DNA from: Methylococcaceae bacterium
GTDB lineage: Bacteria; Pseudomonadota; Gammaproteobacteria; Methylococcales; Methylomonadaceae
Length of the DNA stretch: 64,000 nt
Reading direction: 5' to 3'
NCBI GenBank assembly: GCA_013140705.1
Contig: JABFSH010000038.1
Coordinates: 1-64,000 of the forward strand
How positions within the stretch are numbered: position 1 is the first letter of the stretch; each line of letters starts with the position of its first letter. The translations under genes were made by a program, and so were the position numbers. Below, piece by piece: positions 1-64,000 of the stretch. The notes under the pieces are model-generated. The model had not been told where the DNA came from. It saw only the letters and a list, made by a program, of their open reading frames with translations, and did no database searches.

Positions 1-650
1 TGCCCTACATGATTAAAGCCAAAAATGGACAGGTCCGTGATGATGCAGTCCGGCCCGCGCCCACGAAAAGAGAGACTGGAGCGCCCCCCCCCTTCTGCCG
101 TCCTATGCCCCACACTGGTCACAAAATCACAGTGATCTACCAAACGGTAACGGCGGCGGCCTTTTTCATCGGGATGAGTCCGGTGCGCGGCGGTCCAGAT
201 CGTGACATGATCGGCATCGCCGGATAAATTGCAACCGCCACCGCCACCCGGCAGTTTTAATGTCAGTCGTTCATTATTCCCCAGACGAGTCACATTCATA
301 TTGCCCCAGCGGTCAATTTGTAAACCCGATAAAAACATGCGGCCTAAGCGGCCGCTGGCGGCTAAATCAAATAATTCTTCAATTGTTAAATGGCATTCTG
401 CGCCCCGATTCATTGCGAAATCGTTAGTCGTAGGCGTTAAAAATGCCGGTGTCGGATTGATGCCGTAAGTTGCTCCGGCTACCAGAATCAAGTTAGGGGC
501 ATGGGTGCGTTTCGCCAAATGCAAAGCCAACTGTACCAAAGGCGACCCGAAGCCATGGAAAGCCAATATCCCATCTTCAATCGACATGGCGATTTGATAA
601 ATCATTAACTCGCCAAGCGTACAGTGAGTAATTTCGGATTTATTACTCAT
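1..650 (-). CDS. CoA-transferase subunit B (IpdB/GctB-like), partial
   Basis: Open reading frame starting at ATG 650 and still open at position 1, so 216 residues of the N-terminal part are visible. The sequence has the class I CoA-transferase beta-subunit pattern: an early FHGFGSPLVQLAL segment, MNRGAECHLTIEELF near residue 90, a Gly-rich LPGGGGGCNLSGDADH loop and a VTSVGHRT strand followed by a conserved TDL segment. Its start overlaps the end of subunit A by 8 bp, which suggests translational coupling. By context it would activate the keto acid made by the upstream coenzyme M pathway. The exact acyl substrate cannot be read from the sequence; IpdAB relatives act on steroid-ring intermediates. 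The 3' end lies outside the window. Confidence 0.8.
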   Translation of the reverse strand, partial: MSNKSEITHCTLGELMIYQIAMSIEDGILAFHGFGSPLVQLALHLAKRTHAPNLILVAGATYGINPTPAFLTPTTNDFAMNRGAECHLTIEELFDLAASGRLGRMFLSGLQIDRWGNMNVTRLGNNERLTLKLPGGGGGCNLSGDADHVTIWTAAHRTHPDEKGRRRYRLVDHCDFVTSVGHRTAEGGGRSSLSFRGRGPDCIITDLSIFGFNHVG

Positions 651-1563
651 AAAGCTGCATCCATTGTTCGATACTTTCATCCCAGCCCTCTAGGCTGGAT
701 AAAGCTGCTTTGCCGCCGATGGCCTCTATGTAACGATCTTGATTCTGACAGTCATAGACAAAGGGATTGAGATAGTTTTCCCGGAAACTGTCCATGCCGT
801 GTTTCGCGGCCTGATAATAGCGATCAGTATGTTTACGGTCATAGGCGTAAAGGGGATAACAGGATGTCGGATGTGCGCCATAAGGCACTTCGCTGATAGC
901 GGTGACGTAAAAATACGGAATTGTTACGCCTTTTTGAGCCAATTCGTCATTGGATATGATTTCTTCAACCGTCGCGACGACTTTTTTAGACGCTTTGGCA
1001 AAAAGAATATCGGCAACCGGCGGCCCTTCAATATGCAGATTGCCATGTTGATCGGCATAGTGAGCATGCAGAATCGCTACATCGGGTTTGAGCGCGGGTA
1101 CCAAAACCAGTTGCTCGCCGGTAAAAGGACAGATCATGGTTTTAAATTCGGGGTGCAACTGCATGAAATCGGTTCCCTGAACTGAACGAATCGGCATGAA
1201 AGGCAAGCCGCTGATCGCTGCCCGGAGCTGCTGGACCAAGGAATAACAACAATTATCCTCAACTTTAACGGTACCCGCTTCACAAGCTCGCCGGTAGTTA
1301 ATGGCCATGCCAAAATCCTGTTCAAAGCCTACATACGATTCTGCACTGGCCGCGACCATCCCGGCACCACATAATAAATCAACATCAATACCATGCGCCG
1401 AACCAACCAGTTTGAGGCCTTTGATGTCTTGCCGGATCAGTTCCCGAAGAGCCGCCATCGGTTCGCGCCATGACAAGCCGCCGCCAATGGCGACGCAGTC
1501 GCCATTTTTTACATGCGCAACAAGTTCATTGAGTGAGCATCGTTTATCAGCTTGAGTGTACAT
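643..1563 (-). CDS. CoA-transferase subunit A (IpdA/GctA-like)
   Basis: A 306-residue protein of the class I CoA-transferase alpha family, of the size usual for IpdA/GctA. Visible landmarks are GGGLSWREPMAALREL near the N-terminus (Gly-rich loop), LVGSAHGIDVDLLCGAG, and PDVAILHAHYADQHGNLHIEGP in the second half, the typical alpha-subunit motif. It lies 11 bp downstream of the SDR gene and overlaps subunit B by 8 bp, so it is in one operon with the epoxide/coenzyme M genes. Family knowledge gives CoA transfer, or ring hydrolysis in IpdAB. The context suggests acetoacetate or a homologous beta-keto acid as substrate (inference). Confidence 0.82.
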   Translation of the reverse strand: MYTQADKRCSLNELVAHVKNGDCVAIGGGLSWREPMAALRELIRQDIKGLKLVGSAHGIDVDLLCGAGMVAASAESYVGFEQDFGMAINYRRACEAGTVKVEDNCCYSLVQQLRAAISGLPFMPIRSVQGTDFMQLHPEFKTMICPFTGEQLVLVPALKPDVAILHAHYADQHGNLHIEGPPVADILFAKASKKVVATVEEIISNDELAQKGVTIPYFYVTAISEVPYGAHPTSCYPLYAYDRKHTDRYYQAAKHGMDSFRENYLNPFVYDCQNQDRYIEAIGGKAALSSLEGWDESIEQWMQLYE

Positions 1564-1574
1564 GGCTTAAAAAC

Positions 1575-2342
1575 TCATAATGCTGTCATCCCGCCATCGA
1601 CAGTAAACGTCGAGCCGCAGATAAAACTGGCTTCATCGGAAGCCAAAAACAACACCACGGCAACAATCTCTTCGGGTTTACCGAACCGTCCTATCGGGTA
1701 TTTACTTAAACGTTTGATCATCATGTCTTCAGATTCGTCGGTTGCGAGAATTTGCCGCCCCATATCCGTATCGGCAATCATGCCGGGACAAATGCAGTTG
1801 ACGCGTATACCTAGCTTTGAATAATCTACCGCCATTTGCTTGGTCAAACCAATGACTGCTGCCTTGGAAGTACAATAGGCCGCCATATTGGGAATACCCA
1901 CCATACCAGCTATAGAACCAAAGTTAATGATGGTACCGCCTCTTTGTTTCATCGCCGGCAGTGCAAGCTTCGCACACAGGTAGGTGCCGTTTACATTAAC
2001 TGACATGACGCTATTCCATGTTTCAGGTTCAGTGGTTTCAACGGAACCAAAATCAGCGATACCGGCATTATTTATCAAAATATCGAGTACCCCCGAAAAT
2101 TCCTCAATCAATTTGGAAAAGGTGTTTGAAACTGCCTGAGGATTTGATACATCCAGTTGATACGCTTTGACAACTATGCCATGGGCACTTAAAGCTTGGG
2201 CTGCATTCAATAAAGCGGCTTCGTTAACATCCAATAGTGCAAGCGATGCCCCTTCCATACCGAGGCGTCGGGCGATGTCATACCCCATGCCGGTGGCAGC
2301 ACCGGTTATAACAGCCTTTTTTCCTTGAAATCGATGGCTCAT
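1575..2342 (-). CDS. SDR dehydrogenase, probable 2-hydroxyalkyl-CoM dehydrogenase
   Basis: A short-chain dehydrogenase of about 255 residues. It has the cofactor loop TGAATGMGYDIA, the NNAG motif (LINNAGIADFG), catalytic Ser in FGSIAGMVG, and Tyr/Lys in AAYCTSKAAV, followed by the PG motif after the active site. The start may be ATG 2348 or 2342; 2342 gives MSHRFQGKK, which fits the family better. It sits directly behind the 2-oxopropyl-CoM reductase/carboxylase gene, where Xanthobacter carries its R- and S-hydroxypropyl-CoM dehydrogenases. Oxidation of the hydroxyalkyl thioether to the ketoalkyl-CoM is therefore the likely step. Only one such SDR is present, and I cannot assign R or S specificity from sequence alone. 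Generic SDR function remains possible. Confidence 0.8.
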   Translation of the reverse strand: MSHRFQGKKAVITGAATGMGYDIARRLGMEGASLALLDVNEAALLNAAQALSAHGIVVKAYQLDVSNPQAVSNTFSKLIEEFSGVLDILINNAGIADFGSVETTEPETWNSVMSVNVNGTYLCAKLALPAMKQRGGTIINFGSIAGMVGIPNMAAYCTSKAAVIGLTKQMAVDYSKLGIRVNCICPGMIADTDMGRQILATDESEDMMIKRLSKYPIGRFGKPEEIVAVVLFLASDEASFICGSTFTVDGGMTAL

Positions 2343-2367
2343 GATCATGTTAAATAATTAATTAGGC

Positions 2368-3933
2368 TTACATATCTTTAAAATGAGGATCACCAGCGCG
2401 TAATCGGCATAATTGAATGAAATAACTGGGGCTGATGAATAATTCGTCCATTTCGGCCAGATCGTCCATCGTTAATCCTTTTTTTATCAAGTAATTGAGA
2501 TACTGAAATCCATCTTTTGCACCATAGCCGATATGAGTAGCGCCCAAAATTTTTCGGGTATCGCCATCGATAATCAGTTTATGAAATCCTGACATGCGCG
2601 GTTTTGCCATTAAGTACAGCATCATTCGATCACCAGCGGGCAAGCCCACATCAAAACCATTCGGGTTGTCGGGCGGTAATTTCATGATTTTTACATTGGC
2701 ATGGCGTTGACGCGCTTCTTCTTCGCTTAACCCTAGCCAGCATACCTCGTAATGCGTATGCATGAAATCAGGGTAATCAGCCGCTTTGTACTCACTGACT
2801 TGCCCCATGATATTTTTAGCTGCGCACACACCTTCTTTCCTGGCTTTAAACATTTCCATCGGCGGACCGGTCACATCACCGACAGCATAAACATTGGGAA
2901 TCGAGGTTTGCATGTGTCGATTTACCTTGATGAAGCCTCTTTCGCCCGTTTCCAGGCCCAATATTTGGGCAATTTGTTCTGAGTTGGCCTGTTCACCTAG
3001 CCCCATAAAAACAAAATCGGTATCGACATTGATTATGCCATCGGACGTTTTTATAGAAACCGACTTCACCTTACCTTGTGAGTCCCCCTGGATAGTCATT
3101 AATTCTGCATTTTCCAAAAACTCCATGCCTTGTTCCTCCATCATGAGTATGGCGTAGGCACGGGATTCAACATCCTTAAGCATGGGCATTACTTGATGTC
3201 TCGCTACAACCAGCGTACGCCGTCCTGTCGCATTAAAAAAACAGCCGTATTCAATCGCTGATTTTCCTCCACCAATGACGATTATCGTATTACCCGGTTC
3301 AAAATCCAGGTTTTCGACCAAGGATTGGGAATTAAATACACCTTTTAATGTTGAACCTGGAATATCAGATAAGACAGGTTTCGCACCCAAGGCTAATACC
3401 AGGTTTTTAGCATGGAACTTACAATCACCAACTTGAACAGTGTGAGGATCAATAATTGAGAACGCTGCATTCAATACAAACTCCAATCCAAGTTGCTCCT
3501 TACTCTGGTAGTTCATTACGGCATGAGGACCAACGCGGCCACAGCGGAAAAACTCGATGATTGATTTGATCGAAACCACTTTATCTTCGATCTGTTGAAA
3601 CCAAAGTTGCCCTGAAAACGTACGTTCCAGCATGAGCTGCGCTGCACAATCCGAAAATAAATGATGCGGAACACAAGCTTGATGAGGGCAGGAACCGCCC
3701 AGAAACGGCCAGCGATCGATAATCAGCACACGCCCGCCAAGAGCCCGCAAATAGGCAGCACCAAAGCGTCCAGCAGCACCGCCGCCCAGAAAAATGGCAT
3801 CAAATTCGCGAGCATCGTTTGGGTTTATATTGACAATAGGTTCGCTACCACCGGATTCCAGTGCTTCTGCCACAACGGCTTGCCACTTTGCGATGGTAAA
3901 GCAGTCTCCCCAAACATCTATTGCAGTAGTCAT
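2368..3933 (-). CDS. xecC: 2-oxopropyl-CoM reductase, carboxylating (2-KPCC)
   Basis: A 521-residue FAD disulfide oxidoreductase. The characterised enzyme cleaves the thioether of 2-ketopropyl-CoM and carboxylates the product to acetoacetate, using NADPH. Features: FAD loop FLGGGAAGR with Arg56, redox disulfide in GGSCPHQACVPHH (Cys82 and Cys87, His84 between), GPHAVM (His137, Met140), NAD(P) loop VIGGGKSAIEYG, and the substrate-site stretch MEMFKARK. Residue numbers in the first half coincide with those known for the Xanthobacter enzyme. The C-terminal segment reads DELFISPSYFIQLCRLRAG: the Phe of the known Phe501/His506 pair is kept (Phe499 here), but His506 is replaced by Tyr504. It lies between the CoM transferase and the SDR on the same strand. 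Confidence 0.93.
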   Translation of the reverse strand: MTTAIDVWGDCFTIAKWQAVVAEALESGGSEPIVNINPNDAREFDAIFLGGGAAGRFGAAYLRALGGRVLIIDRWPFLGGSCPHQACVPHHLFSDCAAQLMLERTFSGQLWFQQIEDKVVSIKSIIEFFRCGRVGPHAVMNYQSKEQLGLEFVLNAAFSIIDPHTVQVGDCKFHAKNLVLALGAKPVLSDIPGSTLKGVFNSQSLVENLDFEPGNTIIVIGGGKSAIEYGCFFNATGRRTLVVARHQVMPMLKDVESRAYAILMMEEQGMEFLENAELMTIQGDSQGKVKSVSIKTSDGIINVDTDFVFMGLGEQANSEQIAQILGLETGERGFIKVNRHMQTSIPNVYAVGDVTGPPMEMFKARKEGVCAAKNIMGQVSEYKAADYPDFMHTHYEVCWLGLSEEEARQRHANVKIMKLPPDNPNGFDVGLPAGDRMMLYLMAKPRMSGFHKLIIDGDTRKILGATHIGYGAKDGFQYLNYLIKKGLTMDDLAEMDELFISPSYFIQLCRLRAGDPHFKDM

Positions 3934-4017
3934 CTAAAGTTACAGCTAAGTAAAGCCGCTAGATCAAGCTGTTTAACTTCGTTTGTTACGAAACCAACTT
4001 CAAGACCTGATACTCTT

Positions 4018-5121
4018 TCATTTTGCTAGCTCATTACGGACTATTTTTGCCCCTTCAACCATGGCATGCAGTTTGTCCTGGCAGATATAGCGCTGTAGCA
4101 AGATTAACCCGCAGTCAGTCGTAACACCTAATTGTTCTGCCGGAACTACCGTGAGTAATTGACGAATTTTTGCTGCGACCTGTTCAGCGGTTTCGGTGAC
4201 TGTGCTTTTGACATCGATGACACCCGCCCAGAACATCATATTCTTGGGGATTGGATGTTGTTTTAGTATTTCGAGACCCGATGCGTCAAAAGAAATGCGG
4301 CCTATCCCTTCGATGTTAAACACATCGATTTTGGCTTCATAGGATTTTGGCACCACGGATGAAGTAGGATTCGGCGCTTTAGCGTTTTGAGCACGTTTGG
4401 TTAAATCAAAGACCTCACCGGTACCCGCCGTTTCATCAGGATAATAAGCGGGTGTGCCGCCCCAATTACCCCAACAGATATGGCATACAATCTTGGCGTT
4501 TTTAACGCCTGAAACTGCACGGTTGAAAGCTTCGATAGCCCAATCTTCATAAAAATAAGGCCAGGTAAATTCGTCAAGTTGAATATAATCAACCCCCAAT
4601 TCATCAACGGCCAAAATATCTTCGTTGATAGCCGCGGCAATAGCCATTGCACGATCGCGGCTGTTGGGATAGTGCAGATCATTGGTGCATTGAGCCAAGA
4701 CCTGAACACCGGTGTATTGAACTTTGACAGGTTTATTGGTCGCCCGCTTGAGGGCGCGTGCTTGTTCAACCATGATTTGACCGCGACGCTTTATTTCCTG
4801 CGCAACCGTCGCCGAATGCAATCGGCTGTAAATCGGAAAACCGAGATGGCTTCCAGAAAGGTCATAACCTAATCGATTGAAGTAGTAATAGAGAGCCGCA
4901 TCGGCATAGTTATCACCCTGTAACCGACCGTCCGCGATAATATCCAGACCGGCATTAACTTGATCGGTCACGATAGCCGCCATTGCATCTTCCAGTGCCT
5001 CCCGCCACATCGCATCCGGCGGCTGACGGTCACCTTTGAAATGTCTGGCAAAATCAGCATCCCACCATCTTGGGTTAGGATAATTGCCGACCATACTTGT
5101 TGGAATCAATACCTTATTCAT
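4018..5121 (-). CDS. xecA: Epoxyalkane:coenzyme M transferase
   Basis: A 367-residue MetE-like zinc enzyme. The known enzyme opens an aliphatic epoxide with the thiol of coenzyme M to give 2-hydroxyalkyl-CoM. The zinc ligands are visible as CHICWGN (His214, Cys216) and TTDCGL (Cys337). The spacing equals His218/Cys220/Cys341 of the Xanthobacter protein with a uniform shift of four residues. The N-terminus SMVGNYPNPRWW and the DEFTWPY segment are also family-like. ATG 5121 is preceded by an AGAGGTG ribosome-binding site. It is the first gene of the CoM-dependent block, with the carboxylase 84 bp downstream. A methionine-synthase role is unlikely given the length and neighbours. Confidence 0.92.
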   Translation of the reverse strand: MNKVLIPTSMVGNYPNPRWWDADFARHFKGDRQPPDAMWREALEDAMAAIVTDQVNAGLDIIADGRLQGDNYADAALYYYFNRLGYDLSGSHLGFPIYSRLHSATVAQEIKRRGQIMVEQARALKRATNKPVKVQYTGVQVLAQCTNDLHYPNSRDRAMAIAAAINEDILAVDELGVDYIQLDEFTWPYFYEDWAIEAFNRAVSGVKNAKIVCHICWGNWGGTPAYYPDETAGTGEVFDLTKRAQNAKAPNPTSSVVPKSYEAKIDVFNIEGIGRISFDASGLEILKQHPIPKNMMFWAGVIDVKSTVTETAEQVAAKIRQLLTVVPAEQLGVTTDCGLILLQRYICQDKLHAMVEGAKIVRNELAK

Positions 5122-5266
5122 CTTGCACCTCTTTTATAATTATTTTTTGGCGGTTCGCTGGGATTTATTTGATCTCTAATTCAAACAGGTATGAAAAGCG
5201 GTTCACCTCCTTTTAGCTAATTTTTTGATATCGCGAAATAAGTAAGCACTGTTCTAAAAACTTGTA

Positions 5267-5491
5267 TTAATTACGGTTTAGATTAAATGTTGGCTCTACT
5301 TGCCCACAACAAGGGCAACCAGCAGCATGTTCATTTTCTAGGGGATGTAAGTTTTCATCAATATGGATGGGGGTTGCTTCATGACTGCCACATTGAGAGC
5401 AAACCCACTCTTTGGGTTCCTTTGTATTCGCCATTACCAATCCTTTGAACCGATAATTGCACTTTGGGCATTTGAGTTCATAAATAGGCAT
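5267..5491 (-). CDS. FmdB-like zinc-ribbon small protein
   Basis: A 74-residue protein starting MPIYELKCPKCNYRF, the signature of the FmdB family of small zinc ribbons. Pairs CPKC and CSQCG form one ribbon, and a further CPCC motif lies near the C-terminus, which is unusual for such a short protein. FmdB-type proteins are often annotated as regulators of amidase genes, but their biochemical role is largely unproven. It lies between the aldehyde dehydrogenase and the CoM transferase on the same strand, so it probably belongs to the epoxide cluster. A regulatory or metal-delivery role, for example for the zinc CoM transferase, is conjecture. Confidence 0.7.
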   Translation of the reverse strand: MPIYELKCPKCNYRFKGLVMANTKEPKEWVCSQCGSHEATPIHIDENLHPLENEHAAGCPCCGQVEPTFNLNRN

Positions 5492-5540
5492 TAGTTTCTC
5501 AAAAGGTTAATATGAAAAAGCATTTGTATAGCGATTAGGT

Positions 5541-6956
5541 TTATTCGCGGCCATATTTCTGCCAATGTTGCTCAAAAAGATTGGTTTCATCAAGCGGTCT
5601 GGCTTTGATTGGCCGTGAAACCCAGGTCAGGTTAATCATGTGGCGAGCGTTGACATTTTCCGTTGTTATATTACCTCCCCAAGTTCCGCAGCTTAGGCTT
5701 AGTGTATACGGCAGTCCATTTCGGGGACTGCCCGCGCCTTCATTTAAACTCTGATTCACCATTACCCTTGCAGTCTTGGTTTGCATTGCCAAAGCCATCG
5801 CATGGTCATCATTGTTCGTATGGATGCCACACGTGTGACCCTGCCCCTGATACTCGGTAATCGCGTTAACTTGACTTATGGCGTTGTTAATGTCGCCAAT
5901 ATATTTGTATAGCGTTAATACGGGCGACAGCTTTTCACCTGAAAAAGGATACTCAGAACCAGCTCCATTTTCCTCAACAATCAAACAACTACAGTCTTCT
6001 GGCACAGTAAAGCCGGCCAACTTTGCAATATGGACTGGCGATTTGGCAATGACATCAACGCTCGGAATATGGTTTTCAGGCGTAGGCCACATCAAAACTT
6101 GTAACTTGTTCTTTTCATCCGCATCACAAAGATAGGCGCCCAATTTTTGCAGACAGTCAATTAATTCGCGATAAATTGAATCCTGTGCAACGACAGAATT
6201 ATCAGCCAAACAACTGGTCGCGAAATCAAATTTCTTGGCTACCACAATCGTATTGGCTGCATCGTCCAGATCGGCGGTTTCATCAACCACATGGACTGAA
6301 TTACCAACCCCGACACCATACGCCGGCGTGCCGGAACTGTAAGCCGCTTTTACCATTGCGGCACCACCGGTTGCGACAATCAAGTCGGCTTGTTGCATCA
6401 ATTGCTGGGTTTTCGGGAGTGATGGTTTTTCGATGACTTGTACCAAATCGGCTGGCGCGCCGACTTGTTCGCAAGCTTCGCGCATGAACTTCACGGCTAG
6501 TTCAGTCGTAAGTTGCGTCCGGGGATGCGCGGCGACAATAATGGCATTGCGGCCTTTCAAGGCCAGCAACGTTTTTAAAGGCGGGGTCGCGTCAGGGCCT
6601 GTCGTAGGAATCAGCGCAGCAATAACACCCACCGGTTTGGCGATTTTAATCAGGCCTTTTTCGGGGATTTCCTCAACAATACCGACTGTTTTCACTGCCT
6701 GCATATCACGCAAAGTCCCCATGCAGCGGTTACGAATCTTGCTGACTTTATCGTTGTAATTGCCAAAGCCGCCCTCATCAACCGCCATATTCGCCAATTC
6801 TTTAGCGCGGTCTTCCCGGACAATCGCCCAACAAACCGCTGTCACCAATTCATCAACCTGTTCTTGGGTGTAATTGGCGATCTTGTTTTGAGCAACGCGG
6901 GCTTTCTGGATATATACCGCTATTTCATTAATCTCTGGCTGAGTATTTGCGTTCAT
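5541..6956 (-). CDS. CoA-acylating aldehyde dehydrogenase, sulfoacetaldehyde (SauS) type
   Basis: About 471 residues from ATG 6956, chosen because GGAA stands 7 nt upstream; an in-frame start at 6989 is also possible. The protein belongs to the acylating aldehyde dehydrogenases (EutE/AdhE-N/SauS): nucleotide-site segment GVIAALIPTTGPDATPPLK, catalytic Cys in FDFATSCLADNSVV, and a C-terminus with GTWGGNITTENVNARH as I recall for sulfoacetaldehyde dehydrogenases. Such enzymes oxidise an aldehyde to its acyl-CoA with NAD(P). Sulfoacetaldehyde is a precursor or breakdown product related to coenzyme M, which makes the placement beside CoM-using genes suggestive. The substrate is inferred; propanal or acetaldehyde cannot be excluded. 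Confidence 0.72.
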   Translation of the reverse strand: MNANTQPEINEIAVYIQKARVAQNKIANYTQEQVDELVTAVCWAIVREDRAKELANMAVDEGGFGNYNDKVSKIRNRCMGTLRDMQAVKTVGIVEEIPEKGLIKIAKPVGVIAALIPTTGPDATPPLKTLLALKGRNAIIVAAHPRTQLTTELAVKFMREACEQVGAPADLVQVIEKPSLPKTQQLMQQADLIVATGGAAMVKAAYSSGTPAYGVGVGNSVHVVDETADLDDAANTIVVAKKFDFATSCLADNSVVAQDSIYRELIDCLQKLGAYLCDADEKNKLQVLMWPTPENHIPSVDVIAKSPVHIAKLAGFTVPEDCSCLIVEENGAGSEYPFSGEKLSPVLTLYKYIGDINNAISQVNAITEYQGQGHTCGIHTNNDDHAMALAMQTKTARVMVNQSLNEGAGSPRNGLPYTLSLSCGTWGGNITTENVNARHMINLTWVSRPIKARPLDETNLFEQHWQKYGRE

Positions 6957-7741
6957 GAACATTCCAAATTGAATTTTGATGATCGGCAAGAGTTAACGCT
7001 ACATCTTGTTGCAACTTGCGTCAAGCGGCTTATTCTTTTGATGCGAAAAATATTATTTTTTCTATTAAATCGGTTTGTTAACTTTATTTAGCTCAAAGCG
7101 CGCCATTCTTGACAGGCACTAATCTGACGCAGCAATACCGATCTCCATTTGTCATGGCAAGATGAACGCAATAAAAAGGGCGTTCGTGTAGACTGGCGTT
7201 TTACGACTCAGGATGCAAGAATAAAATTGAAATCACTTTATCCAACAATGTAACATTGGCGTACTACTAGACTTCAATAGTTTCTATTATAAACGGTTTT
7301 AAAAGCCGAATTTTGTCGCCCTGGATGCGCTATGCGATGTGTGATTATTTTGGCGCTGGCGCGGGCCCCAGGGTGTTCGATTTTAACGTGGGGAATTGGT
7401 TCGATAGAGGCTGTGATTGATCTTTTAACGCCAGTTTAGCGGCGCTGCCCGGATTTTAGGTTTTTAACAAAAAGCCGTGTCAAGCACTTTTTGAATTATT
7501 TTTCGCTCAATAGTTTATTTTTTCAAAATAAAATGGCTGGCTTTGAATGGCAAGTCGCTAAATCTGGCATTAAAACTCTGTTCAATTTAGAATAGCAGCA
7601 CAATTACAAAACTCGAAGGTTATCGATATTCGCCTTTATCATTTCCATCGTTGATATGTCTATCAGGGATGAGCTGTATTTTTGACGAATTTTTGATCCG
7701 CGAACTTTAATACTGTGTTTATTCACAACGACGGACCCTTA
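6957..7741. other. Long divergent intergenic region (epoxide cluster / cysDN)
   Basis: About 785 bp between two divergently oriented genes. It must hold the promoters of the aldehyde-dehydrogenase operon (minus) and of cysD (plus). I see no coding remnant, RNA gene or riboswitch I can name. Around 7330-7470 there is a GC-richer patch with short palindromes in otherwise AT-rich DNA. Confidence 0.4.
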
Positions 7742-8650
7742 ATGACCGATTATAAACTGACACACTTAAAAAAACTGGAAGCTGAAAGTATTCATATCAT
7801 TCGAGAAGTGGCGGCAGAATTTGAGCGTCCTGTCATGCTGTATTCTATCGGTAAGGATTCGGCAGTCATGCTGCATCTGACGATGAAGGCCTTTTTCCCC
7901 GGCAAACCGCCATTTCCCTTGATGCACGTGGATACGACCTGGAAATTCAGGGAAATGATCGAGTTTCGCGACAAAATCATCAAAAAATTGGGTCTTGAGT
8001 TATTGGTTTATATTAATCAGGATGGTGTTGATCAAGGTATTGGTCCGTTCACTCACGGCAGCAAAAAGCACACCGATGTTATGAAAACCGATGCGCTGAA
8101 GCAGGCTTTAAATAAATATCAATTTGATGCAGCCTTCGGGGGCGCAAGACGAGATGAAGAAAAGTCCCGCGCAAAAGAGCGAGTTTACTCGTTTCGGGAC
8201 AAAAATCATCGTTGGGATCCCAAAAATCAGCGTCCTGAATTATGGAATATTTATAACGGCAAAATAGACAAGGGCGAAAGCATTCGGGTTTTCCCGCTTT
8301 CCAATTGGACCGAACTCGATATCTGGCAATATATACACCTGGAGAGCATTCCCATTGTGCCATTATATTTTGCTAAGGAACGTCCGGTCGTCAGCAAAGA
8401 CGGCATGTTGATCATGGTTGATGATGAACGCATGCCGATTGGTCCGAACGATACAGTCGAAATGAAAAAAGTGCGTTTCCGGACCTTAGGTTGTTATCCG
8501 CTGACGGGTGCCGTCGAGTCGACAGCGACGACTTTGCCGGAAATTATTCAGGAAATGTTATTAACCACCACCTCTGAACGTCAGGGACGGCTCATCGACC
8601 ACGATCAGGCGGGTTCGATGGAACAAAAAAAGCGCGAAGGCTACTTTTAA
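7742..8650 (+). CDS. cysD: Sulfate adenylyltransferase small subunit CysD
   Basis: 302 residues from ATG 7742, the same length as E. coli CysD; the open frame extends upstream to 7715 but family alignment favours 7742 ([16 protein letters not shown]). With CysN it makes adenosine 5'-phosphosulfate from ATP and sulfate. The PP-loop ATP pyrophosphatase motif is seen in [14 protein letters not shown], and [15 protein letters not shown] is the conserved substrate loop. The C-terminus [13 protein letters not shown]-like ending (here [13 protein letters not shown]) is characteristic. cysN follows after 45 bp. No other sulfate-assimilation gene is in the window. Confidence 0.97.
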
Positions 8651-8695
8651 ACGCTGCTGTTGATTGTCATCAATTACTGGAATTCAGAGAACATC

Positions 8696-10324
8696 ATGTC
8701 CCACCAATCCGATTTAATCAGTACCGATATTAATGCGTATCTTGCCCAGCACGAGCGTAAAGAGCTGTTACGTTTTTTAACCTGTGGCAACGTCGATGAC
8801 GGCAAAAGCACACTGATCGGGCGTTTGCTGCACGATTCCAAAATGATTTATGAAGATCAACTGGCCGCCGTTCAGGCTGACAGTGTCAAATCGGGGACCA
8901 CGGGTGCGGGCAAAATTGATTTGGCCTTGCTGGTTGATGGTTTGCAGGCTGAACGTGAACAAGGCATCACCATCGATGTTGCGTATCGTTATTTTTCTAC
9001 CGCTACACGCAAATTCATCATTGCCGATACGCCAGGCCATGAGCAATACACCAGAAATATGGCCACGGGTGCTTCCACCTGTGATTTGGCGATTATCCTG
9101 ATCGATGCGCGTTATGGCGTGCAGACACAGACTAAACGTCACAGTTTTATTGCGTCGTTGTTAGGAATTCAGCACATTATTGTCGCGGTCAATAAAATGG
9201 ACCTGGTTGATTACAGTGAAGCGACCTTCAATAAAATCAAACAGGATTATTTGCAATTTACCGAAACGCTGGATTTACACGATATCTGCTTTATACCGCT
9301 TTCCGCACTGGACGGGGACAATGTTGTCAATCGCAGTGACAACATGTCCTGGTTTGCTGGCGAGCCGTTAATGCAGGCGCTTAACAGCATCAAAATTGCC
9401 AATGATCATAATTTTGCCGATGCCCGTTTCCCGGTTCAGTTTGTTAATCGACCCAACCTTGATTTCCGGGGGTTCTGTGGGACGGTTGCGTCCGGTATTT
9501 TCAGAAAAGGCGATCAAATAACTGCGCTGCCATCCGCTAAGCGCAGCACCATCAAATCGATTGTGACTTACGATGGAGACCTCGATCAGGCTTATCCGCC
9601 GATGGCTGTGACGTTGACGCTTGAAGATGAAATCGATATCAGTCGTGGCGATATGATCATAGGGCATCAAGAATTGCAGGCAACTATTTCCGATAAATTC
9701 AAGGCGACCATCGTCTGGATGGCTGAAAAGCCGCTGAATCCCGGTCGGCAATATACCATCAAGCTGTCTACCCGCAGTGTCAGCGGTTCCATAGCCATGA
9801 TTCATCATCGAATTGATGTCAACACGCTGGAACACCATGACGCCAATGAGTTAAAGCTCAATGAAATAGGTGCCTGTACGGTTTCAGTCAATGCCCCCAT
9901 CGTATTCGATCCTTACAAAATGAATAGAGGCACAGGTGGCTTCATCATTATCGACCGACTGACGAACGGTACCGTTGGAGCTGGCATGATCAGCGGTGGG
10001 ACCGATGATGAAACGCAACAACCGGTAAGTACCAAAGAACGGGCCGCACGATTCAGTCAGGTGGCCACTGCGATTATTCTCAAAGGAGCACTGGCGACGG
10101 ACACTGCCTACCGACTGGAAAGAAGGCTATTTGATAATGGTCATGCGGCAACAATTCTTGAGACTCAAGAAACAGAGACGCTAGTTCAAGTTGTCAAGAA
10201 TGCCGGCTTGATTTGTTTGCTAGTGAGTGGTGACGCAGGCTTAGCAGATGTAAGCTTTGATTGTGACAGGCTTTCTCTGGATGATATTTACAGCCAATTG
10301 AAAGATCAAAAGATAATCTATTAA
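8696..10324 (+). CDS. cysN: Sulfate adenylyltransferase GTPase subunit CysN with vestigial APS-kinase tail
   Basis: 542 residues from ATG 8696 (MSHQSDLIS). GTPase motifs are present: GNVDDGKST (G1), DTPGHEQYT (G3), NKMD (G4). It drives APS synthesis by CysD. E. coli CysN stops near residue 475; here about 75 extra residues follow. They read like a shortened APS kinase (CysC) domain: [17 protein letters not shown], then [15 protein letters not shown] and [15 protein letters not shown] match the CysC landmarks, but the P-loop (normally GLSGSGKST) is replaced by GALATDTAY. The domain therefore cannot bind ATP in the usual way, and a separate CysC would be needed if PAPS is made. Confidence 0.96.
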
Positions 10325-10347
10325 TCAGACTTCGCCATTTCTAAATA

Positions 10348-10381
10348 AGTCAGGGATGTTCATACTTCCCAGTCCCTGACT
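10348..10381 (+). terminator. Hairpin after cysN
   Basis: Inverted repeat with arms GTCAGGGA (10349-10356) and TCCCTGAC (10373-10380), about 25 bp after the cysN stop, followed by TTTG only. It lies between converging genes, so it may end transcription from cysDN; the weak T-run leaves doubt. Confidence 0.5.
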
Positions 10382-10438
10382 TTGTCAATCATGGGGGGCA
10401 AACGGTTACACAGTTTGCCCAATCCTATTGCTACGATC

Positions 10439-10825
10439 TTAATGGTTCTTATCGTAAAGGGTTTTCATTTCTTTAAAGCCGGCAAGTGCTTCTCTTAATG
10501 TTGCTTCAGCTGGTTGTGATTCACCTTTCTGGAAGGCATCGCGTGCAATTCTCAGCTTGTTATTTTCTCTTTCGCGCTGACGTTCAGTTAATTCATAACG
10601 CCACAATTTTTGAATTTGGCGCGCATCGTTGATGGCTTTCACAATAGCTTCTTTATCGGCGCCCTGTTCGACCAGTGTCAAAGCTTCTTCTACTTTTGCA
10701 ACAGTGTTTTCAGCCGCGTCGGTCACTTTGTCTTCACCAGTAGCTTTGGCATAAACGGTTGATGATAATGCAAAAATAGCGGAAGCCACGATGGCAAGAA
10801 TTACTTTCTTTTTTATAAAATTCAT
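10439..10825 (-). CDS. Small exported protein of unknown function
   Basis: 128 residues from ATG 10825 (MNFIKKKVILAIVASAIFALSSTVYA), which gives a clean Sec signal peptide with an AxA-like cleavage site; the longer open frame to 10870 would bury it. The mature part is helical and charged, with a VEEALTLVEQGADKEAIVKAI segment and a later REALAGFKEMKTLY segment that resemble paired helices of small periplasmic proteins. No domain is recognised. It is monocistronic and convergent with cysN. AAGGTT-like Shine-Dalgarno bases precede the chosen start. Function unknown. Confidence 0.7.
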   Translation of the reverse strand: MNFIKKKVILAIVASAIFALSSTVYAKATGEDKVTDAAENTVAKVEEALTLVEQGADKEAIVKAINDARQIQKLWRYELTERQRERENNKLRIARDAFQKGESQPAEATLREALAGFKEMKTLYDKNH

Positions 10826-11091
10826 TAAAACCTCAAGGTTGATATTTAGATGTAGTACTTTACCAATCAAAAATTAGGACAGCTATTTAGGATTTTCCTA
10901 GTAAAGTACTCGGATTCTAACACAAATAAATAATAATGGTCGGAAAGTAAATAGTTGACGATAATAGGTAATGGCAAAACCAGGTTGCCATGCTTTTAAA
11001 TAGTCCACGAGTCAATTTAGTTTGAGTTTCAGAATTTTATTTCACAGCCGAATCCTTATGGTCCACTTTAAAAGTAGGTGAATTTGCTTCG

Positions 11092-11931
11092 ATGAGTTTA
11101 CGGGGAAGTTTTTTTATTATTTTGGTTTTTTTATGTCTGGCTTGCGAAGCAGGCTTTGCCGGTGATACTAAGCGTGAAGCCGACTTTGCCGATGAAATCG
11201 CTAAAATGCAGATTGTCGGAAAGCGGGTCTGGCTGGAAACGCAGGGCAATAAATTCCTTGCTTTGTATACTGAAACCGAAAAAAAACTCAGTCATGGCGC
11301 CGTAATTATTTTGCATGATCAGGGTGGACATCCCAATCAACTGCAATTGATCAAGACCTTGCGCACGGTTTTGCCTGAACATCGTTGGTCAACGTTATCG
11401 TTGCAAATGCCGCTCAGAGAAGCGGATGCTACTGAAAACGATTATTATGCCTTGTTTCCTGAGGCCTTGGCGCGAATACAAGCCGGTTTAAGTTATCTGC
11501 AAGGCAATAAAATTGATTCGATCATTCTTGCAGGTTATGGTTTAGGCGCCTTGATGGCCGTCTATGCGCAAAGTGAGAAGCCGCTTGCGATAAAAGCAAT
11601 TGCTGCTATCAGTTTGGCTGTGCCTGCTAGTCAAAACAAATCGGTACAAACATTGGAATTTATTAAAAAAATCGATGTGCCTCTGTTGGATATCTACGCC
11701 GAACAGGATCAAGCCACAGTTGTTGATAGCGCCAGGGACAGGCGGATTTCGGCAAAAGCAAATGCAGCTTACCGGCAAGATAAAATTAACAACGAAAGTC
11801 ATTTGTACCAGTACGATGAGGGTCTCGTTGTTAAGCGAATCTATAGCTGGATTGAACGAGTGCTTGCCAGTCTGCCGCCATCAGCCGAAGCTGTAACAAC
11901 TTCAGGCACCAGTACAACACCTCCCCAATAA
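11092..11931 (+). CDS. DUF3530 family alpha/beta-hydrolase-like exported protein
   Basis: 279 residues with an N-terminal signal peptide (SFFIILVFLCLACEAGFA). The fold signals are alpha/beta hydrolase-like: HGAVIILHDQGGHPN after the first strand, SLQMPL, and the elbow ILAGYGLGALMAV, where the usual nucleophile motif GxSxG reads GYGLG, so the classical Ser is absent. A late LLDIYAEQDQ resembles the acid strand. This pattern fits DUF3530, whose biochemical role is not established. The tail SGTSTTPPQ is low-complexity. It converges on cobT with only 11 bp between. Confidence 0.75.
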   Translation: MSLRGSFFIILVFLCLACEAGFAGDTKREADFADEIAKMQIVGKRVWLETQGNKFLALYTETEKKLSHGAVIILHDQGGHPNQLQLIKTLRTVLPEHRWSTLSLQMPLREADATENDYYALFPEALARIQAGLSYLQGNKIDSIILAGYGLGALMAVYAQSEKPLAIKAIAAISLAVPASQNKSVQTLEFIKKIDVPLLDIYAEQDQATVVDSARDRRISAKANAAYRQDKINNESHLYQYDEGLVVKRIYSWIERVLASLPPSAEAVTTSGTSTTPPQ

Positions 11932-11942
11932 TCGTTTTGCCA

Positions 11943-12980
11943 TTAGTGGTCATCGACACCGGCTTCGGCAAACGTGGCCATTTCATTCAGAAAAGCAACG
12001 GCTGATTGCACCAGAGGGTAAGCCAGTGCAATGCCGGAACCCTCACCAAGACGCAGGTCAAGATTCAATAGCGCGTTGGACTTGAAATAAGCCAATAAAG
12101 CCTGATGTCCCCGTTCACTGGAAACGTGGCTAAAGATACAATAATCAAGCACTTGTTGATGCAATTGACTGGCGACCAAGAGTGCAGCGCTGGCGATAAA
12201 ACCATCCACCAGAATCAGCATGCGCTGCTCGGCGGCTTTCATATAAGCACCAACCATCATGGCAATTTCAAAACCTCCAAAGCAGGCCAGGGCGTCAATC
12301 GGCGTTAGACTTTTATCATGCAGTTTTAAGGCCTTGTGTAATTGAGTCAGTTTATGATGTAACTGTTCGTCATTGAGGCCGGTGCCACGGCCGATACATT
12401 CAGACAGCGGTATGGTAGTCAGTACATGCATGAGCAAGGTCGCGGATGAGCTGTTGCCAATCCCCATTTCACCAAAACCAATCGTGTTGCAGCCCTGCGC
12501 AATGCGGTGTTCGACAATAGAAGCTCCGGTTTTTATGGCTTCCAGACATTGCTTCAGAGTCATTGCCGGCTGGTTGAGATAATTGGCAGTGCCTTTGGCT
12601 ATTTTTGCGGTTATCAATTGTGGGTGACTTACTAAATCTGCCTTGACACCCGCGTCTACAATGATTAATTCCAACTGGTGTTGCCTGGCAAAAACGCTGA
12701 TGGCGGCGCCGCCCGCCAAAAAGTTCGTGACCATTTGTGCGGTGACTGTTTGCGGATAAGCGCTGACGCCTGCTTCAGCGATGCCGTGATCACCGGCAAA
12801 CACGATAATGCAAGGCTTATTCAGCTGAGGCGATGACGAGTTCAAACACAAGCCAATCTGTAAGGCCAATGCTTCCAGGCGGCCTAGTGAGCCCAGCGGT
12901 TTGGTCTTTTGATCGATTTTGTTCTGTAAAATCGTGCGGAGATTTATTGAAAACGGCGGTATTACAATAGTTGGCAACAC
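11943..12980 (-). CDS. cobT: Nicotinate-nucleotide:dimethylbenzimidazole phosphoribosyltransferase CobT
   Basis: 345 residues, normal for CobT. It activates 5,6-dimethylbenzimidazole to alpha-ribazole phosphate for the lower ligand of cobalamin. Landmarks: KTKPLGSLGRLE at the N-terminus, VFAGDHGIAEAGVSAYP, GFGEMGIGNSSSA, and the C-terminal LRLGEGSGIALAYPL carrying the catalytic Glu region. Its start overlaps the end of bluB by 19 bp, so synthesis of the base and its activation are coupled. Confidence 0.96.
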   Translation of the reverse strand: MLPTIVIPPFSINLRTILQNKIDQKTKPLGSLGRLEALALQIGLCLNSSSPQLNKPCIIVFAGDHGIAEAGVSAYPQTVTAQMVTNFLAGGAAISVFARQHQLELIIVDAGVKADLVSHPQLITAKIAKGTANYLNQPAMTLKQCLEAIKTGASIVEHRIAQGCNTIGFGEMGIGNSSSATLLMHVLTTIPLSECIGRGTGLNDEQLHHKLTQLHKALKLHDKSLTPIDALACFGGFEIAMMVGAYMKAAEQRMLILVDGFIASAALLVASQLHQQVLDYCIFSHVSSERGHQALLAYFKSNALLNLDLRLGEGSGIALAYPLVQSAVAFLNEMATFAEAGVDDH

Positions 12981-13624
12981 GGCTTATTCCAGCTATTGTC
13001 ATATAAAAAGTGATTCAAGTCCTTCCGATCAGCCCAATGTTCCTGTTCAAGCATGGGTTTATCGTAAAATTGTTCGACGTGACCCAAACATAAAATGGCG
13101 ATCGGCTGACTGCCTTCAGGCATGGATAATCGCTTTCTTAACAGCTCGGGGTCGAACATCGAAACCCAGCCCAGACCCAGGCCTTCGGCTCTGGCTGCCA
13201 GCCATAAATTTTGGATGGCGCAGGCCAGCGAGGCCAAATCCATTTGTGGCATCGTTCGGCGTCCGAAAATATGCTGATCGCGCTGATCACAGAGTGCGGC
13301 AACCCACAACTCGGCACAGTCGAGAATGCCTTCCACTTTCAGTTTCATAAATTCGTCTTCACGCTCTTTTAATGCTTGCGCGGTAGCGATTCTTTCCTGT
13401 TCGACCAAGGCATGGATATCGTGACGCAAGGTCTTGCAACTGATGCGAATAAATCGCCACGGCTGCATAAAACCAACGCTGGGCGCATGGTGTGCCGCTC
13501 GTAACAGGCGCGACAAAACCTCGGGTTCAATCGGGTCCGGTAAAAAATGACGCATATCGCGGCGTTCATAAATAACACGATAGACTGCAGCGCATTCAGG
13601 GTCTGGGTAACGATGCGGATTCAT
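12962..13624 (-). CDS. bluB: 5,6-dimethylbenzimidazole synthase BluB
   Basis: 220 residues of the nitroreductase-like flavoprotein family. BluB consumes FMNH2 and O2 to cut the flavin into dimethylbenzimidazole. Seen: YRVIYERRDMRHFLPDPI at the N-terminus (flavin-binding Arg), HAPSVGFMQPWRFI, and GLGLGWVSMFDP near residue 165, all typical BluB segments and distinct from ordinary nitroreductases. It is translationally coupled to cobT and follows a rubredoxin/reductase pair on the same strand. The organism therefore likely makes its own cobalamin lower ligand aerobically. Confidence 0.94.
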   Translation of the reverse strand: MNPHRYPDPECAAVYRVIYERRDMRHFLPDPIEPEVLSRLLRAAHHAPSVGFMQPWRFIRISCKTLRHDIHALVEQERIATAQALKEREDEFMKLKVEGILDCAELWVAALCDQRDQHIFGRRTMPQMDLASLACAIQNLWLAARAEGLGLGWVSMFDPELLRKRLSMPEGSQPIAILCLGHVEQFYDKPMLEQEHWADRKDLNHFLYDNSWNKPCCQLL

Positions 13625-13679
13625 GGTTTAGATAGTGATCATGCAGTGTGGTTTTGATTGTCACCTATACCATGCAGCA

Positions 13680-14693
13680 TTAAAGCGTGTAGGGGTGATT
13701 GGCTTCAAATCCATGCACTTTGGCCTTGGTGCTAAAAACGGGTGCAGCCCAGGGACTTTGTTCCTGTCCTGTCATAAAACCGGCCAGCCAGTTTGCCTGA
13801 TTTCGAATCGGCAGGATAAACGCGTACAGTTTGCCGTTGGGTAATTCCGCAACATCACCAAGCGCATAAATAGCTTCATCACTGGTTTGCAAATACTGAT
13901 TAACCTTGATACCCCGGCCAATGTCCAAACCGGCAGCATCAGCCAATTCCGTGCGAGGCTTGAATCCGCATGACACGATCAATCCGTCGAATTGGGAAGT
14001 TTCTTCAGTAAGAACGCAAAACTTATCGTCCTGTCGAATAAATTTTTGTACGTTTTGGTTCAAAAGCACATTGATTCCGGTATTTTCCAGAACGTTTTGT
14101 AATAAAACCGAATCTTCGTTAGCTAGCTGGCGCTCCATCAAGCGATCCATGGCATGAAACAGGGTTACCTTGTCGCCGGAAACGGCTAAATCGGATGCGA
14201 CCTCACAACCGATTAGACCGCCACCGATAATAGCCCAATGCGGATTTAACCCGCGGTCTAAAAAAGTCTGACGAAATTGTCGCATTTTTTTCAAATCAAT
14301 CAGGCTGTTCAAGCAGAAAAACAGGTCACTGGACGCTCTGAAGGGCGGTGGGATAAAAGCCGACGAGCCTTGTGCCAGAATGAGTTTATCGTAAGGTAGT
14401 GATTTTTGCTGACCATTGATTTCATAGGCAACGGTTTTCTTGTCGCGATCAATAGCCGTTATTTCAACGCCGCTAATCATATTGATCGGACTTTCACTGA
14501 GTTTGTCGAACGTTTTCAGGACGATGCTTCGTTCAATATCGTCCTTGCTAAAACCTCGGGACAGCAAAGGCCTGGAATAATAACCATCGGTTTCCTTGGT
14601 AACCAGCGTGATCTCGGCATCTTTGCATAAAGAGCGATATTTTTCTGCAAAGCTGACGCCCGCGATTCCCGAACCTATGATGACCATGCGCAT
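13680..14693 (-). CDS. FAD-dependent rubredoxin-reductase-like protein
   Basis: 337 residues with FAD loop VIIGSGIAGVSFAEKY, NAD loop AIIGGGLIGCEVASDL and the ALGDVAEL segment binding the flavin tail. It resembles NADH:rubredoxin reductases, and a rubredoxin gene lies just upstream on the same strand. It is about 40 residues shorter than I expect for the family: the C-terminal rubredoxin-side domain ends abruptly after KAKVHGFEANHPYTL, so part of the interface domain is missing or the gene has a late frameshift. By context it passes electrons from NAD(P)H to rubredoxin; a link with the FMNH2 need of BluB is possible but not shown. Confidence 0.85.
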   Translation of the reverse strand: MRMVIIGSGIAGVSFAEKYRSLCKDAEITLVTKETDGYYSRPLLSRGFSKDDIERSIVLKTFDKLSESPINMISGVEITAIDRDKKTVAYEINGQQKSLPYDKLILAQGSSAFIPPPFRASSDLFFCLNSLIDLKKMRQFRQTFLDRGLNPHWAIIGGGLIGCEVASDLAVSGDKVTLFHAMDRLMERQLANEDSVLLQNVLENTGINVLLNQNVQKFIRQDDKFCVLTEETSQFDGLIVSCGFKPRTELADAAGLDIGRGIKVNQYLQTSDEAIYALGDVAELPNGKLYAFILPIRNQANWLAGFMTGQEQSPWAAPVFSTKAKVHGFEANHPYTL

Positions 14694-14714
14694 GCGTCTC
14701 TCTCTAAAAACTAA

Positions 14715-14885
14715 TCAATCCATCAAATCATATTCACTTTTCTCCACGCCGCATTCTGGACAGCGCCAATCATCCGGAATATCTTCCCAGCGAGTGCCAG
14801 GAGCAATGCCGGAGTCCGGATCACCTTCCGCCTCGTCATATATATGACCGCACACGCCACACTGATATTTTTTAAAGTCAGACAT
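14715..14885 (-). CDS. Rubredoxin
   Basis: 56 residues from ATG 14885 ([21 protein letters not shown]); the open frame to 14900 is less likely, as AGGAGA precedes 14885. Two CxxC knuckles, CGVCG and CPECG, bind one iron, and the classic [18 protein letters not shown] loop is present. It is a one-electron carrier and is followed on the same strand by its probable reductase. Confidence 0.96.
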
Positions 14886-15080
14886 AAGATCTCCTTGCAA
14901 CCATTAATAAAATTCCTGTGGTTGTTTAACACCACAGATAAACGCAGACTGTATCAGTTCTAGTGAATTTATCAATCTGCACGCTGTTTTATTTGGTGCC
15001 GTCATCCTGAATATCAGCGAACAACAACGGAGAATGGAATGCTTCAGAATTGCATCACTTTTGGTATTCTTGAAAAAAAG

Positions 15081-16094
15081 TCATGCAAAAACAGACTCTT
15101 TGGCCAATGCGCCGACACGTTCTTTAACTAACCGTGGTACAAGATACCCCGGTAAGTACGCTTGAATTTCCTTGATAAGCGCTAGCGCGTCCTGCTTAGA
15201 GACTTCAAAGTGTCCGGTGCCGCTTGCTTTATCCAGCAAGTGCAGATAGTAAGGGATGACATCCTGGGCAAACAGTGTTTCACTTAATTGGCATAACACA
15301 TCAGCCTTATCATTAACGCCTTTCAAGAGCACGGCTTGATTAAAAACCACGAGGCCTTTGTTTCTGAGCCTTTTAAGCGCACAACTAACACGCTCGTTGA
15401 TTTCGTTGGCATGATTGCAGTGAACCACTAATACAATTTTTAAAGGGCTTTGCGACAGCATTTCAAGCAGTTCATCGGTAATGCGTGCCGGCAGAACAAT
15501 CGGTAATCGGCTATGGATTCTGATACGCCTGACGTGAGCAATCGCTTCAATTTGCCGCATCAGTTCTTTCAGTCTGTCATCGCTCAACAGTAAAGGGTCG
15601 CCACCACTCAATATGATTTCCGACAGGCTGGAATCATCACGGATGTATTGCATGGCGGCATTTTCTCTTTCCTTGCTGAGCTGCAAGTCGGAATAAGGAA
15701 AGTTCCTTCGAAAACAATAGCGGCAATTAATCGCGCAACTGCCGGTTGTGATGAACAACGCTCGGCCCCGGTATTTATGCACAAGGCCTGCGGTTGGCAT
15801 GGCTTGAACATCGCCTACCGGATCGTGGCTAAATCCGGGATAGGTTACTGTTTCTTCATGGATGGGTAAGACCTGTTTTAGTAAAGGATCGTCAGGATTA
15901 CCCTTTTCCATAGAGGCGGCAAAGCTCAGCGGGACCTTGACCGGAAACTGTCGGGCAGCCGCTACCGAAGGGCTTAAGTCATCCGTTGACAGATGTAAAT
16001 AGTGGCATAACTCATCAATTGACTTAAAGGCGGATCGAAGTTGCTGTTGCCAATTTTGGCTGAAATGGTGTTCTTCGTTCGGGTGTTCTGGCAT
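15081..16094 (-). CDS. epmB: EF-P beta-lysylation protein EpmB (lysine 2,3-aminomutase-like)
   Basis: 337 residues. It is a radical SAM/PLP enzyme converting (S)-alpha-lysine to (R)-beta-lysine for modification of elongation factor P. The [4Fe-4S] motif CX3CX2C is in GSCAINCRYCFRRNFPY, followed by LSGGDPLLL and RIHSRLPIVLPARIT. The C-terminal HLLDKASGTGHFEV matches the PLP-side region of the family. It is divergent from efp across 85 bp, with epmA behind efp, so the whole modification module is together. Confidence 0.95.
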   Translation of the reverse strand: MPEHPNEEHHFSQNWQQQLRSAFKSIDELCHYLHLSTDDLSPSVAAARQFPVKVPLSFAASMEKGNPDDPLLKQVLPIHEETVTYPGFSHDPVGDVQAMPTAGLVHKYRGRALFITTGSCAINCRYCFRRNFPYSDLQLSKERENAAMQYIRDDSSLSEIILSGGDPLLLSDDRLKELMRQIEAIAHVRRIRIHSRLPIVLPARITDELLEMLSQSPLKIVLVVHCNHANEINERVSCALKRLRNKGLVVFNQAVLLKGVNDKADVLCQLSETLFAQDVIPYYLHLLDKASGTGHFEVSKQDALALIKEIQAYLPGYLVPRLVKERVGALAKESVFA

Positions 16095-16179
16095 GAAAGG
16101 GCTAATTTAAAGTTTCTATCGGTTCGGGGCTCTATTATAATGGTTCGATTTACTTAATGTTTGTCGTCTTGAGGATAAA

Positions 16180-16749
16180 ATGGCCAGTTACAGTACGAAT
16201 GAATTCAAAGCCGGTTTAAAAGTCATGCTGGATAATGATCCGTGCGCAATTGTTGAAAATGAATTTGTCAAACCCGGAAAAGGGCAAGCCTTTAACCGCG
16301 TCAAGATCAGAAACCTGAAAACAGGGCGCGTCATTGAAAGAACCTTTAAATCCGGCGATAGCCTGGAGGGCGCAGACGTAGTCGATGTAGGCATGCAATA
16401 CCTTTACAACGATGGTGAGTTCAGACATTTCATGGTGCCGGATACCTTTGAACAGTATCAGGCCGACGAAAAAGCAGTGGGCGAAGCGACAAACTGGCTT
16501 AAAGATCAGGACTCGTGCACGGTGACCTTATGGAATGATGTGCCGCTTTCCGTTACACCAGCCAACTTTGTTGAACTAGCCATAACCCAGACCGATCCTG
16601 GCGTTCGCGGCGATACATCCGGTGGCGGCGGCAAACCCGCAACGCTTGAGACAGGCGCCGTGGTTAGAGTCCCTTTGTTTGTTCAAATCGGTGAAGTCAT
16701 TAAAGTTGATACACGTACCGGGGAATATGTTTCGCGCGTAAAAGATTAG
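16180..16749 (+). CDS. efp: Elongation factor P
   Basis: 189 residues, standard length. EF-P relieves ribosome stalling at proline runs. The modified lysine is Lys34 in [10 protein letters not shown], kept in the form used by EpmAB organisms. The C-terminal [25 protein letters not shown] signature is in place. ATG 16180 is preceded by TGAGGA. The stop codon shares its last base with the start of epmA (TAGTG). Confidence 0.98.
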
Positions 16750-17726
16750 TGTCGGAGACATGGCAGCCGGCCTGTTCTCTGCAACTCTTGCGTGCAAGAG
16801 CCGGCATGTTGCAGGCCATTCGGCAGTTTTTTGCAGAACGGGCCGTTCTTGAGGTTGAAACACCGCTGCTATGCCATGGCAGCGGCACCGATCCGCAGCT
16901 GAATTTTTTTACCACCGAATTCAGCTTTCCGCCAGAACAGCAGACGTTATTTTTACAGACTTCGCCGGAATTCGCGATGAAACGGCTGCTGGCCGCAGGC
17001 AGTGGATGCATTTTTCAAATCTGTAAAGCCTTCAGAAACGCTGAAAATGGTCGTTACCATAATCCCGAATTTACCCTGCTGGAGTGGTATCGCGTCGGAT
17101 TTACGTTAGCTGATTTAATGGATGAAATTACGGACTTGATAACATTTTTATTCAAGGATCGGCTAACCTTACAAGCAGCTCAGTATTTTACCTATCAGGA
17201 CATTTTTGCCAGGCATACAGGCCTGGATGCACTGGCCTTTGATTATTCGGCATACTGTGCCTATGCGGAAGAGGCCCGATTGCCTGATGCCATCACACTA
17301 TGCGGACAGGATCACGTGCTATGGCTGGACTTTCTGTTTAGCCATCAGGTCCAGCCTCATCTGGGTCACAATGCGCTATGCCTGATTTATGGTTATCCTG
17401 CCTGCCAGTCGTCACTGGCAAGAATCAATCAGTACAATGCGAGCATTACCGATCGCGTCGAAATATTTATAAACGGCGTGGAATTGGGTAATGGCTATTA
17501 CGAATTGACCGATGCTGACGAACAGGAAAAACGCTTCACTAATGAACTCAAGATCAGACAGCAGTTAAACCACGCTGTAGCCAGGGATGATCGTCTTATT
17601 GCGGCGCTAAAAGCCGGTATGCCAGACTGTGCCGGTATGGCGATAGGACTCGATCGATTATTGATGATATTATCCGGAAGTCCCAGCATTAATGATGTAT
17701 TGGCATTTCCAATTGCCGACGCGTAG
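16749..17726 (+). CDS. epmA: EF-P--(R)-beta-lysine ligase EpmA (PoxA/GenX)
   Basis: 325 residues of a class II lysyl-tRNA synthetase core without the anticodon domain, the expected EpmA size. It attaches beta-lysine to Lys34 of EF-P. Motif 2 appears as CKAFRNAENGRYHNPEFTLLEWY and motif 3 as GMAIGLDRLLMIL. It begins with GTG at 16749, overlapping the efp stop by one base, so translation is coupled. Confidence 0.95.
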   Translation: MSETWQPACSLQLLRARAGMLQAIRQFFAERAVLEVETPLLCHGSGTDPQLNFFTTEFSFPPEQQTLFLQTSPEFAMKRLLAAGSGCIFQICKAFRNAENGRYHNPEFTLLEWYRVGFTLADLMDEITDLITFLFKDRLTLQAAQYFTYQDIFARHTGLDALAFDYSAYCAYAEEARLPDAITLCGQDHVLWLDFLFSHQVQPHLGHNALCLIYGYPACQSSLARINQYNASITDRVEIFINGVELGNGYYELTDADEQEKRFTNELKIRQQLNHAVARDDRLIAALKAGMPDCAGMAIGLDRLLMILSGSPSINDVLAFPIADA

Positions 17727-17750
17727 CAAGCACTTATAGGAAACCTCTAA

Positions 17751-17845
17751 ATTTTATTCGATCGTACGCTTCGGCGCCGCTCAGGACAGGCTTCGACAGG
17801 GCTCTCCCCTGAGCGCAGTCGAAGGTCAGCACGAATGAATAAGCC
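17751..17845. repeat. REP-like intergenic palindrome
   Basis: Between epmA and the IS remnants. Contains CTTCGACAGGGCTC and, 20 bp on, GAGCGCAGTCGAAG, forming an imperfect hairpin. The same CTTCGACA(A/G)GCTCAGC core reappears in reverse near 44450, and a related motif lies near 55210, so it looks like a dispersed short repeat. Confidence 0.5.
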
Positions 17846-17879
17846 ACTGATTTAACCAGTAGAACGCCAAAATTATATT

Positions 17880-18060
17880 GTTGGATTTTTGGGGGGCAAC
17901 GGTATCCGTGTTTCTTTAATGTGCAGTTTGCTGGTTTCATCCAGGCAAATCAGAACCTCTTCATCCGTATATGGCCGTTGGTAAACTTCCAGAACATCTT
18001 CCATCGCACAAACAAAATCAGCATTCGCTTGCGGTGGGATACCTGCCTTGCGTTCAACGT
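17880..18060 (-). pseudogene. IS630-type transposase fragment
   Basis: On the minus strand a stretch reads ERKAGIPPQANADFVCAMEDVLEVY and then VLICLDETSKLHIKETRIP, which matches the central part of IS630-family transposases around the first catalytic Asp (CLDE here for the usual CMDE). Only about 60 codons remain; the 5' part is replaced by IS66 sequence on the other strand and the 3' part stops at PPKNPTI. It is a dead fragment. Confidence 0.7.
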
Positions 18061-18065
18061 TGGAC

Positions 18066-19432
18066 GTACTGTTATTGGTGGAGCAATTATTGGCCAACCG
18101 GTTAGGCCTTAACAGCCGCAATATCAGCAAACCACCTTCAACAGACTTTGTCAAAGGCGACAAAAAACCGAAAGACGGCAATAACAAACCCGGCGGCCAA
18201 ACCGGAAGGGTCGGCACGACCTTAAGCAAAGTAAACGATCCCGACGAGATCAAGCGGCTTAAAGTAGATCGCGCAGTCTGCCACCCGCGCAACACCGCGA
18301 CATCGACTTTGAATCCCGCCAAGTGTTTGATATTGACATCCAGCGACTCGTCACCGAATACCGCGCCCAAATCCTGGAAGATGAAAAGGGTAACCGCTTT
18401 ACCGCACCCTTTCCTCCGCAGGTGACCAAGGCCGTCCAATATGGCCATGGCGTCAAAGTACAGGCGGTGTATTTATCGCAATTCCAGCTGCTTCCTTACC
18501 AACGGGTGCAAGACTATTTTCAAGAGCAAATCGGCTTGCCGATCAGTACGGGCTCCGTGTTTAACTTTAACCAACAGGCTTTTGACCGGTTGGCAGAGTT
18601 TTAGCTGAAACTGATCACTAAGCTGATTGCCGCTCCGTTGTTACATACGGAGGAAACCGGTATCAATATTGGCGGCAAGAGACAGTGGCTACATTGTGCA
18701 GCAATTGACCGACTGACTCTGTTTTATGCTCACGCCAAGCATGGCCTGAAGCGATGGATGAGAAAGGGGTGTTGCCAATGTTTGAGGGCATTCTTTGCCA
18801 TGACCATTGGACAGATTTTTGCTCCTGCAAAATCTGCATTTCCACCATCCATGGTGGTCAAGCCTTATTATTACTACACCCGATGCCTGCACGCGCTCTG
18901 CAACGCACACCCTCTGCGTGAATTGGAGCGCGCTTTCGAACAGGATAAGCAACCGTGGGCACAAGCCATGCCGGACTTGCTGCTGGAGATCCTGAAGAAT
19001 GTCAGAGCCCAAGGTGAACCTAACGCCCTGTCTGCAGAAAAAGCTCGGTATTACACCGAATGCTACCGTAATCTGCTTAAACAGGCGGAAACTGAATGCC
19101 CGCCACCGGATAAAACACGGCAACCCGGACAACGCGGACGGGTCAAGCGCAGTAAGGCACGAAAACTATTGGAGCGGTTGCAGCTCTTTGAGCAGGATGT
19201 ACTCAGGCTTATGACCAATCCCATTGTCCCGTTTACGAATAACCAAGGGGAGAACGCTATTCGGATGACCAAAGGGCATCAAAAAATAGCGGGCTGATTC
19301 CGCTCTCAAGAAGGTGCGGATATCTTTTGCCGTGTACGCAGTTATTTGTCAACGTGCCGGAAAAACGGGGTCTCCGCCACTCAGGCGCTGACGCTTTTGT
19401 TCAGCGGCGTGTTACCGGATTTTATGCTTTGA
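18066..19432 (+). pseudogene. IS66-family transposase remnant, multiply disrupted
   Basis: Pieces of an IS66 TnpC-type transposase lie in order but in shifting frames: NSRNISKPPSTD (N-terminal), a zinc-ribbon-poor middle with YLSQFQLLPYQRVQDYF, HTEETGINIGGKRQWLHCA (catalytic core), HDHW in another frame, then CNAHPLRELERAFE, and PFTNNQGENAIRMTKGHQK. Defects seen are a frameshift near 18310, a stop at 18602, frameshifts near 18750 and 18850 with roughly 50 extra bases between HDHW and KPYY, and a TGA at 19295 where the family has Cys. No terminal repeats were identified. It directly abuts the IS630 fragment. Confidence 0.85.
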
Positions 19433-19731
19433 AAAAGCCTATTGATTTTCCCTTTTGAATTACGCTGAATAGTTACAAACATTCACGTATTGATGTCACC
19501 ATTACCACATCCAGAATATACTGCTTGCTATTGAGTGCAGATTTTTATGTTTGGATTTTGGAAGCCAACTAAGAAGTCTAAGGTACTCCCCATTGTTCAA
19601 CAATTTTAGCAGTGGCATGTCACTTTAACGTACAGTGGGAACAGCATAAAAATCGATTACCAACCATCCTGAAACAAGATACTCAATAGCAATTATTTGT
19701 TGTTTTCACAATTGCTTTAGGTTTTCTTTTA

Positions 19732-20970
19732 ATGCGTATCCGATTAGAATTGACCGGAATGAAAGCCATTTTTACTTGCTTGCTTTATTTAGTGTTTTTT
19801 ATTCCTGTTACGTTGGCTGACGATGAGTTGACTGCATTTTCCAGGCTGCACAACGCAGGTCTCATCGTTTTGGACGCTAAGGGTCGTACCGCTCTAGCCG
19901 ATCATGCCGACCTGCCCTTAATACCGGCATCGACCACCAAATTAGCAACTGCCTGGATGGCGTTAACCCATTGGGGCGAAGAATATCGCTTTCGCACCCA
20001 TTTTTATCTGGACGAATCATCAAAGACCCTTTGGATTAAAGGCAGCGGCGATCCTTATCTGGTTTCTGAAGAACTGGATGCTGTTGCCAGGAGTCTTAAA
20101 CAAAGGGGCTTAAAACATGTCAACGCCATCGGTATTGATACGTCGTTATTTCAACCGGATTTGGTGCTACCGGGTACAGGAGCAACTGACAATCCTTACG
20201 ATGCAGTTCCCTCCGCCGTTGCTGCAAATTTCAATACCATAGCCATTAGGAAAGTCGGCGGACAAGTACTGTCTGCAGAAGCTCTTACACCGTTGACCAC
20301 CTACGCAGTGAGCATAGGTGACTTGATAAAGAGCGGTGAGTTGCGTATTAACACAGGTCCTAATCCACATAACGCCGAGAAATATTTCGCTGAATTGCTG
20401 AGCGCTTTTTTACAGAAACACGGGCTTTCAGTTGGCTCCGAAATCGTATTTGGCCTGGTTCCAGACCTGGCTGTTTTTTATACGCATGTTAACAGCAAAA
20501 CGCTGGGAGAGATCCTGCGTTCAATGTTGAAATATTCCACCAATTTCATCGCCAACCAGTTGATATTGATACTGAGTTCGGAAAACTACAAACGTCCAGC
20601 CAACGCCGTCGATGTTCAAGGCTATATGGAAGAAACGCTTTTTAAACGCTTTGGCTGGCTTAATTTCTCCTTGGTGGATGGGGCCGGATTGTCCCGGACT
20701 AACCGCCTTTCGCCGCAACAGTTGACCGATCTATTACAGGCATTCCGAAGCTGGAAGCATTTGTTACCGGAAATTGAACCTGGAATATACGCAAAATCCG
20801 GAACTCTGGGTGGTGTCAGCGCGCTGGCAGGTTACTTGGCCAACCGTGGCGAATGGCAGCCTTTTGCCGTCATCATGAACGAGAATGTACCCTATAACTT
20901 AAGAAACCGGATCGTTCAGGAACTCTATGGGCGGTTATCAACAAATCAATTGCTGCCCTCCCAAAATTAG
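19732..20970 (+). CDS. dacB: PBP4-type D-alanyl-D-alanine carboxypeptidase
   Basis: Up to 412 residues; ATG 19759 (MKAIFTCLLYLVFFIPVTLA) gives a standard signal peptide and is likely the true start. It is a periplasmic Ser peptidase of family S13 that trims or cleaves peptidoglycan cross-links. All three active-site motifs are present: SxxK as PASTTKLATAW, SxN as YSTNFIANQ, and KTG-type as YAKSGTLGGVSAL. It is shorter than E. coli DacB (477), with a reduced insert domain. It stands alone, flanked by IS remnants upstream and a repeat-rich gap downstream. Confidence 0.88.
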   Translation: MRIRLELTGMKAIFTCLLYLVFFIPVTLADDELTAFSRLHNAGLIVLDAKGRTALADHADLPLIPASTTKLATAWMALTHWGEEYRFRTHFYLDESSKTLWIKGSGDPYLVSEELDAVARSLKQRGLKHVNAIGIDTSLFQPDLVLPGTGATDNPYDAVPSAVAANFNTIAIRKVGGQVLSAEALTPLTTYAVSIGDLIKSGELRINTGPNPHNAEKYFAELLSAFLQKHGLSVGSEIVFGLVPDLAVFYTHVNSKTLGEILRSMLKYSTNFIANQLILILSSENYKRPANAVDVQGYMEETLFKRFGWLNFSLVDGAGLSRTNRLSPQQLTDLLQAFRSWKHLLPEIEPGIYAKSGTLGGVSALAGYLANRGEWQPFAVIMNENVPYNLRNRIVQELYGRLSTNQLLPSQN

Positions 20971-21639
20971 ACCTCAATAACGGTCTTTTACCCATATCAA
21001 TTTTTCACCTTACTGAAGAAAGACATCCCTCCCTCCTCGGACACTCAGTTTTATTTTTTCAAAAAGCTACCTGATTACGTATAAGCTTCAGCCAATATCA
21101 AAGAGCCATAAGTTTCCAAAAAACGTCGCCCCGGCATGGACTGCCGGGGTCCAGGCTACACGGATGTAAACCCAGCGATTAGCTCTCCTGTTGAGTCACA
21201 TCCCTGTGTTCTGGATACCGGTAATCCATGCCGGCATGACGGCTACTTGAGTGTCTGCTATTTCAGCTAAAGCTTGTAGGTAATCAGGAAAAACTATTGT
21301 TCTTTTGCTGAAGTCGCAAAGCATAAGGCTCTCAGACTTAAGACTTCAAGTTCCAATGCAATTTCATGTCGTATTCGACGTGCCACAGGCGTGAAGATAA
21401 GTGCTGCAGTCACAATGAACACAATCCCAACACAACGCGCATAAAGGTGCTCTTAAAGGCGACCGCTATCTGACAAAGGTAACATTGCCTGAGCTTGCTA
21501 AAGCGGGGCAACCCACGTACAGTTGAAATAGTCGATGATGCGGTAACAGAAATCGCCCAGATAACGTGGTAAATGGATGGCAATTATCGCTTGGCAAGTG
21601 CCCATAATGGCATTTTTAAAGTGAAATTAGAACCGGCCA
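20971..21639. other. Repeat-rich intergenic region
   Basis: About 670 bp without an intact gene before the hsp20 promoter. It holds the MITE-like element (21070-21288) and, at 21452-21644, codon-like stretches in two frames (KGDRYLTKVTLPELAKAG then VEIVDDAVTEIAQIT and DGNYRLASAHNGIFKVKLEPAT) that look like one decayed gene broken by a frameshift and a stop. I cannot name its family. Confidence 0.45.
21070..21288. mobile_element. MITE-like palindromic element
   Basis: A 219-bp unit bounded by 24-bp imperfect terminal inverted repeats: 21070-21093 (CCTGATTACGTATAAGCTTC...) and the complement of 21265-21288, matching at 20 of 24 positions. Inside, 21132-21155 and 21207-21232 form a second, longer inverted pair (CGGCATGGACTGCCGG against CGGCATGGATTACCGG). 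No open frame lies inside. A diverged relative lacking the right end is at 44533-44672. Confidence 0.65.
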
Positions 21640-21665
21640 CTTGAAAACCATACAAAAATCCCTAT
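21640..21665 (+). promoter_or_regulatory. Heat-shock (sigma-32) promoter of hsp20
   Basis: CTTGAA at 21640-21645, a 14-base spacer, then CCCTATTT at 21660-21667. This is close to the sigma-32 consensus CTTGAAA / CCCATnTA and stands about 65 bp upstream of a small heat-shock gene. The leader then carries GTAGA-CGAA-TCTAC, a short hairpin, and U-runs that could pair with the AGGAGA ribosome-binding site. Confidence 0.65.
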
Positions 21666-21728
21666 TTTGTTGAGTGTAGACGAATCTACGTTTTATCATT
21701 CTTTTACAACCTTTTTAGGAGATAACAA

Positions 21729-22166
21729 ATGGCTATTACTCGTTATGAACCATGGAGCTTGTTGAATCAACTACAAAAGGAGCTGGAACGCTCGCAAAAT
21801 GATAAACCCGGCGAAGGCATGATCGCAACCGCTGAATGGGCGCCTGCCGTCGATATCAAGGAAGACCCCGATAAGTTTGTCATTCATGCCGACATTCCCG
21901 GAGTTAAACCTGAAAATATTGAAGTCAGTATGGAAGCCGGTGTTCTTACTGTCAAAGGTGAAAAGGAATCGGAAGCTAAAACCGAAAAGGAAGGCTATAA
22001 ACGCGTTGAGCGCTCTTATGGTTCTTTTTACCGTCGTTTCAGCCTGCCTGATTCTGCCAATGGCGAAGCTATAAACGCCACAAGCAAAAATGGCGTTTTG
22101 GAAATCGTCATTCCGAAGCGGGAAGCCATCAAGCCGAAGCGCATTAGCGTCTCTTCAATTGAATAG
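21729..22166 (+). CDS. Small heat-shock protein, Hsp20 family
   Basis: 145 residues with an alpha-crystallin domain: WAPAVDIKEDPDKFVIHADIPGVKPENIEVSMEAG at residues 37-72, and the closing GVLEIVIPKR (IxI-like) at 120-130. Such ATP-independent holdases bind unfolding proteins. The start is fixed by TTTAGGAGATAACAA before ATG. Single gene under an apparent sigma-32 promoter. Confidence 0.95.
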   Translation: MAITRYEPWSLLNQLQKELERSQNDKPGEGMIATAEWAPAVDIKEDPDKFVIHADIPGVKPENIEVSMEAGVLTVKGEKESEAKTEKEGYKRVERSYGSFYRRFSLPDSANGEAINATSKNGVLEIVIPKREAIKPKRISVSSIE

Positions 22167-22311
22167 CGCTTTACAAGACTTGTTTACTAATGGCATAACA
22201 AATCAGGGTATCGATACCACGAAGTGTACAAGACAGAAAACACATTATGGTGTAGTTTTTTATCTGTCCTTCGTGGTTTTTCTCTATCTGCAGAACCAGG
22301 ATTGGCTGACC

Positions 22312-23898
22312 CTAACCAACATTACAATCAACCAGACTCGCCAACCAGGTATCAAAAGCACTATCGCGTTCTGTATAAATCGTTATTGTACAAGCGAGTT
22401 CTGCTTGTGATAACGGTTGCGCCGACTGTTGTTGTTCACGCATTACATCAACCGTTGCTTCCGATGCATCATTGATGCGTTGCCGGATACGGCTTTCCCT
22501 GGTTTCATCAGCTGCATTTAAATCGAGAATATAAAACGGCAAAGCCAACGCATGCGCCGCTTGTCTAAAGATATCGCGTTGCCAGGTTTTCAGGAACGTG
22601 GCATCGGTAATGACTGAAAATCCTGCATGGAGGATGGAGTCAGCTGCATCAGCAAGATGCCGATAGGTTTTTACATTGGCATCCTGTGTGTAAATGCCAC
22701 CGCCAATTTCGCTATCGGTAGCGTCCGAAAGTTGGTAACCAAACAGGCGTTTGCGTTCCGCATCGGAACGAATATGTATGGCTCCAATAGTCTCGGCACA
22801 GCGCTCCGCATAAAATGATTTTCCTGATCCTGAATAACCATGGGTAATCATCATGACAGCCTGGTTTTTTCTGGTGAAACGCTCAGCCAAACTCATAAAG
22901 GTTTGGAATCTTTTCTGAGCCTCCTGCTTGTCATTACCGTGGCACTGCTGCTGCCGACGCAATAATGACACTTTCGCCAGCACCAGTGCCCGATAAACCA
23001 GATAATAGTGGATCACGTCCAGACTCCGGTAATCCCCTGTGACCTGGAGGTAGCGGTTCAGAAAACGAAACGCATGGCGATCATAACCGTAGTAAAACAG
23101 ATCGATCATTAAAAATGCGACTTCACTGATTAGATCAATCCAGCGCAATGCCGGATTGAACTCAATGCAATCAAACAAAGTGACCTTGCCATCGACCAGC
23201 GTAATGTTGCTCAGATGCAAATCGCCGTGGCATTCCCGCACATAGCCCTGCTGTTTGCGAAACTGCATCAACTCTGATTTATTAGTCCATTCGGACTCGC
23301 CCCAGCGCCGAATCTTTTCAAGCTGTTGCTGATCTCTCTCGTCTTCAAGCAAGGGAGCGATCTGGTCAAAATTTTCATCAAACCAATGTTTGATATCCAG
23401 CGCATCACCATACAATGAATCGCTGCCGGCCCGCTCGACAATTTCATGAAATTCGGCAAGTAATACCGCAATTTGATCTATCTCCTCCACGGACAAGAGA
23501 CCATTTTCAGCACGTTCACTCAACAATTGACCATCTGTAAACTGCGTCATCTTAACCGCATATTCAATCGCCGTTCCGTTCCCGCCAACTGCGGGATGCG
23601 CTGGTGTACCTGTGATTGGCACGACATCCAGATAGATATTGGGTGCCAGGCGGCGATTAAGCCTGATTTCTTCAGTACAATAAAAATGCCGTTTTTCCAA
23701 GCTAGAAAAATCCAGAAAACCAAAGCGAACGGGTTTTTTTATTTTATAGGCATACTGGCCGGTCAGTAACACCCAGGAAATATGGGTTTCAACCAGTCGT
23801 ATGCTGACCGGTAGTGACGTTAAAACATGGCCTGAAACCAATGTCTGAACGAGAGTGTGATTTATAACAGTGTCAGTGGAAATTGGTTCCATGGTCAT
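22312..23898 (-). CDS. Aminoglycoside-phosphotransferase-like / P-loop kinase fusion
   Basis: About 528 residues from ATG 23898 (MTMEPIS); the open frame continues to 23964. Two domains: residues about 20-330 resemble the APH/choline-kinase fold (catalytic CHGDLHLSNITL and metal-binding LFDCIEFNP), and residues about 340-510 are a zeta-toxin/AAA-like kinase with Walker A HGYSGSGKS. Fusions of this type are widespread in proteobacteria and are annotated as bifunctional phosphotransferase/ATP-binding proteins; the physiological substrate is not known and antibiotic resistance is not implied. It follows a membrane phosphatase gene on the same strand. Confidence 0.85.
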   Translation of the reverse strand: MTMEPISTDTVINHTLVQTLVSGHVLTSLPVSIRLVETHISWVLLTGQYAYKIKKPVRFGFLDFSSLEKRHFYCTEEIRLNRRLAPNIYLDVVPITGTPAHPAVGGNGTAIEYAVKMTQFTDGQLLSERAENGLLSVEEIDQIAVLLAEFHEIVERAGSDSLYGDALDIKHWFDENFDQIAPLLEDERDQQQLEKIRRWGESEWTNKSELMQFRKQQGYVRECHGDLHLSNITLVDGKVTLFDCIEFNPALRWIDLISEVAFLMIDLFYYGYDRHAFRFLNRYLQVTGDYRSLDVIHYYLVYRALVLAKVSLLRRQQQCHGNDKQEAQKRFQTFMSLAERFTRKNQAVMMITHGYSGSGKSFYAERCAETIGAIHIRSDAERKRLFGYQLSDATDSEIGGGIYTQDANVKTYRHLADAADSILHAGFSVITDATFLKTWQRDIFRQAAHALALPFYILDLNAADETRESRIRQRINDASEATVDVMREQQQSAQPLSQAELACTITIYTERDSAFDTWLASLVDCNVG

Positions 23899-23964
23899 TA
23901 GAACGCCTGAATGCAGAATGACTTGATCATCGAAACCCGCTGATTCATGTTCGCATCCTCCCAA

Positions 23965-24642
23965 TCAACGTTGTTTTTGTTGATATTGTTGCATTTGTTG
24001 ACAAAGAAACTCAAATTGTTTGGCAGTAAGTCCTAGTTTTGGACGTTTACTCTTCAACAATAAGATAGCTTCTTGCGGCGTCCTGATTATTCCCTGCCTT
24101 GCCAGCAATAAGGCGGCAATCAAACCGGATCGGCCATGACCCTGGCCGCAGTGAATATAGGTAATGCCGCTAGTTAATTTGTCCAAGGCATCATTCATTC
24201 GGTGAATTTCCGGAATATGCCCATCCAAAATTGGTAGAGATATATAGGCAATATTCTCTATCACTGATTTGGGCTCATGAAATTCGGCGGTCAAATCGAC
24301 AACAATTTGTACATTCTCAGGATACTCTCGTTTCCATAAGCGGCGACCGACAATCAGATCGCCGGTGATCCAGTCATAAGAGCGCTCTCTGATTAAACAT
24401 TGAACAACATGCCATGTTGCCAGGGTGTAGCAAAAAAACGGCATGTAAAGCATGATTGACCACCAGGGAAAGTCGCCTGTCTCATTTTTTCCATAAATAC
24501 GTGCATCGATACCCGCATAACCCAAGCCGGTCAAAATAAACCCAACACCCAGCCATGCTACCATCAAGCCCAAACCGCCCGCCGAGCAGCCCAAATAAAT
24601 TAATAAGATGCCAACCACTAAATTCGCTAGTATTAATTTCAT
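23965..24642 (-). CDS. Membrane-anchored dual-specificity phosphatase
   Basis: 225 residues. The N-terminal 100 residues contain hydrophobic segments (ILANLVVGILLIYLGCSAGGLGLMVAWLGVGFILTG-type stretch, and WSIMLYMPFFCYTLATW). The C-terminal half is a cysteine phosphatase: signature HCGQGHGRSG (CX5R) with a preceding VDLTAEFHEP segment carrying the probable general acid. Its family removes phosphate from protein or lipid substrates. It ends 66 bp before the phosphotransferase/kinase gene, suggesting a kinase-phosphatase pair (inference). Confidence 0.83.
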   Translation of the reverse strand: MKLILANLVVGILLIYLGCSAGGLGLMVAWLGVGFILTGLGYAGIDARIYGKNETGDFPWWSIMLYMPFFCYTLATWHVVQCLIRERSYDWITGDLIVGRRLWKREYPENVQIVVDLTAEFHEPKSVIENIAYISLPILDGHIPEIHRMNDALDKLTSGITYIHCGQGHGRSGLIAALLLARQGIIRTPQEAILLLKSKRPKLGLTAKQFEFLCQQMQQYQQKQR

Positions 24643-24809
24643 TACAGGATTATACCGACGTCACTTTGCAACTGATCAAAATTTGCTTGGAATATTATGT
24701 CCTTTGATTTAAGTCAAATCGAGGCCTAAAATCCTTCGCTAAACTTTACACACTAAATCCCTTATAAGAACTACGCATCAGTAGTCGCGATCCTAACCAA
24801 GGAGCTATT

Positions 24810-26528
24810 ATGTCCCATCTAAAAAATCATTCCCGCCGTCGCTTTTTGACAAGTAGCAGTCTCGGCATGCTCTCCTTAGCCGGTTTTCCAGGCCTGTTAT
24901 CCGCCATGGGAAATATGCATTCCACACGTGCCCCGGAAGGCTTGCCAAAAATGGCGCCAAATAAAGCATCGGCGAATTTTAAGGCGGACGTTGAATTGGA
25001 ACTGTATTGCCGCTCGAATTCTGTCGCCATTTTACCTGGCCAATCAACATTGATTCAGCAGTATTCTGCCAAGTTGTTAAAAGGTCCAGAAAATACGCTG
25101 ACTGAAATACCGGGATCGTACCTGGGGCCCATTATCCGCTTGCAAAAAGGTCAGAAAGTCCGCATTCATTTAATAAATAAACTGGCGGAGCCCACAATTA
25201 CGCACTGGCATGGCTTGCATGTGCCTGTTGTCATGGATGGTCCTCCTGTGTATGCGATTGATCCGGGTGAACGCTATGTCTATGAGTTTGAAGTGCTCAA
25301 TCGTGCGAGCATGAATATTTACCACCCGCATCCTCACGAAAACACGGCTCGACAGGTTTACAACGGTCTGGCTGGCGCTCTTATTGTCAATGATGAGGAA
25401 GAAGCTGCCCTGGGTTTACCGTCCGGCGAGTTTGAAATTCCTATCGTGATCCAAGATCGATTGTTCGACGATAACAATCAACTGGTCTACGTCCGCAATA
25501 TGCACGAACGGATGATGGGATTCTACGGTGATCGCATTCTGGTGAATGGGCGCTCCAATGTTAAGTTTGATGTTGCAAGTCGTGCTTATCGCTTACGTTT
25601 TATGAATGGTTCGACAGCGCGCATCTATAAACTGGCCTGGGAAGACGGTACACCGATCACAGTCTTAGGCGTCGATGGCGGTTTACTGGAATCGCCGGAA
25701 ACCAAAGCCTATGTCATGCTCGCGCCGGGCGAACGCCTGGATGTTTGGGCAGATTTCAGCGGCCGAAGTGAAGGCTCGCAAATTGTCATGCGCAGTGCAG
25801 CTTTTTCCGGCGCGCTACCCAAAATGGCTTCTCGCATGATGGGCGGCATGATGAATGTAAATTCGCTGCCCGTGGGTAGCGATTACCCTATTTTCACCGT
25901 CCGTGTAACCAAGAAGGTCAGCGATAGTCCGAAATTACCGGGACAGTTATCAAAAATTTACCGATACAGTCCATCCGATACGGCAAACCCCCAAAAACCG
26001 ATTCCAATCGCGATTTCAGAAGCCCACATGGCACTGCTACTGAATGGGCGACCTTATGCTTATAACGACCCTCAAGACTTTGAACGTATCAAAGTCAACA
26101 GCATACAGTTACTGGAAATTTTCCATAGCCATGGCGGCATGGGAATGATGGGTGGTATGGGAGGTCGACACGGTGGTATGGGGATGATGGGTGGCATGGG
26201 CCATCGAAATAACAACCCGGAAAGCGGCGAGTCGATGGGAATGGGTGGCGGTATGGGAATGATGATGACAATGGCCCATCCCATTCATTTACACGGACAA
26301 TCATTCCAGATTGTTAGTCGTAGCATAATCAACAATGCAGCTGATGATTACGCCACTGTCAGCGAAGGCTTCATAGAAAGTGGGTTCAAAGATACGGTTT
26401 TGGTGATGCCTGGCGAAACCATACGCATTATCAAACCTTTCCAGGATTATAAAGGTTTGTTTTTATATCACTGCCACAATCTCGAACATGAAGACATGGG
26501 CATGATGCGCGAATTTTTGGTCGAGTAA
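24810..26528 (+). CDS. Multicopper oxidase, CueO/SufI-like, Met-rich, Tat-exported
   Basis: 572 residues with a twin-arginine signal (SRRRFLTSSSLGMLSLAGF). Copper ligands are seen as HWHGLH, HPHPHE, HPIHLHGQSFQ and HCHNLEHEDMGMM, covering T1 and the trinuclear site. Between about residues 440 and 490 there is a Met/Gly/His-rich loop with repeated GMGMMGGMG units, like the Cu(I)-trapping Met-rich insert of CueO but more repetitive. A role in periplasmic Cu(I) oxidation is likely. The start is supported by AAGGAG upstream. No copper regulator or exporter is adjacent. Confidence 0.92.
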   Translation: MSHLKNHSRRRFLTSSSLGMLSLAGFPGLLSAMGNMHSTRAPEGLPKMAPNKASANFKADVELELYCRSNSVAILPGQSTLIQQYSAKLLKGPENTLTEIPGSYLGPIIRLQKGQKVRIHLINKLAEPTITHWHGLHVPVVMDGPPVYAIDPGERYVYEFEVLNRASMNIYHPHPHENTARQVYNGLAGALIVNDEEEAALGLPSGEFEIPIVIQDRLFDDNNQLVYVRNMHERMMGFYGDRILVNGRSNVKFDVASRAYRLRFMNGSTARIYKLAWEDGTPITVLGVDGGLLESPETKAYVMLAPGERLDVWADFSGRSEGSQIVMRSAAFSGALPKMASRMMGGMMNVNSLPVGSDYPIFTVRVTKKVSDSPKLPGQLSKIYRYSPSDTANPQKPIPIAISEAHMALLLNGRPYAYNDPQDFERIKVNSIQLLEIFHSHGGMGMMGGMGGRHGGMGMMGGMGHRNNNPESGESMGMGGGMGMMMTMAHPIHLHGQSFQIVSRSIINNAADDYATVSEGFIESGFKDTVLVMPGETIRIIKPFQDYKGLFLYHCHNLEHEDMGMMREFLVE

Positions 26529-26536
26529 CAATATCG

Positions 26537-26565
26537 CGCCAATCATGAAATCTTCATGATTGGCG
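26537..26565. terminator. Hairpin between convergent genes
   Basis: Perfect 13-bp stem (26537-26549 / 26553-26565, arms CGCCAATCATGAA) with a 3-base loop, between the ends of the multicopper oxidase and DUF1614 genes. No strong T-run follows; it could serve both directions. Confidence 0.6.
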
Positions 26566-26570
26566 TCTCA

Positions 26571-27227
26571 TCAAGCCAGCAAAGCGGCAATAATACCTGT
26601 CACAAAAATCCCATCAAAGGTTCCTGCTCCGCCAATTGCGGCAACCGGCGTTCCAAGCTCTGCGATCGAATTTAAGCGCAGTAAGTCAGCACCAATCAAA
26701 ACACCGATAACACCGCCCACATATGCAAGATGCGCAGCATGCTCCGCATCAAGCATTAATGCCACCAGAGCTGATGCCAACGGAGCAATAAAAATGGGCA
26801 TTCCGACACCTAAGCCCGGCATGATGCGACTGCATTTATAACTCAAGGCGGTAATCGCCGAGATCGCCAACAATAGTTTGAAAGGATCAATCAGTTGTAA
26901 CGATAAAAAATAAAGACTTAAGCCAATCGGAAAAAGACAGCCACCAACATTAACGGCAATCACTACTTTTCCTTCTCTGGCAGGTTGATAAATTTCCCAA
27001 ACAGGTTTCTGGTCCGGTGACATCACCATATGACCCGTTTGTTTGGTGAGTAGACTGTAGACCGGCAAATTAATCCCGCTACCCAACAAGGTTCCTATCA
27101 GTATAAATAGCGTTTCCCCCGGGGTTAAGCCAAGTTTGGCAAACGCAATTTCAAAAAGATGAACCTGCAGCATAGCCATAAAAAACAGGGCAATGATGGA
27201 CAATATCATCAACGAATTAAACGGCAT
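26571..27227 (-). CDS. DUF1614 family membrane protein
   Basis: 218 residues, strongly hydrophobic, with about six to seven predicted membrane segments. Motifs FEIAFAKLGLTP, LLGSGINLPVY, VNVGGCLFPIGLS, PGLGVGMPIFIAPL and IGGAGTFDGIFVTGIIAALLA agree with DUF1614 proteins, whose function is unknown. It converges on the multicopper oxidase; no functional link is evident. Confidence 0.82.
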   Translation of the reverse strand: MPFNSLMILSIIALFFMAMLQVHLFEIAFAKLGLTPGETLFILIGTLLGSGINLPVYSLLTKQTGHMVMSPDQKPVWEIYQPAREGKVVIAVNVGGCLFPIGLSLYFLSLQLIDPFKLLLAISAITALSYKCSRIMPGLGVGMPIFIAPLASALVALMLDAEHAAHLAYVGGVIGVLIGADLLRLNSIAELGTPVAAIGGAGTFDGIFVTGIIAALLA

Positions 27228-27631
27228 ATCTAGCCCTCAGAAAGATGAAAAATTATCGTTGGCGTACTCAAGGAAATTTTATAAAGCCATTTTGCAATCT
27301 AACCGACTCTCCCCGATTCATTATCCCCGAATCTGCAAGATGAGCAATTAAAAAGGACAATAAGTTGATTCAAAAGCAAAATTTACCGATTTTAGGCCTA
27401 TCCCGTTTGGCACTGGAATGAGACCGGAACTCAGCCCCGGCAGTATAGCCCGTCAGGAGGGAGCAATGTGCAGAAACCGGCTTAATTCCAACACCATAAT
27501 AACGAGACATTGACAATATTTTTTGTAAATTATCTCACCCAAGTTGGGCTCATTGCTTTCTGCTCATGGTAACTTATAGCCAAATTAAATACGTAGTTGT
27601 ACCTTTTCTAGTTGCCCCAATGTTTCGATCG
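27228..27631. other. Intergenic region between ppiD and DUF1614
   Basis: 404 bp. No gene of normal size. A 15-codon frame at 27466-27513 on the plus strand has an excellent CAGGAGGGAG ribosome-binding site, but nothing else supports it. The promoter of the DUF1614 gene must lie here. Confidence 0.3.
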
Positions 27632-29494
27632 TTATTTACCATGAACAGTGATATCAGCTTCTTTCTGCAAACTGCCAACGACGGCTACGAATTCTGACTG
27701 ACCAAACGCTTTGGCGATATTTTTAGTCGCCAGGACAAGTTGCTTCTTATCGTCATCGCTCATAGCACCTTCTTTTACTTTTGACAGGCTGACAATAACC
27801 TGCTCCCCTGTAGATAGTTGCGTTATAAAGACACTGGGGCTATTGCCTACCGGCTTGGCCGCTTTAAAAACAACATCAATCAATTGCTCTGGTAATCCCG
27901 CACTTTTATTCCGTGTCAGCCCAGATTGCGACTTCACTTCCAGTTTATTGTCTGCAGCCACTTTTTGAATAGTCTCACCCGCCACTAATCGGGATTTAAG
28001 TTGTTTTGCTTTTTCAATGCTCTGCTGTTTGGCTTTTTCCGTTAACAATACGTCCGCAATTTCCTGCTTGACTTCATCCAAGCTGCGACGTGCGGCAACT
28101 TTGTGTTCCAAGAGACGAAGCACAACGACGCGATCGGTGCCCAGTTCGATCGGTGAACTGTTATTGCCTTGCAAAACTTCTTCAGAAAATGCCGCCGTAC
28201 GTATTTTCTCTTCGGATGCGATGCCGTCCCCCTTCTCTTTGGCAAAAAGACTGGACTTCTTGACTGGAGTGCTTAAAGCTTCAGCAACGGTTTGAAGGTT
28301 ATCAGGATTCTCGTAGCTCATTTCAGTCAGTTTTTCGCCAGCCTCATAGAAAGCATTTTCTGCCTGAGATTTTTGATACGCCTTTGCCACTTCGTCCTTG
28401 ACTGCTTCATAGGGTTTTATTTCACCTGGGACCAGTTCCGTTACTTTGATCAGGTGGTATCCAAATGCAGATTTTACAGGTTCGGATACTTCACCTAATT
28501 TCAGCTTGCTTGCAGCATCTTCAAAGGCCTTTTCCATAACGCCAACATTAAACAAACCTAAGTCACCACCATTTTTGGCTGTTGCTTTGTCATCTGACAC
28601 TGCTTTAGCCAATGCTACAAAATCCTTGCTTGCAAGATCCTTTCTGGCTTTCAATGCCTTTTCTAAAGCCGCTTTGTCATTGGTTTTATCGTTAATTGCG
28701 AAAAGAATATGACTGATTTTTCTTCTTTCTTGCGTGGTGTATTGATCTTTTTGTTCTTCATAGAATGGCTTAAGCTTGTCTTCTGCCACTTTGACCGTCT
28801 TGGCAATCGCATCAAGGGACAATTCTACATATTCAACGGATACTTGTTCCGGGGTTCGATACAAGTCTTGATGCTGCTGATAGTAAGCAGCAATTTCTTC
28901 CGCCTTAGGCTGTTCTAACGATTTGGTAACGGTAACTGTCACATAATCGAAGTCACGCTGTTGATTTTGAATTTTAAAAAATCGCTCTACATCATAATTC
29001 GTGGCAAAACTGCTATCGATGACGCTACGCTGTAACTGCTCCATGATAATCGCACTTTTGATTCTACTGACGAACTCTGCCGATGACATACGTTGTGAAC
29101 CAAGCAATGTTTTATATTGTTTGTCACTGAATTTGCCATCGACCTGAAAATAAGGTAACGCTTTTATGAAATCACGAGCCGTATCATCGGCTGCAACCAA
29201 GCCCTCAGCGTGGGCATATTGCAACAGCACTTCATCCTTAATTAATTTATCTAACGCTTGCTTTTTTATAATTTGTTCATCAATTGCAAGGCCTTGTAGA
29301 CTTTGACGAAATTGTTCATAGGCTTTATTAACATCTCGTTGATAAAAATCTTTTTTACCCACCGATGCGACCGGGGCCTCTTTCCCTGTATCCAAATAAT
29401 TATTGATACCCCACAACGCAAAAGGTACACAAATCACTATCAAGATACCCCATGCAAAAGCACCTTGCGCTTTTTCTCTAATTTTTGTCAGCAT
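27632..29494 (-). CDS. ppiD: Peptidyl-prolyl isomerase PpiD (SurA-like chaperone)
   Basis: 620 residues, the PpiD size. One N-terminal membrane anchor (residues about 12-34, GAFAWGILIVICVPFALWGI), a SurA_N-like chaperone domain and a parvulin domain at about 235-360 with RKISHILFAI and GGDLGLFNVGVMEKAFEDA. It assists folding of outer-membrane proteins in the periplasm. It lies next to hupB/lon as in E. coli, but separated by two tRNA genes and a terminator. Confidence 0.95.
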   Translation of the reverse strand: MLTKIREKAQGAFAWGILIVICVPFALWGINNYLDTGKEAPVASVGKKDFYQRDVNKAYEQFRQSLQGLAIDEQIIKKQALDKLIKDEVLLQYAHAEGLVAADDTARDFIKALPYFQVDGKFSDKQYKTLLGSQRMSSAEFVSRIKSAIIMEQLQRSVIDSSFATNYDVERFFKIQNQQRDFDYVTVTVTKSLEQPKAEEIAAYYQQHQDLYRTPEQVSVEYVELSLDAIAKTVKVAEDKLKPFYEEQKDQYTTQERRKISHILFAINDKTNDKAALEKALKARKDLASKDFVALAKAVSDDKATAKNGGDLGLFNVGVMEKAFEDAASKLKLGEVSEPVKSAFGYHLIKVTELVPGEIKPYEAVKDEVAKAYQKSQAENAFYEAGEKLTEMSYENPDNLQTVAEALSTPVKKSSLFAKEKGDGIASEEKIRTAAFSEEVLQGNNSSPIELGTDRVVVLRLLEHKVAARRSLDEVKQEIADVLLTEKAKQQSIEKAKQLKSRLVAGETIQKVAADNKLEVKSQSGLTRNKSAGLPEQLIDVVFKAAKPVGNSPSVFITQLSTGEQVIVSLSKVKEGAMSDDDKKQLVLATKNIAKAFGQSEFVAVVGSLQKEADITVHGK

Positions 29495-29542
29495 ATGATC
29501 AGTCCTGAAGAAACAACTTGATATTAAGCAAAAATTTTATTT

Positions 29543-29578
29543 AAAAAAAAAGCCCCGAACCGTCCGGTTCAGGGCTTT
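29543..29578 (-). terminator. Rho-independent terminator of the hupB/tRNA transcript
   Basis: Read on the minus strand: AAAGCCCTGAACCGG / CCGTTC-GGGGCTTT-type stem with a tight loop and a run of about nine T. It sits right after tRNA-Asp and before ppiD. Confidence 0.85.
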
Positions 29579-29583
29579 AGATT

Positions 29584-29660
29584 TGGCGGAGTGGACGGGG
29601 CTCGAACCCGCGACCCCCGGCGTGACAGGCCGGTATTCTGACCAACTGAACTACCACTCC
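29584..29660 (-). tRNA. tRNA-Asp (GTC)
   Basis: 77 nt with encoded CCA. Acceptor GGAGTGG pairs with the 3' CCACTCC; anticodon loop CTGTCAC; T-loop GGTTCGAGCC. The second 7-bp stem and the GG pair of the D-loop are present. Co-oriented with tRNA-Val, 6 bp away. Confidence 0.96.
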
Positions 29661-29666
29661 AAAGTC

Positions 29667-29742
29667 TGGTGGGTGCTGAGGGGTTCGAACCCCCGACCCT
29701 CGCCTTGTAAGGGCGATGCTCTCCCAGCTGAGCTAAGCACCC
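29667..29742 (-). tRNA. tRNA-Val (TAC)
   Basis: 76 nt with encoded CCA. Acceptor GGGTGCT, anticodon loop CTTACAA, T-arm GGGGTTCGAACCCC. Lies 12 bp after the hupB stop and probably shares its transcript. Confidence 0.96.
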
Positions 29743-29754
29743 GACTAATACAAA

Positions 29755-30027
29755 CTAGTTTACCGCATCTTTTAAAGATTTACCAGCTTTAAATGAAGGA
29801 ACCTTTGCTGCTTGAATAGTAATTTCTCTTCCCGTCTGTGGATTACGACCTTTTCGCTCCGCTCTTTCCTTTACAGAATATGTTCCAAAACCAACTAAAG
29901 CAACAGAATCGCCATTTTTTAGCGCACTTGTAACCGCATTAATAAAGCCATCCAATGCCCGACCGGCATCCGCTTTTGTTAGTTCTGCAGATTCTGCGAT
30001 AGCATCAATCAGTTCCGATTTATTCAT
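29755..30027 (-). CDS. hupB: DNA-binding protein HU-beta
   Basis: 90 residues from ATG 30027 ([18 protein letters not shown]), the standard HU length; the extended frame to 30048 is not needed. The DNA-binding arm is [20 protein letters not shown]. It is a nucleoid protein. Position downstream of lon matches E. coli lon-hupB-ppiD order. Followed by two tRNA genes. Confidence 0.97.
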
Positions 30028-30213
30028 TATTCCCCCTAAGGAAGTCAATTATTAAGTATATTCAGAAGACAAGCGTGAGTTATTCTTATGCTCAGATCCA
30101 ATAACACAAGAACAACGTTTATTTATATATTAGCCCTCAGGTAGTGTCAAGCTAAAAGCTCCAGAGGTCATGATTTTGTAGCTCGTAGCCTCTTGGCCTG
30201 CTTACGAATAGAC

Positions 30214-32637
30214 TTAGTGTGCGGTAAGTCCCTTTTTTATTTTTTTTCCTGAATCGACTTCATTTTTACCCTGCTCTTCGGATTCAGAGCTACCTACAGG
30301 AACGGGCATATATTGCAATGCAACAGCGAGTACCTGATCAATCCAATGAACCGCAATGATTTCCAGATTTTGCTTAATATTTTCAGGTATCTCGACCAAA
30401 TCCTTTTCATTATCCGCAGGTATCAGCACTGTTGTAATACCTCCACGATGAGCTGCCAGTAACTTTTCTTTCAGGCCGCCAATGGGTAACACTTCTCCGC
30501 GCAGGGTGATTTCACCGGTCATTGCCACATTCGCCCGTACGGGTATTTTTGTTAATGCCGAAATGATTGCTGTACACATGCCGATGCCGGCGCTTGGTCC
30601 ATCTTTAGGCGTTGCACCTTCCGGGACATGAATGTGAATATCATTTTTTTGGAACAATTCATTATCTATACCTAAAACTTCTGAACGGCTTCTGACAACG
30701 GTCATCGCGGCTTCTATCGATTCTTTCATGACCTCGCCCAGCTTACCGGTTGCAGAATGCTTCCCTTTACCAGGTATGACCGCCGTTTCGATCGTCAGCA
30801 ATTCTCCACCAACCTCAGTCCATGCCAGCCCGGTCACCTGTCCAATTTGATCTCGCTCTTCGGCAAGCCCATAGTCGAATCGTCTGACGCCCAAATAAGC
30901 ATTCAAATTCTCAGGTGTGATTTTGATTTCTTCAGCACGCGGATTCAATAACAAGTCCTTAACCACTTTTCGGCAAACTTTTGAAATATCTCTCTCTAGA
31001 CTTCTAACTCCGGCTTCCCGCGAATAATAACGAATCATGTCTCTGACAGCCGCTTCAGAAATACTAATTTCTTTCGTTTCAAGGCCATTGTTTTTAACCT
31101 GTTTAGGTATCAAATAGCGGATGGCAATATTAATTTTTTCGTCTTCCGTGTAACCGGCAAGACGAATAACTTCCATCCTGTCCAGTAACGCCGGAGGAAT
31201 ATTCATGGTATTGGCGGTCGCGACAAACATGACATCTGATAAATCAAAGTCCACTTCCAGATAGTGATCGGAAAATGTATGGTTCTGTTCTGGATCTAGA
31301 ACCTCTAACAAGGCTGATGCAGGATCACCACGAAAATCAGCTGCCATTTTATCTATTTCATCCAGTAAAAACATGGGATTTCGCGTTTTCACCTTGGCCA
31401 GATTCTGTAATATTTTACCCGGCATTGATCCGATGTAAGTTCGGCGATGACCACGGATTTCAGCCTCATCTCGCATTCCCCCTAGGGCCATACGCACGTA
31501 CTTTCGATTCGTCGCTCTGGCGATAGACTCACCCAGAGAGGTTTTACCCACTCCCGGAGGCCCCACTAAACACAAAATGGGGCCCTTTAATTGTTTTACA
31601 CGCTGCTGTACGGCAAGATATTCGAGTATCCGCTCCTTAACTTTCTCTAACCCGTAATGCTCTTCTTCCAGAACCTGTTCAGCCAGTTTCAAATCATGCC
31701 GTACTTTGGTTTTTTTCTTCCAGGGAACATTAACCATCCAGTCAATATAGTTTCGAACGACCGTCGCTTCAGCCGACATTGGCGACATCAACTTTAACTT
31801 GTTCAGTTCAGCATCCGCTTTAGTTCTTGCTTCTTTGGGCATGCCAGCACTTTCAATTTTATTTTCCAGTTCTTCAACTTCATTGGGCACATCCTCCATT
31901 TCGCCCAATTCCTTTTGAATTGCTTTCATCTGCTCATTTAGATAATACTCCCTTTGATTTTTCTCCATTTGCTGCTTTACACGAACTCGTATTCTTTTCT
32001 CCATTTCCAACAAATCTACTTCGCCTTCCATCAGCGTCATTAAATTCTCTAAACGTTGTTCAATGTCTGCCGTTTCCAGTATCGACTGCTTTTCATTGAC
32101 CTTAAGACTCATGTGAGCAGCCATGGTATCAGCCAGGCGACTAGGATCATCAATCCCGGACAACGAATTTAATACTTCAGGAGGGATCTTGCTGTTTAGC
32201 TTGATGTACTGATCAAATGAATTGATAACTGTTCGCTGTAAGACATCAAGTTCTTGTTCCGATACATTTAAAATATCTTCAAGGGGAATAACCGCCGCCG
32301 AATAAAAACTGGCAGTCTCTTTATAACTCATTACTTGACTTCGCTGACAACCTTCAACTAAAACCTTGACAGTTCCATCAGGCAATTTAAGTAGTTGGAG
32401 AATATTTGCCAGGGTTCCGACCAGATAAAGATCAGTAAAATCCGGCTCATCAATTTCTGCTTCCTTTTGAGCCACTAACAATATCTGCTTGTTATCTTTC
32501 ATTGCAGCATCTAACGCATCTATAGACCGCTCACGACCTACAAATAGTGGGATTACCATATGAGGATAAACTACAACATCTCTTAAAGGTAATACCGGAA
32601 TCAAAACATTTGTTTCTGTCATATTAAGCGCTTCCAT
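30214..32637 (-). CDS. lon: ATP-dependent protease Lon
   Basis: 807 residues. N-terminal substrate domain ([23 protein letters not shown]), AAA+ module with Walker [10 protein letters not shown] and Walker B FLLDEIDK, and the Ser-Lys protease domain with [10 protein letters not shown] and [17 protein letters not shown] 32637 has AGAAGG upstream; ATG 32622 is an alternative. It degrades damaged and regulatory proteins. It ends in [10 protein letters not shown]. Confidence 0.97.
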
Positions 32638-32675
32638 AATTGGAACCTTCTGGCTGTTTTCTTGAGAAAAAAGAG

Positions 32676-32703
32676 ATATTGGGGCAACAAACAGAATAGC
32701 AAG
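32676..32703 (-). promoter_or_regulatory. Possible sigma-32 promoter of lon
   Basis: On the minus strand CTTGCT (32703-32698), 13 bases, CCCCAATAT (32684-32676), about 40 bp before ATG 32637. The -10 half fits the sigma-32 consensus well, the -35 half partly. lon is a known heat-shock gene in enterics. Confidence 0.5.
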
Positions 32704-32912
32704 GACAGGAAAAATACTTTTTTCAACTATCTCCAGTATTCGAACGTTTTGAGTGGTGACTATTGAGCAAAAAGCCGTGATATAGAATCACGTTTTCATT
32801 AAGGTATATTGCATAAACGTCCAATTCTGCAAAAACCGGCAAATTGTTATTTACACTTCAACCAACTAATAAGAGTTTTGCAAAAACTCCTAATGTTCCT
32901 ATCGATTGAGTT

Positions 32913-34187
32913 TCAAGATTCGGCAGAAGCTGTTTTCTTTTCAGCCTCATAAACCAGATAGGGCTCTGATTGACCTAAAATAACACTTTCATCGACAACA
33001 ACCTTGCAGATATTGTCGGCAGAAGGCAACTCATACATGGTGTTTAAAAGTACATTTTCCACAATGGTTCGTAAACCCCGTGCGCCTGTTTTTCTTTCCA
33101 TGGCTTTGCGAGCAATCGCAATCAGTGAATCTTCGCGGAATTCCAGATCAGCACCTTCCATCTCAAATAAATGCTTGTATTGCTTGATCAACGCATTTTT
33201 AGGTTCGGTTAATATCTGCATCAAAGCTTTCTCGTCCAGTTCGTCCAGCGTTGCAATAACAGGGAGACGACCTACAAACTCGGGTATTAACCCATACTTG
33301 ATTAAATCTTCAGATTCAACTTCGGCGAAAAGTTGTCCTACATTCTTGGATTCATCTTTAGTTTTAACATCAGCCGAAAATCCTATGCCGCCCTTTTCAG
33401 AACGTGCTTTAATAACACGATCAAGTCCTGCAAAAGCGCCTCCCACTATAAATAGAATATTAGCGGTATTCACTTGTAAAAATTCTTGTTGGGGATGCTT
33501 TCTGCCACCTTGCGGAGGTACAGAAGCAACAGTGCCTTCAATCAATTTTAATAAAGCCTGCTGTACGCCTTCACCTGACACGTCTCTGGTTATAGAGGGA
33601 TTATCAGATTTTCTGGAAATTTTATCGATTTCATCGATATAGACAATGCCTGTTTCAGCCTTCTCAACATCGTAATCACACTTCTGCAGAATTTTTTGGA
33701 TGATGTTTTCTACGTCCTCACCAACATAACCGGCTTCAGTAAGGGTAGTTGCATCAGCGATGGTAAAAGGGACGTCCAGCAAGCGCGCCAATGTCTCAGC
33801 TAATAACGTTTTGCCAGATCCTGTGGGTCCGATTAAAAGGATGTTGCTTTTGGCTAATTCAACATCATCTTTTTTTGTTTTACTGCGTAACCTTTTGTAA
33901 TGATTGTAGACGGCAACGGCCAGAGTTTTCTTGGCCCGCTCCTGACCAATCACATATGCGTCTAACTCTTCTTTAATTTCCTTTGGTTTCGGCAGTTTTC
34001 CCGAACTAAACGAAGACGTATCTTCTTGCAACTCATCCTTAATAATATCGTTACAAAGCTCAACACATTCATCGCATACATAAACGGATGGTCCGGCAAT
34101 AAGTTTTCTTACTTCATGCTGACTCTTTCCACAAAAGGAGCAATAAAGCAGCTTATCGTCGTCTTTACCGTTTTTGTCAATACTCAT
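32913..34187 (-). CDS. clpX: ClpX ATPase subunit of ClpXP
   Basis: 424 residues from ATG 34187 ([16 protein letters not shown]); the frame runs up to 34202. N-terminal zinc-binding domain CSFCGK...CDECVELC, Walker A GPTGSGKT, Walker B YIDEIDKI, sensor region [10 protein letters not shown] and the IGF-type loop region that docks ClpP. It unfolds substrates for ClpP, whose gene lies 87 bp upstream. Confidence 0.97.
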
Positions 34188-34273
34188 AGCGAACTCCCGC
34201 AAACATCAATAGAAATGTATTGATTTCAATATAGTATAAAAGAATATATCGAATTGAATAAAAATACCATCCG

Positions 34274-34921
34274 TTATTTATCGGAACTCGCCGTTCGGGT
34301 CGACAAAACTTTATCAATCAATCCATAACTTACCGCATCATTCGCACTTAAAAAATTATCTCTGTCCGTGTCCAACTGGATTTTATCTATCGGTTGACCT
34401 GTATGACTTGCAAGAATTCTATTCAGCTTTTCTCTGATTGACAGAATTTCTCTGGCATGAATATCAATATCAGAGGCCTGCCCCTGAAATCCCCCTAATG
34501 GCTGATGTATCATCATTCGAGAATGCGGCAAACAATAGCGCTTGCCTTTGGCCCCACCCGTTAACAACAATGCTCCCATACTGGCTGCCTGTCCTATGCA
34601 CATAGTACTAACGTCAGGCTTAATAAATTGCATCGTATCGTAAATGGACATGCCGGCTGTCACCGAACCGCCCGGGGAATTGATGTATAAATGAATATCT
34701 TTATCCGGGTTTTCTGACTCAAGAAAGAGCAATTGGGCAACAACCAGATTGGCCATGTAATCTTCAACCTGGCCTACAAGAAAAATTACCCGCTCTTTGA
34801 GCAGTCTTGAATAAATATCGAAAGAACGTTCACCTCTCGCCGTTTGTTCGATAACAATCGGCACTAAACCACCTGCCGCTTCTGGAGATGTCAATTGATT
34901 CTTCATAGTATTAATGTACAT
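34274..34921 (-). CDS. clpP: ClpP proteolytic subunit
   Basis: 215 residues. Catalytic triad visible as Ser in [11 protein letters not shown], His in [10 protein letters not shown], Asp in TDRDNFLSA. The N-terminal region [22 protein letters not shown] is the conserved axial-loop segment. ATG 34906 is an alternative start. It lies 15 bp after tig in a tig-clpP-clpX operon. Confidence 0.97.
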
Positions 34922-34936
34922 TAGAAACCCTGTATA

Positions 34937-36238
34937 TTATCGTTTGTCCATGACGTCGCCAAAGCTTATAGCCGATTCTGATACTTTCGACTGAGAGACT
35001 AACCATTCAATAGTTTGATCTTCCAAGACCATTTGTTGCACATCATTCAGCCGTTTTGGATCTGCGTAATACCAATTTACTACGTCCTCAGGGCGCTCAT
35101 AACTCTTTGCCATGTCTTCAATAGTTGATCGTACTTTGTTCGCGTCCAGCTGTATTGTATTTTTTTGTATAATTTCGGCCATAATTAGGCCCAGAGTGAC
35201 ACGCCTTTTCGCCTGTTCTTCGAAAACATCGGTGGGTAGTTGCAAGTCTTGCAAATTAATTTTCTGCTTTTTTGCCGTTTGCTTGTAGGGTTCCATCAGA
35301 TTTTCAATTTCTTGATCAACTAGCGTAGTTGGAACGGCAATTTGAATTTTTGCATACAAGGCATCCATCACTGCATTTTTCAATTTAGCATGTAAGGCCT
35401 GAATCAATTCCCTTTCCATGTTATTTCTAACATCTTCACGAAATGAAGCAACTGAACCTTCTTCTACACCATATTCTTTAATGAACGCCTCATCAACGTC
35501 AGGCAACTTAGGCTCTTCAACTTTAGTAACCTCAATTTGAAACTCAGCCTCTTTTCCGGCCAATTTTGCATTTCCATAATCTTCAGGGAATGTAACTGAA
35601 AAATTTTTACTTTCTCCAGCTTTAATTCCAATTAAATTATCCTCAAAGCCAGGAATCATTTTTTTAGCGCCAATTTCAACGTAAAAATCCTCCACTTTAC
35701 CATCAGTAAAATTTTCACTTTCAGACGTCCCTGAAAAATTGATTGTCATCCTATCCTGGTCCGCTGATTCGCGCTCAACTAGAACCCAATATTTTTTTTG
35801 TGCTCTGAGTTTTTCTATCATGTCATCAACGTCGATATCTTCAACCTTAGAAACAGGGCGAACTATCTCAAGCTGGTCAACTCCTTCCAATGATATTTCC
35901 GGATAAACCTCAAATTCAGCTGTGTATTTGAAACCTTCATTTTCATCTGAAGGATGAATGTGTGGATATCCTGCAGGTTTTAAATCATGATTTTGTATAG
36001 CTTCGTAGTAAGTGGATTGAATCAAGTCTCCGGTTATTTCACCGCGAACTCTATCACCAAACATCTTTTTAACTACGTGCGGAGGTACTTTGCCTGGACG
36101 AAAACCATCAATTTTTACTTCTCGCGCTAGTGACTTTAACCGCGCAGCCATTTTTTCCTGAACAACCTCTTCAGGCACGCTAACAGTCATCTTTCTGCTT
36201 AACTCTGATGTCTTTTCGACAGAAACTTGCATTTCCAT
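34937..36238 (-). CDS. tig: Trigger factor
   Basis: 433 residues. Ribosome-docking signature GFRPGKVPPHVVKKMFG at residues about 45-62, FKBP-type PPIase domain around 150-245 (DRMTINFSG...GFEDNLIGIKAGE), and a helical chaperone C-terminus. It binds nascent chains at the ribosome exit. First gene of tig-clpP-clpX. ATG 36232 is a possible alternative start. Confidence 0.97.
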   Translation of the reverse strand: MEMQVSVEKTSELSRKMTVSVPEEVVQEKMAARLKSLAREVKIDGFRPGKVPPHVVKKMFGDRVRGEITGDLIQSTYYEAIQNHDLKPAGYPHIHPSDENEGFKYTAEFEVYPEISLEGVDQLEIVRPVSKVEDIDVDDMIEKLRAQKKYWVLVERESADQDRMTINFSGTSESENFTDGKVEDFYVEIGAKKMIPGFEDNLIGIKAGESKNFSVTFPEDYGNAKLAGKEAEFQIEVTKVEEPKLPDVDEAFIKEYGVEEGSVASFREDVRNNMERELIQALHAKLKNAVMDALYAKIQIAVPTTLVDQEIENLMEPYKQTAKKQKINLQDLQLPTDVFEEQAKRRVTLGLIMAEIIQKNTIQLDANKVRSTIEDMAKSYERPEDVVNWYYADPKRLNDVQQMVLEDQTIEWLVSQSKVSESAISFGDVMDKR

Positions 36239-36328
36239 ACCTCACACATTTAAAAATTTATATTACCGGAAACGGCTTTAAAGAACTGATAACAAACGAC
36301 CCAAATCGCTTGTTTTGATTGATCTGAG

Positions 36329-36414
36329 TGGTGCGAATGGAGAGACTCGAACTCTCACAGGAAACCTACTGGAACCTAAATCCAGCGCGTCTACCAGTTC
36401 CGCCACATTCGCAC
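36329..36414 (-). tRNA. tRNA-Leu (TAG)
   Basis: 86 nt with encoded CCA. Acceptor GTGCGAA, D-arm GGCGGAACTGGTAGACGC, anticodon loop TTTAGGT, long variable arm, T-arm with GTTCGAGTC. Class II tRNA shape fits Leu. It lies upstream of tig on the same strand. Confidence 0.95.
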
Positions 36415-36605
36415 ATAGAGTGAACTTGTCATTATAGCCTTGAATAAGTAATCTCATCAACCACTATAATTTTATACGCTGTTTCTTAAACTCACCTTTG
36501 TGTCGATTTAATCACATTATCACCACATCCGTCGGATGTTTCCTTGTTAATTTCATTATAGTTACTAAAATTAAATCATATCCCAACATTTAAATGGAGA
36601 ATACC

Positions 36606-36848
36606 ATGAACATATCATCTGGAGTCAATTTACTCTACACAGCTCAACAAAGATCAGATAATGCAGCTAGAGAGATTGTGGGACAATTCTTAAAAAAAAC
36701 CGACATGAGCAGTACAAATTACAAATCCGAAGATCTAATTAAACCAGTACTTGATTTAAAACGCGCCGAATTGGAAACTTCAGCCGCAACGAAAATTATC
36801 GAAGCCGATAAAAATACAATCGGATCTTTATTGGATATCGAGATTTGA
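36606..36848 (+). CDS. Small hypothetical protein
   Basis: 80 residues from ATG 36606, chosen for the GGAGAA 8 nt upstream; ATG 36594 is also in frame. The protein is polar and probably helical, with an AELETSAATKIIEADKNTIGSLLDIEI tail that faintly recalls the C-terminal coiled segment of flagellar rod proteins; that likeness is too weak for a call. It converges on a radical SAM gene, their stop codons almost touching. Confidence 0.6.
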   Translation: MNISSGVNLLYTAQQRSDNAAREIVGQFLKKTDMSSTNYKSEDLIKPVLDLKRAELETSAATKIIEADKNTIGSLLDIEI

Positions 36849-36849
36849 C

Positions 36850-37701
36850 TTAGACACTCACTGAAACATCAAAACCTAACGCTCTAATTTCTTCGGCAAA
36901 TTCATTTATGGTGTCCAGTGGTAACGACTCTAGTTTGACTGACTCCGGTTGCATTGAAGGTCTCGCTATACTGTACAACAGTATACACTTAATATCGGTG
37001 GTCGAAATTAGCGTCTTTAATACCGCTATCAACGCAATTCTTTCGTGAAATGTTAATCCCTGATTATCGTAACTAAACAAACAGATCTGCAATTTGGTCT
37101 GACATAACTGGGCGGAAAGTTTCATATTCCGGATGGCCGAATCTATGCTTTGCCCAGTATTATTGATTAAACGTCTACCGTCTCCTGTCGCACTATCTAG
37201 CTTGAACCAGACTTCGCCACCAAATTGGTTTAACCTCCTCAATCCTTCTTGAACTCTTGTTTTGTTCAATAAACTTCCATTTGTAATGAGTACAAAATCG
37301 CTCTTTGGAAATACACCAAATTCATTCGCGATATTCCCGATCATCTGCACGGCACCAGCAAATTCTCTTAGACTGGTTGGCTCTCCATTACCCGCGATGG
37401 CTATATCCTTGATGACACGTTGTTTCTCTTCTATCTCAAATCGATCATAGAAATTCCCAATCACAATATGATCGAGAAAAAATCTTAGTTCCTTTTCGAG
37501 CAATCGAAAATCAATATCAGGCGCGGCGCCAAACTTGAGATTAGGAACCTGGCAATAAATACACCGCCAGTTGCAGCCATTATTGGTATTGAAATTTATA
37601 CCGACGGACATCCCACCTGTGCGCCTCGAAATGACAGGATAAACATATTTAAGGCCCACAATATCGGAGCAATGATTTGTTGTTGACAATTTTGACTTCA
37701 T
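36850..37701 (-). CDS. Radical SAM protein of unknown function
   Basis: 283 residues. The SAM-cluster motif CX3CX2C is in NNGCNWRCIYCQVPN near residues 42-52, followed by a GNGEPTSL segment (the GxGEP pattern of SAM binding) and FVLITNGSLL. It lacks a visible C-terminal SPASM or other auxiliary-cluster domain. The GNGEPT form is seen in organic-radical activases and wyosine-type enzymes, but I cannot name a substrate. No obvious precursor peptide or partner is nearby except the small protein converging on it. Confidence 0.8.
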   Translation of the reverse strand: MKSKLSTTNHCSDIVGLKYVYPVISRRTGGMSVGINFNTNNGCNWRCIYCQVPNLKFGAAPDIDFRLLEKELRFFLDHIVIGNFYDRFEIEEKQRVIKDIAIAGNGEPTSLREFAGAVQMIGNIANEFGVFPKSDFVLITNGSLLNKTRVQEGLRRLNQFGGEVWFKLDSATGDGRRLINNTGQSIDSAIRNMKLSAQLCQTKLQICLFSYDNQGLTFHERIALIAVLKTLISTTDIKCILLYSIARPSMQPESVKLESLPLDTINEFAEEIRALGFDVSVSV

Positions 37702-37914
37702 ACGCCAATTCGGCCCCTTAGATGGTGACTAAATTTTAAGTGAATAAGATATTTGCTACAAAAACTTCGAACCTTTGATTAAAGCAATCCGCTAAGATTG
37801 ATTTACAATCAATATACCTTCATCGAAGAATCCTCCATCAAAAAACACCAATCATCCAATTCCCTTTCTGATAAATTATGTGGTAATTTTTGTAGTCTTC
37901 CACTTGCAAAAACT

Positions 37915-38439
37915 ATGATTATTAGAATTTTTTTACTGTTAGCCCTGAGCTCCATCATTTCGCTCCTAGCTGCCGATGTCGCTGCAAGGATAAGTTTGAC
38001 CCAAATTACGAGCAGTCTTACGCAATTGGGGATAGCCCTCATGCTTATAGCGTTTAATTTATTGGTTTTGAAAGTCTTATTAGCACTATTTAAATCAACT
38101 ATTTTATCTGTTACTGATTATTTTTCTGCTCAAAACAGCAATAAACGACGCTTTCTTTATTTTCAAGCAAAACGGAATCAGTCTAACCGTCTGTTTTATT
38201 TCAAAACATTACAAATACGTTATTTTGCACAACATGAAATAAACAGGCTGCTCATTAAAGATAATCAACGACAACTCAAATCTTTATCACAAGCGATACA
38301 AAAAGACATCCAGTTAAAACAAAATGACATCCCCGCAACAACTTTCAAACAACTGCAATGTGAAAACAGGACCTATTTAAATCGGCAGGATATGGAAGCG
38401 TTATTAAAACTGCAGCAAAGAATTTCCACACTCGATTAA
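37915..38439 (+). CDS. Hypothetical membrane protein
   Basis: 174 residues from ATG 37915; the frame is open to TTG 37798 but the extra 39 residues look non-coding. Two membrane segments near the N-terminus (IFLLLALSSIISLLAADVAA and IALMLIAFNLLVLKVLLALF) are followed by a basic, Gln-rich helical region. No known domain. It ends 3 bp before the next gene, so the two are co-translated partners. Confidence 0.6.
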   Translation: MIIRIFLLLALSSIISLLAADVAARISLTQITSSLTQLGIALMLIAFNLLVLKVLLALFKSTILSVTDYFSAQNSNKRRFLYFQAKRNQSNRLFYFKTLQIRYFAQHEINRLLIKDNQRQLKSLSQAIQKDIQLKQNDIPATTFKQLQCENRTYLNRQDMEALLKLQQRISTLD

Positions 38440-38442
38440 GTT

Positions 38443-38976
38443 ATGACAGAATTTAAAAATCGGATATTAAGTATCGTTAATCTTTTCCATTCGATTAAGG
38501 ATGAAAATTTGCATTGGCAACAGATTAATCAAAGCCGTCAAACCAAACTCAAACAGGACCGAATCATTGCCGAAAAAGAACTGGCTACAGATCTAAAGAA
38601 AAGAAGCGTACAACTGGAACATGACATTTCCCTGCTTAGAACAAAACATGAAACCGAACTGTCCATGTTCAAAACCAAATGCCGGCAGGATATCAGCGAT
38701 TATAAAGACTATCTGAAATCTCTGGACCGACTCAAGTCTTCAATCAAAAACAGCTACCCTCACTTGCCCGAAGCGGTTGCGTATACAATCCATCATCATG
38801 CCAAGTACTTGTTGCATCAAATGTGGGAAGCAAATGACTGTGAACAAAAGATGCTTCATGAAATGCAGCTAATTACATTTATGACTACTGCTCATGAAGA
38901 CGCGCGCTTATATTTACAAGGTGGAGTAACTGGTGATTTGCCGGAAAATACACTGAAACTCATTCAGTCATCGTAG
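38443..38976 (+). CDS. Hypothetical coiled-coil protein
   Basis: 177 residues. Residues about 30-105 are dense in Lys, Glu, Gln and Leu with heptad-like spacing (KELATDLKKRSVQLEHDISLL), so a coiled coil is likely. It lacks a signal peptide or membrane segment. Tightly linked to the preceding membrane-protein gene. Family unknown. Confidence 0.65.
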   Translation: MTEFKNRILSIVNLFHSIKDENLHWQQINQSRQTKLKQDRIIAEKELATDLKKRSVQLEHDISLLRTKHETELSMFKTKCRQDISDYKDYLKSLDRLKSSIKNSYPHLPEAVAYTIHHHAKYLLHQMWEANDCEQKMLHEMQLITFMTTAHEDARLYLQGGVTGDLPENTLKLIQSS

Positions 38977-38995
38977 AGGCCGAATAATCAAAATT

Positions 38996-40372
38996 CTACA
39001 ATTCTGACACAACATCCAGCGCTTCGGATAATGTGGATACGGCATAAATTTTCAAACCATCTATGGCCTTTTTAGGCGCATTCGCTTTTGGAATTACGGC
39101 TTTTTTGAACCCATGCTTGGCTGCATCATTCAGGCGCGCATGACCGTTAGCAACCGGCCTGATTTCACCACTCAACCCAATTTCGCCAAAAAAAAACACA
39201 TCGTGCGGAATAATTCTGTCCCGAAAACTGGATACGATACCCACCAAAATAGCTAAATCAGAACTGGTTTCGGTTACTTTAATGCCACCGACAACATTGG
39301 CATATATTTCATCATTCGCGGTAAAAATTCCACCATGCCTCGCCAGAACCGCCAGCAGCATGGCCAGACGATTTTGATCAAAACCAACAGCAAGCCTTCT
39401 TGGATTTCCGTACTGGCACTCCGTCACCAAGGCTTGAATTTCCACTAGCAAAGGACGCGTACCCTCCCACAGCACTGTCACCACACTGCCTGACGAAGGT
39501 TTTTCGGCTCTGTTTAAAAACATGGCAGAGGGATTTTTGACTTCTTTGAGACCCGAACTGTCCATTGCAAAAAAACCCAGTTCACCCACACTGCCAAACC
39601 GGTTTTTATCCGCTCTCAAGACTCGATAACGGGCGTCATCGGTCGCGGCCAAAATCACTTGGGTATCGACAATATGACTAAGCGTCATCGGTCCGGCCAG
39701 CGACTGATCTTTGGTGACATGTCCCACCATAAAAATAGAGACCTGGTTTTTTTTAGCATATTGCGTCAGATAACTGGCCGACTCCCGGACCTGGGATACC
39801 GAACCCGGTGCTGAATCGGTGGTTTGGGTATAAACCACCTGTATTGAGTCGACAACCAGTATTCTCGGCCGTACCTCATCCAGAACATCGCATATGCGTT
39901 GCACTGACGTTTCTGCCAGCATCATGATTTTGTCAGCGGGCAACTTAAGTCGTTGCGCGCGCTCAGCAATCTGCTGCAATGACTCCTCGCCGGAAACATA
40001 CAAAACACTGATCCCTTGTCCGGCAATGTTTGCAATAACCTGCAATAGCAACGTACTCTTACCGGCTCCAGGGGCACCACCAATTAAGACAATGCTACCA
40101 CTGACAATCCCTCCGCCCAAAACCCGATCAAACTCAGAAATTCCAGTAGACGTCCGCTCAGCGTGAGATAAATTAACATCGGAGAGTAACTTCACCTCGG
40201 ATCGACTGCCCGCATAACCGGTCGACCGTATTGAATGGTCGTTTGATGCGGTGCCTAACCTCACCTCTTTGATGGTGTTCCATTCACCGCACTCGGTGCA
40301 TTGACCGCCCCAACGGGGAAAATCTGCGCCGCACTGTTCACAGACAAAGGCTGTTTTGATTTTTTTACTCAT
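38996..40372 (-). CDS. radA: DNA repair protein RadA (Sms)
   Basis: 458 residues, standard. C4 zinc finger (CEQCGADFPRWGGQCTEC), RecA-like ATPase with GGAPGAGKSTLLLQ, the diagnostic KNRFG motif (RADKNRFGSVGE) and a C-terminal Lon-like domain. It promotes branch migration in recombination repair. Single gene. Confidence 0.97.
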   Translation of the reverse strand: MSKKIKTAFVCEQCGADFPRWGGQCTECGEWNTIKEVRLGTASNDHSIRSTGYAGSRSEVKLLSDVNLSHAERTSTGISEFDRVLGGGIVSGSIVLIGGAPGAGKSTLLLQVIANIAGQGISVLYVSGEESLQQIAERAQRLKLPADKIMMLAETSVQRICDVLDEVRPRILVVDSIQVVYTQTTDSAPGSVSQVRESASYLTQYAKKNQVSIFMVGHVTKDQSLAGPMTLSHIVDTQVILAATDDARYRVLRADKNRFGSVGELGFFAMDSSGLKEVKNPSAMFLNRAEKPSSGSVVTVLWEGTRPLLVEIQALVTECQYGNPRRLAVGFDQNRLAMLLAVLARHGGIFTANDEIYANVVGGIKVTETSSDLAILVGIVSSFRDRIIPHDVFFFGEIGLSGEIRPVANGHARLNDAAKHGFKKAVIPKANAPKKAIDGLKIYAVSTLSEALDVVSEL

Positions 40373-40406
40373 TATGATGAATGTAAATAAAACACTGTGT
40401 CGTATT

Positions 40407-41414
40407 TTACTTTATGGTTGTTGTCATGCAGTCCATTTCATGACACTGGTTCACCTCAATTGTGACATGAGAAAAGACATTGACGCCCGAACGGCTATAA
40501 AACTCTTTTAGCAAGCCTTTATAATACTCGGGAGTCTGCGGTGTATGAGACACTAGTGAAATAATGATAGCAAAATGATCCGGAGCAATTCTCCAAATAT
40601 GCAGATCGGAAATACGGTTATCAGCATCACGTTCAATGATCTCTCGTACCGCTAATTTATACTTTAACTCGATACTTTCATCCAGTAACACCGGACTAGT
40701 TTCCTTCAACAACAAATAGGACCAACGGGTAATGACTAGTGCGCCGACAATGCCCATCACCGGATCCAGCCAGTTCCAGCCGTAATACTTGCCCAAAACC
40801 AATGCAATAATGGCCAGAACAGATGTCAATGCATCGGCCAGCACATGAAAATAAGCGGCTTTTAGATTATGATCATGATGATGATGCGTGTGTTTGTTTT
40901 TCGTATCCCCTTTATGTTTATGAGTGTGACTGACCTCATGAGAATGATCATGATGATGGTGATCGTCCTTTAACAATAATGCTGAAATCAGATTAATCGC
41001 CAAACCAAAACCCGCCACTGCTATTGCATCATCAAATTGAATGCTATGAGGCTTAACCAGACGCTCAATTGATTCAGCGGACATCATCAAGGCCACTACG
41101 CCCAAAGCTACAGAACTTGCAAATCCCCCCAGTACACCAACCTTACCTGAGCTAAAGGCAAAGGTGTGATCATTTGCATGAATCCTGGAATAACGATACG
41201 CATAAATAGCAATCATAAATGCAGCGACATGCGTACCCATATGCCAACCATCGGCCAGAAGAGCCATTGATCCAAATACGATGCCCGCCACTATCTCCAA
41301 TAACATCGTTAAAAAAGTTAGCACAAGTACCTGTTTTGTCCTGCGCTCCCCTTTTCTATTGATGACTGTATAGTCATGATCGTGTTGTAAGAGATTCAGA
41401 GTATCCGTATGCAT
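40407..41414 (-). CDS. dmeF: Cation diffusion facilitator, DmeF type (Co/Ni/Zn export)
   Basis: 335 residues with six membrane segments. The metal site DGWHMGTH in helix II and HVLADAL in helix V are as in DmeF-type CDF proteins. Between helices IV and V lies a very His-rich loop (residues about 150-185, repeated HHHDH and HTHKHK units) that would sequester metal ions. The C-terminal cytoplasmic domain contains ISDLHIWRIAPDH. Likely exports Co(II), Ni(II) or Zn(II); the metal cannot be fixed from sequence. Confidence 0.9.
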   Translation of the reverse strand: MHTDTLNLLQHDHDYTVINRKGERRTKQVLVLTFLTMLLEIVAGIVFGSMALLADGWHMGTHVAAFMIAIYAYRYSRIHANDHTFAFSSGKVGVLGGFASSVALGVVALMMSAESIERLVKPHSIQFDDAIAVAGFGLAINLISALLLKDDHHHHDHSHEVSHTHKHKGDTKNKHTHHHHDHNLKAAYFHVLADALTSVLAIIALVLGKYYGWNWLDPVMGIVGALVITRWSYLLLKETSPVLLDESIELKYKLAVREIIERDADNRISDLHIWRIAPDHFAIIISLVSHTPQTPEYYKGLLKEFYSRSGVNVFSHVTIEVNQCHEMDCMTTTIK

Positions 41415-41770
41415 GCCAAAACCTGATTCATGTTGAGAACTGGAAATCGAAACTAAAAAATTAAAACTCGTGGATTGTTAATTGGGTTGGATTCTAATGC
41501 TAAACCTTAGTTTAAAACTAAAATTTATAATATTTTTTGTCTTAGGGAATTATTTAAGCGACTTAACTATCCAGCAATTTGGATTTATTTTTGAAAAATC
41601 AATGGACTTCGACACAAAAAAATAATCACAACACAATATTTCAATGACCTGAGACATTCACCTGCTGCGGACTATTAACCAGCAATCGCTTTACCTGACA
41701 TGAACATGTCGCGTGTGTAATCTTAGAACGCACAAAATGAATTCATGATTATTACTTGATCATGCCCTGA
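41415..41770. other. Intergenic region downstream of the HicA-like gene
   Basis: 356 bp, AT-rich. I searched the minus strand behind the HicA-like gene for an antitoxin frame and found none; stops occur in every frame. It holds the promoter of the cation exporter gene. Confidence 0.4.
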
Positions 41771-42049
41771 CTACTGACTTCTTTCCGATTCATAGGTGGA
41801 AAGACTAACACCCGCATGCGTCAAGAACTCCCGCAATTGTTTAATGTCCTGCCTCGAACATTCATTACTGTGATGAGGATGATGTACAACGCTTTCCACA
41901 TTATTGAGCACTACACGAAAACGGGCGCCATGTGTTGGTTCAAGCTCGGCACCCAAGTGATGTAACAAGGATTCAACTTCTCGCCAGTGAATGTTGGCAC
42001 TGATCGGATCTTGAAAAATCGAACGCAGCAGATTTAGATGGCGACTCAT
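41771..42049 (-). CDS. HicA-like mRNA interferase domain protein, orphan
   Basis: 92 residues that follow the pattern of the HicA toxin family: RSIFQDPISANIHWREVESLLHHLGAE, then ARFRVVLN, a HHPHHS segment and a closing DIKQLREFLTHAGV. HicA toxins bind and cut mRNA. The family His usually sits in a GSH/GSR turn; here it reads HGARFR. A HicB antitoxin gene normally follows, but none is present on either side. Start codon preceded by AGGAGATACCCCCC. Confidence 0.72.
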   Translation of the reverse strand: MSRHLNLLRSIFQDPISANIHWREVESLLHHLGAELEPTHGARFRVVLNNVESVVHHPHHSNECSRQDIKQLREFLTHAGVSLSTYESERSQ

Positions 42050-42516
42050 GGGGGGTATCTCCTGTTTCGCATGAATGAATTTGCAGAATACTCCTGTACT
42101 GGGACAGCATTCAACCGATAATTATCCATTATTCAGCGCTTCCTCGAATCAATTAGAGCCATCAATTGCCGATGTGATTTCAAGGCCACGATTTCTCCAG
42201 AACCTCAAGCCCCGAATACAACCTCTTGAGATTAGAGGTATATTTTCTATCGTCTGAATAATAAACAAAAAGTAAACTTTGAACTGCAGTTAGAAAATGA
42301 TTTGCTTCGTAAACAGATTGAGTTACTCGAAAAATCGCAAGACTATCGCTGCTGTCCTCCAGTACCGGTAATATCGGGATCCAACATTTAAGTCAAACTT
42401 CAAGTATTTTTCTGTTTTTAGCTCTGAGGGGGTGGCCGATGCCGCTGTGAGTACGCACCATTATCTCCTTCAAGAACTATGGACAAAATATGTTAAGACG
42501 CCGTTTTGTCAATCCC
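42050..42516. other. Intergenic region with possible decayed reading frames
   Basis: 467 bp. A plus-strand frame 42075-42257 (60 codons) shows no family signal. Immediately after, in another frame, about 45 codons read NNKQKVNFELQLENDLLRKQ and so on to a stop at 42391, with a helical look but no start codon. These may be remains of one small gene broken by a frameshift, or chance. Confidence 0.25.
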
Positions 42517-44331
42517 TCAAGAAGTTTCCGTTTCAATTGTTTCGGGTAAGAATCCTCCCGCCTGCATCGTCCACAATCGATAATACAAGCCTTGTTGCGC
42601 CAACAGTTGCTGATGTTCACCGTCTTCGACAATACGGCCTTGATCAAACACTAAAATTCGATCCAGATGTGCAATCGTCGATAGACGATGGGCAATGGCG
42701 ATAACAGTTTTGCAACCCATTGCCCGGTCCAGATTTTCCTGAATCGTTTGCTCAGTGATCGAATCCAGGCTCGATGTTGCTTCATCCAAAATCAGAATAG
42801 GCGAATCTTTTAATATGACCCGCGCAATCGCTATGCGCTGGCGCTGACCACCCGATAATTTGACGCCGCGTTCACCCACCAGAGAGTCATAACCCTCAGG
42901 CATGGCTCTTATAAAATCATCCGCATGGGCCGATCTGGCAGCCGACTGGACAGCCCCATCATCGACATCCAGGCGGCCATATTGAATATTTTCTTTCAAA
43001 CTGCGGTGAAACAGGCTGGGCTCTTGAGGAATCAGGCTCACCTGCTCGTGGAGTGAATCCAGGAGGACTTGACGAATATCCGTGCCATCAATAAGAATCT
43101 GTCCACTTTGAGGCTCAAAGTTCCGCAGTATTAATCCGACAAACGTGGACTTGCCGGAACCCGAAAAGCCGACCAAACCCACCCGCTGTCCAGGCTCGAT
43201 CACTATATTTAATTTATTGAACACTGGGTGCTTGGCATCATATCCAAAGCTGACATTACGAAATTCAATACGGCCTTGGACAATATTTAGCGGCAGTGCA
43301 TCAGGCACATCAACTATCTCATGGGGTTGAACAATGGTATCCAAGCCATTGGCAATATTGCCAACATATTCAAAAAATTCCAAAAATCGCCGGGATAGGT
43401 TTCTCGCATCGCTGATAATCAACAAGGCGAATCCGATGCTCATGGTAAAATCGCCCACACCTATCACACCGCTATCCCATAAGGTTAACGCATAATAAAC
43501 CGTCCCTACCTTTAACAGTGCAGCGGCTAGGAATTGAAACCAGCGTACCCGTTCCATATACCAAAACGTGCGACGTGCACTCTGAACTTCAGATTCCAGA
43601 AAGTCGTTTAGATAATCCCTTTCAAAAGACAACCGCGCAAACAATTTGGCATTCAAAATATTGGTGACCGAATCGACAATCTTACCGTTCACCTGACTTC
43701 GCATCGCCGCGTAACTCTGGGCATAAGGTTGACATCGCGTCGCTAACCAATAGGAAAGGCTCACATAAGCTAATACCCATCCGGCAATCAACAGCCCCAG
43801 GCCGTGATTGACTCTTAAAAGCAAAGTCGTAGACACCGTAAAAGTTATCAGAATGGGCCAAAAATCACACAGAATCGTCCAGACGGTATGGTTTACGCTC
43901 ATAGCCGTTTCACTGATCCGATGTGCTAATGCCCCGGCAAAATGACTGCCGAAATAACGAGGGGCATGATATTGCAAATAGGTATACAGGGCGTTTGTCG
44001 TCCGCTGACGCAATCGCGGCCCAATAGTAATCAATAAAGCACCACTCGCCCGACTAAACAGTATTTCCCCAATATTCAATCCCGCCAACAAAAGTAACGG
44101 TTCACGTAAATTCTCTACTATTTGTCCGCCTGGACTATGCGCCACGCCATCCATGATGGCTTTAATTGCGTAAGGTACCAGAATGCTGCCTATCGCCTGC
44201 CCTGTTTCCATAATCACCATCAGTAAAATCAGCCCACGAAACTTGGCTGAACAATACAGGATAAATTTGACAATGCTGGTTGGGAGACATGGCGCGTCAG
44301 CAGCTCGCTGAAAGGGGGCGGTTTTTGACAT
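42517..44331 (-). CDS. ABC exporter (fused permease-ATPase)
   Basis: 604 residues with the usual six-helix membrane domain (residues about 25-320) and one ATPase domain: Walker A GFSGSGKST, Q-loop SLIPQEPSLFH, signature LSGGQRQRIAIARV, Walker B LILDEATSSLD, H-loop IAHRLSTI. It belongs to the ABCB/MsbA-like group; a homodimer would form the pump. Substrate unknown. No periplasmic partner gene is nearby. Confidence 0.92.
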   Translation of the reverse strand: MSKTAPFQRAADAPCLPTSIVKFILYCSAKFRGLILLMVIMETGQAIGSILVPYAIKAIMDGVAHSPGGQIVENLREPLLLLAGLNIGEILFSRASGALLITIGPRLRQRTTNALYTYLQYHAPRYFGSHFAGALAHRISETAMSVNHTVWTILCDFWPILITFTVSTTLLLRVNHGLGLLIAGWVLAYVSLSYWLATRCQPYAQSYAAMRSQVNGKIVDSVTNILNAKLFARLSFERDYLNDFLESEVQSARRTFWYMERVRWFQFLAAALLKVGTVYYALTLWDSGVIGVGDFTMSIGFALLIISDARNLSRRFLEFFEYVGNIANGLDTIVQPHEIVDVPDALPLNIVQGRIEFRNVSFGYDAKHPVFNKLNIVIEPGQRVGLVGFSGSGKSTFVGLILRNFEPQSGQILIDGTDIRQVLLDSLHEQVSLIPQEPSLFHRSLKENIQYGRLDVDDGAVQSAARSAHADDFIRAMPEGYDSLVGERGVKLSGGQRQRIAIARVILKDSPILILDEATSSLDSITEQTIQENLDRAMGCKTVIAIAHRLSTIAHLDRILVFDQGRIVEDGEHQQLLAQQGLYYRLWTMQAGGFLPETIETETS

Positions 44332-44822
44332 GACACAGGAAATAACGAAAAGTTGACCGGCATTATACTGGAAAGCTCTTGATTGACGCTTTACTGAAAC
44401 TGATTAACAGTAGCGCCCTCTCTTGATTCGCGCTGATGATGGTTGAAATCGTTCAAGCTGAGCTTGTCGAAGTACTCTAGCCTCTCGTCAACTATTGTGA
44501 TTCAGTCAGGCGGCGAAGAAAGATAAAACTTTTCTGATTACTAATAGGCTTCAGCCAAAATGGATGTAATATAATCTATAGTCTCCTTATAGCCTGGGCC
44601 CGGTTACAGGGATGTAAATTCAACGGTGATTCAGCTAATTCGTCACATTCATGCGTTCATGGAAACCGGTAACTTCATCTCTTGCCACCACCATATTATC
44701 AGTCTGTTCAAACATCTTCGCCAAAGAAATAGAGTCCATTTTTGTTTTAAGTATCTGCAGAAATATTTGATTTCTAATCTACACTAAAGTCATTATTCAA
44801 TTGCTAACAGGACCCCATAACA
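44332..44822. other. Intergenic region with two dispersed repeats
   Basis: 491 bp. It holds a REP-like core (44447-44475, AAGCTGAGCTTGTCGAAG) and a diverged, right-end-less copy of the MITE-like element (44533-44672). The promoter of the HDOD gene should lie in the last 150 bp, where AT-rich DNA is found. Confidence 0.45.
44533..44672. repeat. Diverged partial copy of the 21070-21288 element
   Basis: Shares the left end (CTGATTAC then GCTTCAGCCAA) and, in the same order, GGATGTAAA, GATT-AGCT and a stretch GTCACAT-TG-GTTC-TGGA-ACCGGTAA with 21070-21235. The right terminal repeat is absent. Confidence 0.55.
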
Positions 44823-45647
44823 ATGCAAATAAATCAATTATTTGAACAAATTCATAATGTCCCGAGAGTTCCTGAAATCGTTCGAACACTCATAACTCAG
44901 CTTGACAACCCTCAAACAAATTTCGACGAAATAGCAAAAAATGTAGAAAAAGAACAAATCATCTCATTGAAAGTACTACGTTTAGTCAATTCTGCTCATT
45001 TTGGCTTATCAAAAAAAGTGGGCACAATTCAAGACGCCGTCATTATGCTTGGCTTGCATCAACTTAGAATTTTGGTGGTTGCATCCGGCATTGTCAGTTC
45101 GATACCTAAGATAGAAAACTTTGATATCAAGCAATTTTGGACAAACAGTTTTAATACCGCCATTTATTCCAAATGGCTGGCTACAGCAATAAAAACGGGG
45201 CCTGACCTGGCTTTCACTGCTGGCTTGATCAGTGGACTTGGAAATATCCTGATTCGCTTGGGAGCCCCGGATAAAGCGATAGAAATCGACCGACAATTGA
45301 GCCAGAATGGAACGCGTCAAACAATCGAACTCAGCGTACTGGGCTTTACTGGCGAATCGGTTTGTTCCGAATTATGCAGACGCTGGAATTTCTCTCCTGA
45401 ACTGATTGACGCCATAGCCCATTGCGGAGCTCCACTCGATGCTTTAGAAATCAATAAAACCGCCTCTGTTGTCTACTTGGCCCGGTTTATAAGTGAGTGT
45501 AAAAGCGCGGGCACAACAGCCGAGCACATTCTGCAAGCTTTTCCGTTTCAAGTAGCAAGCACGATAGGATTAGAAGAAAAATTTATTGTTGAAAAATTAC
45601 CGGTAATTTTGGCGCTTGAATCCGGACTGGGCGGACTTTCGGATTAA
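44823..45647 (+). CDS. HDOD domain protein
   Basis: 274 residues. The HDOD domain occupies about residues 10-215: VPRVPEIVRTLITQLDNP, LRLVNSAHFGLSKKVGTIQDAVIMLGLHQLR and AGLISGLGNILI. HDOD proteins lack a complete HD metal site and usually act as signalling adaptors in Gram-negative bacteria. No GGDEF or EAL domain is attached. Single gene. Confidence 0.88.
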   Translation: MQINQLFEQIHNVPRVPEIVRTLITQLDNPQTNFDEIAKNVEKEQIISLKVLRLVNSAHFGLSKKVGTIQDAVIMLGLHQLRILVVASGIVSSIPKIENFDIKQFWTNSFNTAIYSKWLATAIKTGPDLAFTAGLISGLGNILIRLGAPDKAIEIDRQLSQNGTRQTIELSVLGFTGESVCSELCRRWNFSPELIDAIAHCGAPLDALEINKTASVVYLARFISECKSAGTTAEHILQAFPFQVASTIGLEEKFIVEKLPVILALESGLGGLSD

Positions 45648-45666
45648 CCGACCTGCCTATTGCCAC

Positions 45667-45703
45667 CAGAATCTCCAGGTACGATTTTTACCTGGAGATT
45701 CTG
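45667..45703. terminator. Perfect 15-bp hairpin between convergent genes
   Basis: Arms 45667-45681 and 45689-45703 (CAGAATCTCCAGGTA and its complement) with a 7-base loop, between the HDOD gene and the amidase gene. No T-run follows on the plus strand, so it may be a stabilising or bidirectional stem. Confidence 0.6.
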
Positions 45704-45799
45704 ATTATCAGCAATTGACCAATGAGGCACTTCATAACTAAGCCATAACGAAGCGAATTCCATCGTTAGGATCATGACCGTCTATACCATCTGACGCTG

Positions 45800-46549
45800 T
45801 CATGGATAAATGCCATTAATCAAAACACCGCAATTCAACAATCCTTTTGTTACGGCTTCGGCTAATTTATTACGTAGTTCTGGCTTTTGAATTATGTGTT
45901 CTTCTCTATTCACAATGACCCCTGCTTCGAAGAGAACTGCCGGCATTTTTGCTGTCTTTAGAACTATCAAATCATCGGAATAATAAACCCCATTATACTT
46001 GTCCGCCCACTCTTTACTTTCACCGGGCATTGATTCGGCATGATGGCTTGTGAAGTGAAATCCCATTTGTTTAAGAACGCTCCCTATTGCCGATGCGCAA
46101 TGCAAACTAGCAGGCAGGAATGGATTTTTTCTTGAGACGAATAATGAAAATCCGGACGCATGCTCACTGTAGTAATTCGTTTTACCTTGCCATTGCCAAG
46201 ATTTAAGGAATTGGGGTTGAACAGAATCGTGGTGAACCGATAAAAAAAATTTCGCTCCTGCACGATGAGCACGATCAGTTCTCTGGGTCAAGTCCGTCGT
46301 CTGTCCATCATTACCAATCTGCAAACTGGGGATGCCATAGGATGTCACCACGCCCTGAATAGACTTTGCCAAATCAACATTAAATGCAAATTCCGGTTTG
46401 CCATAGGCACTGATGGCACCTGGATGCATCGTTGAATGACCCACATCAATGGCCAATAACGCTGTATCGGCAACGCAGGCATTGGGTAAGCAAAGCGCGA
46501 ATGACAAACTATAAGGTAGATAATATTTTACTTTCCTGGATTTCTGCAT
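45800..46549 (-). CDS. N-acetylmuramoyl-L-alanine amidase
   Basis: 249 residues with a signal peptide (YLPYSLSFALCLPNACVA). Zinc amidase of the Amidase_3 type: the first ligand region AIDVGHSTMHPGA, the Glu/His region EFAFNVDLAKSIQ, SVHHDSVQ, and the catalytic Glu in VLFEAGVIVNREEH. It would cleave the stem peptide from the glycan. It lacks an AMIN or LysM domain. Cys residues in DLTQ...-flanking regions are not conserved motifs. Confidence 0.88.
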   Translation of the reverse strand: MQKSRKVKYYLPYSLSFALCLPNACVADTALLAIDVGHSTMHPGAISAYGKPEFAFNVDLAKSIQGVVTSYGIPSLQIGNDGQTTDLTQRTDRAHRAGAKFFLSVHHDSVQPQFLKSWQWQGKTNYYSEHASGFSLFVSRKNPFLPASLHCASAIGSVLKQMGFHFTSHHAESMPGESKEWADKYNGVYYSDDLIVLKTAKMPAVLFEAGVIVNREEHIIQKPELRNKLAEAVTKGLLNCGVLINGIYP

Positions 46550-46754
46550 TTTGCCTTTAACAAGGATGGCCTTGTCCTGTCGAATTTGCCAAAACGTTTG
46601 GTTGAATGGAGCGAGTTCTAAATATTGCCTCCGTCTGTCTAAAATACTGGATGATCGCCGATTTCCGAGACGGTAATCTTGACTTGCAACATAACAGTTT
46701 TTAGTCTTTAAACAGGATCATTACTATAATGCACAAAATTCATTTGAGGAAACC

Positions 46755-47033
46755 GTGAAACAATTTAAGCAATTTGTCTATGGGAGTATTTGCATTATCG
46801 GTGTGTCAGGTTGCGCAACATTTAAAACCCTGGATACCGATCTGCCTTTGAATCAGCGCTTATTTGTATACAGCGGAACGCGGCTTGATTGGTCAGCCCT
46901 GACAAAAAACGATGCCGCCCTCGAAAAAATTAAAGTAGCCCCCCCTGGTTACCCATTATTGGATCTGCCCTTCAGTTTTACGTTGGATTCTTTATTTTTA
47001 CCTGTATCTGTTTATGCTGAGATTTTTCATTAG
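46755..47033 (+). CDS. YceK/YidQ-family lipoprotein
   Basis: 92 residues, GTG start with GAGGAAA directly upstream. Lipobox GVSGC at residues 18-22, followed by CATFKTLDTDLPLNQRLFVYSGTRLDW, characteristic of the YceK/YidQ family of small lipoproteins. LDLPFSFTLDSLFLPVSVY is the conserved C-terminal segment. Function unknown. Confidence 0.88.
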   Translation: MKQFKQFVYGSICIIGVSGCATFKTLDTDLPLNQRLFVYSGTRLDWSALTKNDAALEKIKVAPPGYPLLDLPFSFTLDSLFLPVSVYAEIFH

Positions 47034-47324
47034 CAATAGCTTTTTCAAATCTCATTACTGTTTCAATCAGCCTTTTATGGAATAACGAATCTTCAGCCGT
47101 TGAACAGCTCACACACCTTAAATGCCAAACCATCAATCGCTGCTAATTTCAGTCTCGACATTTAGACAGTTGCGCTTTGCTAGCATGACTAAATTTTTAT
47201 CAATTTGGCAGAATGCCGGTTTTTTAGAATAATAGGTTTGAAAATACAATAATGTTAATGAAGAATCTAACTGTAACTTAAAAACTGCTTTACTATTCAT
47301 GAGTGCACATCCCTTCTGTAAAAT

Positions 47325-47903
47325 ATGTCTCAGTTGCTGAAAGTCTTATTAGTCGAAAGTGATATTAACACTACATTGCTGGTAGATGCCCTGACTAATA
47401 ATGGCTTTAATATTCTAAAAGCTCGATATAGTCCTTTATTTCTGTCGCTAGTCAAAGAATCCAGACCCGATGTCATCGTTATTGCGCTTGATGCGATTAC
47501 TGAAGATCTAATCACCGATTTACATACGTTGAATCAGCAATTACCGTTGCCTGTTATCGTCTTTTCCAGGGATGACAGCATCGAAACGATTAACAAAGTC
47601 ATTCAAGCCGAAGTCAGCGCCTATATAGTCGATGGATTAGCTGCTCATCGTGTAAACAGTATCATTCAGGTTGCTGTAGCCCGTTTCAAACAGCGGCAGA
47701 CAATGAAGGATGCCCTCGAAGAAGCTCGCGCTCAGCTTGAAGACAGGAGACAGATTGACCGTGCCAAAGCGATCTTGATTAAAACTCAAAACTTTAGCGA
47801 ACACGAGGCTTATCACACGCTCAGAAAGCTGGCGATGGACAGAAATATTACAGTGGGTGAAATGGCCAGAAATGTAATTGCAATGGCAGAATTACTGAAA
47901 TAA
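47325..47903 (+). CDS. nasT: ANTAR-domain antiterminator (NasT-like)
   Basis: 192 residues: pseudo-receiver domain (about 5-118) plus ANTAR RNA-binding domain (about 130-190). The receiver keeps an Asp in VIVIALDAI, but the last conserved Lys is replaced (SAYIVDGL), as in NasT, whose control is by protein contact rather than phosphorylation. The ANTAR core is DRAKAILIKTQNFSEHEAYHTLRKLAMDRNITVGEMA. It would bind the two hexaloop hairpins ahead of the nitrate transporter genes and prevent termination. No nasS partner lies upstream. Confidence 0.92.
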   Translation: MSQLLKVLLVESDINTTLLVDALTNNGFNILKARYSPLFLSLVKESRPDVIVIALDAITEDLITDLHTLNQQLPLPVIVFSRDDSIETINKVIQAEVSAYIVDGLAAHRVNSIIQVAVARFKQRQTMKDALEEARAQLEDRRQIDRAKAILIKTQNFSEHEAYHTLRKLAMDRNITVGEMARNVIAMAELLK

Positions 47904-47909
47904 AACTAG

Positions 47910-48845
47910 ATGACTCTAATGAAAACATTTATCAAAGTAACTGAAATATGGATTCCAGACAAAGAACGCACGCAGTTGGTTTTCGGCTCCGGTTTGTATG
48001 GCGCCTTGACCGATTTTAAAACCGCCAGTGAACAGCAGCACTTTTCCTTTGATGAGGGTTTGCCTGGCAAGGCCTGGGCTGCCGGCCATCCGATTGTGCT
48101 GAAACAATTTGAGCATTCATATTTTAAACGCACGGAAGCCGCTCGAAAAGCCGGCTTGACTTGTGGAATCGCCTTACCGATATTTTCCGGTGAATTTCTA
48201 CTGGCTGTCGTGGTTTTTTTATGTGGGGATGATAATGAATATGCCGGTGCGATTGAAGTTTGGCGCAATGATCCGGCTAACCAACATTCATTACATGTCA
48301 TGGATGGTTATTACGGGACCATGCAGCATTTTGAAACCATCTCAAGACAGATCAATTTAACAAAAGGTCAAGGAATTCCAGGAATTGCCTGGAAAACCGG
48401 CATGCCCGTCTTGAGGGAAGACATAGGCAAGGACAATGAATTTATGCGATCTTCCGATGCACACCAGGCCGGTATCACGACGGCTCTGGGTATTCCAGTC
48501 GTCAATAACTACAAACAAAGTTATGTTATGACCTTTCTGTCCGCCAAAGCCACACCGATTGCCAAGCGCATTCAACTTTGGATTCCCGATCAAAAAGGCA
48601 AGCAACTGGTGTGTCAGCAAGGTTACAGCAAAATCAGTAATAACCTGGCGGAAATTTTTGAAACAATGACCGTCATCAAGGGTGTGGGCGCTTTAGGCCG
48701 AGTCTGGCTTACAGGTATGCCCGTCATTAGCGGAAATCTGGATGAATCTGAGTACAATCCTGAACTAGACAACTTGAGCAGTATGCTAGCTATTCCGGTG
48801 ATTGAACAGGGCCGACTCAAAGCAATCGTCAGTTTTTTATTTTAG
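47910..48845 (+). CDS. Protein with three tandem GAF-like units
   Basis: 311 residues. Three units of about 100 residues each repeat the pattern IWIPD...G...GLPGKAW..G.PIV........AGLTCGIALPI....LAVVVFL (residues 1-103, 104-205, 206-311). Two begin with (E/Q)(I/L)WIPD and all carry a GxxGxxW.(A/T)G.P motif, typical of GAF sensor domains. No kinase, cyclase or DNA-binding output domain is present. It starts 7 bp after nasT, so it is likely a sensor or anti-activator acting on it. Ligand unknown; nitrate is an inference. Confidence 0.82.
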   Translation: MTLMKTFIKVTEIWIPDKERTQLVFGSGLYGALTDFKTASEQQHFSFDEGLPGKAWAAGHPIVLKQFEHSYFKRTEAARKAGLTCGIALPIFSGEFLLAVVVFLCGDDNEYAGAIEVWRNDPANQHSLHVMDGYYGTMQHFETISRQINLTKGQGIPGIAWKTGMPVLREDIGKDNEFMRSSDAHQAGITTALGIPVVNNYKQSYVMTFLSAKATPIAKRIQLWIPDQKGKQLVCQQGYSKISNNLAEIFETMTVIKGVGALGRVWLTGMPVISGNLDESEYNPELDNLSSMLAIPVIEQGRLKAIVSFLF

Positions 48846-49031
48846 TGACGTGATGACATTGCAATGTTGAGTTGAACAGTCCTGGTTAACCGAAAATGAA
48901 CTCAGACTCCTATGCCCAATGCCGTTACGTTGCTGTTGATCCGTTCATGGTGAGCCCTGCGTAATGTTCCAATGCCAGTGAATTCAAACCTGTTTCTAAG
49001 TTAATTTACAAACATACAAGTAAATTACTGA

Positions 49032-49075
49032 TGCACACAAGTACATTTTTGGTGCGCAATCTTAGACAATTGCAC
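49032..49075 (+). promoter_or_regulatory. Candidate NtrC half-sites
   Basis: TGCAC at 49032-49036, GGTGC at 49051-49055 and TGCAC at 49071-49075 lie roughly 130-175 bp before the sigma-54 promoter, the right distance for an enhancer. They match NtrC half-sites, but the spacing between them is longer than in the standard 17-bp palindrome. Confidence 0.4.
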
Positions 49076-49207
49076 AGTAGTTGAGCGATAGATCGTGTAA
49101 TTTTAACGCCATGATTTTAGCGATCGATTTACTCAGCCCACAAAAATAGTTCACAACCAATTGTATTCATTAAATAAAATTAAATAACTCGCAAATAACA
49201 AAAATAT

Positions 49208-49223
49208 TGGCATAAGTCATGCT
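49208..49223 (+). promoter_or_regulatory. Sigma-54 (-24/-12) promoter of the nitrate transporter operon
   Basis: TGGCATAAGTCATGCT: the GG (49209-49210) and GC (49221-49222) are 10 bases apart as required, and only two of the conserved positions differ from TGGCACRNNNNTTGCW. Predicted start near 49234, immediately before the first leader hairpin. Confidence 0.75.
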
Positions 49224-49236
49224 GTAATTTTAATGA

Positions 49237-49254
49237 GACTCTAACGATGGAGTC
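49237..49254 (+). promoter_or_regulatory. ANTAR leader hairpin P1
   Basis: Stem GACTCT / GGAGTC with hexaloop AACGAT. The loop has A at position 1 and G at position 4, the bases recognised by ANTAR proteins. Confidence 0.72.
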
Positions 49255-49263
49255 AATCACTAA

Positions 49264-49277
49264 GCTCATAGCCGAGC
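49264..49277 (+). promoter_or_regulatory. ANTAR leader hairpin P2
   Basis: Stem GCTC / GAGC with hexaloop ATAGCC, again A1 and G4. It lies 9 bases after P1 and 13 before the terminator, as in known two-hairpin ANTAR targets. Confidence 0.68.
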
Positions 49278-49290
49278 AAACTGACAAAGG

Positions 49291-49343
49291 CGTCGACTAA
49301 ACCTGTGTAAATTAAAACACGGCGTTTATCGACGTTTTTTTTT
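49291..49343 (+). terminator. Leader attenuator terminator before nrtA
   Basis: Long stem: CGTCGA(C)TAAAC with C(T)GTGT on the left pairs with ACACG and GTTTATCGACG on the right, followed by nine T. It ends 33 bp before the nrtA start codon, so unless overridden it would stop the transcript. Confidence 0.85.
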
Positions 49344-49375
49344 GTTCAAAATTCTTATATCAGGACAATCTGCTT

Positions 49376-50776
49376 ATGAACCAATCAATAAAACTTACCC
49401 TGACCAGAAGAGTGACAAGTGTGTTCTCGGCGGTTGCCATTTTGACGGCAGTTAGCTTTTCATCCGCACTTAGCGCCGCTGAACTTGAAAAAGACAATTT
49501 AAAATTCGGCTTTATCAAACTAACTGATATGGCACCTTTAGCCGTTGCTTTTGAGAAAGGCTATTTTGATGATGAAGGTCTTTCCGTTCAGATTGAAACC
49601 CAGGCCAACTGGAAAGTGTTGTTTGATCGCGTGGTCAGTGGTGAACTGGATGGTGCGCATATGCTGGCGACACTGCCATTTGGTGGCGCCGTCGGTTACG
49701 GTACCAAAGCCGATTTGGTCAGTGCATTTACCCTGACCTTAAACGGGGATGCCATTACGGTTTCAAATGATGTCTGGAAACAGATGAAACCGCAGATCCC
49801 CATGAAAGACGGCAAACCTGTCCACCCAATTAAGGCAGACACCCTAAAGCCGGTTTTGGAAAAATATAAAAGTGCCGGCAAACCTTTCAACATGGCGATG
49901 ACTTTTCCAGTCGGAACGCACAACATGAAGTTACGTTACTGGTTAGCTGCCGGAGGCATCAATCCGGGTTTCTATGAACCACCGGCGGATACATCCGGAC
50001 AAATCAATGCCGAAGCCATGCTCTCCGTAACCCCCCCTCCCCAAATGCCGGCTACGATGGATTCCGGCACGATCGTCGGTTACTGTGTCGGTGAACCCTG
50101 GAATCAACAAGCCGTTTTCAAAGGCATTGGCGTTCCTGTGATCAGTGATTATGAGTTGATGAAAAACAGTGCGGAAAAGATCTTCGCTGTTTCCAAAGAA
50201 TGGGCGGATAAAAACCCCAAGACCCATATTGCAGTCATCAAGGCACTCATTCGAGCCTCCATGTGGTTGGACGCTGAAAACAACAAGAATCGGAATGAAG
50301 GCGTAGAAATGCTCTCCCAGAAGCAATATGTCGGTGCTGATTATGAAGTGATTGCCAATAGTATGAACGGCACTTTCGAATATGAAAAAGGCGATAAACG
50401 TGAGCTTCCCGACTTCAACGTATTTTTCAGACATAACGGCTCCTACCCTTATTACAGTGATGCTGTCTGGAGTTTGACGCAAATGCGCCGCTGGGGGCAA
50501 ATCAATGAAGAAAAATCCGATGCATGGTTCATGGAAACAGCAAAGAAAGTGTATCGTCCCGAAATCTATATGGCAGCCGCTAAAGCACTCATAGCAGAAG
50601 GCAAAGCGAAAGCCAGCGATTTTCCGCCAGACAATGAAACAGGGTTTAAGGCGCCTCATGCTGACTTTATAGACGGCATTACTTTTGACGGTACCAAGCC
50701 CAACGAATACCTGACCCATTTCGCCATTGGTCTCAAAGGTAAGCAAAAAGTGGTAGGCGGTAAAATCGTTGAATAA
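49376..50776 (+). CDS. nrtA: Nitrate ABC transporter substrate-binding protein
   Basis: 466 residues with a Tat/Sec-like signal (LTRRVTSVFSAVAILTAVSFSSALSA). Belongs to the NrtA/CmpA/NasF group: FGFIKLTDMAPLAVAFEKGYFDDEGL, GAHMLATLPFGG, TFPVGTHNMKLRYWLAAGGINP and SGTIVGYCVGEPWNQQAV are the anion-site motifs. It captures nitrate (or nitrite) in the periplasm. First gene behind the attenuated leader. Confidence 0.95.
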   Translation: MNQSIKLTLTRRVTSVFSAVAILTAVSFSSALSAAELEKDNLKFGFIKLTDMAPLAVAFEKGYFDDEGLSVQIETQANWKVLFDRVVSGELDGAHMLATLPFGGAVGYGTKADLVSAFTLTLNGDAITVSNDVWKQMKPQIPMKDGKPVHPIKADTLKPVLEKYKSAGKPFNMAMTFPVGTHNMKLRYWLAAGGINPGFYEPPADTSGQINAEAMLSVTPPPQMPATMDSGTIVGYCVGEPWNQQAVFKGIGVPVISDYELMKNSAEKIFAVSKEWADKNPKTHIAVIKALIRASMWLDAENNKNRNEGVEMLSQKQYVGADYEVIANSMNGTFEYEKGDKRELPDFNVFFRHNGSYPYYSDAVWSLTQMRRWGQINEEKSDAWFMETAKKVYRPEIYMAAAKALIAEGKAKASDFPPDNETGFKAPHADFIDGITFDGTKPNEYLTHFAIGLKGKQKVVGGKIVE

Positions 50777-50992
50777 TTGTCTGGGTAGGGAGTCAACTGG
50801 CTCGTAATTTTATCGCCTCCCTCCCTGTTTGGCTGGAATGTACACCTCCGATTCATGTGTTTTGTGAGCGCAAGGAAGTCTCTTTTTTAAATCCTGCTGA
50901 TGATTGTTTTCAAAAGTTTATTTGCCATTGAAGAGATTGCTGTCTTTTCTTGGTTTTTAAACGCGACATCAGCCATCAAAGTGAGTATCACA

Positions 50993-52009
50993 ATGAGCAA
51001 GCGACTAATTAAGTTTTTCAATGTTACCGGTCTGACTTGGTTTATTCCATTGGTAAAAATGGCGATGGGAGAAAATCCAACTCAACAGATTCGGGAGCTC
51101 TTGTTGATTATGGGTGTTCCGATAATCGCTTTTATCCTGTTTTTGGGGGTCTGGAGTTTTTCTGCCTCGAAGGTTGATACCAGTCTGGGCGCAATTCCCG
51201 GACCATCAGCCGTGTGGCACGAGGCCGGCGGTTTACTGGATGAGCATTATGCAGAAAAACAGAAAGAGCTTGAATATTATCAACGTCAGGAAGCGCGAAA
51301 TACCCAAAAAATGGCAGAAAACCCGGACGCAGAAATCAAAGTCCGTCCTTATAACGGTCAAGCCACCTATCTGGACAAGATTTTTACCAGCCTGTATACC
51401 GTATTTGCGGGGTTCGTCATTGCCACTCTGATTGCCGTACCGTTGGGTCTTTTGTGTGGCATGAGTCCCGTAGTAAACACCGCCATTAATCCTTTAATAC
51501 AGATTTTCAAGCCGGTTTCACCACTGGCATGGCTGCCGATCGTGACTTTAGTCGTTAGTGCCATGTATGTGTCAACTGATGATTCGTGGTTCGAGAAATC
51601 CTTTCTAACCTCGGCGATTACCGTGACCTTGTGTTCCTTATGGCCGACCTTGATCAATACCGCAGTCGGTGTTTCATCAATTGACAAAGATCTGGTGAAC
51701 GTTGGCAAAGTTTTACGGCTTAGCTGGAGTACCCAGATCAGGAAAATCATTATTCCTTCATCCCTGCCTTATATTTTCACCGGCATGAGACTGTCACTGG
51801 GAGTGGGCTGGATGGTGTTGATTGCTGCAGAAATGCTGGCCCAGAATCCAGGACTCGGAAAATTTGTCTGGGACGAATTTCAGAACGGCAGTTCCAACTC
51901 CCTGGGAAGAATCATGGTGGCGGTTTTTACGATTGGCATTATCGGCTTTGTCCTGGACCGGATCATGCAGTCCCTACAAAAAATATTCTCATTCGGTAGA
52001 GCCTTGTGA
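50993..52009 (+). CDS. nrtB: Nitrate ABC transporter permease
   Basis: 338 residues from ATG 50993 (MSKRLIKFFNVTG); an upstream in-frame ATG at 50900 is less likely because the extra 31 residues lack conservation signals. Inner-membrane permease with the EAA-loop DLVNVGKVLRLSW...IIIPSSLPYIFTG in the C-terminal half. An insert of about 60 charged residues (EHYAEKQKELEYYQRQEARN) lies between helices 1 and 2. Overlaps or abuts the ATPase gene. Confidence 0.94.
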   Translation: MSKRLIKFFNVTGLTWFIPLVKMAMGENPTQQIRELLLIMGVPIIAFILFLGVWSFSASKVDTSLGAIPGPSAVWHEAGGLLDEHYAEKQKELEYYQRQEARNTQKMAENPDAEIKVRPYNGQATYLDKIFTSLYTVFAGFVIATLIAVPLGLLCGMSPVVNTAINPLIQIFKPVSPLAWLPIVTLVVSAMYVSTDDSWFEKSFLTSAITVTLCSLWPTLINTAVGVSSIDKDLVNVGKVLRLSWSTQIRKIIIPSSLPYIFTGMRLSLGVGWMVLIAAEMLAQNPGLGKFVWDEFQNGSSNSLGRIMVAVFTIGIIGFVLDRIMQSLQKIFSFGRAL

Positions 52010-52020
52010 AGGAACGTGCC

Positions 52021-53775
52021 ATGAATCCGATGAAGCTTAGAGTTGTTGATATGAACACGATTTCAGAACCGGTGACACCGTCCAATGATGCCTTTTTACC
52101 CTTGGTGGAAATCAAGGATTTTTGTAAATCGTATGGTGAAGGCAACAACAAACTATCTATTCTGAAAAACATTAATTTGTCGATTAGAGATGGGGAATTT
52201 ATCGCCATTGTTGGCTTTTCCGGCAGTGGTAAAACCACGCTGATTTCTGCGCTGGCTGGCTTAATCCAGCCTGATAGCGGCGTTTTATTGAAGCAGGGAC
52301 AAGCGATCACGGAACCCGGCCCCGACCGTGGCGTTGTTTTTCAAAATTATTCCCTGATGCCCTGGCTGACGGTTTATGAAAATGTGGCGCTTGCTGTGGA
52401 TGAAATTTTTAAAGACTGGACGTCGGCGCAACGTAAGGCTCATACCGAAAAATATGTCCGCATGGTAAATCTGGGGGCCGCCAGGGACAAAAAACCGGCT
52501 GAACTGTCCGGCGGCATGCGGCAGCGTGTCAATGTGGCTCGAGCTCTGGCGGCAAACCCTGATATTTTGCTGCTGGATGAACCGCTCAGCGCGTTGGACG
52601 CGTTGACACGGGGAAACTTGCAGGATGAAATTCTGCAAATCTGGGAACAGGACAAGAAAACGGTCATCCTGATTACCAATGATGTCGATGAGGCCATTTA
52701 TATGGCAGATCGCGTTATTCCGTTGAATCCCGGACCTGATGCAACCTTTGGTCCGGATTTTTACATTGATATCGAACGTCCCAGAGATAGAACTGCACTT
52801 AACCATAACGAAAGATTCAAACAATTACGCGCTGAAATCACCAAGTACCTGATGGCTGTCGGCATGGAAAAAGCACAGGATCAAGGTTCGAACAAAATTG
52901 TTTTGCCGGATGTGCGTCCCAACACCAGCAATGACTGGAACCAGGCGCATAACCTCATCTTGAAACCTGCTCAAAGCGATTTGGGACGGCCCCGTTATCT
53001 GGAGTTTTCACAAGTTTCCAAAATCTACCCGACACCGGATGGAAATAGCACGGTAAAAGTTGTCGACGGCTTTGACCTGAAAATGAAAAAGGGCGAGTTC
53101 ATTTCCATTATCGGGCATTCCGGTTGCGGTAAATCCACCGTGTTATCAATGACTGCCGGTTTAAACAGTATTTCTGAAGGCGGCATTATTCTCGATAACA
53201 GGGAAATTGACTCCGCCGGTCCTGACCGTGGCGTCGTGTTTCAGGCACCAAGCCTGTTTCCCTGGCTGACGGCATTTGAGAATGTCATGCTGGGCGTCGA
53301 TAAGGTTTATCCCCATGCATCTAAGTCAGAACGTAATGATATTGTTGAATATTATTTGACGCGTGTCGGCTTGGGCGGTTCGCTGCTCAAAAAAGCCGGC
53401 GATCTGTCGAATGGTATGCGTCAGCGTGTTGGCATTGCCCGGGCCTTTGCGCTGTCGCCAAAACTTCTGTTACTGGATGAGCCTTTCGGCATGCTCGATT
53501 CCTTGACGCGCTGGGAATTGCAGGAGGTGTTGATGGAAGTCTGGGAAAGAACTCATGTGACTGCCGTAATCGTGACGCATGATGTCGATGAAGCCATTTT
53601 ACTGGCAGATCGCGTCGTCATGATGACCAATGGCCCGCACGCGAAAATTGGCAAAATTGAAGCTATCGATTTACCCAGACCACGAACCCGAAAAGCCCTG
53701 CTAGAACATCCTGACTATTACCGTTACCGGGAAAGTTTATTGAGTTTTCTTGCTGAATGCGATCACAGCCATTGA
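52021..53775 (+). CDS. Nitrate ABC transporter ATPase, two fused ATPase domains
   Basis: 584 residues from ATG 52021 (AAGGA 8 nt upstream; a GTG at 52006 is also in frame). Two complete ATPase domains: Walker A GFSGSGKTT and GHSGCGKST, signatures LSGGMRQRVNVARAL and LSNGMRQRVGIARAF, Walker B LLLDEPLSALDALTR and LLLDEPFGMLDSLTR. The second signature has Asn for Gly. This replaces the separate NrtC and NrtD chains of cyanobacteria; there is no NrtA-like C-terminal regulatory domain. Confidence 0.94.
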   Translation: MNPMKLRVVDMNTISEPVTPSNDAFLPLVEIKDFCKSYGEGNNKLSILKNINLSIRDGEFIAIVGFSGSGKTTLISALAGLIQPDSGVLLKQGQAITEPGPDRGVVFQNYSLMPWLTVYENVALAVDEIFKDWTSAQRKAHTEKYVRMVNLGAARDKKPAELSGGMRQRVNVARALAANPDILLLDEPLSALDALTRGNLQDEILQIWEQDKKTVILITNDVDEAIYMADRVIPLNPGPDATFGPDFYIDIERPRDRTALNHNERFKQLRAEITKYLMAVGMEKAQDQGSNKIVLPDVRPNTSNDWNQAHNLILKPAQSDLGRPRYLEFSQVSKIYPTPDGNSTVKVVDGFDLKMKKGEFISIIGHSGCGKSTVLSMTAGLNSISEGGIILDNREIDSAGPDRGVVFQAPSLFPWLTAFENVMLGVDKVYPHASKSERNDIVEYYLTRVGLGGSLLKKAGDLSNGMRQRVGIARAFALSPKLLLLDEPFGMLDSLTRWELQEVLMEVWERTHVTAVIVTHDVDEAILLADRVVMMTNGPHAKIGKIEAIDLPRPRTRKALLEHPDYYRYRESLLSFLAECDHSH

Positions 53776-53801
53776 CCACTGACTTATTCAAAGGAGGCAT
53801 T

Positions 53802-55088
53802 ATGCCTACACAACACGCCAAAATTTTATTGTCTTCTGCCTTGCTGGCATCGTCGGCAGTCGCTAGTTCTGCCTATGCGGTGGGCATCACGCAATCGATT
53901 GAAGATGCGCTTAATTTTTATCATTACGGCAATAAGGGTGCTGTAAAGCTTGACTTGAATTACCGTTGGGAAAATGTCGATCAGGACAGAGGGGGCACAC
54001 CTAATCCGCGCACGGCCAATGCCAATACGGCACGATTGCGCGCCGGCTTGCTGTCACCCACGCTGTTTGGTTTTCAGGGCTATGCCGAATACGAAGGCAA
54101 TCTTGCCATGCAGGAAGATTTCAATAGCACGCGCAATAACAATGGTACCTATTCCATTATTGCCGATCCTGAAAAAAGTGAACTCAATCAATTATGGATC
54201 AGCTACAACGGGATTCCTGACACGGTCATCAAAGGGGGACGGCAACGCATCAAATTCGACGATGACCGCTTTATCGGCAACGTCGGCTGGCGGCAGATGG
54301 AAACCACCTTCGATGCGGTCTTGTTAACGCACCAGAATCAGCAAATATTCGGCTTGACCATCAATGCCGGTTTTATCGGTAATGTACAAACCATTACAGC
54401 TACAACTGAAAACATTGACGCACCAATACTGAACGTCAATTACAAGATGGGGGATTACGGCAATGTGATTGGATATGGCTACTGGCTGGACTACCGGGAG
54501 AGCGAGAACTTTCAAAAATCCAGTCAGACTTATGGCATCCGTGCAATTTGTTGCACCAAACTGGGAGACTCCATCAAGATCACTGATAACTTCGGACTGC
54601 TATACACCGCCGAATGGAGCAATCAACGGGATTACGGGCATGGCCCCACCAAGTACGAAGCCAATCGCTACAATTTTATGGGTGGTTTACAGGCCTATAA
54701 CGTTTCTTTGCAAGGCGCTGTCGAACAGCTGAATGGTGGCGGCGCCAATACAACATTTGATACGCCACTGGGCACTAATCACGCGTTCCAGGGTTGGGCG
54801 GATATCTTTCTGATTACTCCGAACGATGGCATACGCGATGTTTTTGGAACAATGATTGTTTCACTGGATCGCGGCAATTTGATTTTAACCGGTATGTATC
54901 ATGACTTCATGGATGATACAGGAAAGAAAGAATACGGTAAGGAATGGGATTTTATGGCGGTTAAGAAATTTGGCAAACACTATACACTGCTGGCCAAATA
55001 TGCTTACTACAATGCTGATACTGGTTTATCGACGGCCATCAATACCGATACCCAAAAAATATGGCTGCAGGGCAATATTAATTTTTAA
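53802..55088 (+). CDS. Outer-membrane porin, alginate-export family, for nitrate uptake
   Basis: 428 residues from ATG 53802 with AAGGAGG upstream (the open frame begins inside the ATPase gene). Signal peptide ILLSSALLASSAVASSAYA, then beta-barrel type sequence with alternating aromatic strands and a terminal WLQGNINF ending in Phe, as in outer-membrane barrels. It resembles alginate-export-type porins found in nitrate assimilation clusters. Its place directly behind the ABC transporter suggests passage of nitrate over the outer membrane. Confidence 0.88.
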   Translation: MPTQHAKILLSSALLASSAVASSAYAVGITQSIEDALNFYHYGNKGAVKLDLNYRWENVDQDRGGTPNPRTANANTARLRAGLLSPTLFGFQGYAEYEGNLAMQEDFNSTRNNNGTYSIIADPEKSELNQLWISYNGIPDTVIKGGRQRIKFDDDRFIGNVGWRQMETTFDAVLLTHQNQQIFGLTINAGFIGNVQTITATTENIDAPILNVNYKMGDYGNVIGYGYWLDYRESENFQKSSQTYGIRAICCTKLGDSIKITDNFGLLYTAEWSNQRDYGHGPTKYEANRYNFMGGLQAYNVSLQGAVEQLNGGGANTTFDTPLGTNHAFQGWADIFLITPNDGIRDVFGTMIVSLDRGNLILTGMYHDFMDDTGKKEYGKEWDFMAVKKFGKHYTLLAKYAYYNADTGLSTAINTDTQKIWLQGNINF

Positions 55089-55194
55089 AGGGGATATTAG
55101 AGAGGTTGATGGCTCAACAATGATCGACTTATAAAAACAAGAATTTGTTTTTAGTATTTGGTTAAAAAATAACGTCCCGATTTGTGAATATCCT

Positions 55195-55285
55195 GAAGGA
55201 ATGCTATAGATTCAAGCATCGGTTCGCTGAGCGGCGTCGAAGCGAATACCAGGCTTCAACGCAGCTCAGCCTGAGATCTCTTTCG
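55195..55285. repeat. REP-like palindrome before nirB
   Basis: Contains GGTTCGCTGAGCGGCGTCGAAGC and GCTTCAACGCAGCTCAGCC, forming an imperfect inverted pair, related to the repeats near 17760 and 44450. It lies in the 268-bp gap between the porin and nirB. Confidence 0.45.
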
Positions 55286-55356
55286 GAAATTATTCATGGC
55301 CATATCCTTAGGTTTGGATCGGACTACAAAATGTTGACAATTTTCTGAGGGTCATC

Positions 55357-57900
55357 ATGACTGTGAAACAAACTTTAGTCGTTATTGGTAATGGCATGGT
55401 TGGTCAGAATTTTCTGACTAACCTGACTGCCAGCCCCATTAAAGATGCATTCCATATCGTTACCTTCTGTGAAGAATCCAGACCTGCCTATGACCGTGTG
55501 CATTTATCGGAGTTTTTTGCCGGTAAAACGGCACAGGAATTGTCACTGGTTGAGCCTGGATTTTTCGAGCAACATGACATCACGATCCATATCGGCGATA
55601 AAGCGTCCACGATTGATCGAGATGCTCAAACGGTAACGTCAGCAAAAGGCATTGTCATCCATTACGACAAACTGGTTTTAGCGACCGGCTCCTATCCCTT
55701 TGTTCCGCCTGTACCGGGTCATGATCGACCCAACTGTCTGGTTTATCGGACGATTGAAGATCTTGAAGCCATGCAGTCAGCGGCACAATCAGGCAAGATC
55801 GGCGTCGTTGTCGGCGGTGGATTATTAGGACTGGAAGCTGCAAAAGCCTTAAAAGATTTAGGTCTGGAAACACATGTCGTTGAGTTTGCACCACGCCTGA
55901 TGGCGGTACAGCTGGATGAAGCCGGTGGCGCCATGTTAAGGCGCAAGATTGAAGCCTTGGGAGTAACCGTGCATACCGGCAAAAACACCAGCCTGATAAC
56001 TGACGGCGCAGACTGTGTTAACAAAATGTGTTTTGCTGATGGCGAAGAACTGGAAACAGATCTTATTTTGTTTTCGGCAGGCATTCGTCCGCGTGATGAT
56101 ATTGCTCGAGATTGCGGTCTGGAAGTCGGGGCGCGTGGCGGTATTGTCATCGATAATCAATGCCGCACCTCTGATAAACGCATCTACGCCATCGGTGAAT
56201 GTGCGCTTTGGAATGGCATGATCTATGGTCTGGTCGCACCGGGTTATGCGATGGCGCGCACAGTGGTTGCCGACCTGGCAGGCGGCCATCCAGCCGCGAG
56301 CTTTACCGGCGCAGACATGAGCACCAAGCTGAAACTGATGGGCGTCGATGTGGCCAGTATCGGCGATGCTCATGCAAAAACACAGGGCGCCATGGTGTAT
56401 ACCTACCAGAACGGCGCCAGCGAAGTCTATAAACGCCTGGTGGTTAGCCAGGACAAAAAACTGTTGCTGGGTGCCGTGCTCGTGGGTGATGCGTCCGGTT
56501 ACGGCACCTTGTTGCAATACTGTTTAAATGGTATTGATCTACCTGAAAATCCCGATGCGCTGATTTTACCGGCACGATCCGACGAATCCGTCGGTTTAGG
56601 GCCTGATGCCTTGCCGATGTCAGCGCAAATCTGTTCCTGTTATGATGTTACGAAGGACGCAGTCTGTCAGGCCATTGAAGCGGGCTGCACCACGATTGGC
56701 GCGTTAAAGGCACAAACCAAGGCCGCAACCGGCTGTGGCGGCTGCGCGCCCTTGCTAAAATCAGTCATGAATTCAGAGCTGGCAAAACAGGGCTTTACAG
56801 TCAATACCGATATTTGTGAGCATTTTGCCTATACCCGGCAAGACCTGTACAACCTGATAATGGTAGAAGAGATCAAAACCTTTGATGCCTTGCTGGAAAA
56901 GCATGGTAAAGGCAGGGGCTGTGATATCTGTAAACCGGCCGTAGGTTCAATCCTGGCGTCTTACTGGAATGACTATATCCTGAAAACTGAACACCTGGGA
57001 CTTCAGGATACCAACGATACCTTTTTGGCCAATATGCAAAAAGACGGTACCTATTCGGTAGTCCCAAGAATCACCGGGGGTGAAATATCGCCGGACATGC
57101 TGATCGCCTTGGGGCAAGTCGGCAAAAAATATAAGCTGTATACCAAAATTACCGGTGGTCAACGCGTCGATTTATTTGGCGCACGGGTCGATCAATTACC
57201 CCATATCTGGAAAGAACTTATCGCTGCCGGTTTTGAGTCCGGCCATGCGTATGGGAAATCACTACGCACGGTTAAGTCCTGCGTCGGCAGCACCTGGTGT
57301 CGTTATGGTGTCGATGACAGCGTGGGTTTGGCCATAGAACTGGAAAACCGCTATAAAGGCTTGCGTTCACCGCATAAGATCAAATTTGCAGTCTCCGGTT
57401 GTACGCGCGAATGCGCCGAGGCACAGGGCAAGGATGTTGGGGTTATCGCCACAGAATCGGGATGGAATCTTTATGTCTGTGGTAACGGCGGCATGAAACC
57501 CCGTCATGCCGATTTATTTGCCACCAGTCTGGATAAGGCCACACTGATTAAATATATAGACCGTTTTTTGAGTTTTTATGTCCGTACGGCGGACCGTCTG
57601 CAGCGCACTTCGGTGTGGATGGAAAACATGGAAGGCGGTCTGGATTATCTGAAGTCGGTCATCATCGAAGACAAATTGGGTCTGTGCGGACAGTTAGAAC
57701 TGCAAATGCAGCACGTCATTGACACCTATCAATGCGAATGGAAGGCCACGATTGAAGATGAATCCAAACTGAAACGCTTCCGACATTTTATCAATAGTGA
57801 CCAAGCGGATGATAATGTGGTGTTTGTTGAAGAACGTGGGCAAATCCGCCCCGCCGATGAGACAGAACGCAAACATTTTACAATGGTCGAGGTCGCTTAA
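55357..57900 (+). CDS. nirB: Assimilatory nitrite reductase [NAD(P)H] large subunit
   Basis: 847 residues, standard. Domains in order: FAD/NAD(P) oxidoreductase (VIGNGMVGQN, VVGGGLLGLEAAKAL), BFD-type [2Fe-2S] (CSCYDVTKDAV...TGCGGCAPL), then two siroheme-type nitrite-reductase halves with [4Fe-4S]-siroheme Cys in SCVGSTWCRYG and SGCTRECAEAQ. It reduces nitrite to ammonium in the cytoplasm. AGGGTC precedes the start. nirD follows directly. Confidence 0.97.
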   Translation: MTVKQTLVVIGNGMVGQNFLTNLTASPIKDAFHIVTFCEESRPAYDRVHLSEFFAGKTAQELSLVEPGFFEQHDITIHIGDKASTIDRDAQTVTSAKGIVIHYDKLVLATGSYPFVPPVPGHDRPNCLVYRTIEDLEAMQSAAQSGKIGVVVGGGLLGLEAAKALKDLGLETHVVEFAPRLMAVQLDEAGGAMLRRKIEALGVTVHTGKNTSLITDGADCVNKMCFADGEELETDLILFSAGIRPRDDIARDCGLEVGARGGIVIDNQCRTSDKRIYAIGECALWNGMIYGLVAPGYAMARTVVADLAGGHPAASFTGADMSTKLKLMGVDVASIGDAHAKTQGAMVYTYQNGASEVYKRLVVSQDKKLLLGAVLVGDASGYGTLLQYCLNGIDLPENPDALILPARSDESVGLGPDALPMSAQICSCYDVTKDAVCQAIEAGCTTIGALKAQTKAATGCGGCAPLLKSVMNSELAKQGFTVNTDICEHFAYTRQDLYNLIMVEEIKTFDALLEKHGKGRGCDICKPAVGSILASYWNDYILKTEHLGLQDTNDTFLANMQKDGTYSVVPRITGGEISPDMLIALGQVGKKYKLYTKITGGQRVDLFGARVDQLPHIWKELIAAGFESGHAYGKSLRTVKSCVGSTWCRYGVDDSVGLAIELENRYKGLRSPHKIKFAVSGCTRECAEAQGKDVGVIATESGWNLYVCGNGGMKPRHADLFATSLDKATLIKYIDRFLSFYVRTADRLQRTSVWMENMEGGLDYLKSVIIEDKLGLCGQLELQMQHVIDTYQCEWKATIEDESKLKRFRHFINSDQADDNVVFVEERGQIRPADETERKHFTMVEVA

Positions 57901-58272
57901 ATGACACCGTGGGTAGACGTTTGTAGTGTTGATGATTTACAGCCCGATTCCGGCGTTTGTGCATTGGTTGACAACCTGCAGGTGGCAATCTTTTATATGC
58001 CCCGGGAGTCCGCTGTTTATGCGCTTAACAATTACGATCCTATTGGTAAGGCCAATGTCTTATCACGCGGATTAATTGGCGACATTAACGGTCAACCGGT
58101 CGTCGCCTCTCCGTTATATAAACAACACTTCAATTTACAAACGGGCGTTTGCCTTGAAGACGAAGCGGTAACCATACCGGCCTATGCCATTCGCATTCAT
58201 AATGACCGGGTCGAAGTGAACACCCGGATAATGACGGCAGACATAGCCATGGATACGACCTCTTCCAGATGA
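57901..58272 (+). CDS. nirD: Nitrite reductase small subunit
   Basis: 123 residues, starting on the base after the nirB stop. NirD family: Rieske-like fold without the cluster ligands. The NNYDPIGKANVLSRGLIGD segment and PVVASPLYKQHFNLQTGVCLED are standard for it. It completes NirBD. Confidence 0.95.
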   Translation: MTPWVDVCSVDDLQPDSGVCALVDNLQVAIFYMPRESAVYALNNYDPIGKANVLSRGLIGDINGQPVVASPLYKQHFNLQTGVCLEDEAVTIPAYAIRIHNDRVEVNTRIMTADIAMDTTSSR

Positions 58273-58292
58273 TTACAGCCGATGGAGTCTTC

Positions 58293-59222
58293 ATGAATTA
58301 TAAATATTATATCGCTGATGTGTTCACCAACCAGATTTTCAACGGCGCTCAGATTGCAGTTTTCCCTTATGCGGATGGCTTGAACAGTCAACAAATGCAA
58401 CGGGTGTCCAGAGAGCTGAACTTAACGGAGACGGTATTTATATTTCATCAGCATGCCGATTGCGTTAAAAGGCAGATGCGTATCTTTACACCCAAGAGTG
58501 AAATCGATTTTGCCGGTCATCCGGTCATTGCGGCGGCCTTTGTTCTGGCTTCTTGTGGTGACATCGTATTACGCAAAAAATATACGCCCGTGGTTTTTGA
58601 GCAAAATGTCGGACCTATCAGCGCCAACATCACCAACAATAATGGCAAACCCAGTTTCATCCAGTTTACCCGTAAGGTTTCGCCCATCGTCGATCGCTTC
58701 GCGCCCCCCGATGGAGAACTCGCCAGTTTTCTATCCATCCCAGAGGGGCAGATCGATCATAAGAAATACAATACTCGCCTGGTTTCCTGCGGTTTTCCCT
58801 ATCTGGTAGTACCGGTATATAACTACGAAACGGTAAGGCATGCGAAATTCAATTTTCAGGCATGGAGTCAGTCGATTGCACCTCAAACTGCTGCTCAGGA
58901 AATATTGCTGTTTTCAGCCAAAACACGGTCTCACGATGCCGAATTCAATGCGCGCCTGGTCGGACCCACCATCGGCTTGCACGACGACCCGCCAGTTGGA
59001 ACGGCGATGCCCGCTTTTGCGGCCTATTTGTGCTCTTTCGAGCACCTGCAGAAAGGCACTTATACCTTCGCGGTTGATCGAGGCGATGCCAATCATCGCC
59101 GAAGTTTGATCAATCTGGAGATGGATCATAAGGGCGAAGATACCCTTACCATCAGGATAGGGGGGGAAGCGGTTATGGTGGCGGAAGGATGGATGACCGT
59201 TCCAGCCATTCAAGATTTTTGA
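58293..59222 (+). CDS. PhzF-family isomerase-like protein
   Basis: 309 residues from ATG 58293, with ATGGAG 8 bp upstream; the frame opens at 58269, overlapping nirD. PhzF fold (diaminopimelate-epimerase-like): IADVFTNQIFNGAQIAVFP, FTPKSEIDFAGHPVIAAA (conserved FAGHP) and a second-half GPTIGLHDDPPVGTAMPAFAAYL. The catalytic Glu region is LNLTETVFI. The family isomerises dihydro-aromatic acids in phenazine formation, but most members have unknown substrates. Why it sits between nirD and the nitrate reductase genes is not clear. Confidence 0.88.
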   Translation: MNYKYYIADVFTNQIFNGAQIAVFPYADGLNSQQMQRVSRELNLTETVFIFHQHADCVKRQMRIFTPKSEIDFAGHPVIAAAFVLASCGDIVLRKKYTPVVFEQNVGPISANITNNNGKPSFIQFTRKVSPIVDRFAPPDGELASFLSIPEGQIDHKKYNTRLVSCGFPYLVVPVYNYETVRHAKFNFQAWSQSIAPQTAAQEILLFSAKTRSHDAEFNARLVGPTIGLHDDPPVGTAMPAFAAYLCSFEHLQKGTYTFAVDRGDANHRRSLINLEMDHKGEDTLTIRIGGEAVMVAEGWMTVPAIQDF

Positions 59223-59242
59223 TTGGTTAACACTTCCTGAAC

Positions 59243-60460
59243 ATGAAGCAGCGTTTGGTGGTCATTGGTAACGGCATGGCAGGTATGCGCACGATAGAAG
59301 AACTGCTGACGGCCGCACCGGAGAAATATGAAATTACCGTCTTCGGCGCTGAACCCTACGGTAACTACAATCGCATCATGCTATCCTCGGTGTTGTGTGG
59401 AGAGAAAGCCATTGAAGATATTGTCATCAATGACCGACAGTGGTATCTCGACAATGGTATAACGCTTCATGCCGGCGAAGATAAAGCAGTGGTACGCATA
59501 GACCGGAAAAACAGAAAAGTCTGCGCACAGGATGGTACCGTTGCAGAATACGAGCGCTTATTAATTGCCACGGGTTCAAAAGCTGTTATACCTTCGATAC
59601 CAGGTAATGATCTGGATGGCGTAATCAGCTTTCGTGACATTTTAGATGTAAAAAAAATGCTGGCTTACAGCCAAAGCCATCAGAACGCCGTAGTATTGGG
59701 CGGTGGCCTATTGGGTCTTGAAGCCGCCAACGGACTGGCTTTAAGAGGCATGAACGTCACCGTCATTCATAGCAATAACGTCTTGTTGAATCGGCAATTG
59801 GACAGCCCGGCAGGAAAAATGCTTCAAGCAGCATTGGAACAACGCGGCCTTACTTTTAAAATGGCAGCCAAGCTCAAGCAATTGCTGAGTGATGAAAATA
59901 ATCATATCACCACTGTCTGTCTGGATGACGGCAGCCAACTGGAATGCGATCTTTTTATCATGGCCATCGGTGTACGTCCCAACATGGCACTGGCGCAGGC
60001 AGCCGGGATTTATTGCGAGCGCGGCATCGTGGTTAATGATACCTTGCAAACCTACGACCCCAGTATTTACGCCGTCGGAGAATGTATTCAACATCGCGGC
60101 GATACCTTTGGACTGGTTGCACCGCTATTTGAGCAGGCCAAGGTCTGTGCAAATCATCTCAGTGCACATGGAGCAGCGGAATACATCACCTTGCCGACGG
60201 CGACAAAACTTAAAGTAACAGGTATCAACCTTTTTTCAGTCGGCGATTTTCAAGGAGATAGAACCACGGAAAGCCTTCATTTTACAGACCCGGCATGCGG
60301 CATTTATAAAAAACTGGTCATTAAAGCCAACAAGCTGATCGGTGCAGTTCTTTATGGAGACACCACAGATGGCAACTGGTATCAGGAATTGATGGAGAAA
60401 GAAGAAAACATTGCTGACATACGAAATGTAATGATTTTTGGTAAAGTCTATGCAGAGTAA
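59243..60460 (+). CDS. FAD/NAD(P)H reductase subunit of nitrate reductase (NasB-like, short)
   Basis: 405 residues, aligned with the N-terminal FAD part of NirB and NasB: VIGNGMAGMRTIEELL, MLSSVLCGEKAIEDI, VLGGGLLGLEAANGLALRG, AVGECIQHRG. It stops where NirB/NasB would continue into the BFD cluster domain. That cluster is instead present at the C-terminus of the nitrate reductase behind it, so electrons probably pass from this flavin to NasA. Lies 31-36 bp upstream of nasA. Confidence 0.88.
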   Translation: MKQRLVVIGNGMAGMRTIEELLTAAPEKYEITVFGAEPYGNYNRIMLSSVLCGEKAIEDIVINDRQWYLDNGITLHAGEDKAVVRIDRKNRKVCAQDGTVAEYERLLIATGSKAVIPSIPGNDLDGVISFRDILDVKKMLAYSQSHQNAVVLGGGLLGLEAANGLALRGMNVTVIHSNNVLLNRQLDSPAGKMLQAALEQRGLTFKMAAKLKQLLSDENNHITTVCLDDGSQLECDLFIMAIGVRPNMALAQAAGIYCERGIVVNDTLQTYDPSIYAVGECIQHRGDTFGLVAPLFEQAKVCANHLSAHGAAEYITLPTATKLKVTGINLFSVGDFQGDRTTESLHFTDPACGIYKKLVIKANKLIGAVLYGDTTDGNWYQELMEKEENIADIRNVMIFGKVYAE

Positions 60461-60496
60461 TAACGACTTTACCATGGTTTCCTTCGTTGATTGTCA

Positions 60497-63163
60497 ATGA
60501 ATAAAATCATACAGACCACATGTCCGTACTGTGGTGTTGGCTGCGGTATCACCGCGCAGGTTGATGATATGCGTCACCAGGTAAGCATCATCGGCGATAA
60601 GTCGCATCCGGCCAATTTTGGCCGTCTTTGTTCTAAAGGCTCGGCCCTTGGAGAAACAGTTGAGCTGAAGGGCCGATTGTTAGAACCCAGGATATTCGGC
60701 CGCGATACCAACTGGGCTCAAGCTCTGGATCAAGTGGCTGGCACTTTTACTCGGACCATTGAAAAATTTGGTCCGGATGCCGTGGCCATTTATGCCTCCG
60801 GACAACTTCTGACCGAAGATTATTATGTCGCCAACAAACTGATGAAAGGTTTTATCGGTAGCGGCAATATCGACACCAATAGCCGATTATGTATGTCATC
60901 CTCAGTCGCAGGCCATAAGCGGGCATTTGGTTCGGATACCGTGCCAGGTTGCTATGATGATTTCGAGCAGGCCGAGATGATTGTTCTGATTGGCTCCAAT
61001 ACGGCCTGGTGCCATCCCGTCAGTTTTCAGCGCATTCGAACAGCAAAAGACGCCAATCCCGCATTAAAAATTGTTGTTATTGATCCCCGCCGCACCGCGA
61101 GCTGTGACATCGCCGACCTGCATTTACCGATCGCTTCCGGCACTGACGCCAGTTTATTTAACGGACTTCTTCATTTTTTGCAGCAGACAAACGCGCTGAA
61201 TCAGGCCTATATCGATGCCCATACTGAAGGCTTCGCTGAAGCAGTCAATGCCGCCGCGCTGAATAGCGGTTCCATCGAACAGGTGGCCAAACGCTGCAAG
61301 TTAAAGGTAGAGGACCTGCAATGTTTTTATCAGTGGTTTGCCAGAAACGAAAAAGTGATGAGCATTTACAGTCAGGGCATCAATCAATCGTCATCGGGTA
61401 CCGACAAAGTCAATGCCATTATCAATTGCCATCTTGCGACGGGTCGCATCGGCAAACCCGGCATGGGCCCCTTCTCGCTGACCGGCCAGCCAAATGCCAT
61501 GGGTGGGCGTGAAGTGGGCGGTTTATCGCATCAACTGGCGGCACACATGGATTTTTCCAGCACGGAAGATATCGAGCGGGTCGCACAATTTTGGGGAGCT
61601 CATAAAATTGCCAGGAAACCCGGTCTGGCAGCTGTTGACTTGTTCGATGCAATTTACGATGGGGCCGTAAAAGCGGTCTGGATTATGGGGACTAACCCGG
61701 TGGTGAGTTTGCCAAATGCCGATAAAGTGAAACAAGCCTTGCAACGCTGTGATTTTGTCGTCGTTTCAGACTGTATTGCCAACACCGATACGACAGCACT
61801 GGCGCACGTATTACTGCCCGCGCAGGGCTGGAGCGAAAAAGACGGTACAGTAACCAATTCGGAACGGCGCATTTCCCGCCAACGGACTTTATTGAGTCCT
61901 GCAGGAAGCTCCAAACCTGACTGGTGGATCATCACGCAAGTTGCCAGGCGCATGGGTTTTGAGAAGGCATTTCAGTATCAGATCGCTAGCGACATTTTTC
62001 GTGAACATGCCGCCCTTTCCGGTTTGGATAACAATGGCGAGCAAGGTCTACGCGATTTTGACATCTCCGGATTGGCCGGACTCAGTCAGCATGAATATGA
62101 TCAGCTGCAACCCATACAGTGGCCGGTCAATCAGACAAATCCTCATGGCAGTGCACGGTTATTTGCTGATGGGCAATTTTTTACATCTTCAGGCAAAGCA
62201 CAGTTTATTACTATCGAACCCAGGTTAGCCGTTAACTCGACAAATAATGACTATCCACTGGTATTGAATACAGGGCGAATACGCGATCAATGGCATACCA
62301 TGACGCGCACTGCTATCGCTGCAAAACTAAATCAGCACAAACCCGAACCTTTCGTGGAAGTGCATCCAGTCGATGCTAAGCACCACCAATTGTTGTCCAA
62401 TGGTCTGGCACTTATTGAAAGTCAGTGGGGATCCATGATGGCGCGCGTGCAGATTGGCGATAGCCAACAACAGGGCAATCTGTTTGTACCGATGCACTGG
62501 ACTGAACAATTGGCCAACCATGGACGCATGGGCGCATTAGTCAATCCTGTCGTGGACCCCATTTCAAAACAGCCGGAAAGCAAACATACGCCGGTTCGGA
62601 TCAAACCTTATCTACCGGCCTGGCAGGGCTTTATATTATCACGGCAAGAATTGACGATGATTGCGTCTGGCGTCGACTATTGGGTAAAAGTTAAAGGCGA
62701 ACACTATTATCGCTATGAACTGGCTGATGGCGTATTGCCTAACAGCCTGCAAACGTGGGTAAGAGCAAACGTGTTTAACACCGTGTCGGATAACCTGCAA
62801 TGCCTGGAATATCAGGACTCTGGTCGAAACAATTACCGTGCGGCACAAATAGTCGATAATCGACTGGAAAGTGTAATTTTTATCGCTGTTGATGACGCGC
62901 TTCCTGAGCGCGACTGGCTGAGCACTTTGTTTGAAAAACCCGTATTGGAGAAGCACGAAAGAATGGCGCTGCTGGCTGGGATTCCACCTTCAGGTGTTGC
63001 AGAAGGAGGTCCCATTATCTGTTCCTGTTTTAACGTAGGCGAACAAACAATACGAGCGGCCATAAGGGAAAAGGGCCTGAAAACCCACCAGGAAGTAGGC
63101 CAATGCCTGAAAGCCGGAACTAACTGCGGCTCCTGTGTGCCAGAGATAAAGGCATTACTGTGA
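60497..63163 (+). CDS. nasA: Assimilatory nitrate reductase catalytic subunit with BFD tail
   Basis: 888 residues from ATG 60497 (the frame opens at TTG 60491). Mo-bisMGD enzyme: [4Fe-4S] motif CPYCGVGCG...LCSKG, molybdopterin segments NSRLCMSSS, GTNPVVSLPNADKVK and NTGRIRDQWHTMTRT. Residues about 835-888 form a BFD-like [2Fe-2S] domain, ICSCFNVGEQTIRA with GTNCGSCVPEIKALL at the end. It reduces nitrate to nitrite in the cytoplasm. Last gene of the nitrate block. Confidence 0.97.
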   Translation: MNKIIQTTCPYCGVGCGITAQVDDMRHQVSIIGDKSHPANFGRLCSKGSALGETVELKGRLLEPRIFGRDTNWAQALDQVAGTFTRTIEKFGPDAVAIYASGQLLTEDYYVANKLMKGFIGSGNIDTNSRLCMSSSVAGHKRAFGSDTVPGCYDDFEQAEMIVLIGSNTAWCHPVSFQRIRTAKDANPALKIVVIDPRRTASCDIADLHLPIASGTDASLFNGLLHFLQQTNALNQAYIDAHTEGFAEAVNAAALNSGSIEQVAKRCKLKVEDLQCFYQWFARNEKVMSIYSQGINQSSSGTDKVNAIINCHLATGRIGKPGMGPFSLTGQPNAMGGREVGGLSHQLAAHMDFSSTEDIERVAQFWGAHKIARKPGLAAVDLFDAIYDGAVKAVWIMGTNPVVSLPNADKVKQALQRCDFVVVSDCIANTDTTALAHVLLPAQGWSEKDGTVTNSERRISRQRTLLSPAGSSKPDWWIITQVARRMGFEKAFQYQIASDIFREHAALSGLDNNGEQGLRDFDISGLAGLSQHEYDQLQPIQWPVNQTNPHGSARLFADGQFFTSSGKAQFITIEPRLAVNSTNNDYPLVLNTGRIRDQWHTMTRTAIAAKLNQHKPEPFVEVHPVDAKHHQLLSNGLALIESQWGSMMARVQIGDSQQQGNLFVPMHWTEQLANHGRMGALVNPVVDPISKQPESKHTPVRIKPYLPAWQGFILSRQELTMIASGVDYWVKVKGEHYYRYELADGVLPNSLQTWVRANVFNTVSDNLQCLEYQDSGRNNYRAAQIVDNRLESVIFIAVDDALPERDWLSTLFEKPVLEKHERMALLAGIPPSGVAEGGPIICSCFNVGEQTIRAAIREKGLKTHQEVGQCLKAGTNCGSCVPEIKALL

Positions 63164-63449
63164 GGAAACCTGCATGTGACGGAATGAATTTTTTTCGGTC
63201 GCCTTAACCCTGATTATCGTCTGATAAGTTTCTGCCAATTGTCTTAATTTACTGGTTTGAAGCGAGTAAATCTGAGAAAATTACTTGCCGTTGGAAAAAG
63301 TCGTAGATTTACCTTCCAGCAATATTAACCTGGCGTGTTTGGTTCGATGCCCTGTATTTCACTGCATTACATACGACTTCTGTACCTTGTTAGCAATTCA
63401 TGCGTCGAAATTGTCATAATCCGGTTTATTTCGATCAATCCAATTTGCG

Positions 63450-64000
63450 ATGCTCAAACTTAATAACTGGCCGGTACTTAGTGTCTTAACCATGGTTGCT
63501 GCTGCAACGACGGCGCTGTCATTGTTCATCAAAGTGGCCGAAGAAGTGGTCGAAGGCGATACCGGCAAAATCGACCTGCTCCTCATCATGGCGCTTCGAG
63601 CTGATGGCAATCCGACCGATCCGCTGGGGCCAAGATGGGTGGAGGATTTTGCTCGCGACATTACCGCGCTTGGCAGCCCTGCGGTTTTAGGGCTATTTGT
63701 ACTCATAACCGCAGTTTTTCTTCTTTTGGCCGGCAAGCGTCGACTGTCTGTTTTTATGCTGGTTGCAACTGGCTTGGGGACAATTGCCGTCACCGTGCTA
63801 AAAGAGGCTTTCGGCCGCCCACGGCCTCAACTGATGCCGGACGGCGTTTTTATTTATACAGAAAGCTTTCCGAGTGGACACGCCATGGTTTCGGCCGTGG
63901 TCTATTTAACTTTGGGCGCCCTTATTGCTCGTCTTGCTCCCACCACCTTGCTTAAACTTTATATCATGATGGTCGCGGTCATCCTGACCGGAATGGTTGG
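63450..64000 (+). CDS. PAP2-family phosphatase, partial
   Basis: 183 codons visible from ATG 63450, open at the window end. PAP2 motifs: KEAFGRPRP (KX6RP, domain 1) and SFPSGHAMVS (PSGH, domain 2); the third motif lies beyond the edge. Hydrophobic segments near residues 5-27, 76-97 and 100-120 fit an inner-membrane lipid phosphatase such as undecaprenyl pyrophosphate phosphatase or a phosphatidic-acid phosphatase. Confidence 0.88.
   Translation, partial: MLKLNNWPVLSVLTMVAAATTALSLFIKVAEEVVEGDTGKIDLLLIMALRADGNPTDPLGPRWVEDFARDITALGSPAVLGLFVLITAVFLLLAGKRRLSVFMLVATGLGTIAVTVLKEAFGRPRPQLMPDGVFIYTESFPSGHAMVSAVVYLTLGALIARLAPTTLLKLYIMMVAVILTGMV

Follow-up and report, generated by a model that had tools for sequence, protein, structure and literature searches.

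A predicted 13-gene operon for coenzyme M-dependent epoxide removal in a particulate-enzyme methanotroph, with an optional 2-KPCC branch

The window analysed here, a stretch of 64,000 nt from the start of contig C39 (JABFSH010000038.1) of a Methylococcaceae genome, is predicted to hold the 5′ half of one 13-gene operon. This operon probably serves the coenzyme M (CoM)-dependent removal of short epoxides that arise as accidental products of particulate methane monooxygenase (pMMO), and would consist of an epoxyethane core and an optional module. Any methanotroph that has a methane monooxygenase is at risk of turning ambient ethylene into epoxides, and it was only recently that CoM was found in aerobic methanotrophs. 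Methanotroph epoxide/CoM operons were already described in 2024 (PMC11507031), and the window is a further case; the comparison made here sets the parts always found with epoxyalkane:CoM transferase (EaCoMT) apart from an optional module of a 2-KPCC homologue and a short-chain dehydrogenase (SDR). It also casts doubt on three published or assumed roles: that 2-KPCC carboxylates, that the transferase pair transfers CoA, and that the SauS-like gene takes part in CoM synthesis. The sequence shows which genes are present, that they continue onto contig C29, that the CoM pathway is complete, that no soluble alkene monooxygenase is encoded and how genes were gained and lost; for every function other than those of EaCoMT and CoM synthesis, the basis is homology and gene patterns.

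Five genes on one strand within positions 1–5121 had been reported in an earlier note made from the sequence. All five proved real, correctly named and placed, and lie on the minus strand: EaCoMT (EtnE/XecA; 4018..5121), the homologue of 2-ketopropyl-CoM oxidoreductase/carboxylase (2-KPCC; 2368..3933), its partner SDR, an S-type hydroxyalkyl-CoM dehydrogenase (1575..2348), and subunits A (643..1563; PF01144, 94 bits; 1POI_A, 138 bits) and B (3..680) of a glutaconate-CoA-transferase-fold pair. The reported span was too short at both ends. The first gene of the operon, a predicted acylating aldehyde dehydrogenase (SauS-like), lies upstream at 5541..6989 on the same strand, and the operon runs past base 1 onto C29, where the missing end of the subunit B gene, cut in its 3′ part by the contig end, is located. 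The first 137 bases of C39 (1..137, no strand) repeat the last 137 of C29, with 133 of 137 bases identical and one homopolymer difference. This difference in homopolymer length, inside the subunit B gene at the contig end, is most simply an assembly error. Onward on the same strand, C29 carries XcbA, ComA, XcbC, a GMC oxidoreductase, XcbD, XcbE and a CoA-disulfide-reductase-like (CoADR-like) protein. The same genes were found in the same order on single contigs in seven relatives, apart from contig ends; among named organisms, Methyloglobulus morosus KoM1, Candidatus Methylobacter oryzae KRF1 and Methylomicrobium sp. wino1 also have it, and contig identity places all three in the family of the window. 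The overlap, the shared order and the Xcb genes together indicate that the operon is continuous across C39/C29 and makes its own CoM. Its first half reads aldehyde dehydrogenase, EaCoMT, 2-KPCC homologue, SDR and transferase-fold A and B, and its second half consists of the seven C29 genes in the order given.

EaCoMT was 72 % identical over 364 residues to Xaut_5047 (XecA) of Xanthobacter Py2. The zinc ligands previously proposed for it (His214, Cys216 and Cys337; His-x-Cys...Cys) were all confirmed, and its best MetE-type NCBIfam score was far under the cut-off (186 of 406 bits), which sets it apart from MetE paralogues. The cofactor source had been left open, with no CoM synthesis gene in the window. 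A search of the genome for comA-like and xcb genes settled this, as the whole set lies on the overlapping contig C29, with NCBIfam scores (score/cut-off) of 490/150 for XcbA, 306/280 for ComA, 766/575 for XcbC, 718/600 for XcbD and 526/450 for XcbE. With every member above its curated cut-off, the predicted bacterial CoM pathway (XcbA, ComA/XcbB, XcbC, XcbD, XcbE) is complete. This supports a CoM-dependent epoxide pathway of the Xanthobacter or actinobacterial type.

The host genome (4.28 Mb, 99.97 % complete) had three matches to pmoA and no match to PF02332, the soluble diiron monooxygenase, in a search that was positive in two control genomes carrying the soluble enzyme. This indicates a methanotroph with the particulate enzyme only; of the two monooxygenases suggested for searching, that for methane is present and that for alkenes was not found. 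Growth on propene, with which the pathway had been associated, is not supported, given the lack of an alkene monooxygenase and of an R-type dehydrogenase. One methanotroph that has been studied uses the pathway to detoxify epoxyethane (PMC11507031).

The 2-KPCC homologue matched the solved 2-KPCC 1MO9 with 702 bits (E 3e-210) and was 58 % identical to the Xanthobacter enzyme, all mapped residues except 506 being kept. Those retained include the redox cysteines Cys82 and Cys87, both as noted before, the CoM-sulfonate residues Arg56 and Arg365, His84 and His137, as well as Phe501, where the wider family has His. Residue 506 was Tyr and not the His of the Phe–His pair. In 2-KPCC, CO2 is preferred to H+ as the electrophile only with the Phe501–His506 pair in place, and the branch with Tyr506 may perhaps no longer carboxylate. 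Tyr506 was found in the window, in all 15 gammaproteobacterial methanotroph sequences of the 2-KPCC tree, in two from Methylocystis and in a single betaproteobacterial MAG, with His in nearly all others. On this tree at least two separate changes are needed, and a link between Tyr506 and methanotrophy is suggestive, with only two independent pairs behind it. Tyr506 as a mark of ethene use was ruled out, since the ethene users JS614 and NBB4 keep His. Gammaproteobacterial methanotrophs formed one clade (SH-aLRT 100) and alphaproteobacterial methanotrophs another; this points to few entries into methanotrophs, with later exchange and loss among them.

For the SDR, the best solved match was 4GH5 (248 bits), an S-hydroxypropyl-CoM dehydrogenase, and the protein grouped with the S-type enzymes and not with R-HPCDH of Xanthobacter. 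No R-type dehydrogenase was found in the genome, where the best match to R-HPCDH was the S-type SDR itself (39 %). The Xanthobacter-type pathway requires both R- and S-specific hydroxypropyl-CoM dehydrogenases, and only the S-type is present here. This loss is no proof of a diet of epoxyethane only, because JS614 and other organisms that grow on ethene retain the R-type as well as the S-type.

Within the sampled family, EaCoMT was present in 16 of 201 genomes, and 2-KPCC in nine of these 16 and absent from seven. Six genomes had clusters with the aldehyde dehydrogenase, EaCoMT, the CoA-transferase pair, CoM genes and GMC, yet without 2-KPCC and SDR: G027 (2 contigs, 99 % complete), G035, G097, G193 (EaCoMT and GMC interrupted), G058 and G048 (aldehyde dehydrogenase broken). 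No 2-KPCC match at 1e-60 was found anywhere in these six. Some of the 2-KPCC-less genomes are drafts, and G027, G035 and G097 carry the weight. G051 has a cluster of this reduced form and, on a different contig, a 2-KPCC/SDR pair of its own. When the search was widened from the family to the class, 368 genomes (other kinship, same family sample point) gave no further 2-KPCC. Loci of the named collection were fetched via 2-KPCC, so that clusters containing it are over-represented there, and each locus was viewed over at most 10 kb on either side. 2-KPCC is thus optional in the EaCoMT clusters of this family, and the SDR/2-KPCC pair is proposed as an optional module, which would most likely handle epoxypropane or offer an additional way of cleavage. 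Carboxylation, taken by the earlier note as the defining chemistry, is not supported as such, given Tyr506 and the existence of clusters without the pair in the same family.

The transferase pair showed a different distribution, subunit A being present in 15 of the 16 EaCoMT genomes as against nine for 2-KPCC; in the sole genome without it the cluster is split by contig ends. This indicates that the pair travels with EaCoMT and not with the 2-KPCC product. When 50 transferase B sequences were aligned to glutaconate CoA-transferase B (GctB; its sequence verified letter by letter against 1POI_B), the position of the catalytic Glu54 was occupied by Ala throughout the proteobacterial clusters, the window among them, and by Glu throughout those of actinobacteria, Acidimicrobiia and Chloroflexi. 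A loss special to methanotrophs was rejected, the wider set having Ala in all proteobacterial clusters. The catalytic Glu that marks CoA-transferase family I is thus absent from the window, and the pair therefore cannot use the usual glutamyl-CoA mechanism. AibAB (5MZW), IpdAB (6CO6) and glutaconate CoA-transferase (1POI) share its fold and two-subunit layout, but the window pair has neither Glu54 nor, at its position in transferase B, the AibB-type Cys, and so neither mechanism can be transferred to it. The alanine and the association with EaCoMT both tell against the earlier claim that the pair yields a CoA-bound β-keto acid.

The aldehyde dehydrogenase scored 533.6 bits against NCBIfam SauS, below the equivalog cut-off of 600 by which SauS itself is assigned. 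It was 68 % identical to one in the ethene cluster of Nocardioides JS614, has the catalytic motif TSCLADNS and occupies the same place in relatives; by sequence it is assigned to the acylating kind. In PMC11507031 the homologous gene was treated as an XcbA analogue and counted with those for CoM synthesis. Here, however, both genes are present in one operon, so the SauS-like one does not take the place of XcbA. Their co-presence, and CoM synthesis in Xanthobacter without a SauS-like gene, favour a catabolic role. Chemically, the idea is that sulfoacetaldehyde and 2-oxoethyl-CoM are alike in being sulfonated aldehydes.

Among loci showing the whole cluster, the GMC oxidoreductase was found in 12 of 15 from methanotrophs and in none of 22 others; Fisher tests on such counts ignore kinship and were not used as proof. 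When one SDR was set aside per 2-KPCC and the rest counted as additional, an additional SDR was present exactly where GMC was absent (22 clusters vs 18; 40 of 40, without exception). On the EaCoMT tree the independent switches form four pairs, each going the way expected; with so few, the sign test (p 0.125) cannot reach significance. A GMC with ≥62 % identity was present in 13 genomes of the family, always as part of a cluster of this kind; the next best GMC reaches 40 %. The motifs with the catalytic His and Asn are preserved, and NCBIfam places the protein beside choline dehydrogenase. In the simplest reading it would oxidize 2-hydroxyethyl-CoM as a primary-alcohol dehydrogenase. It could also have a part in biosynthesis, since the gene often stands among those for CoM synthesis, between XcbC and XcbD in many clusters; against this, it adjoins EaCoMT, SDR or CoA-transferase genes in Methylotetracoccus, Methylocapsa and Methylocystis. 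No literature linking a GMC oxidoreductase with a methanotroph and ethylene was found, although PMC11507031 may show GMC, or clusters that lack 2-KPCC, beyond what is discussed in its text.

Methanotrophs may have rebuilt the bacterial epoxide–CoM pathway, with GMC in place of the NAD-dependent dehydrogenase for the primary alcohol 2-hydroxyethyl-CoM, a CoA thioester formed directly by the acylating aldehyde dehydrogenase, a new reaction for the Glu-less transferase pair, and an optional 2-KPCC branch. In the preferred reading, which is moderately probable, short epoxides, for example from ethylene, would arise at pMMO, and the core for epoxyethane would be EaCoMT, GMC and the acylating dehydrogenase. 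EaCoMT would join epoxyethane and CoM to 2-hydroxyethyl-CoM, a primary alcohol that the GMC flavoenzyme would oxidize to 2-oxoethyl-CoM, and the SauS-like dehydrogenase would convert this to the CoA thioester CoM-S-CH2-CO-SCoA. A disulfide reductase, either the 2-KPCC homologue or the CoADR-like protein, would then cut the C–S bond, giving acetyl-CoA and free CoM. The transferase-fold pair would belong to this core, acting otherwise than by a glutamyl-CoA intermediate. In Methylohalobius crimeensis ethylene raised the 2-KPCC homologue and not the CoADR-like protein (PMC11507031), which disfavours the latter as the cleaving enzyme in that organism.

Other readings of the same genes were weighed. 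The earlier note had taken epoxypropane through EaCoMT, the SDR and a carboxylating 2-KPCC to acetoacetate, and on to acetoacetyl-CoA by the transferase. Every enzyme of that route has a homologue side by side here, the 2-KPCC homologue is close to that of Xanthobacter with only residue 506 altered among those mapped, and pMMO can make epoxypropane. This route is nevertheless unlikely, as the transferase lacks its Glu and is retained in clusters without 2-KPCC, the whole clade has Tyr506 and no role is left for the aldehyde dehydrogenase and GMC. The missing Glu, together with the point that an acylating aldehyde dehydrogenase makes a separate CoA-transfer step unneeded, bears also on a scheme that PMC8727900 puts forward for the pathway of ethene and vinyl chloride. 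There the 2-KPCC homologue carboxylates 2-ketoethyl-CoM to malonate semialdehyde, which is oxidized to malonate and, by CoA-transferase, turned into malonyl-CoA and then acetyl-CoA. The scheme fits the ethylene induction of the 2-KPCC homologue in M. crimeensis (PMC11507031), but clusters with everything except 2-KPCC exist, and the scheme is improbable for this operon.

That GMC and the SauS-like dehydrogenase help to make CoM, and not to break down epoxides, is likewise improbable; for the dehydrogenase this is the assumption of PMC11507031. The position of GMC between XcbC and XcbD in many clusters would agree with this, as would sulfoacetaldehyde being the archaeal CoM precursor (PMC12068725). 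However, GMC and the second SDR replace each other, GMC stands beside EaCoMT, SDR or CoA-transferase genes in the three genera named above, XcbA is present as well, and the Xcb cluster of Xanthobacter, which makes CoM, contains neither of the two. A catabolic role for both in epoxyethane removal is preferred.

Compared with known systems, the operon shares with Xanthobacter autotrophicus Py2 (pXAUT01) the order EaCoMT, 2-KPCC, SDR, XcbA, ComA, XcbC, XcbD, XcbE. The Xanthobacter cluster differs in having R and S dehydrogenases and His506, and in lacking a CoA-transferase pair between SDR and XcbA and any GMC, SauS-like or CoADR-like gene. The actinobacterial ethene clusters of Nocardioides JS614, Mycolicibacterium NBB4 and JS60 have in common with the window a CoA-transferase pair, an SDR, a CoADR-like gene, CoM synthesis and an acylating aldehyde dehydrogenase 68–70 % identical to that of the window. 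Unlike the window, they have a soluble alkene monooxygenase, an EaCoMT only about 46 % identical, the transferase Glu and His506 of 2-KPCC, SDRs of both R- and S-type, and an acyl-CoA ligase in place of GMC.

The closest known system is methanotrophic. Toppings et al. (2024; PMC11507031) described a cluster of this kind in M. crimeensis and in 14 of 150 methanotroph genomes; ethylene induced 11 of the 13 cluster proteins in M. crimeensis, and the cluster was concluded to detoxify pMMO-made epoxyethane without supporting growth. This cluster has in common with the window a methanotroph host, EaCoMT, SDR, a glutaconate-CoA-transferase-like pair, CoM synthesis genes, sulfoacetaldehyde-dehydrogenase-like, CoADR-like and 2-KPCC homologues, and no alkene monooxygenase. 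M. crimeensis has an acyl-CoA synthetase, a MEDS regulator and its 2-KPCC homologue on the opposite strand, and the text of the paper mentions no GMC, whereas the window operon has GMC, lacks an acyl-CoA synthetase and carries 2-KPCC in line. The features of the methanotroph epoxyethane/CoM cluster, an EtnE of more than 65 % identity, CoM genes and no alkene monooxygenase, were all found here, identity being measured to XecA and methanotroph relatives, with the M. crimeensis protein itself outside the comparison. Strain KoM1 is included in Figure 2 of that paper, and Methyloglobulus morosus KoM1 has nearly the same operon as the window.

The pairing of 2-KPCC (the 2-ketopropyl-CoM oxidoreductase/carboxylase homologue) with the hydroxyalkyl-CoM dehydrogenase-type SDR behaves as a separable module. 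This is directly supported by genome G051 (loci L024, 9350–11713, and L127), in which the pair lies alone on one contig and the remaining pathway on another. Both methanotroph clusters without the GMC flavoenzyme carry a second S-type SDR gene between EaCoMT and 2-KPCC (L020, 8296–9063; L021, 10361–11128). In genome G048 (locus L126) stops break the aldehyde dehydrogenase gene and EaCoMT is missing from the cluster, while reading frames are still open for the CoA-transferase pair, XcbA, ComA, XcbC and the GMC enzyme. On its sequence, this is a cluster copy in decay.

Three relatives have a gene of about 635 residues (protein start MLTKSTDTTLRKARHLLVERGELPP) 5' of the aldehyde dehydrogenase gene (L020, 3230–5140; L021, 14266–16179; L022, 4185–6080), and its product, judged by eye, looks like an AcoR-type sigma-54 activator. 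The window lacks this gene: the 725 bases ahead of its operon show no clear gene. Upstream of the operon and divergent from it, cysD-like and cysN-like sulfate adenylyltransferase genes lie on the plus strand of the window (7715–10324). A PAPS reductase gene adjoins the ethene clusters of Nocardioides JS614. The proximity of sulfate assimilation to CoM synthesis may be meaningful or may be due to chance.

A 2-KPCC with Tyr506 was also found on a long branch of the tree in a betaproteobacterial MAG (L061), outside the methanotrophs.
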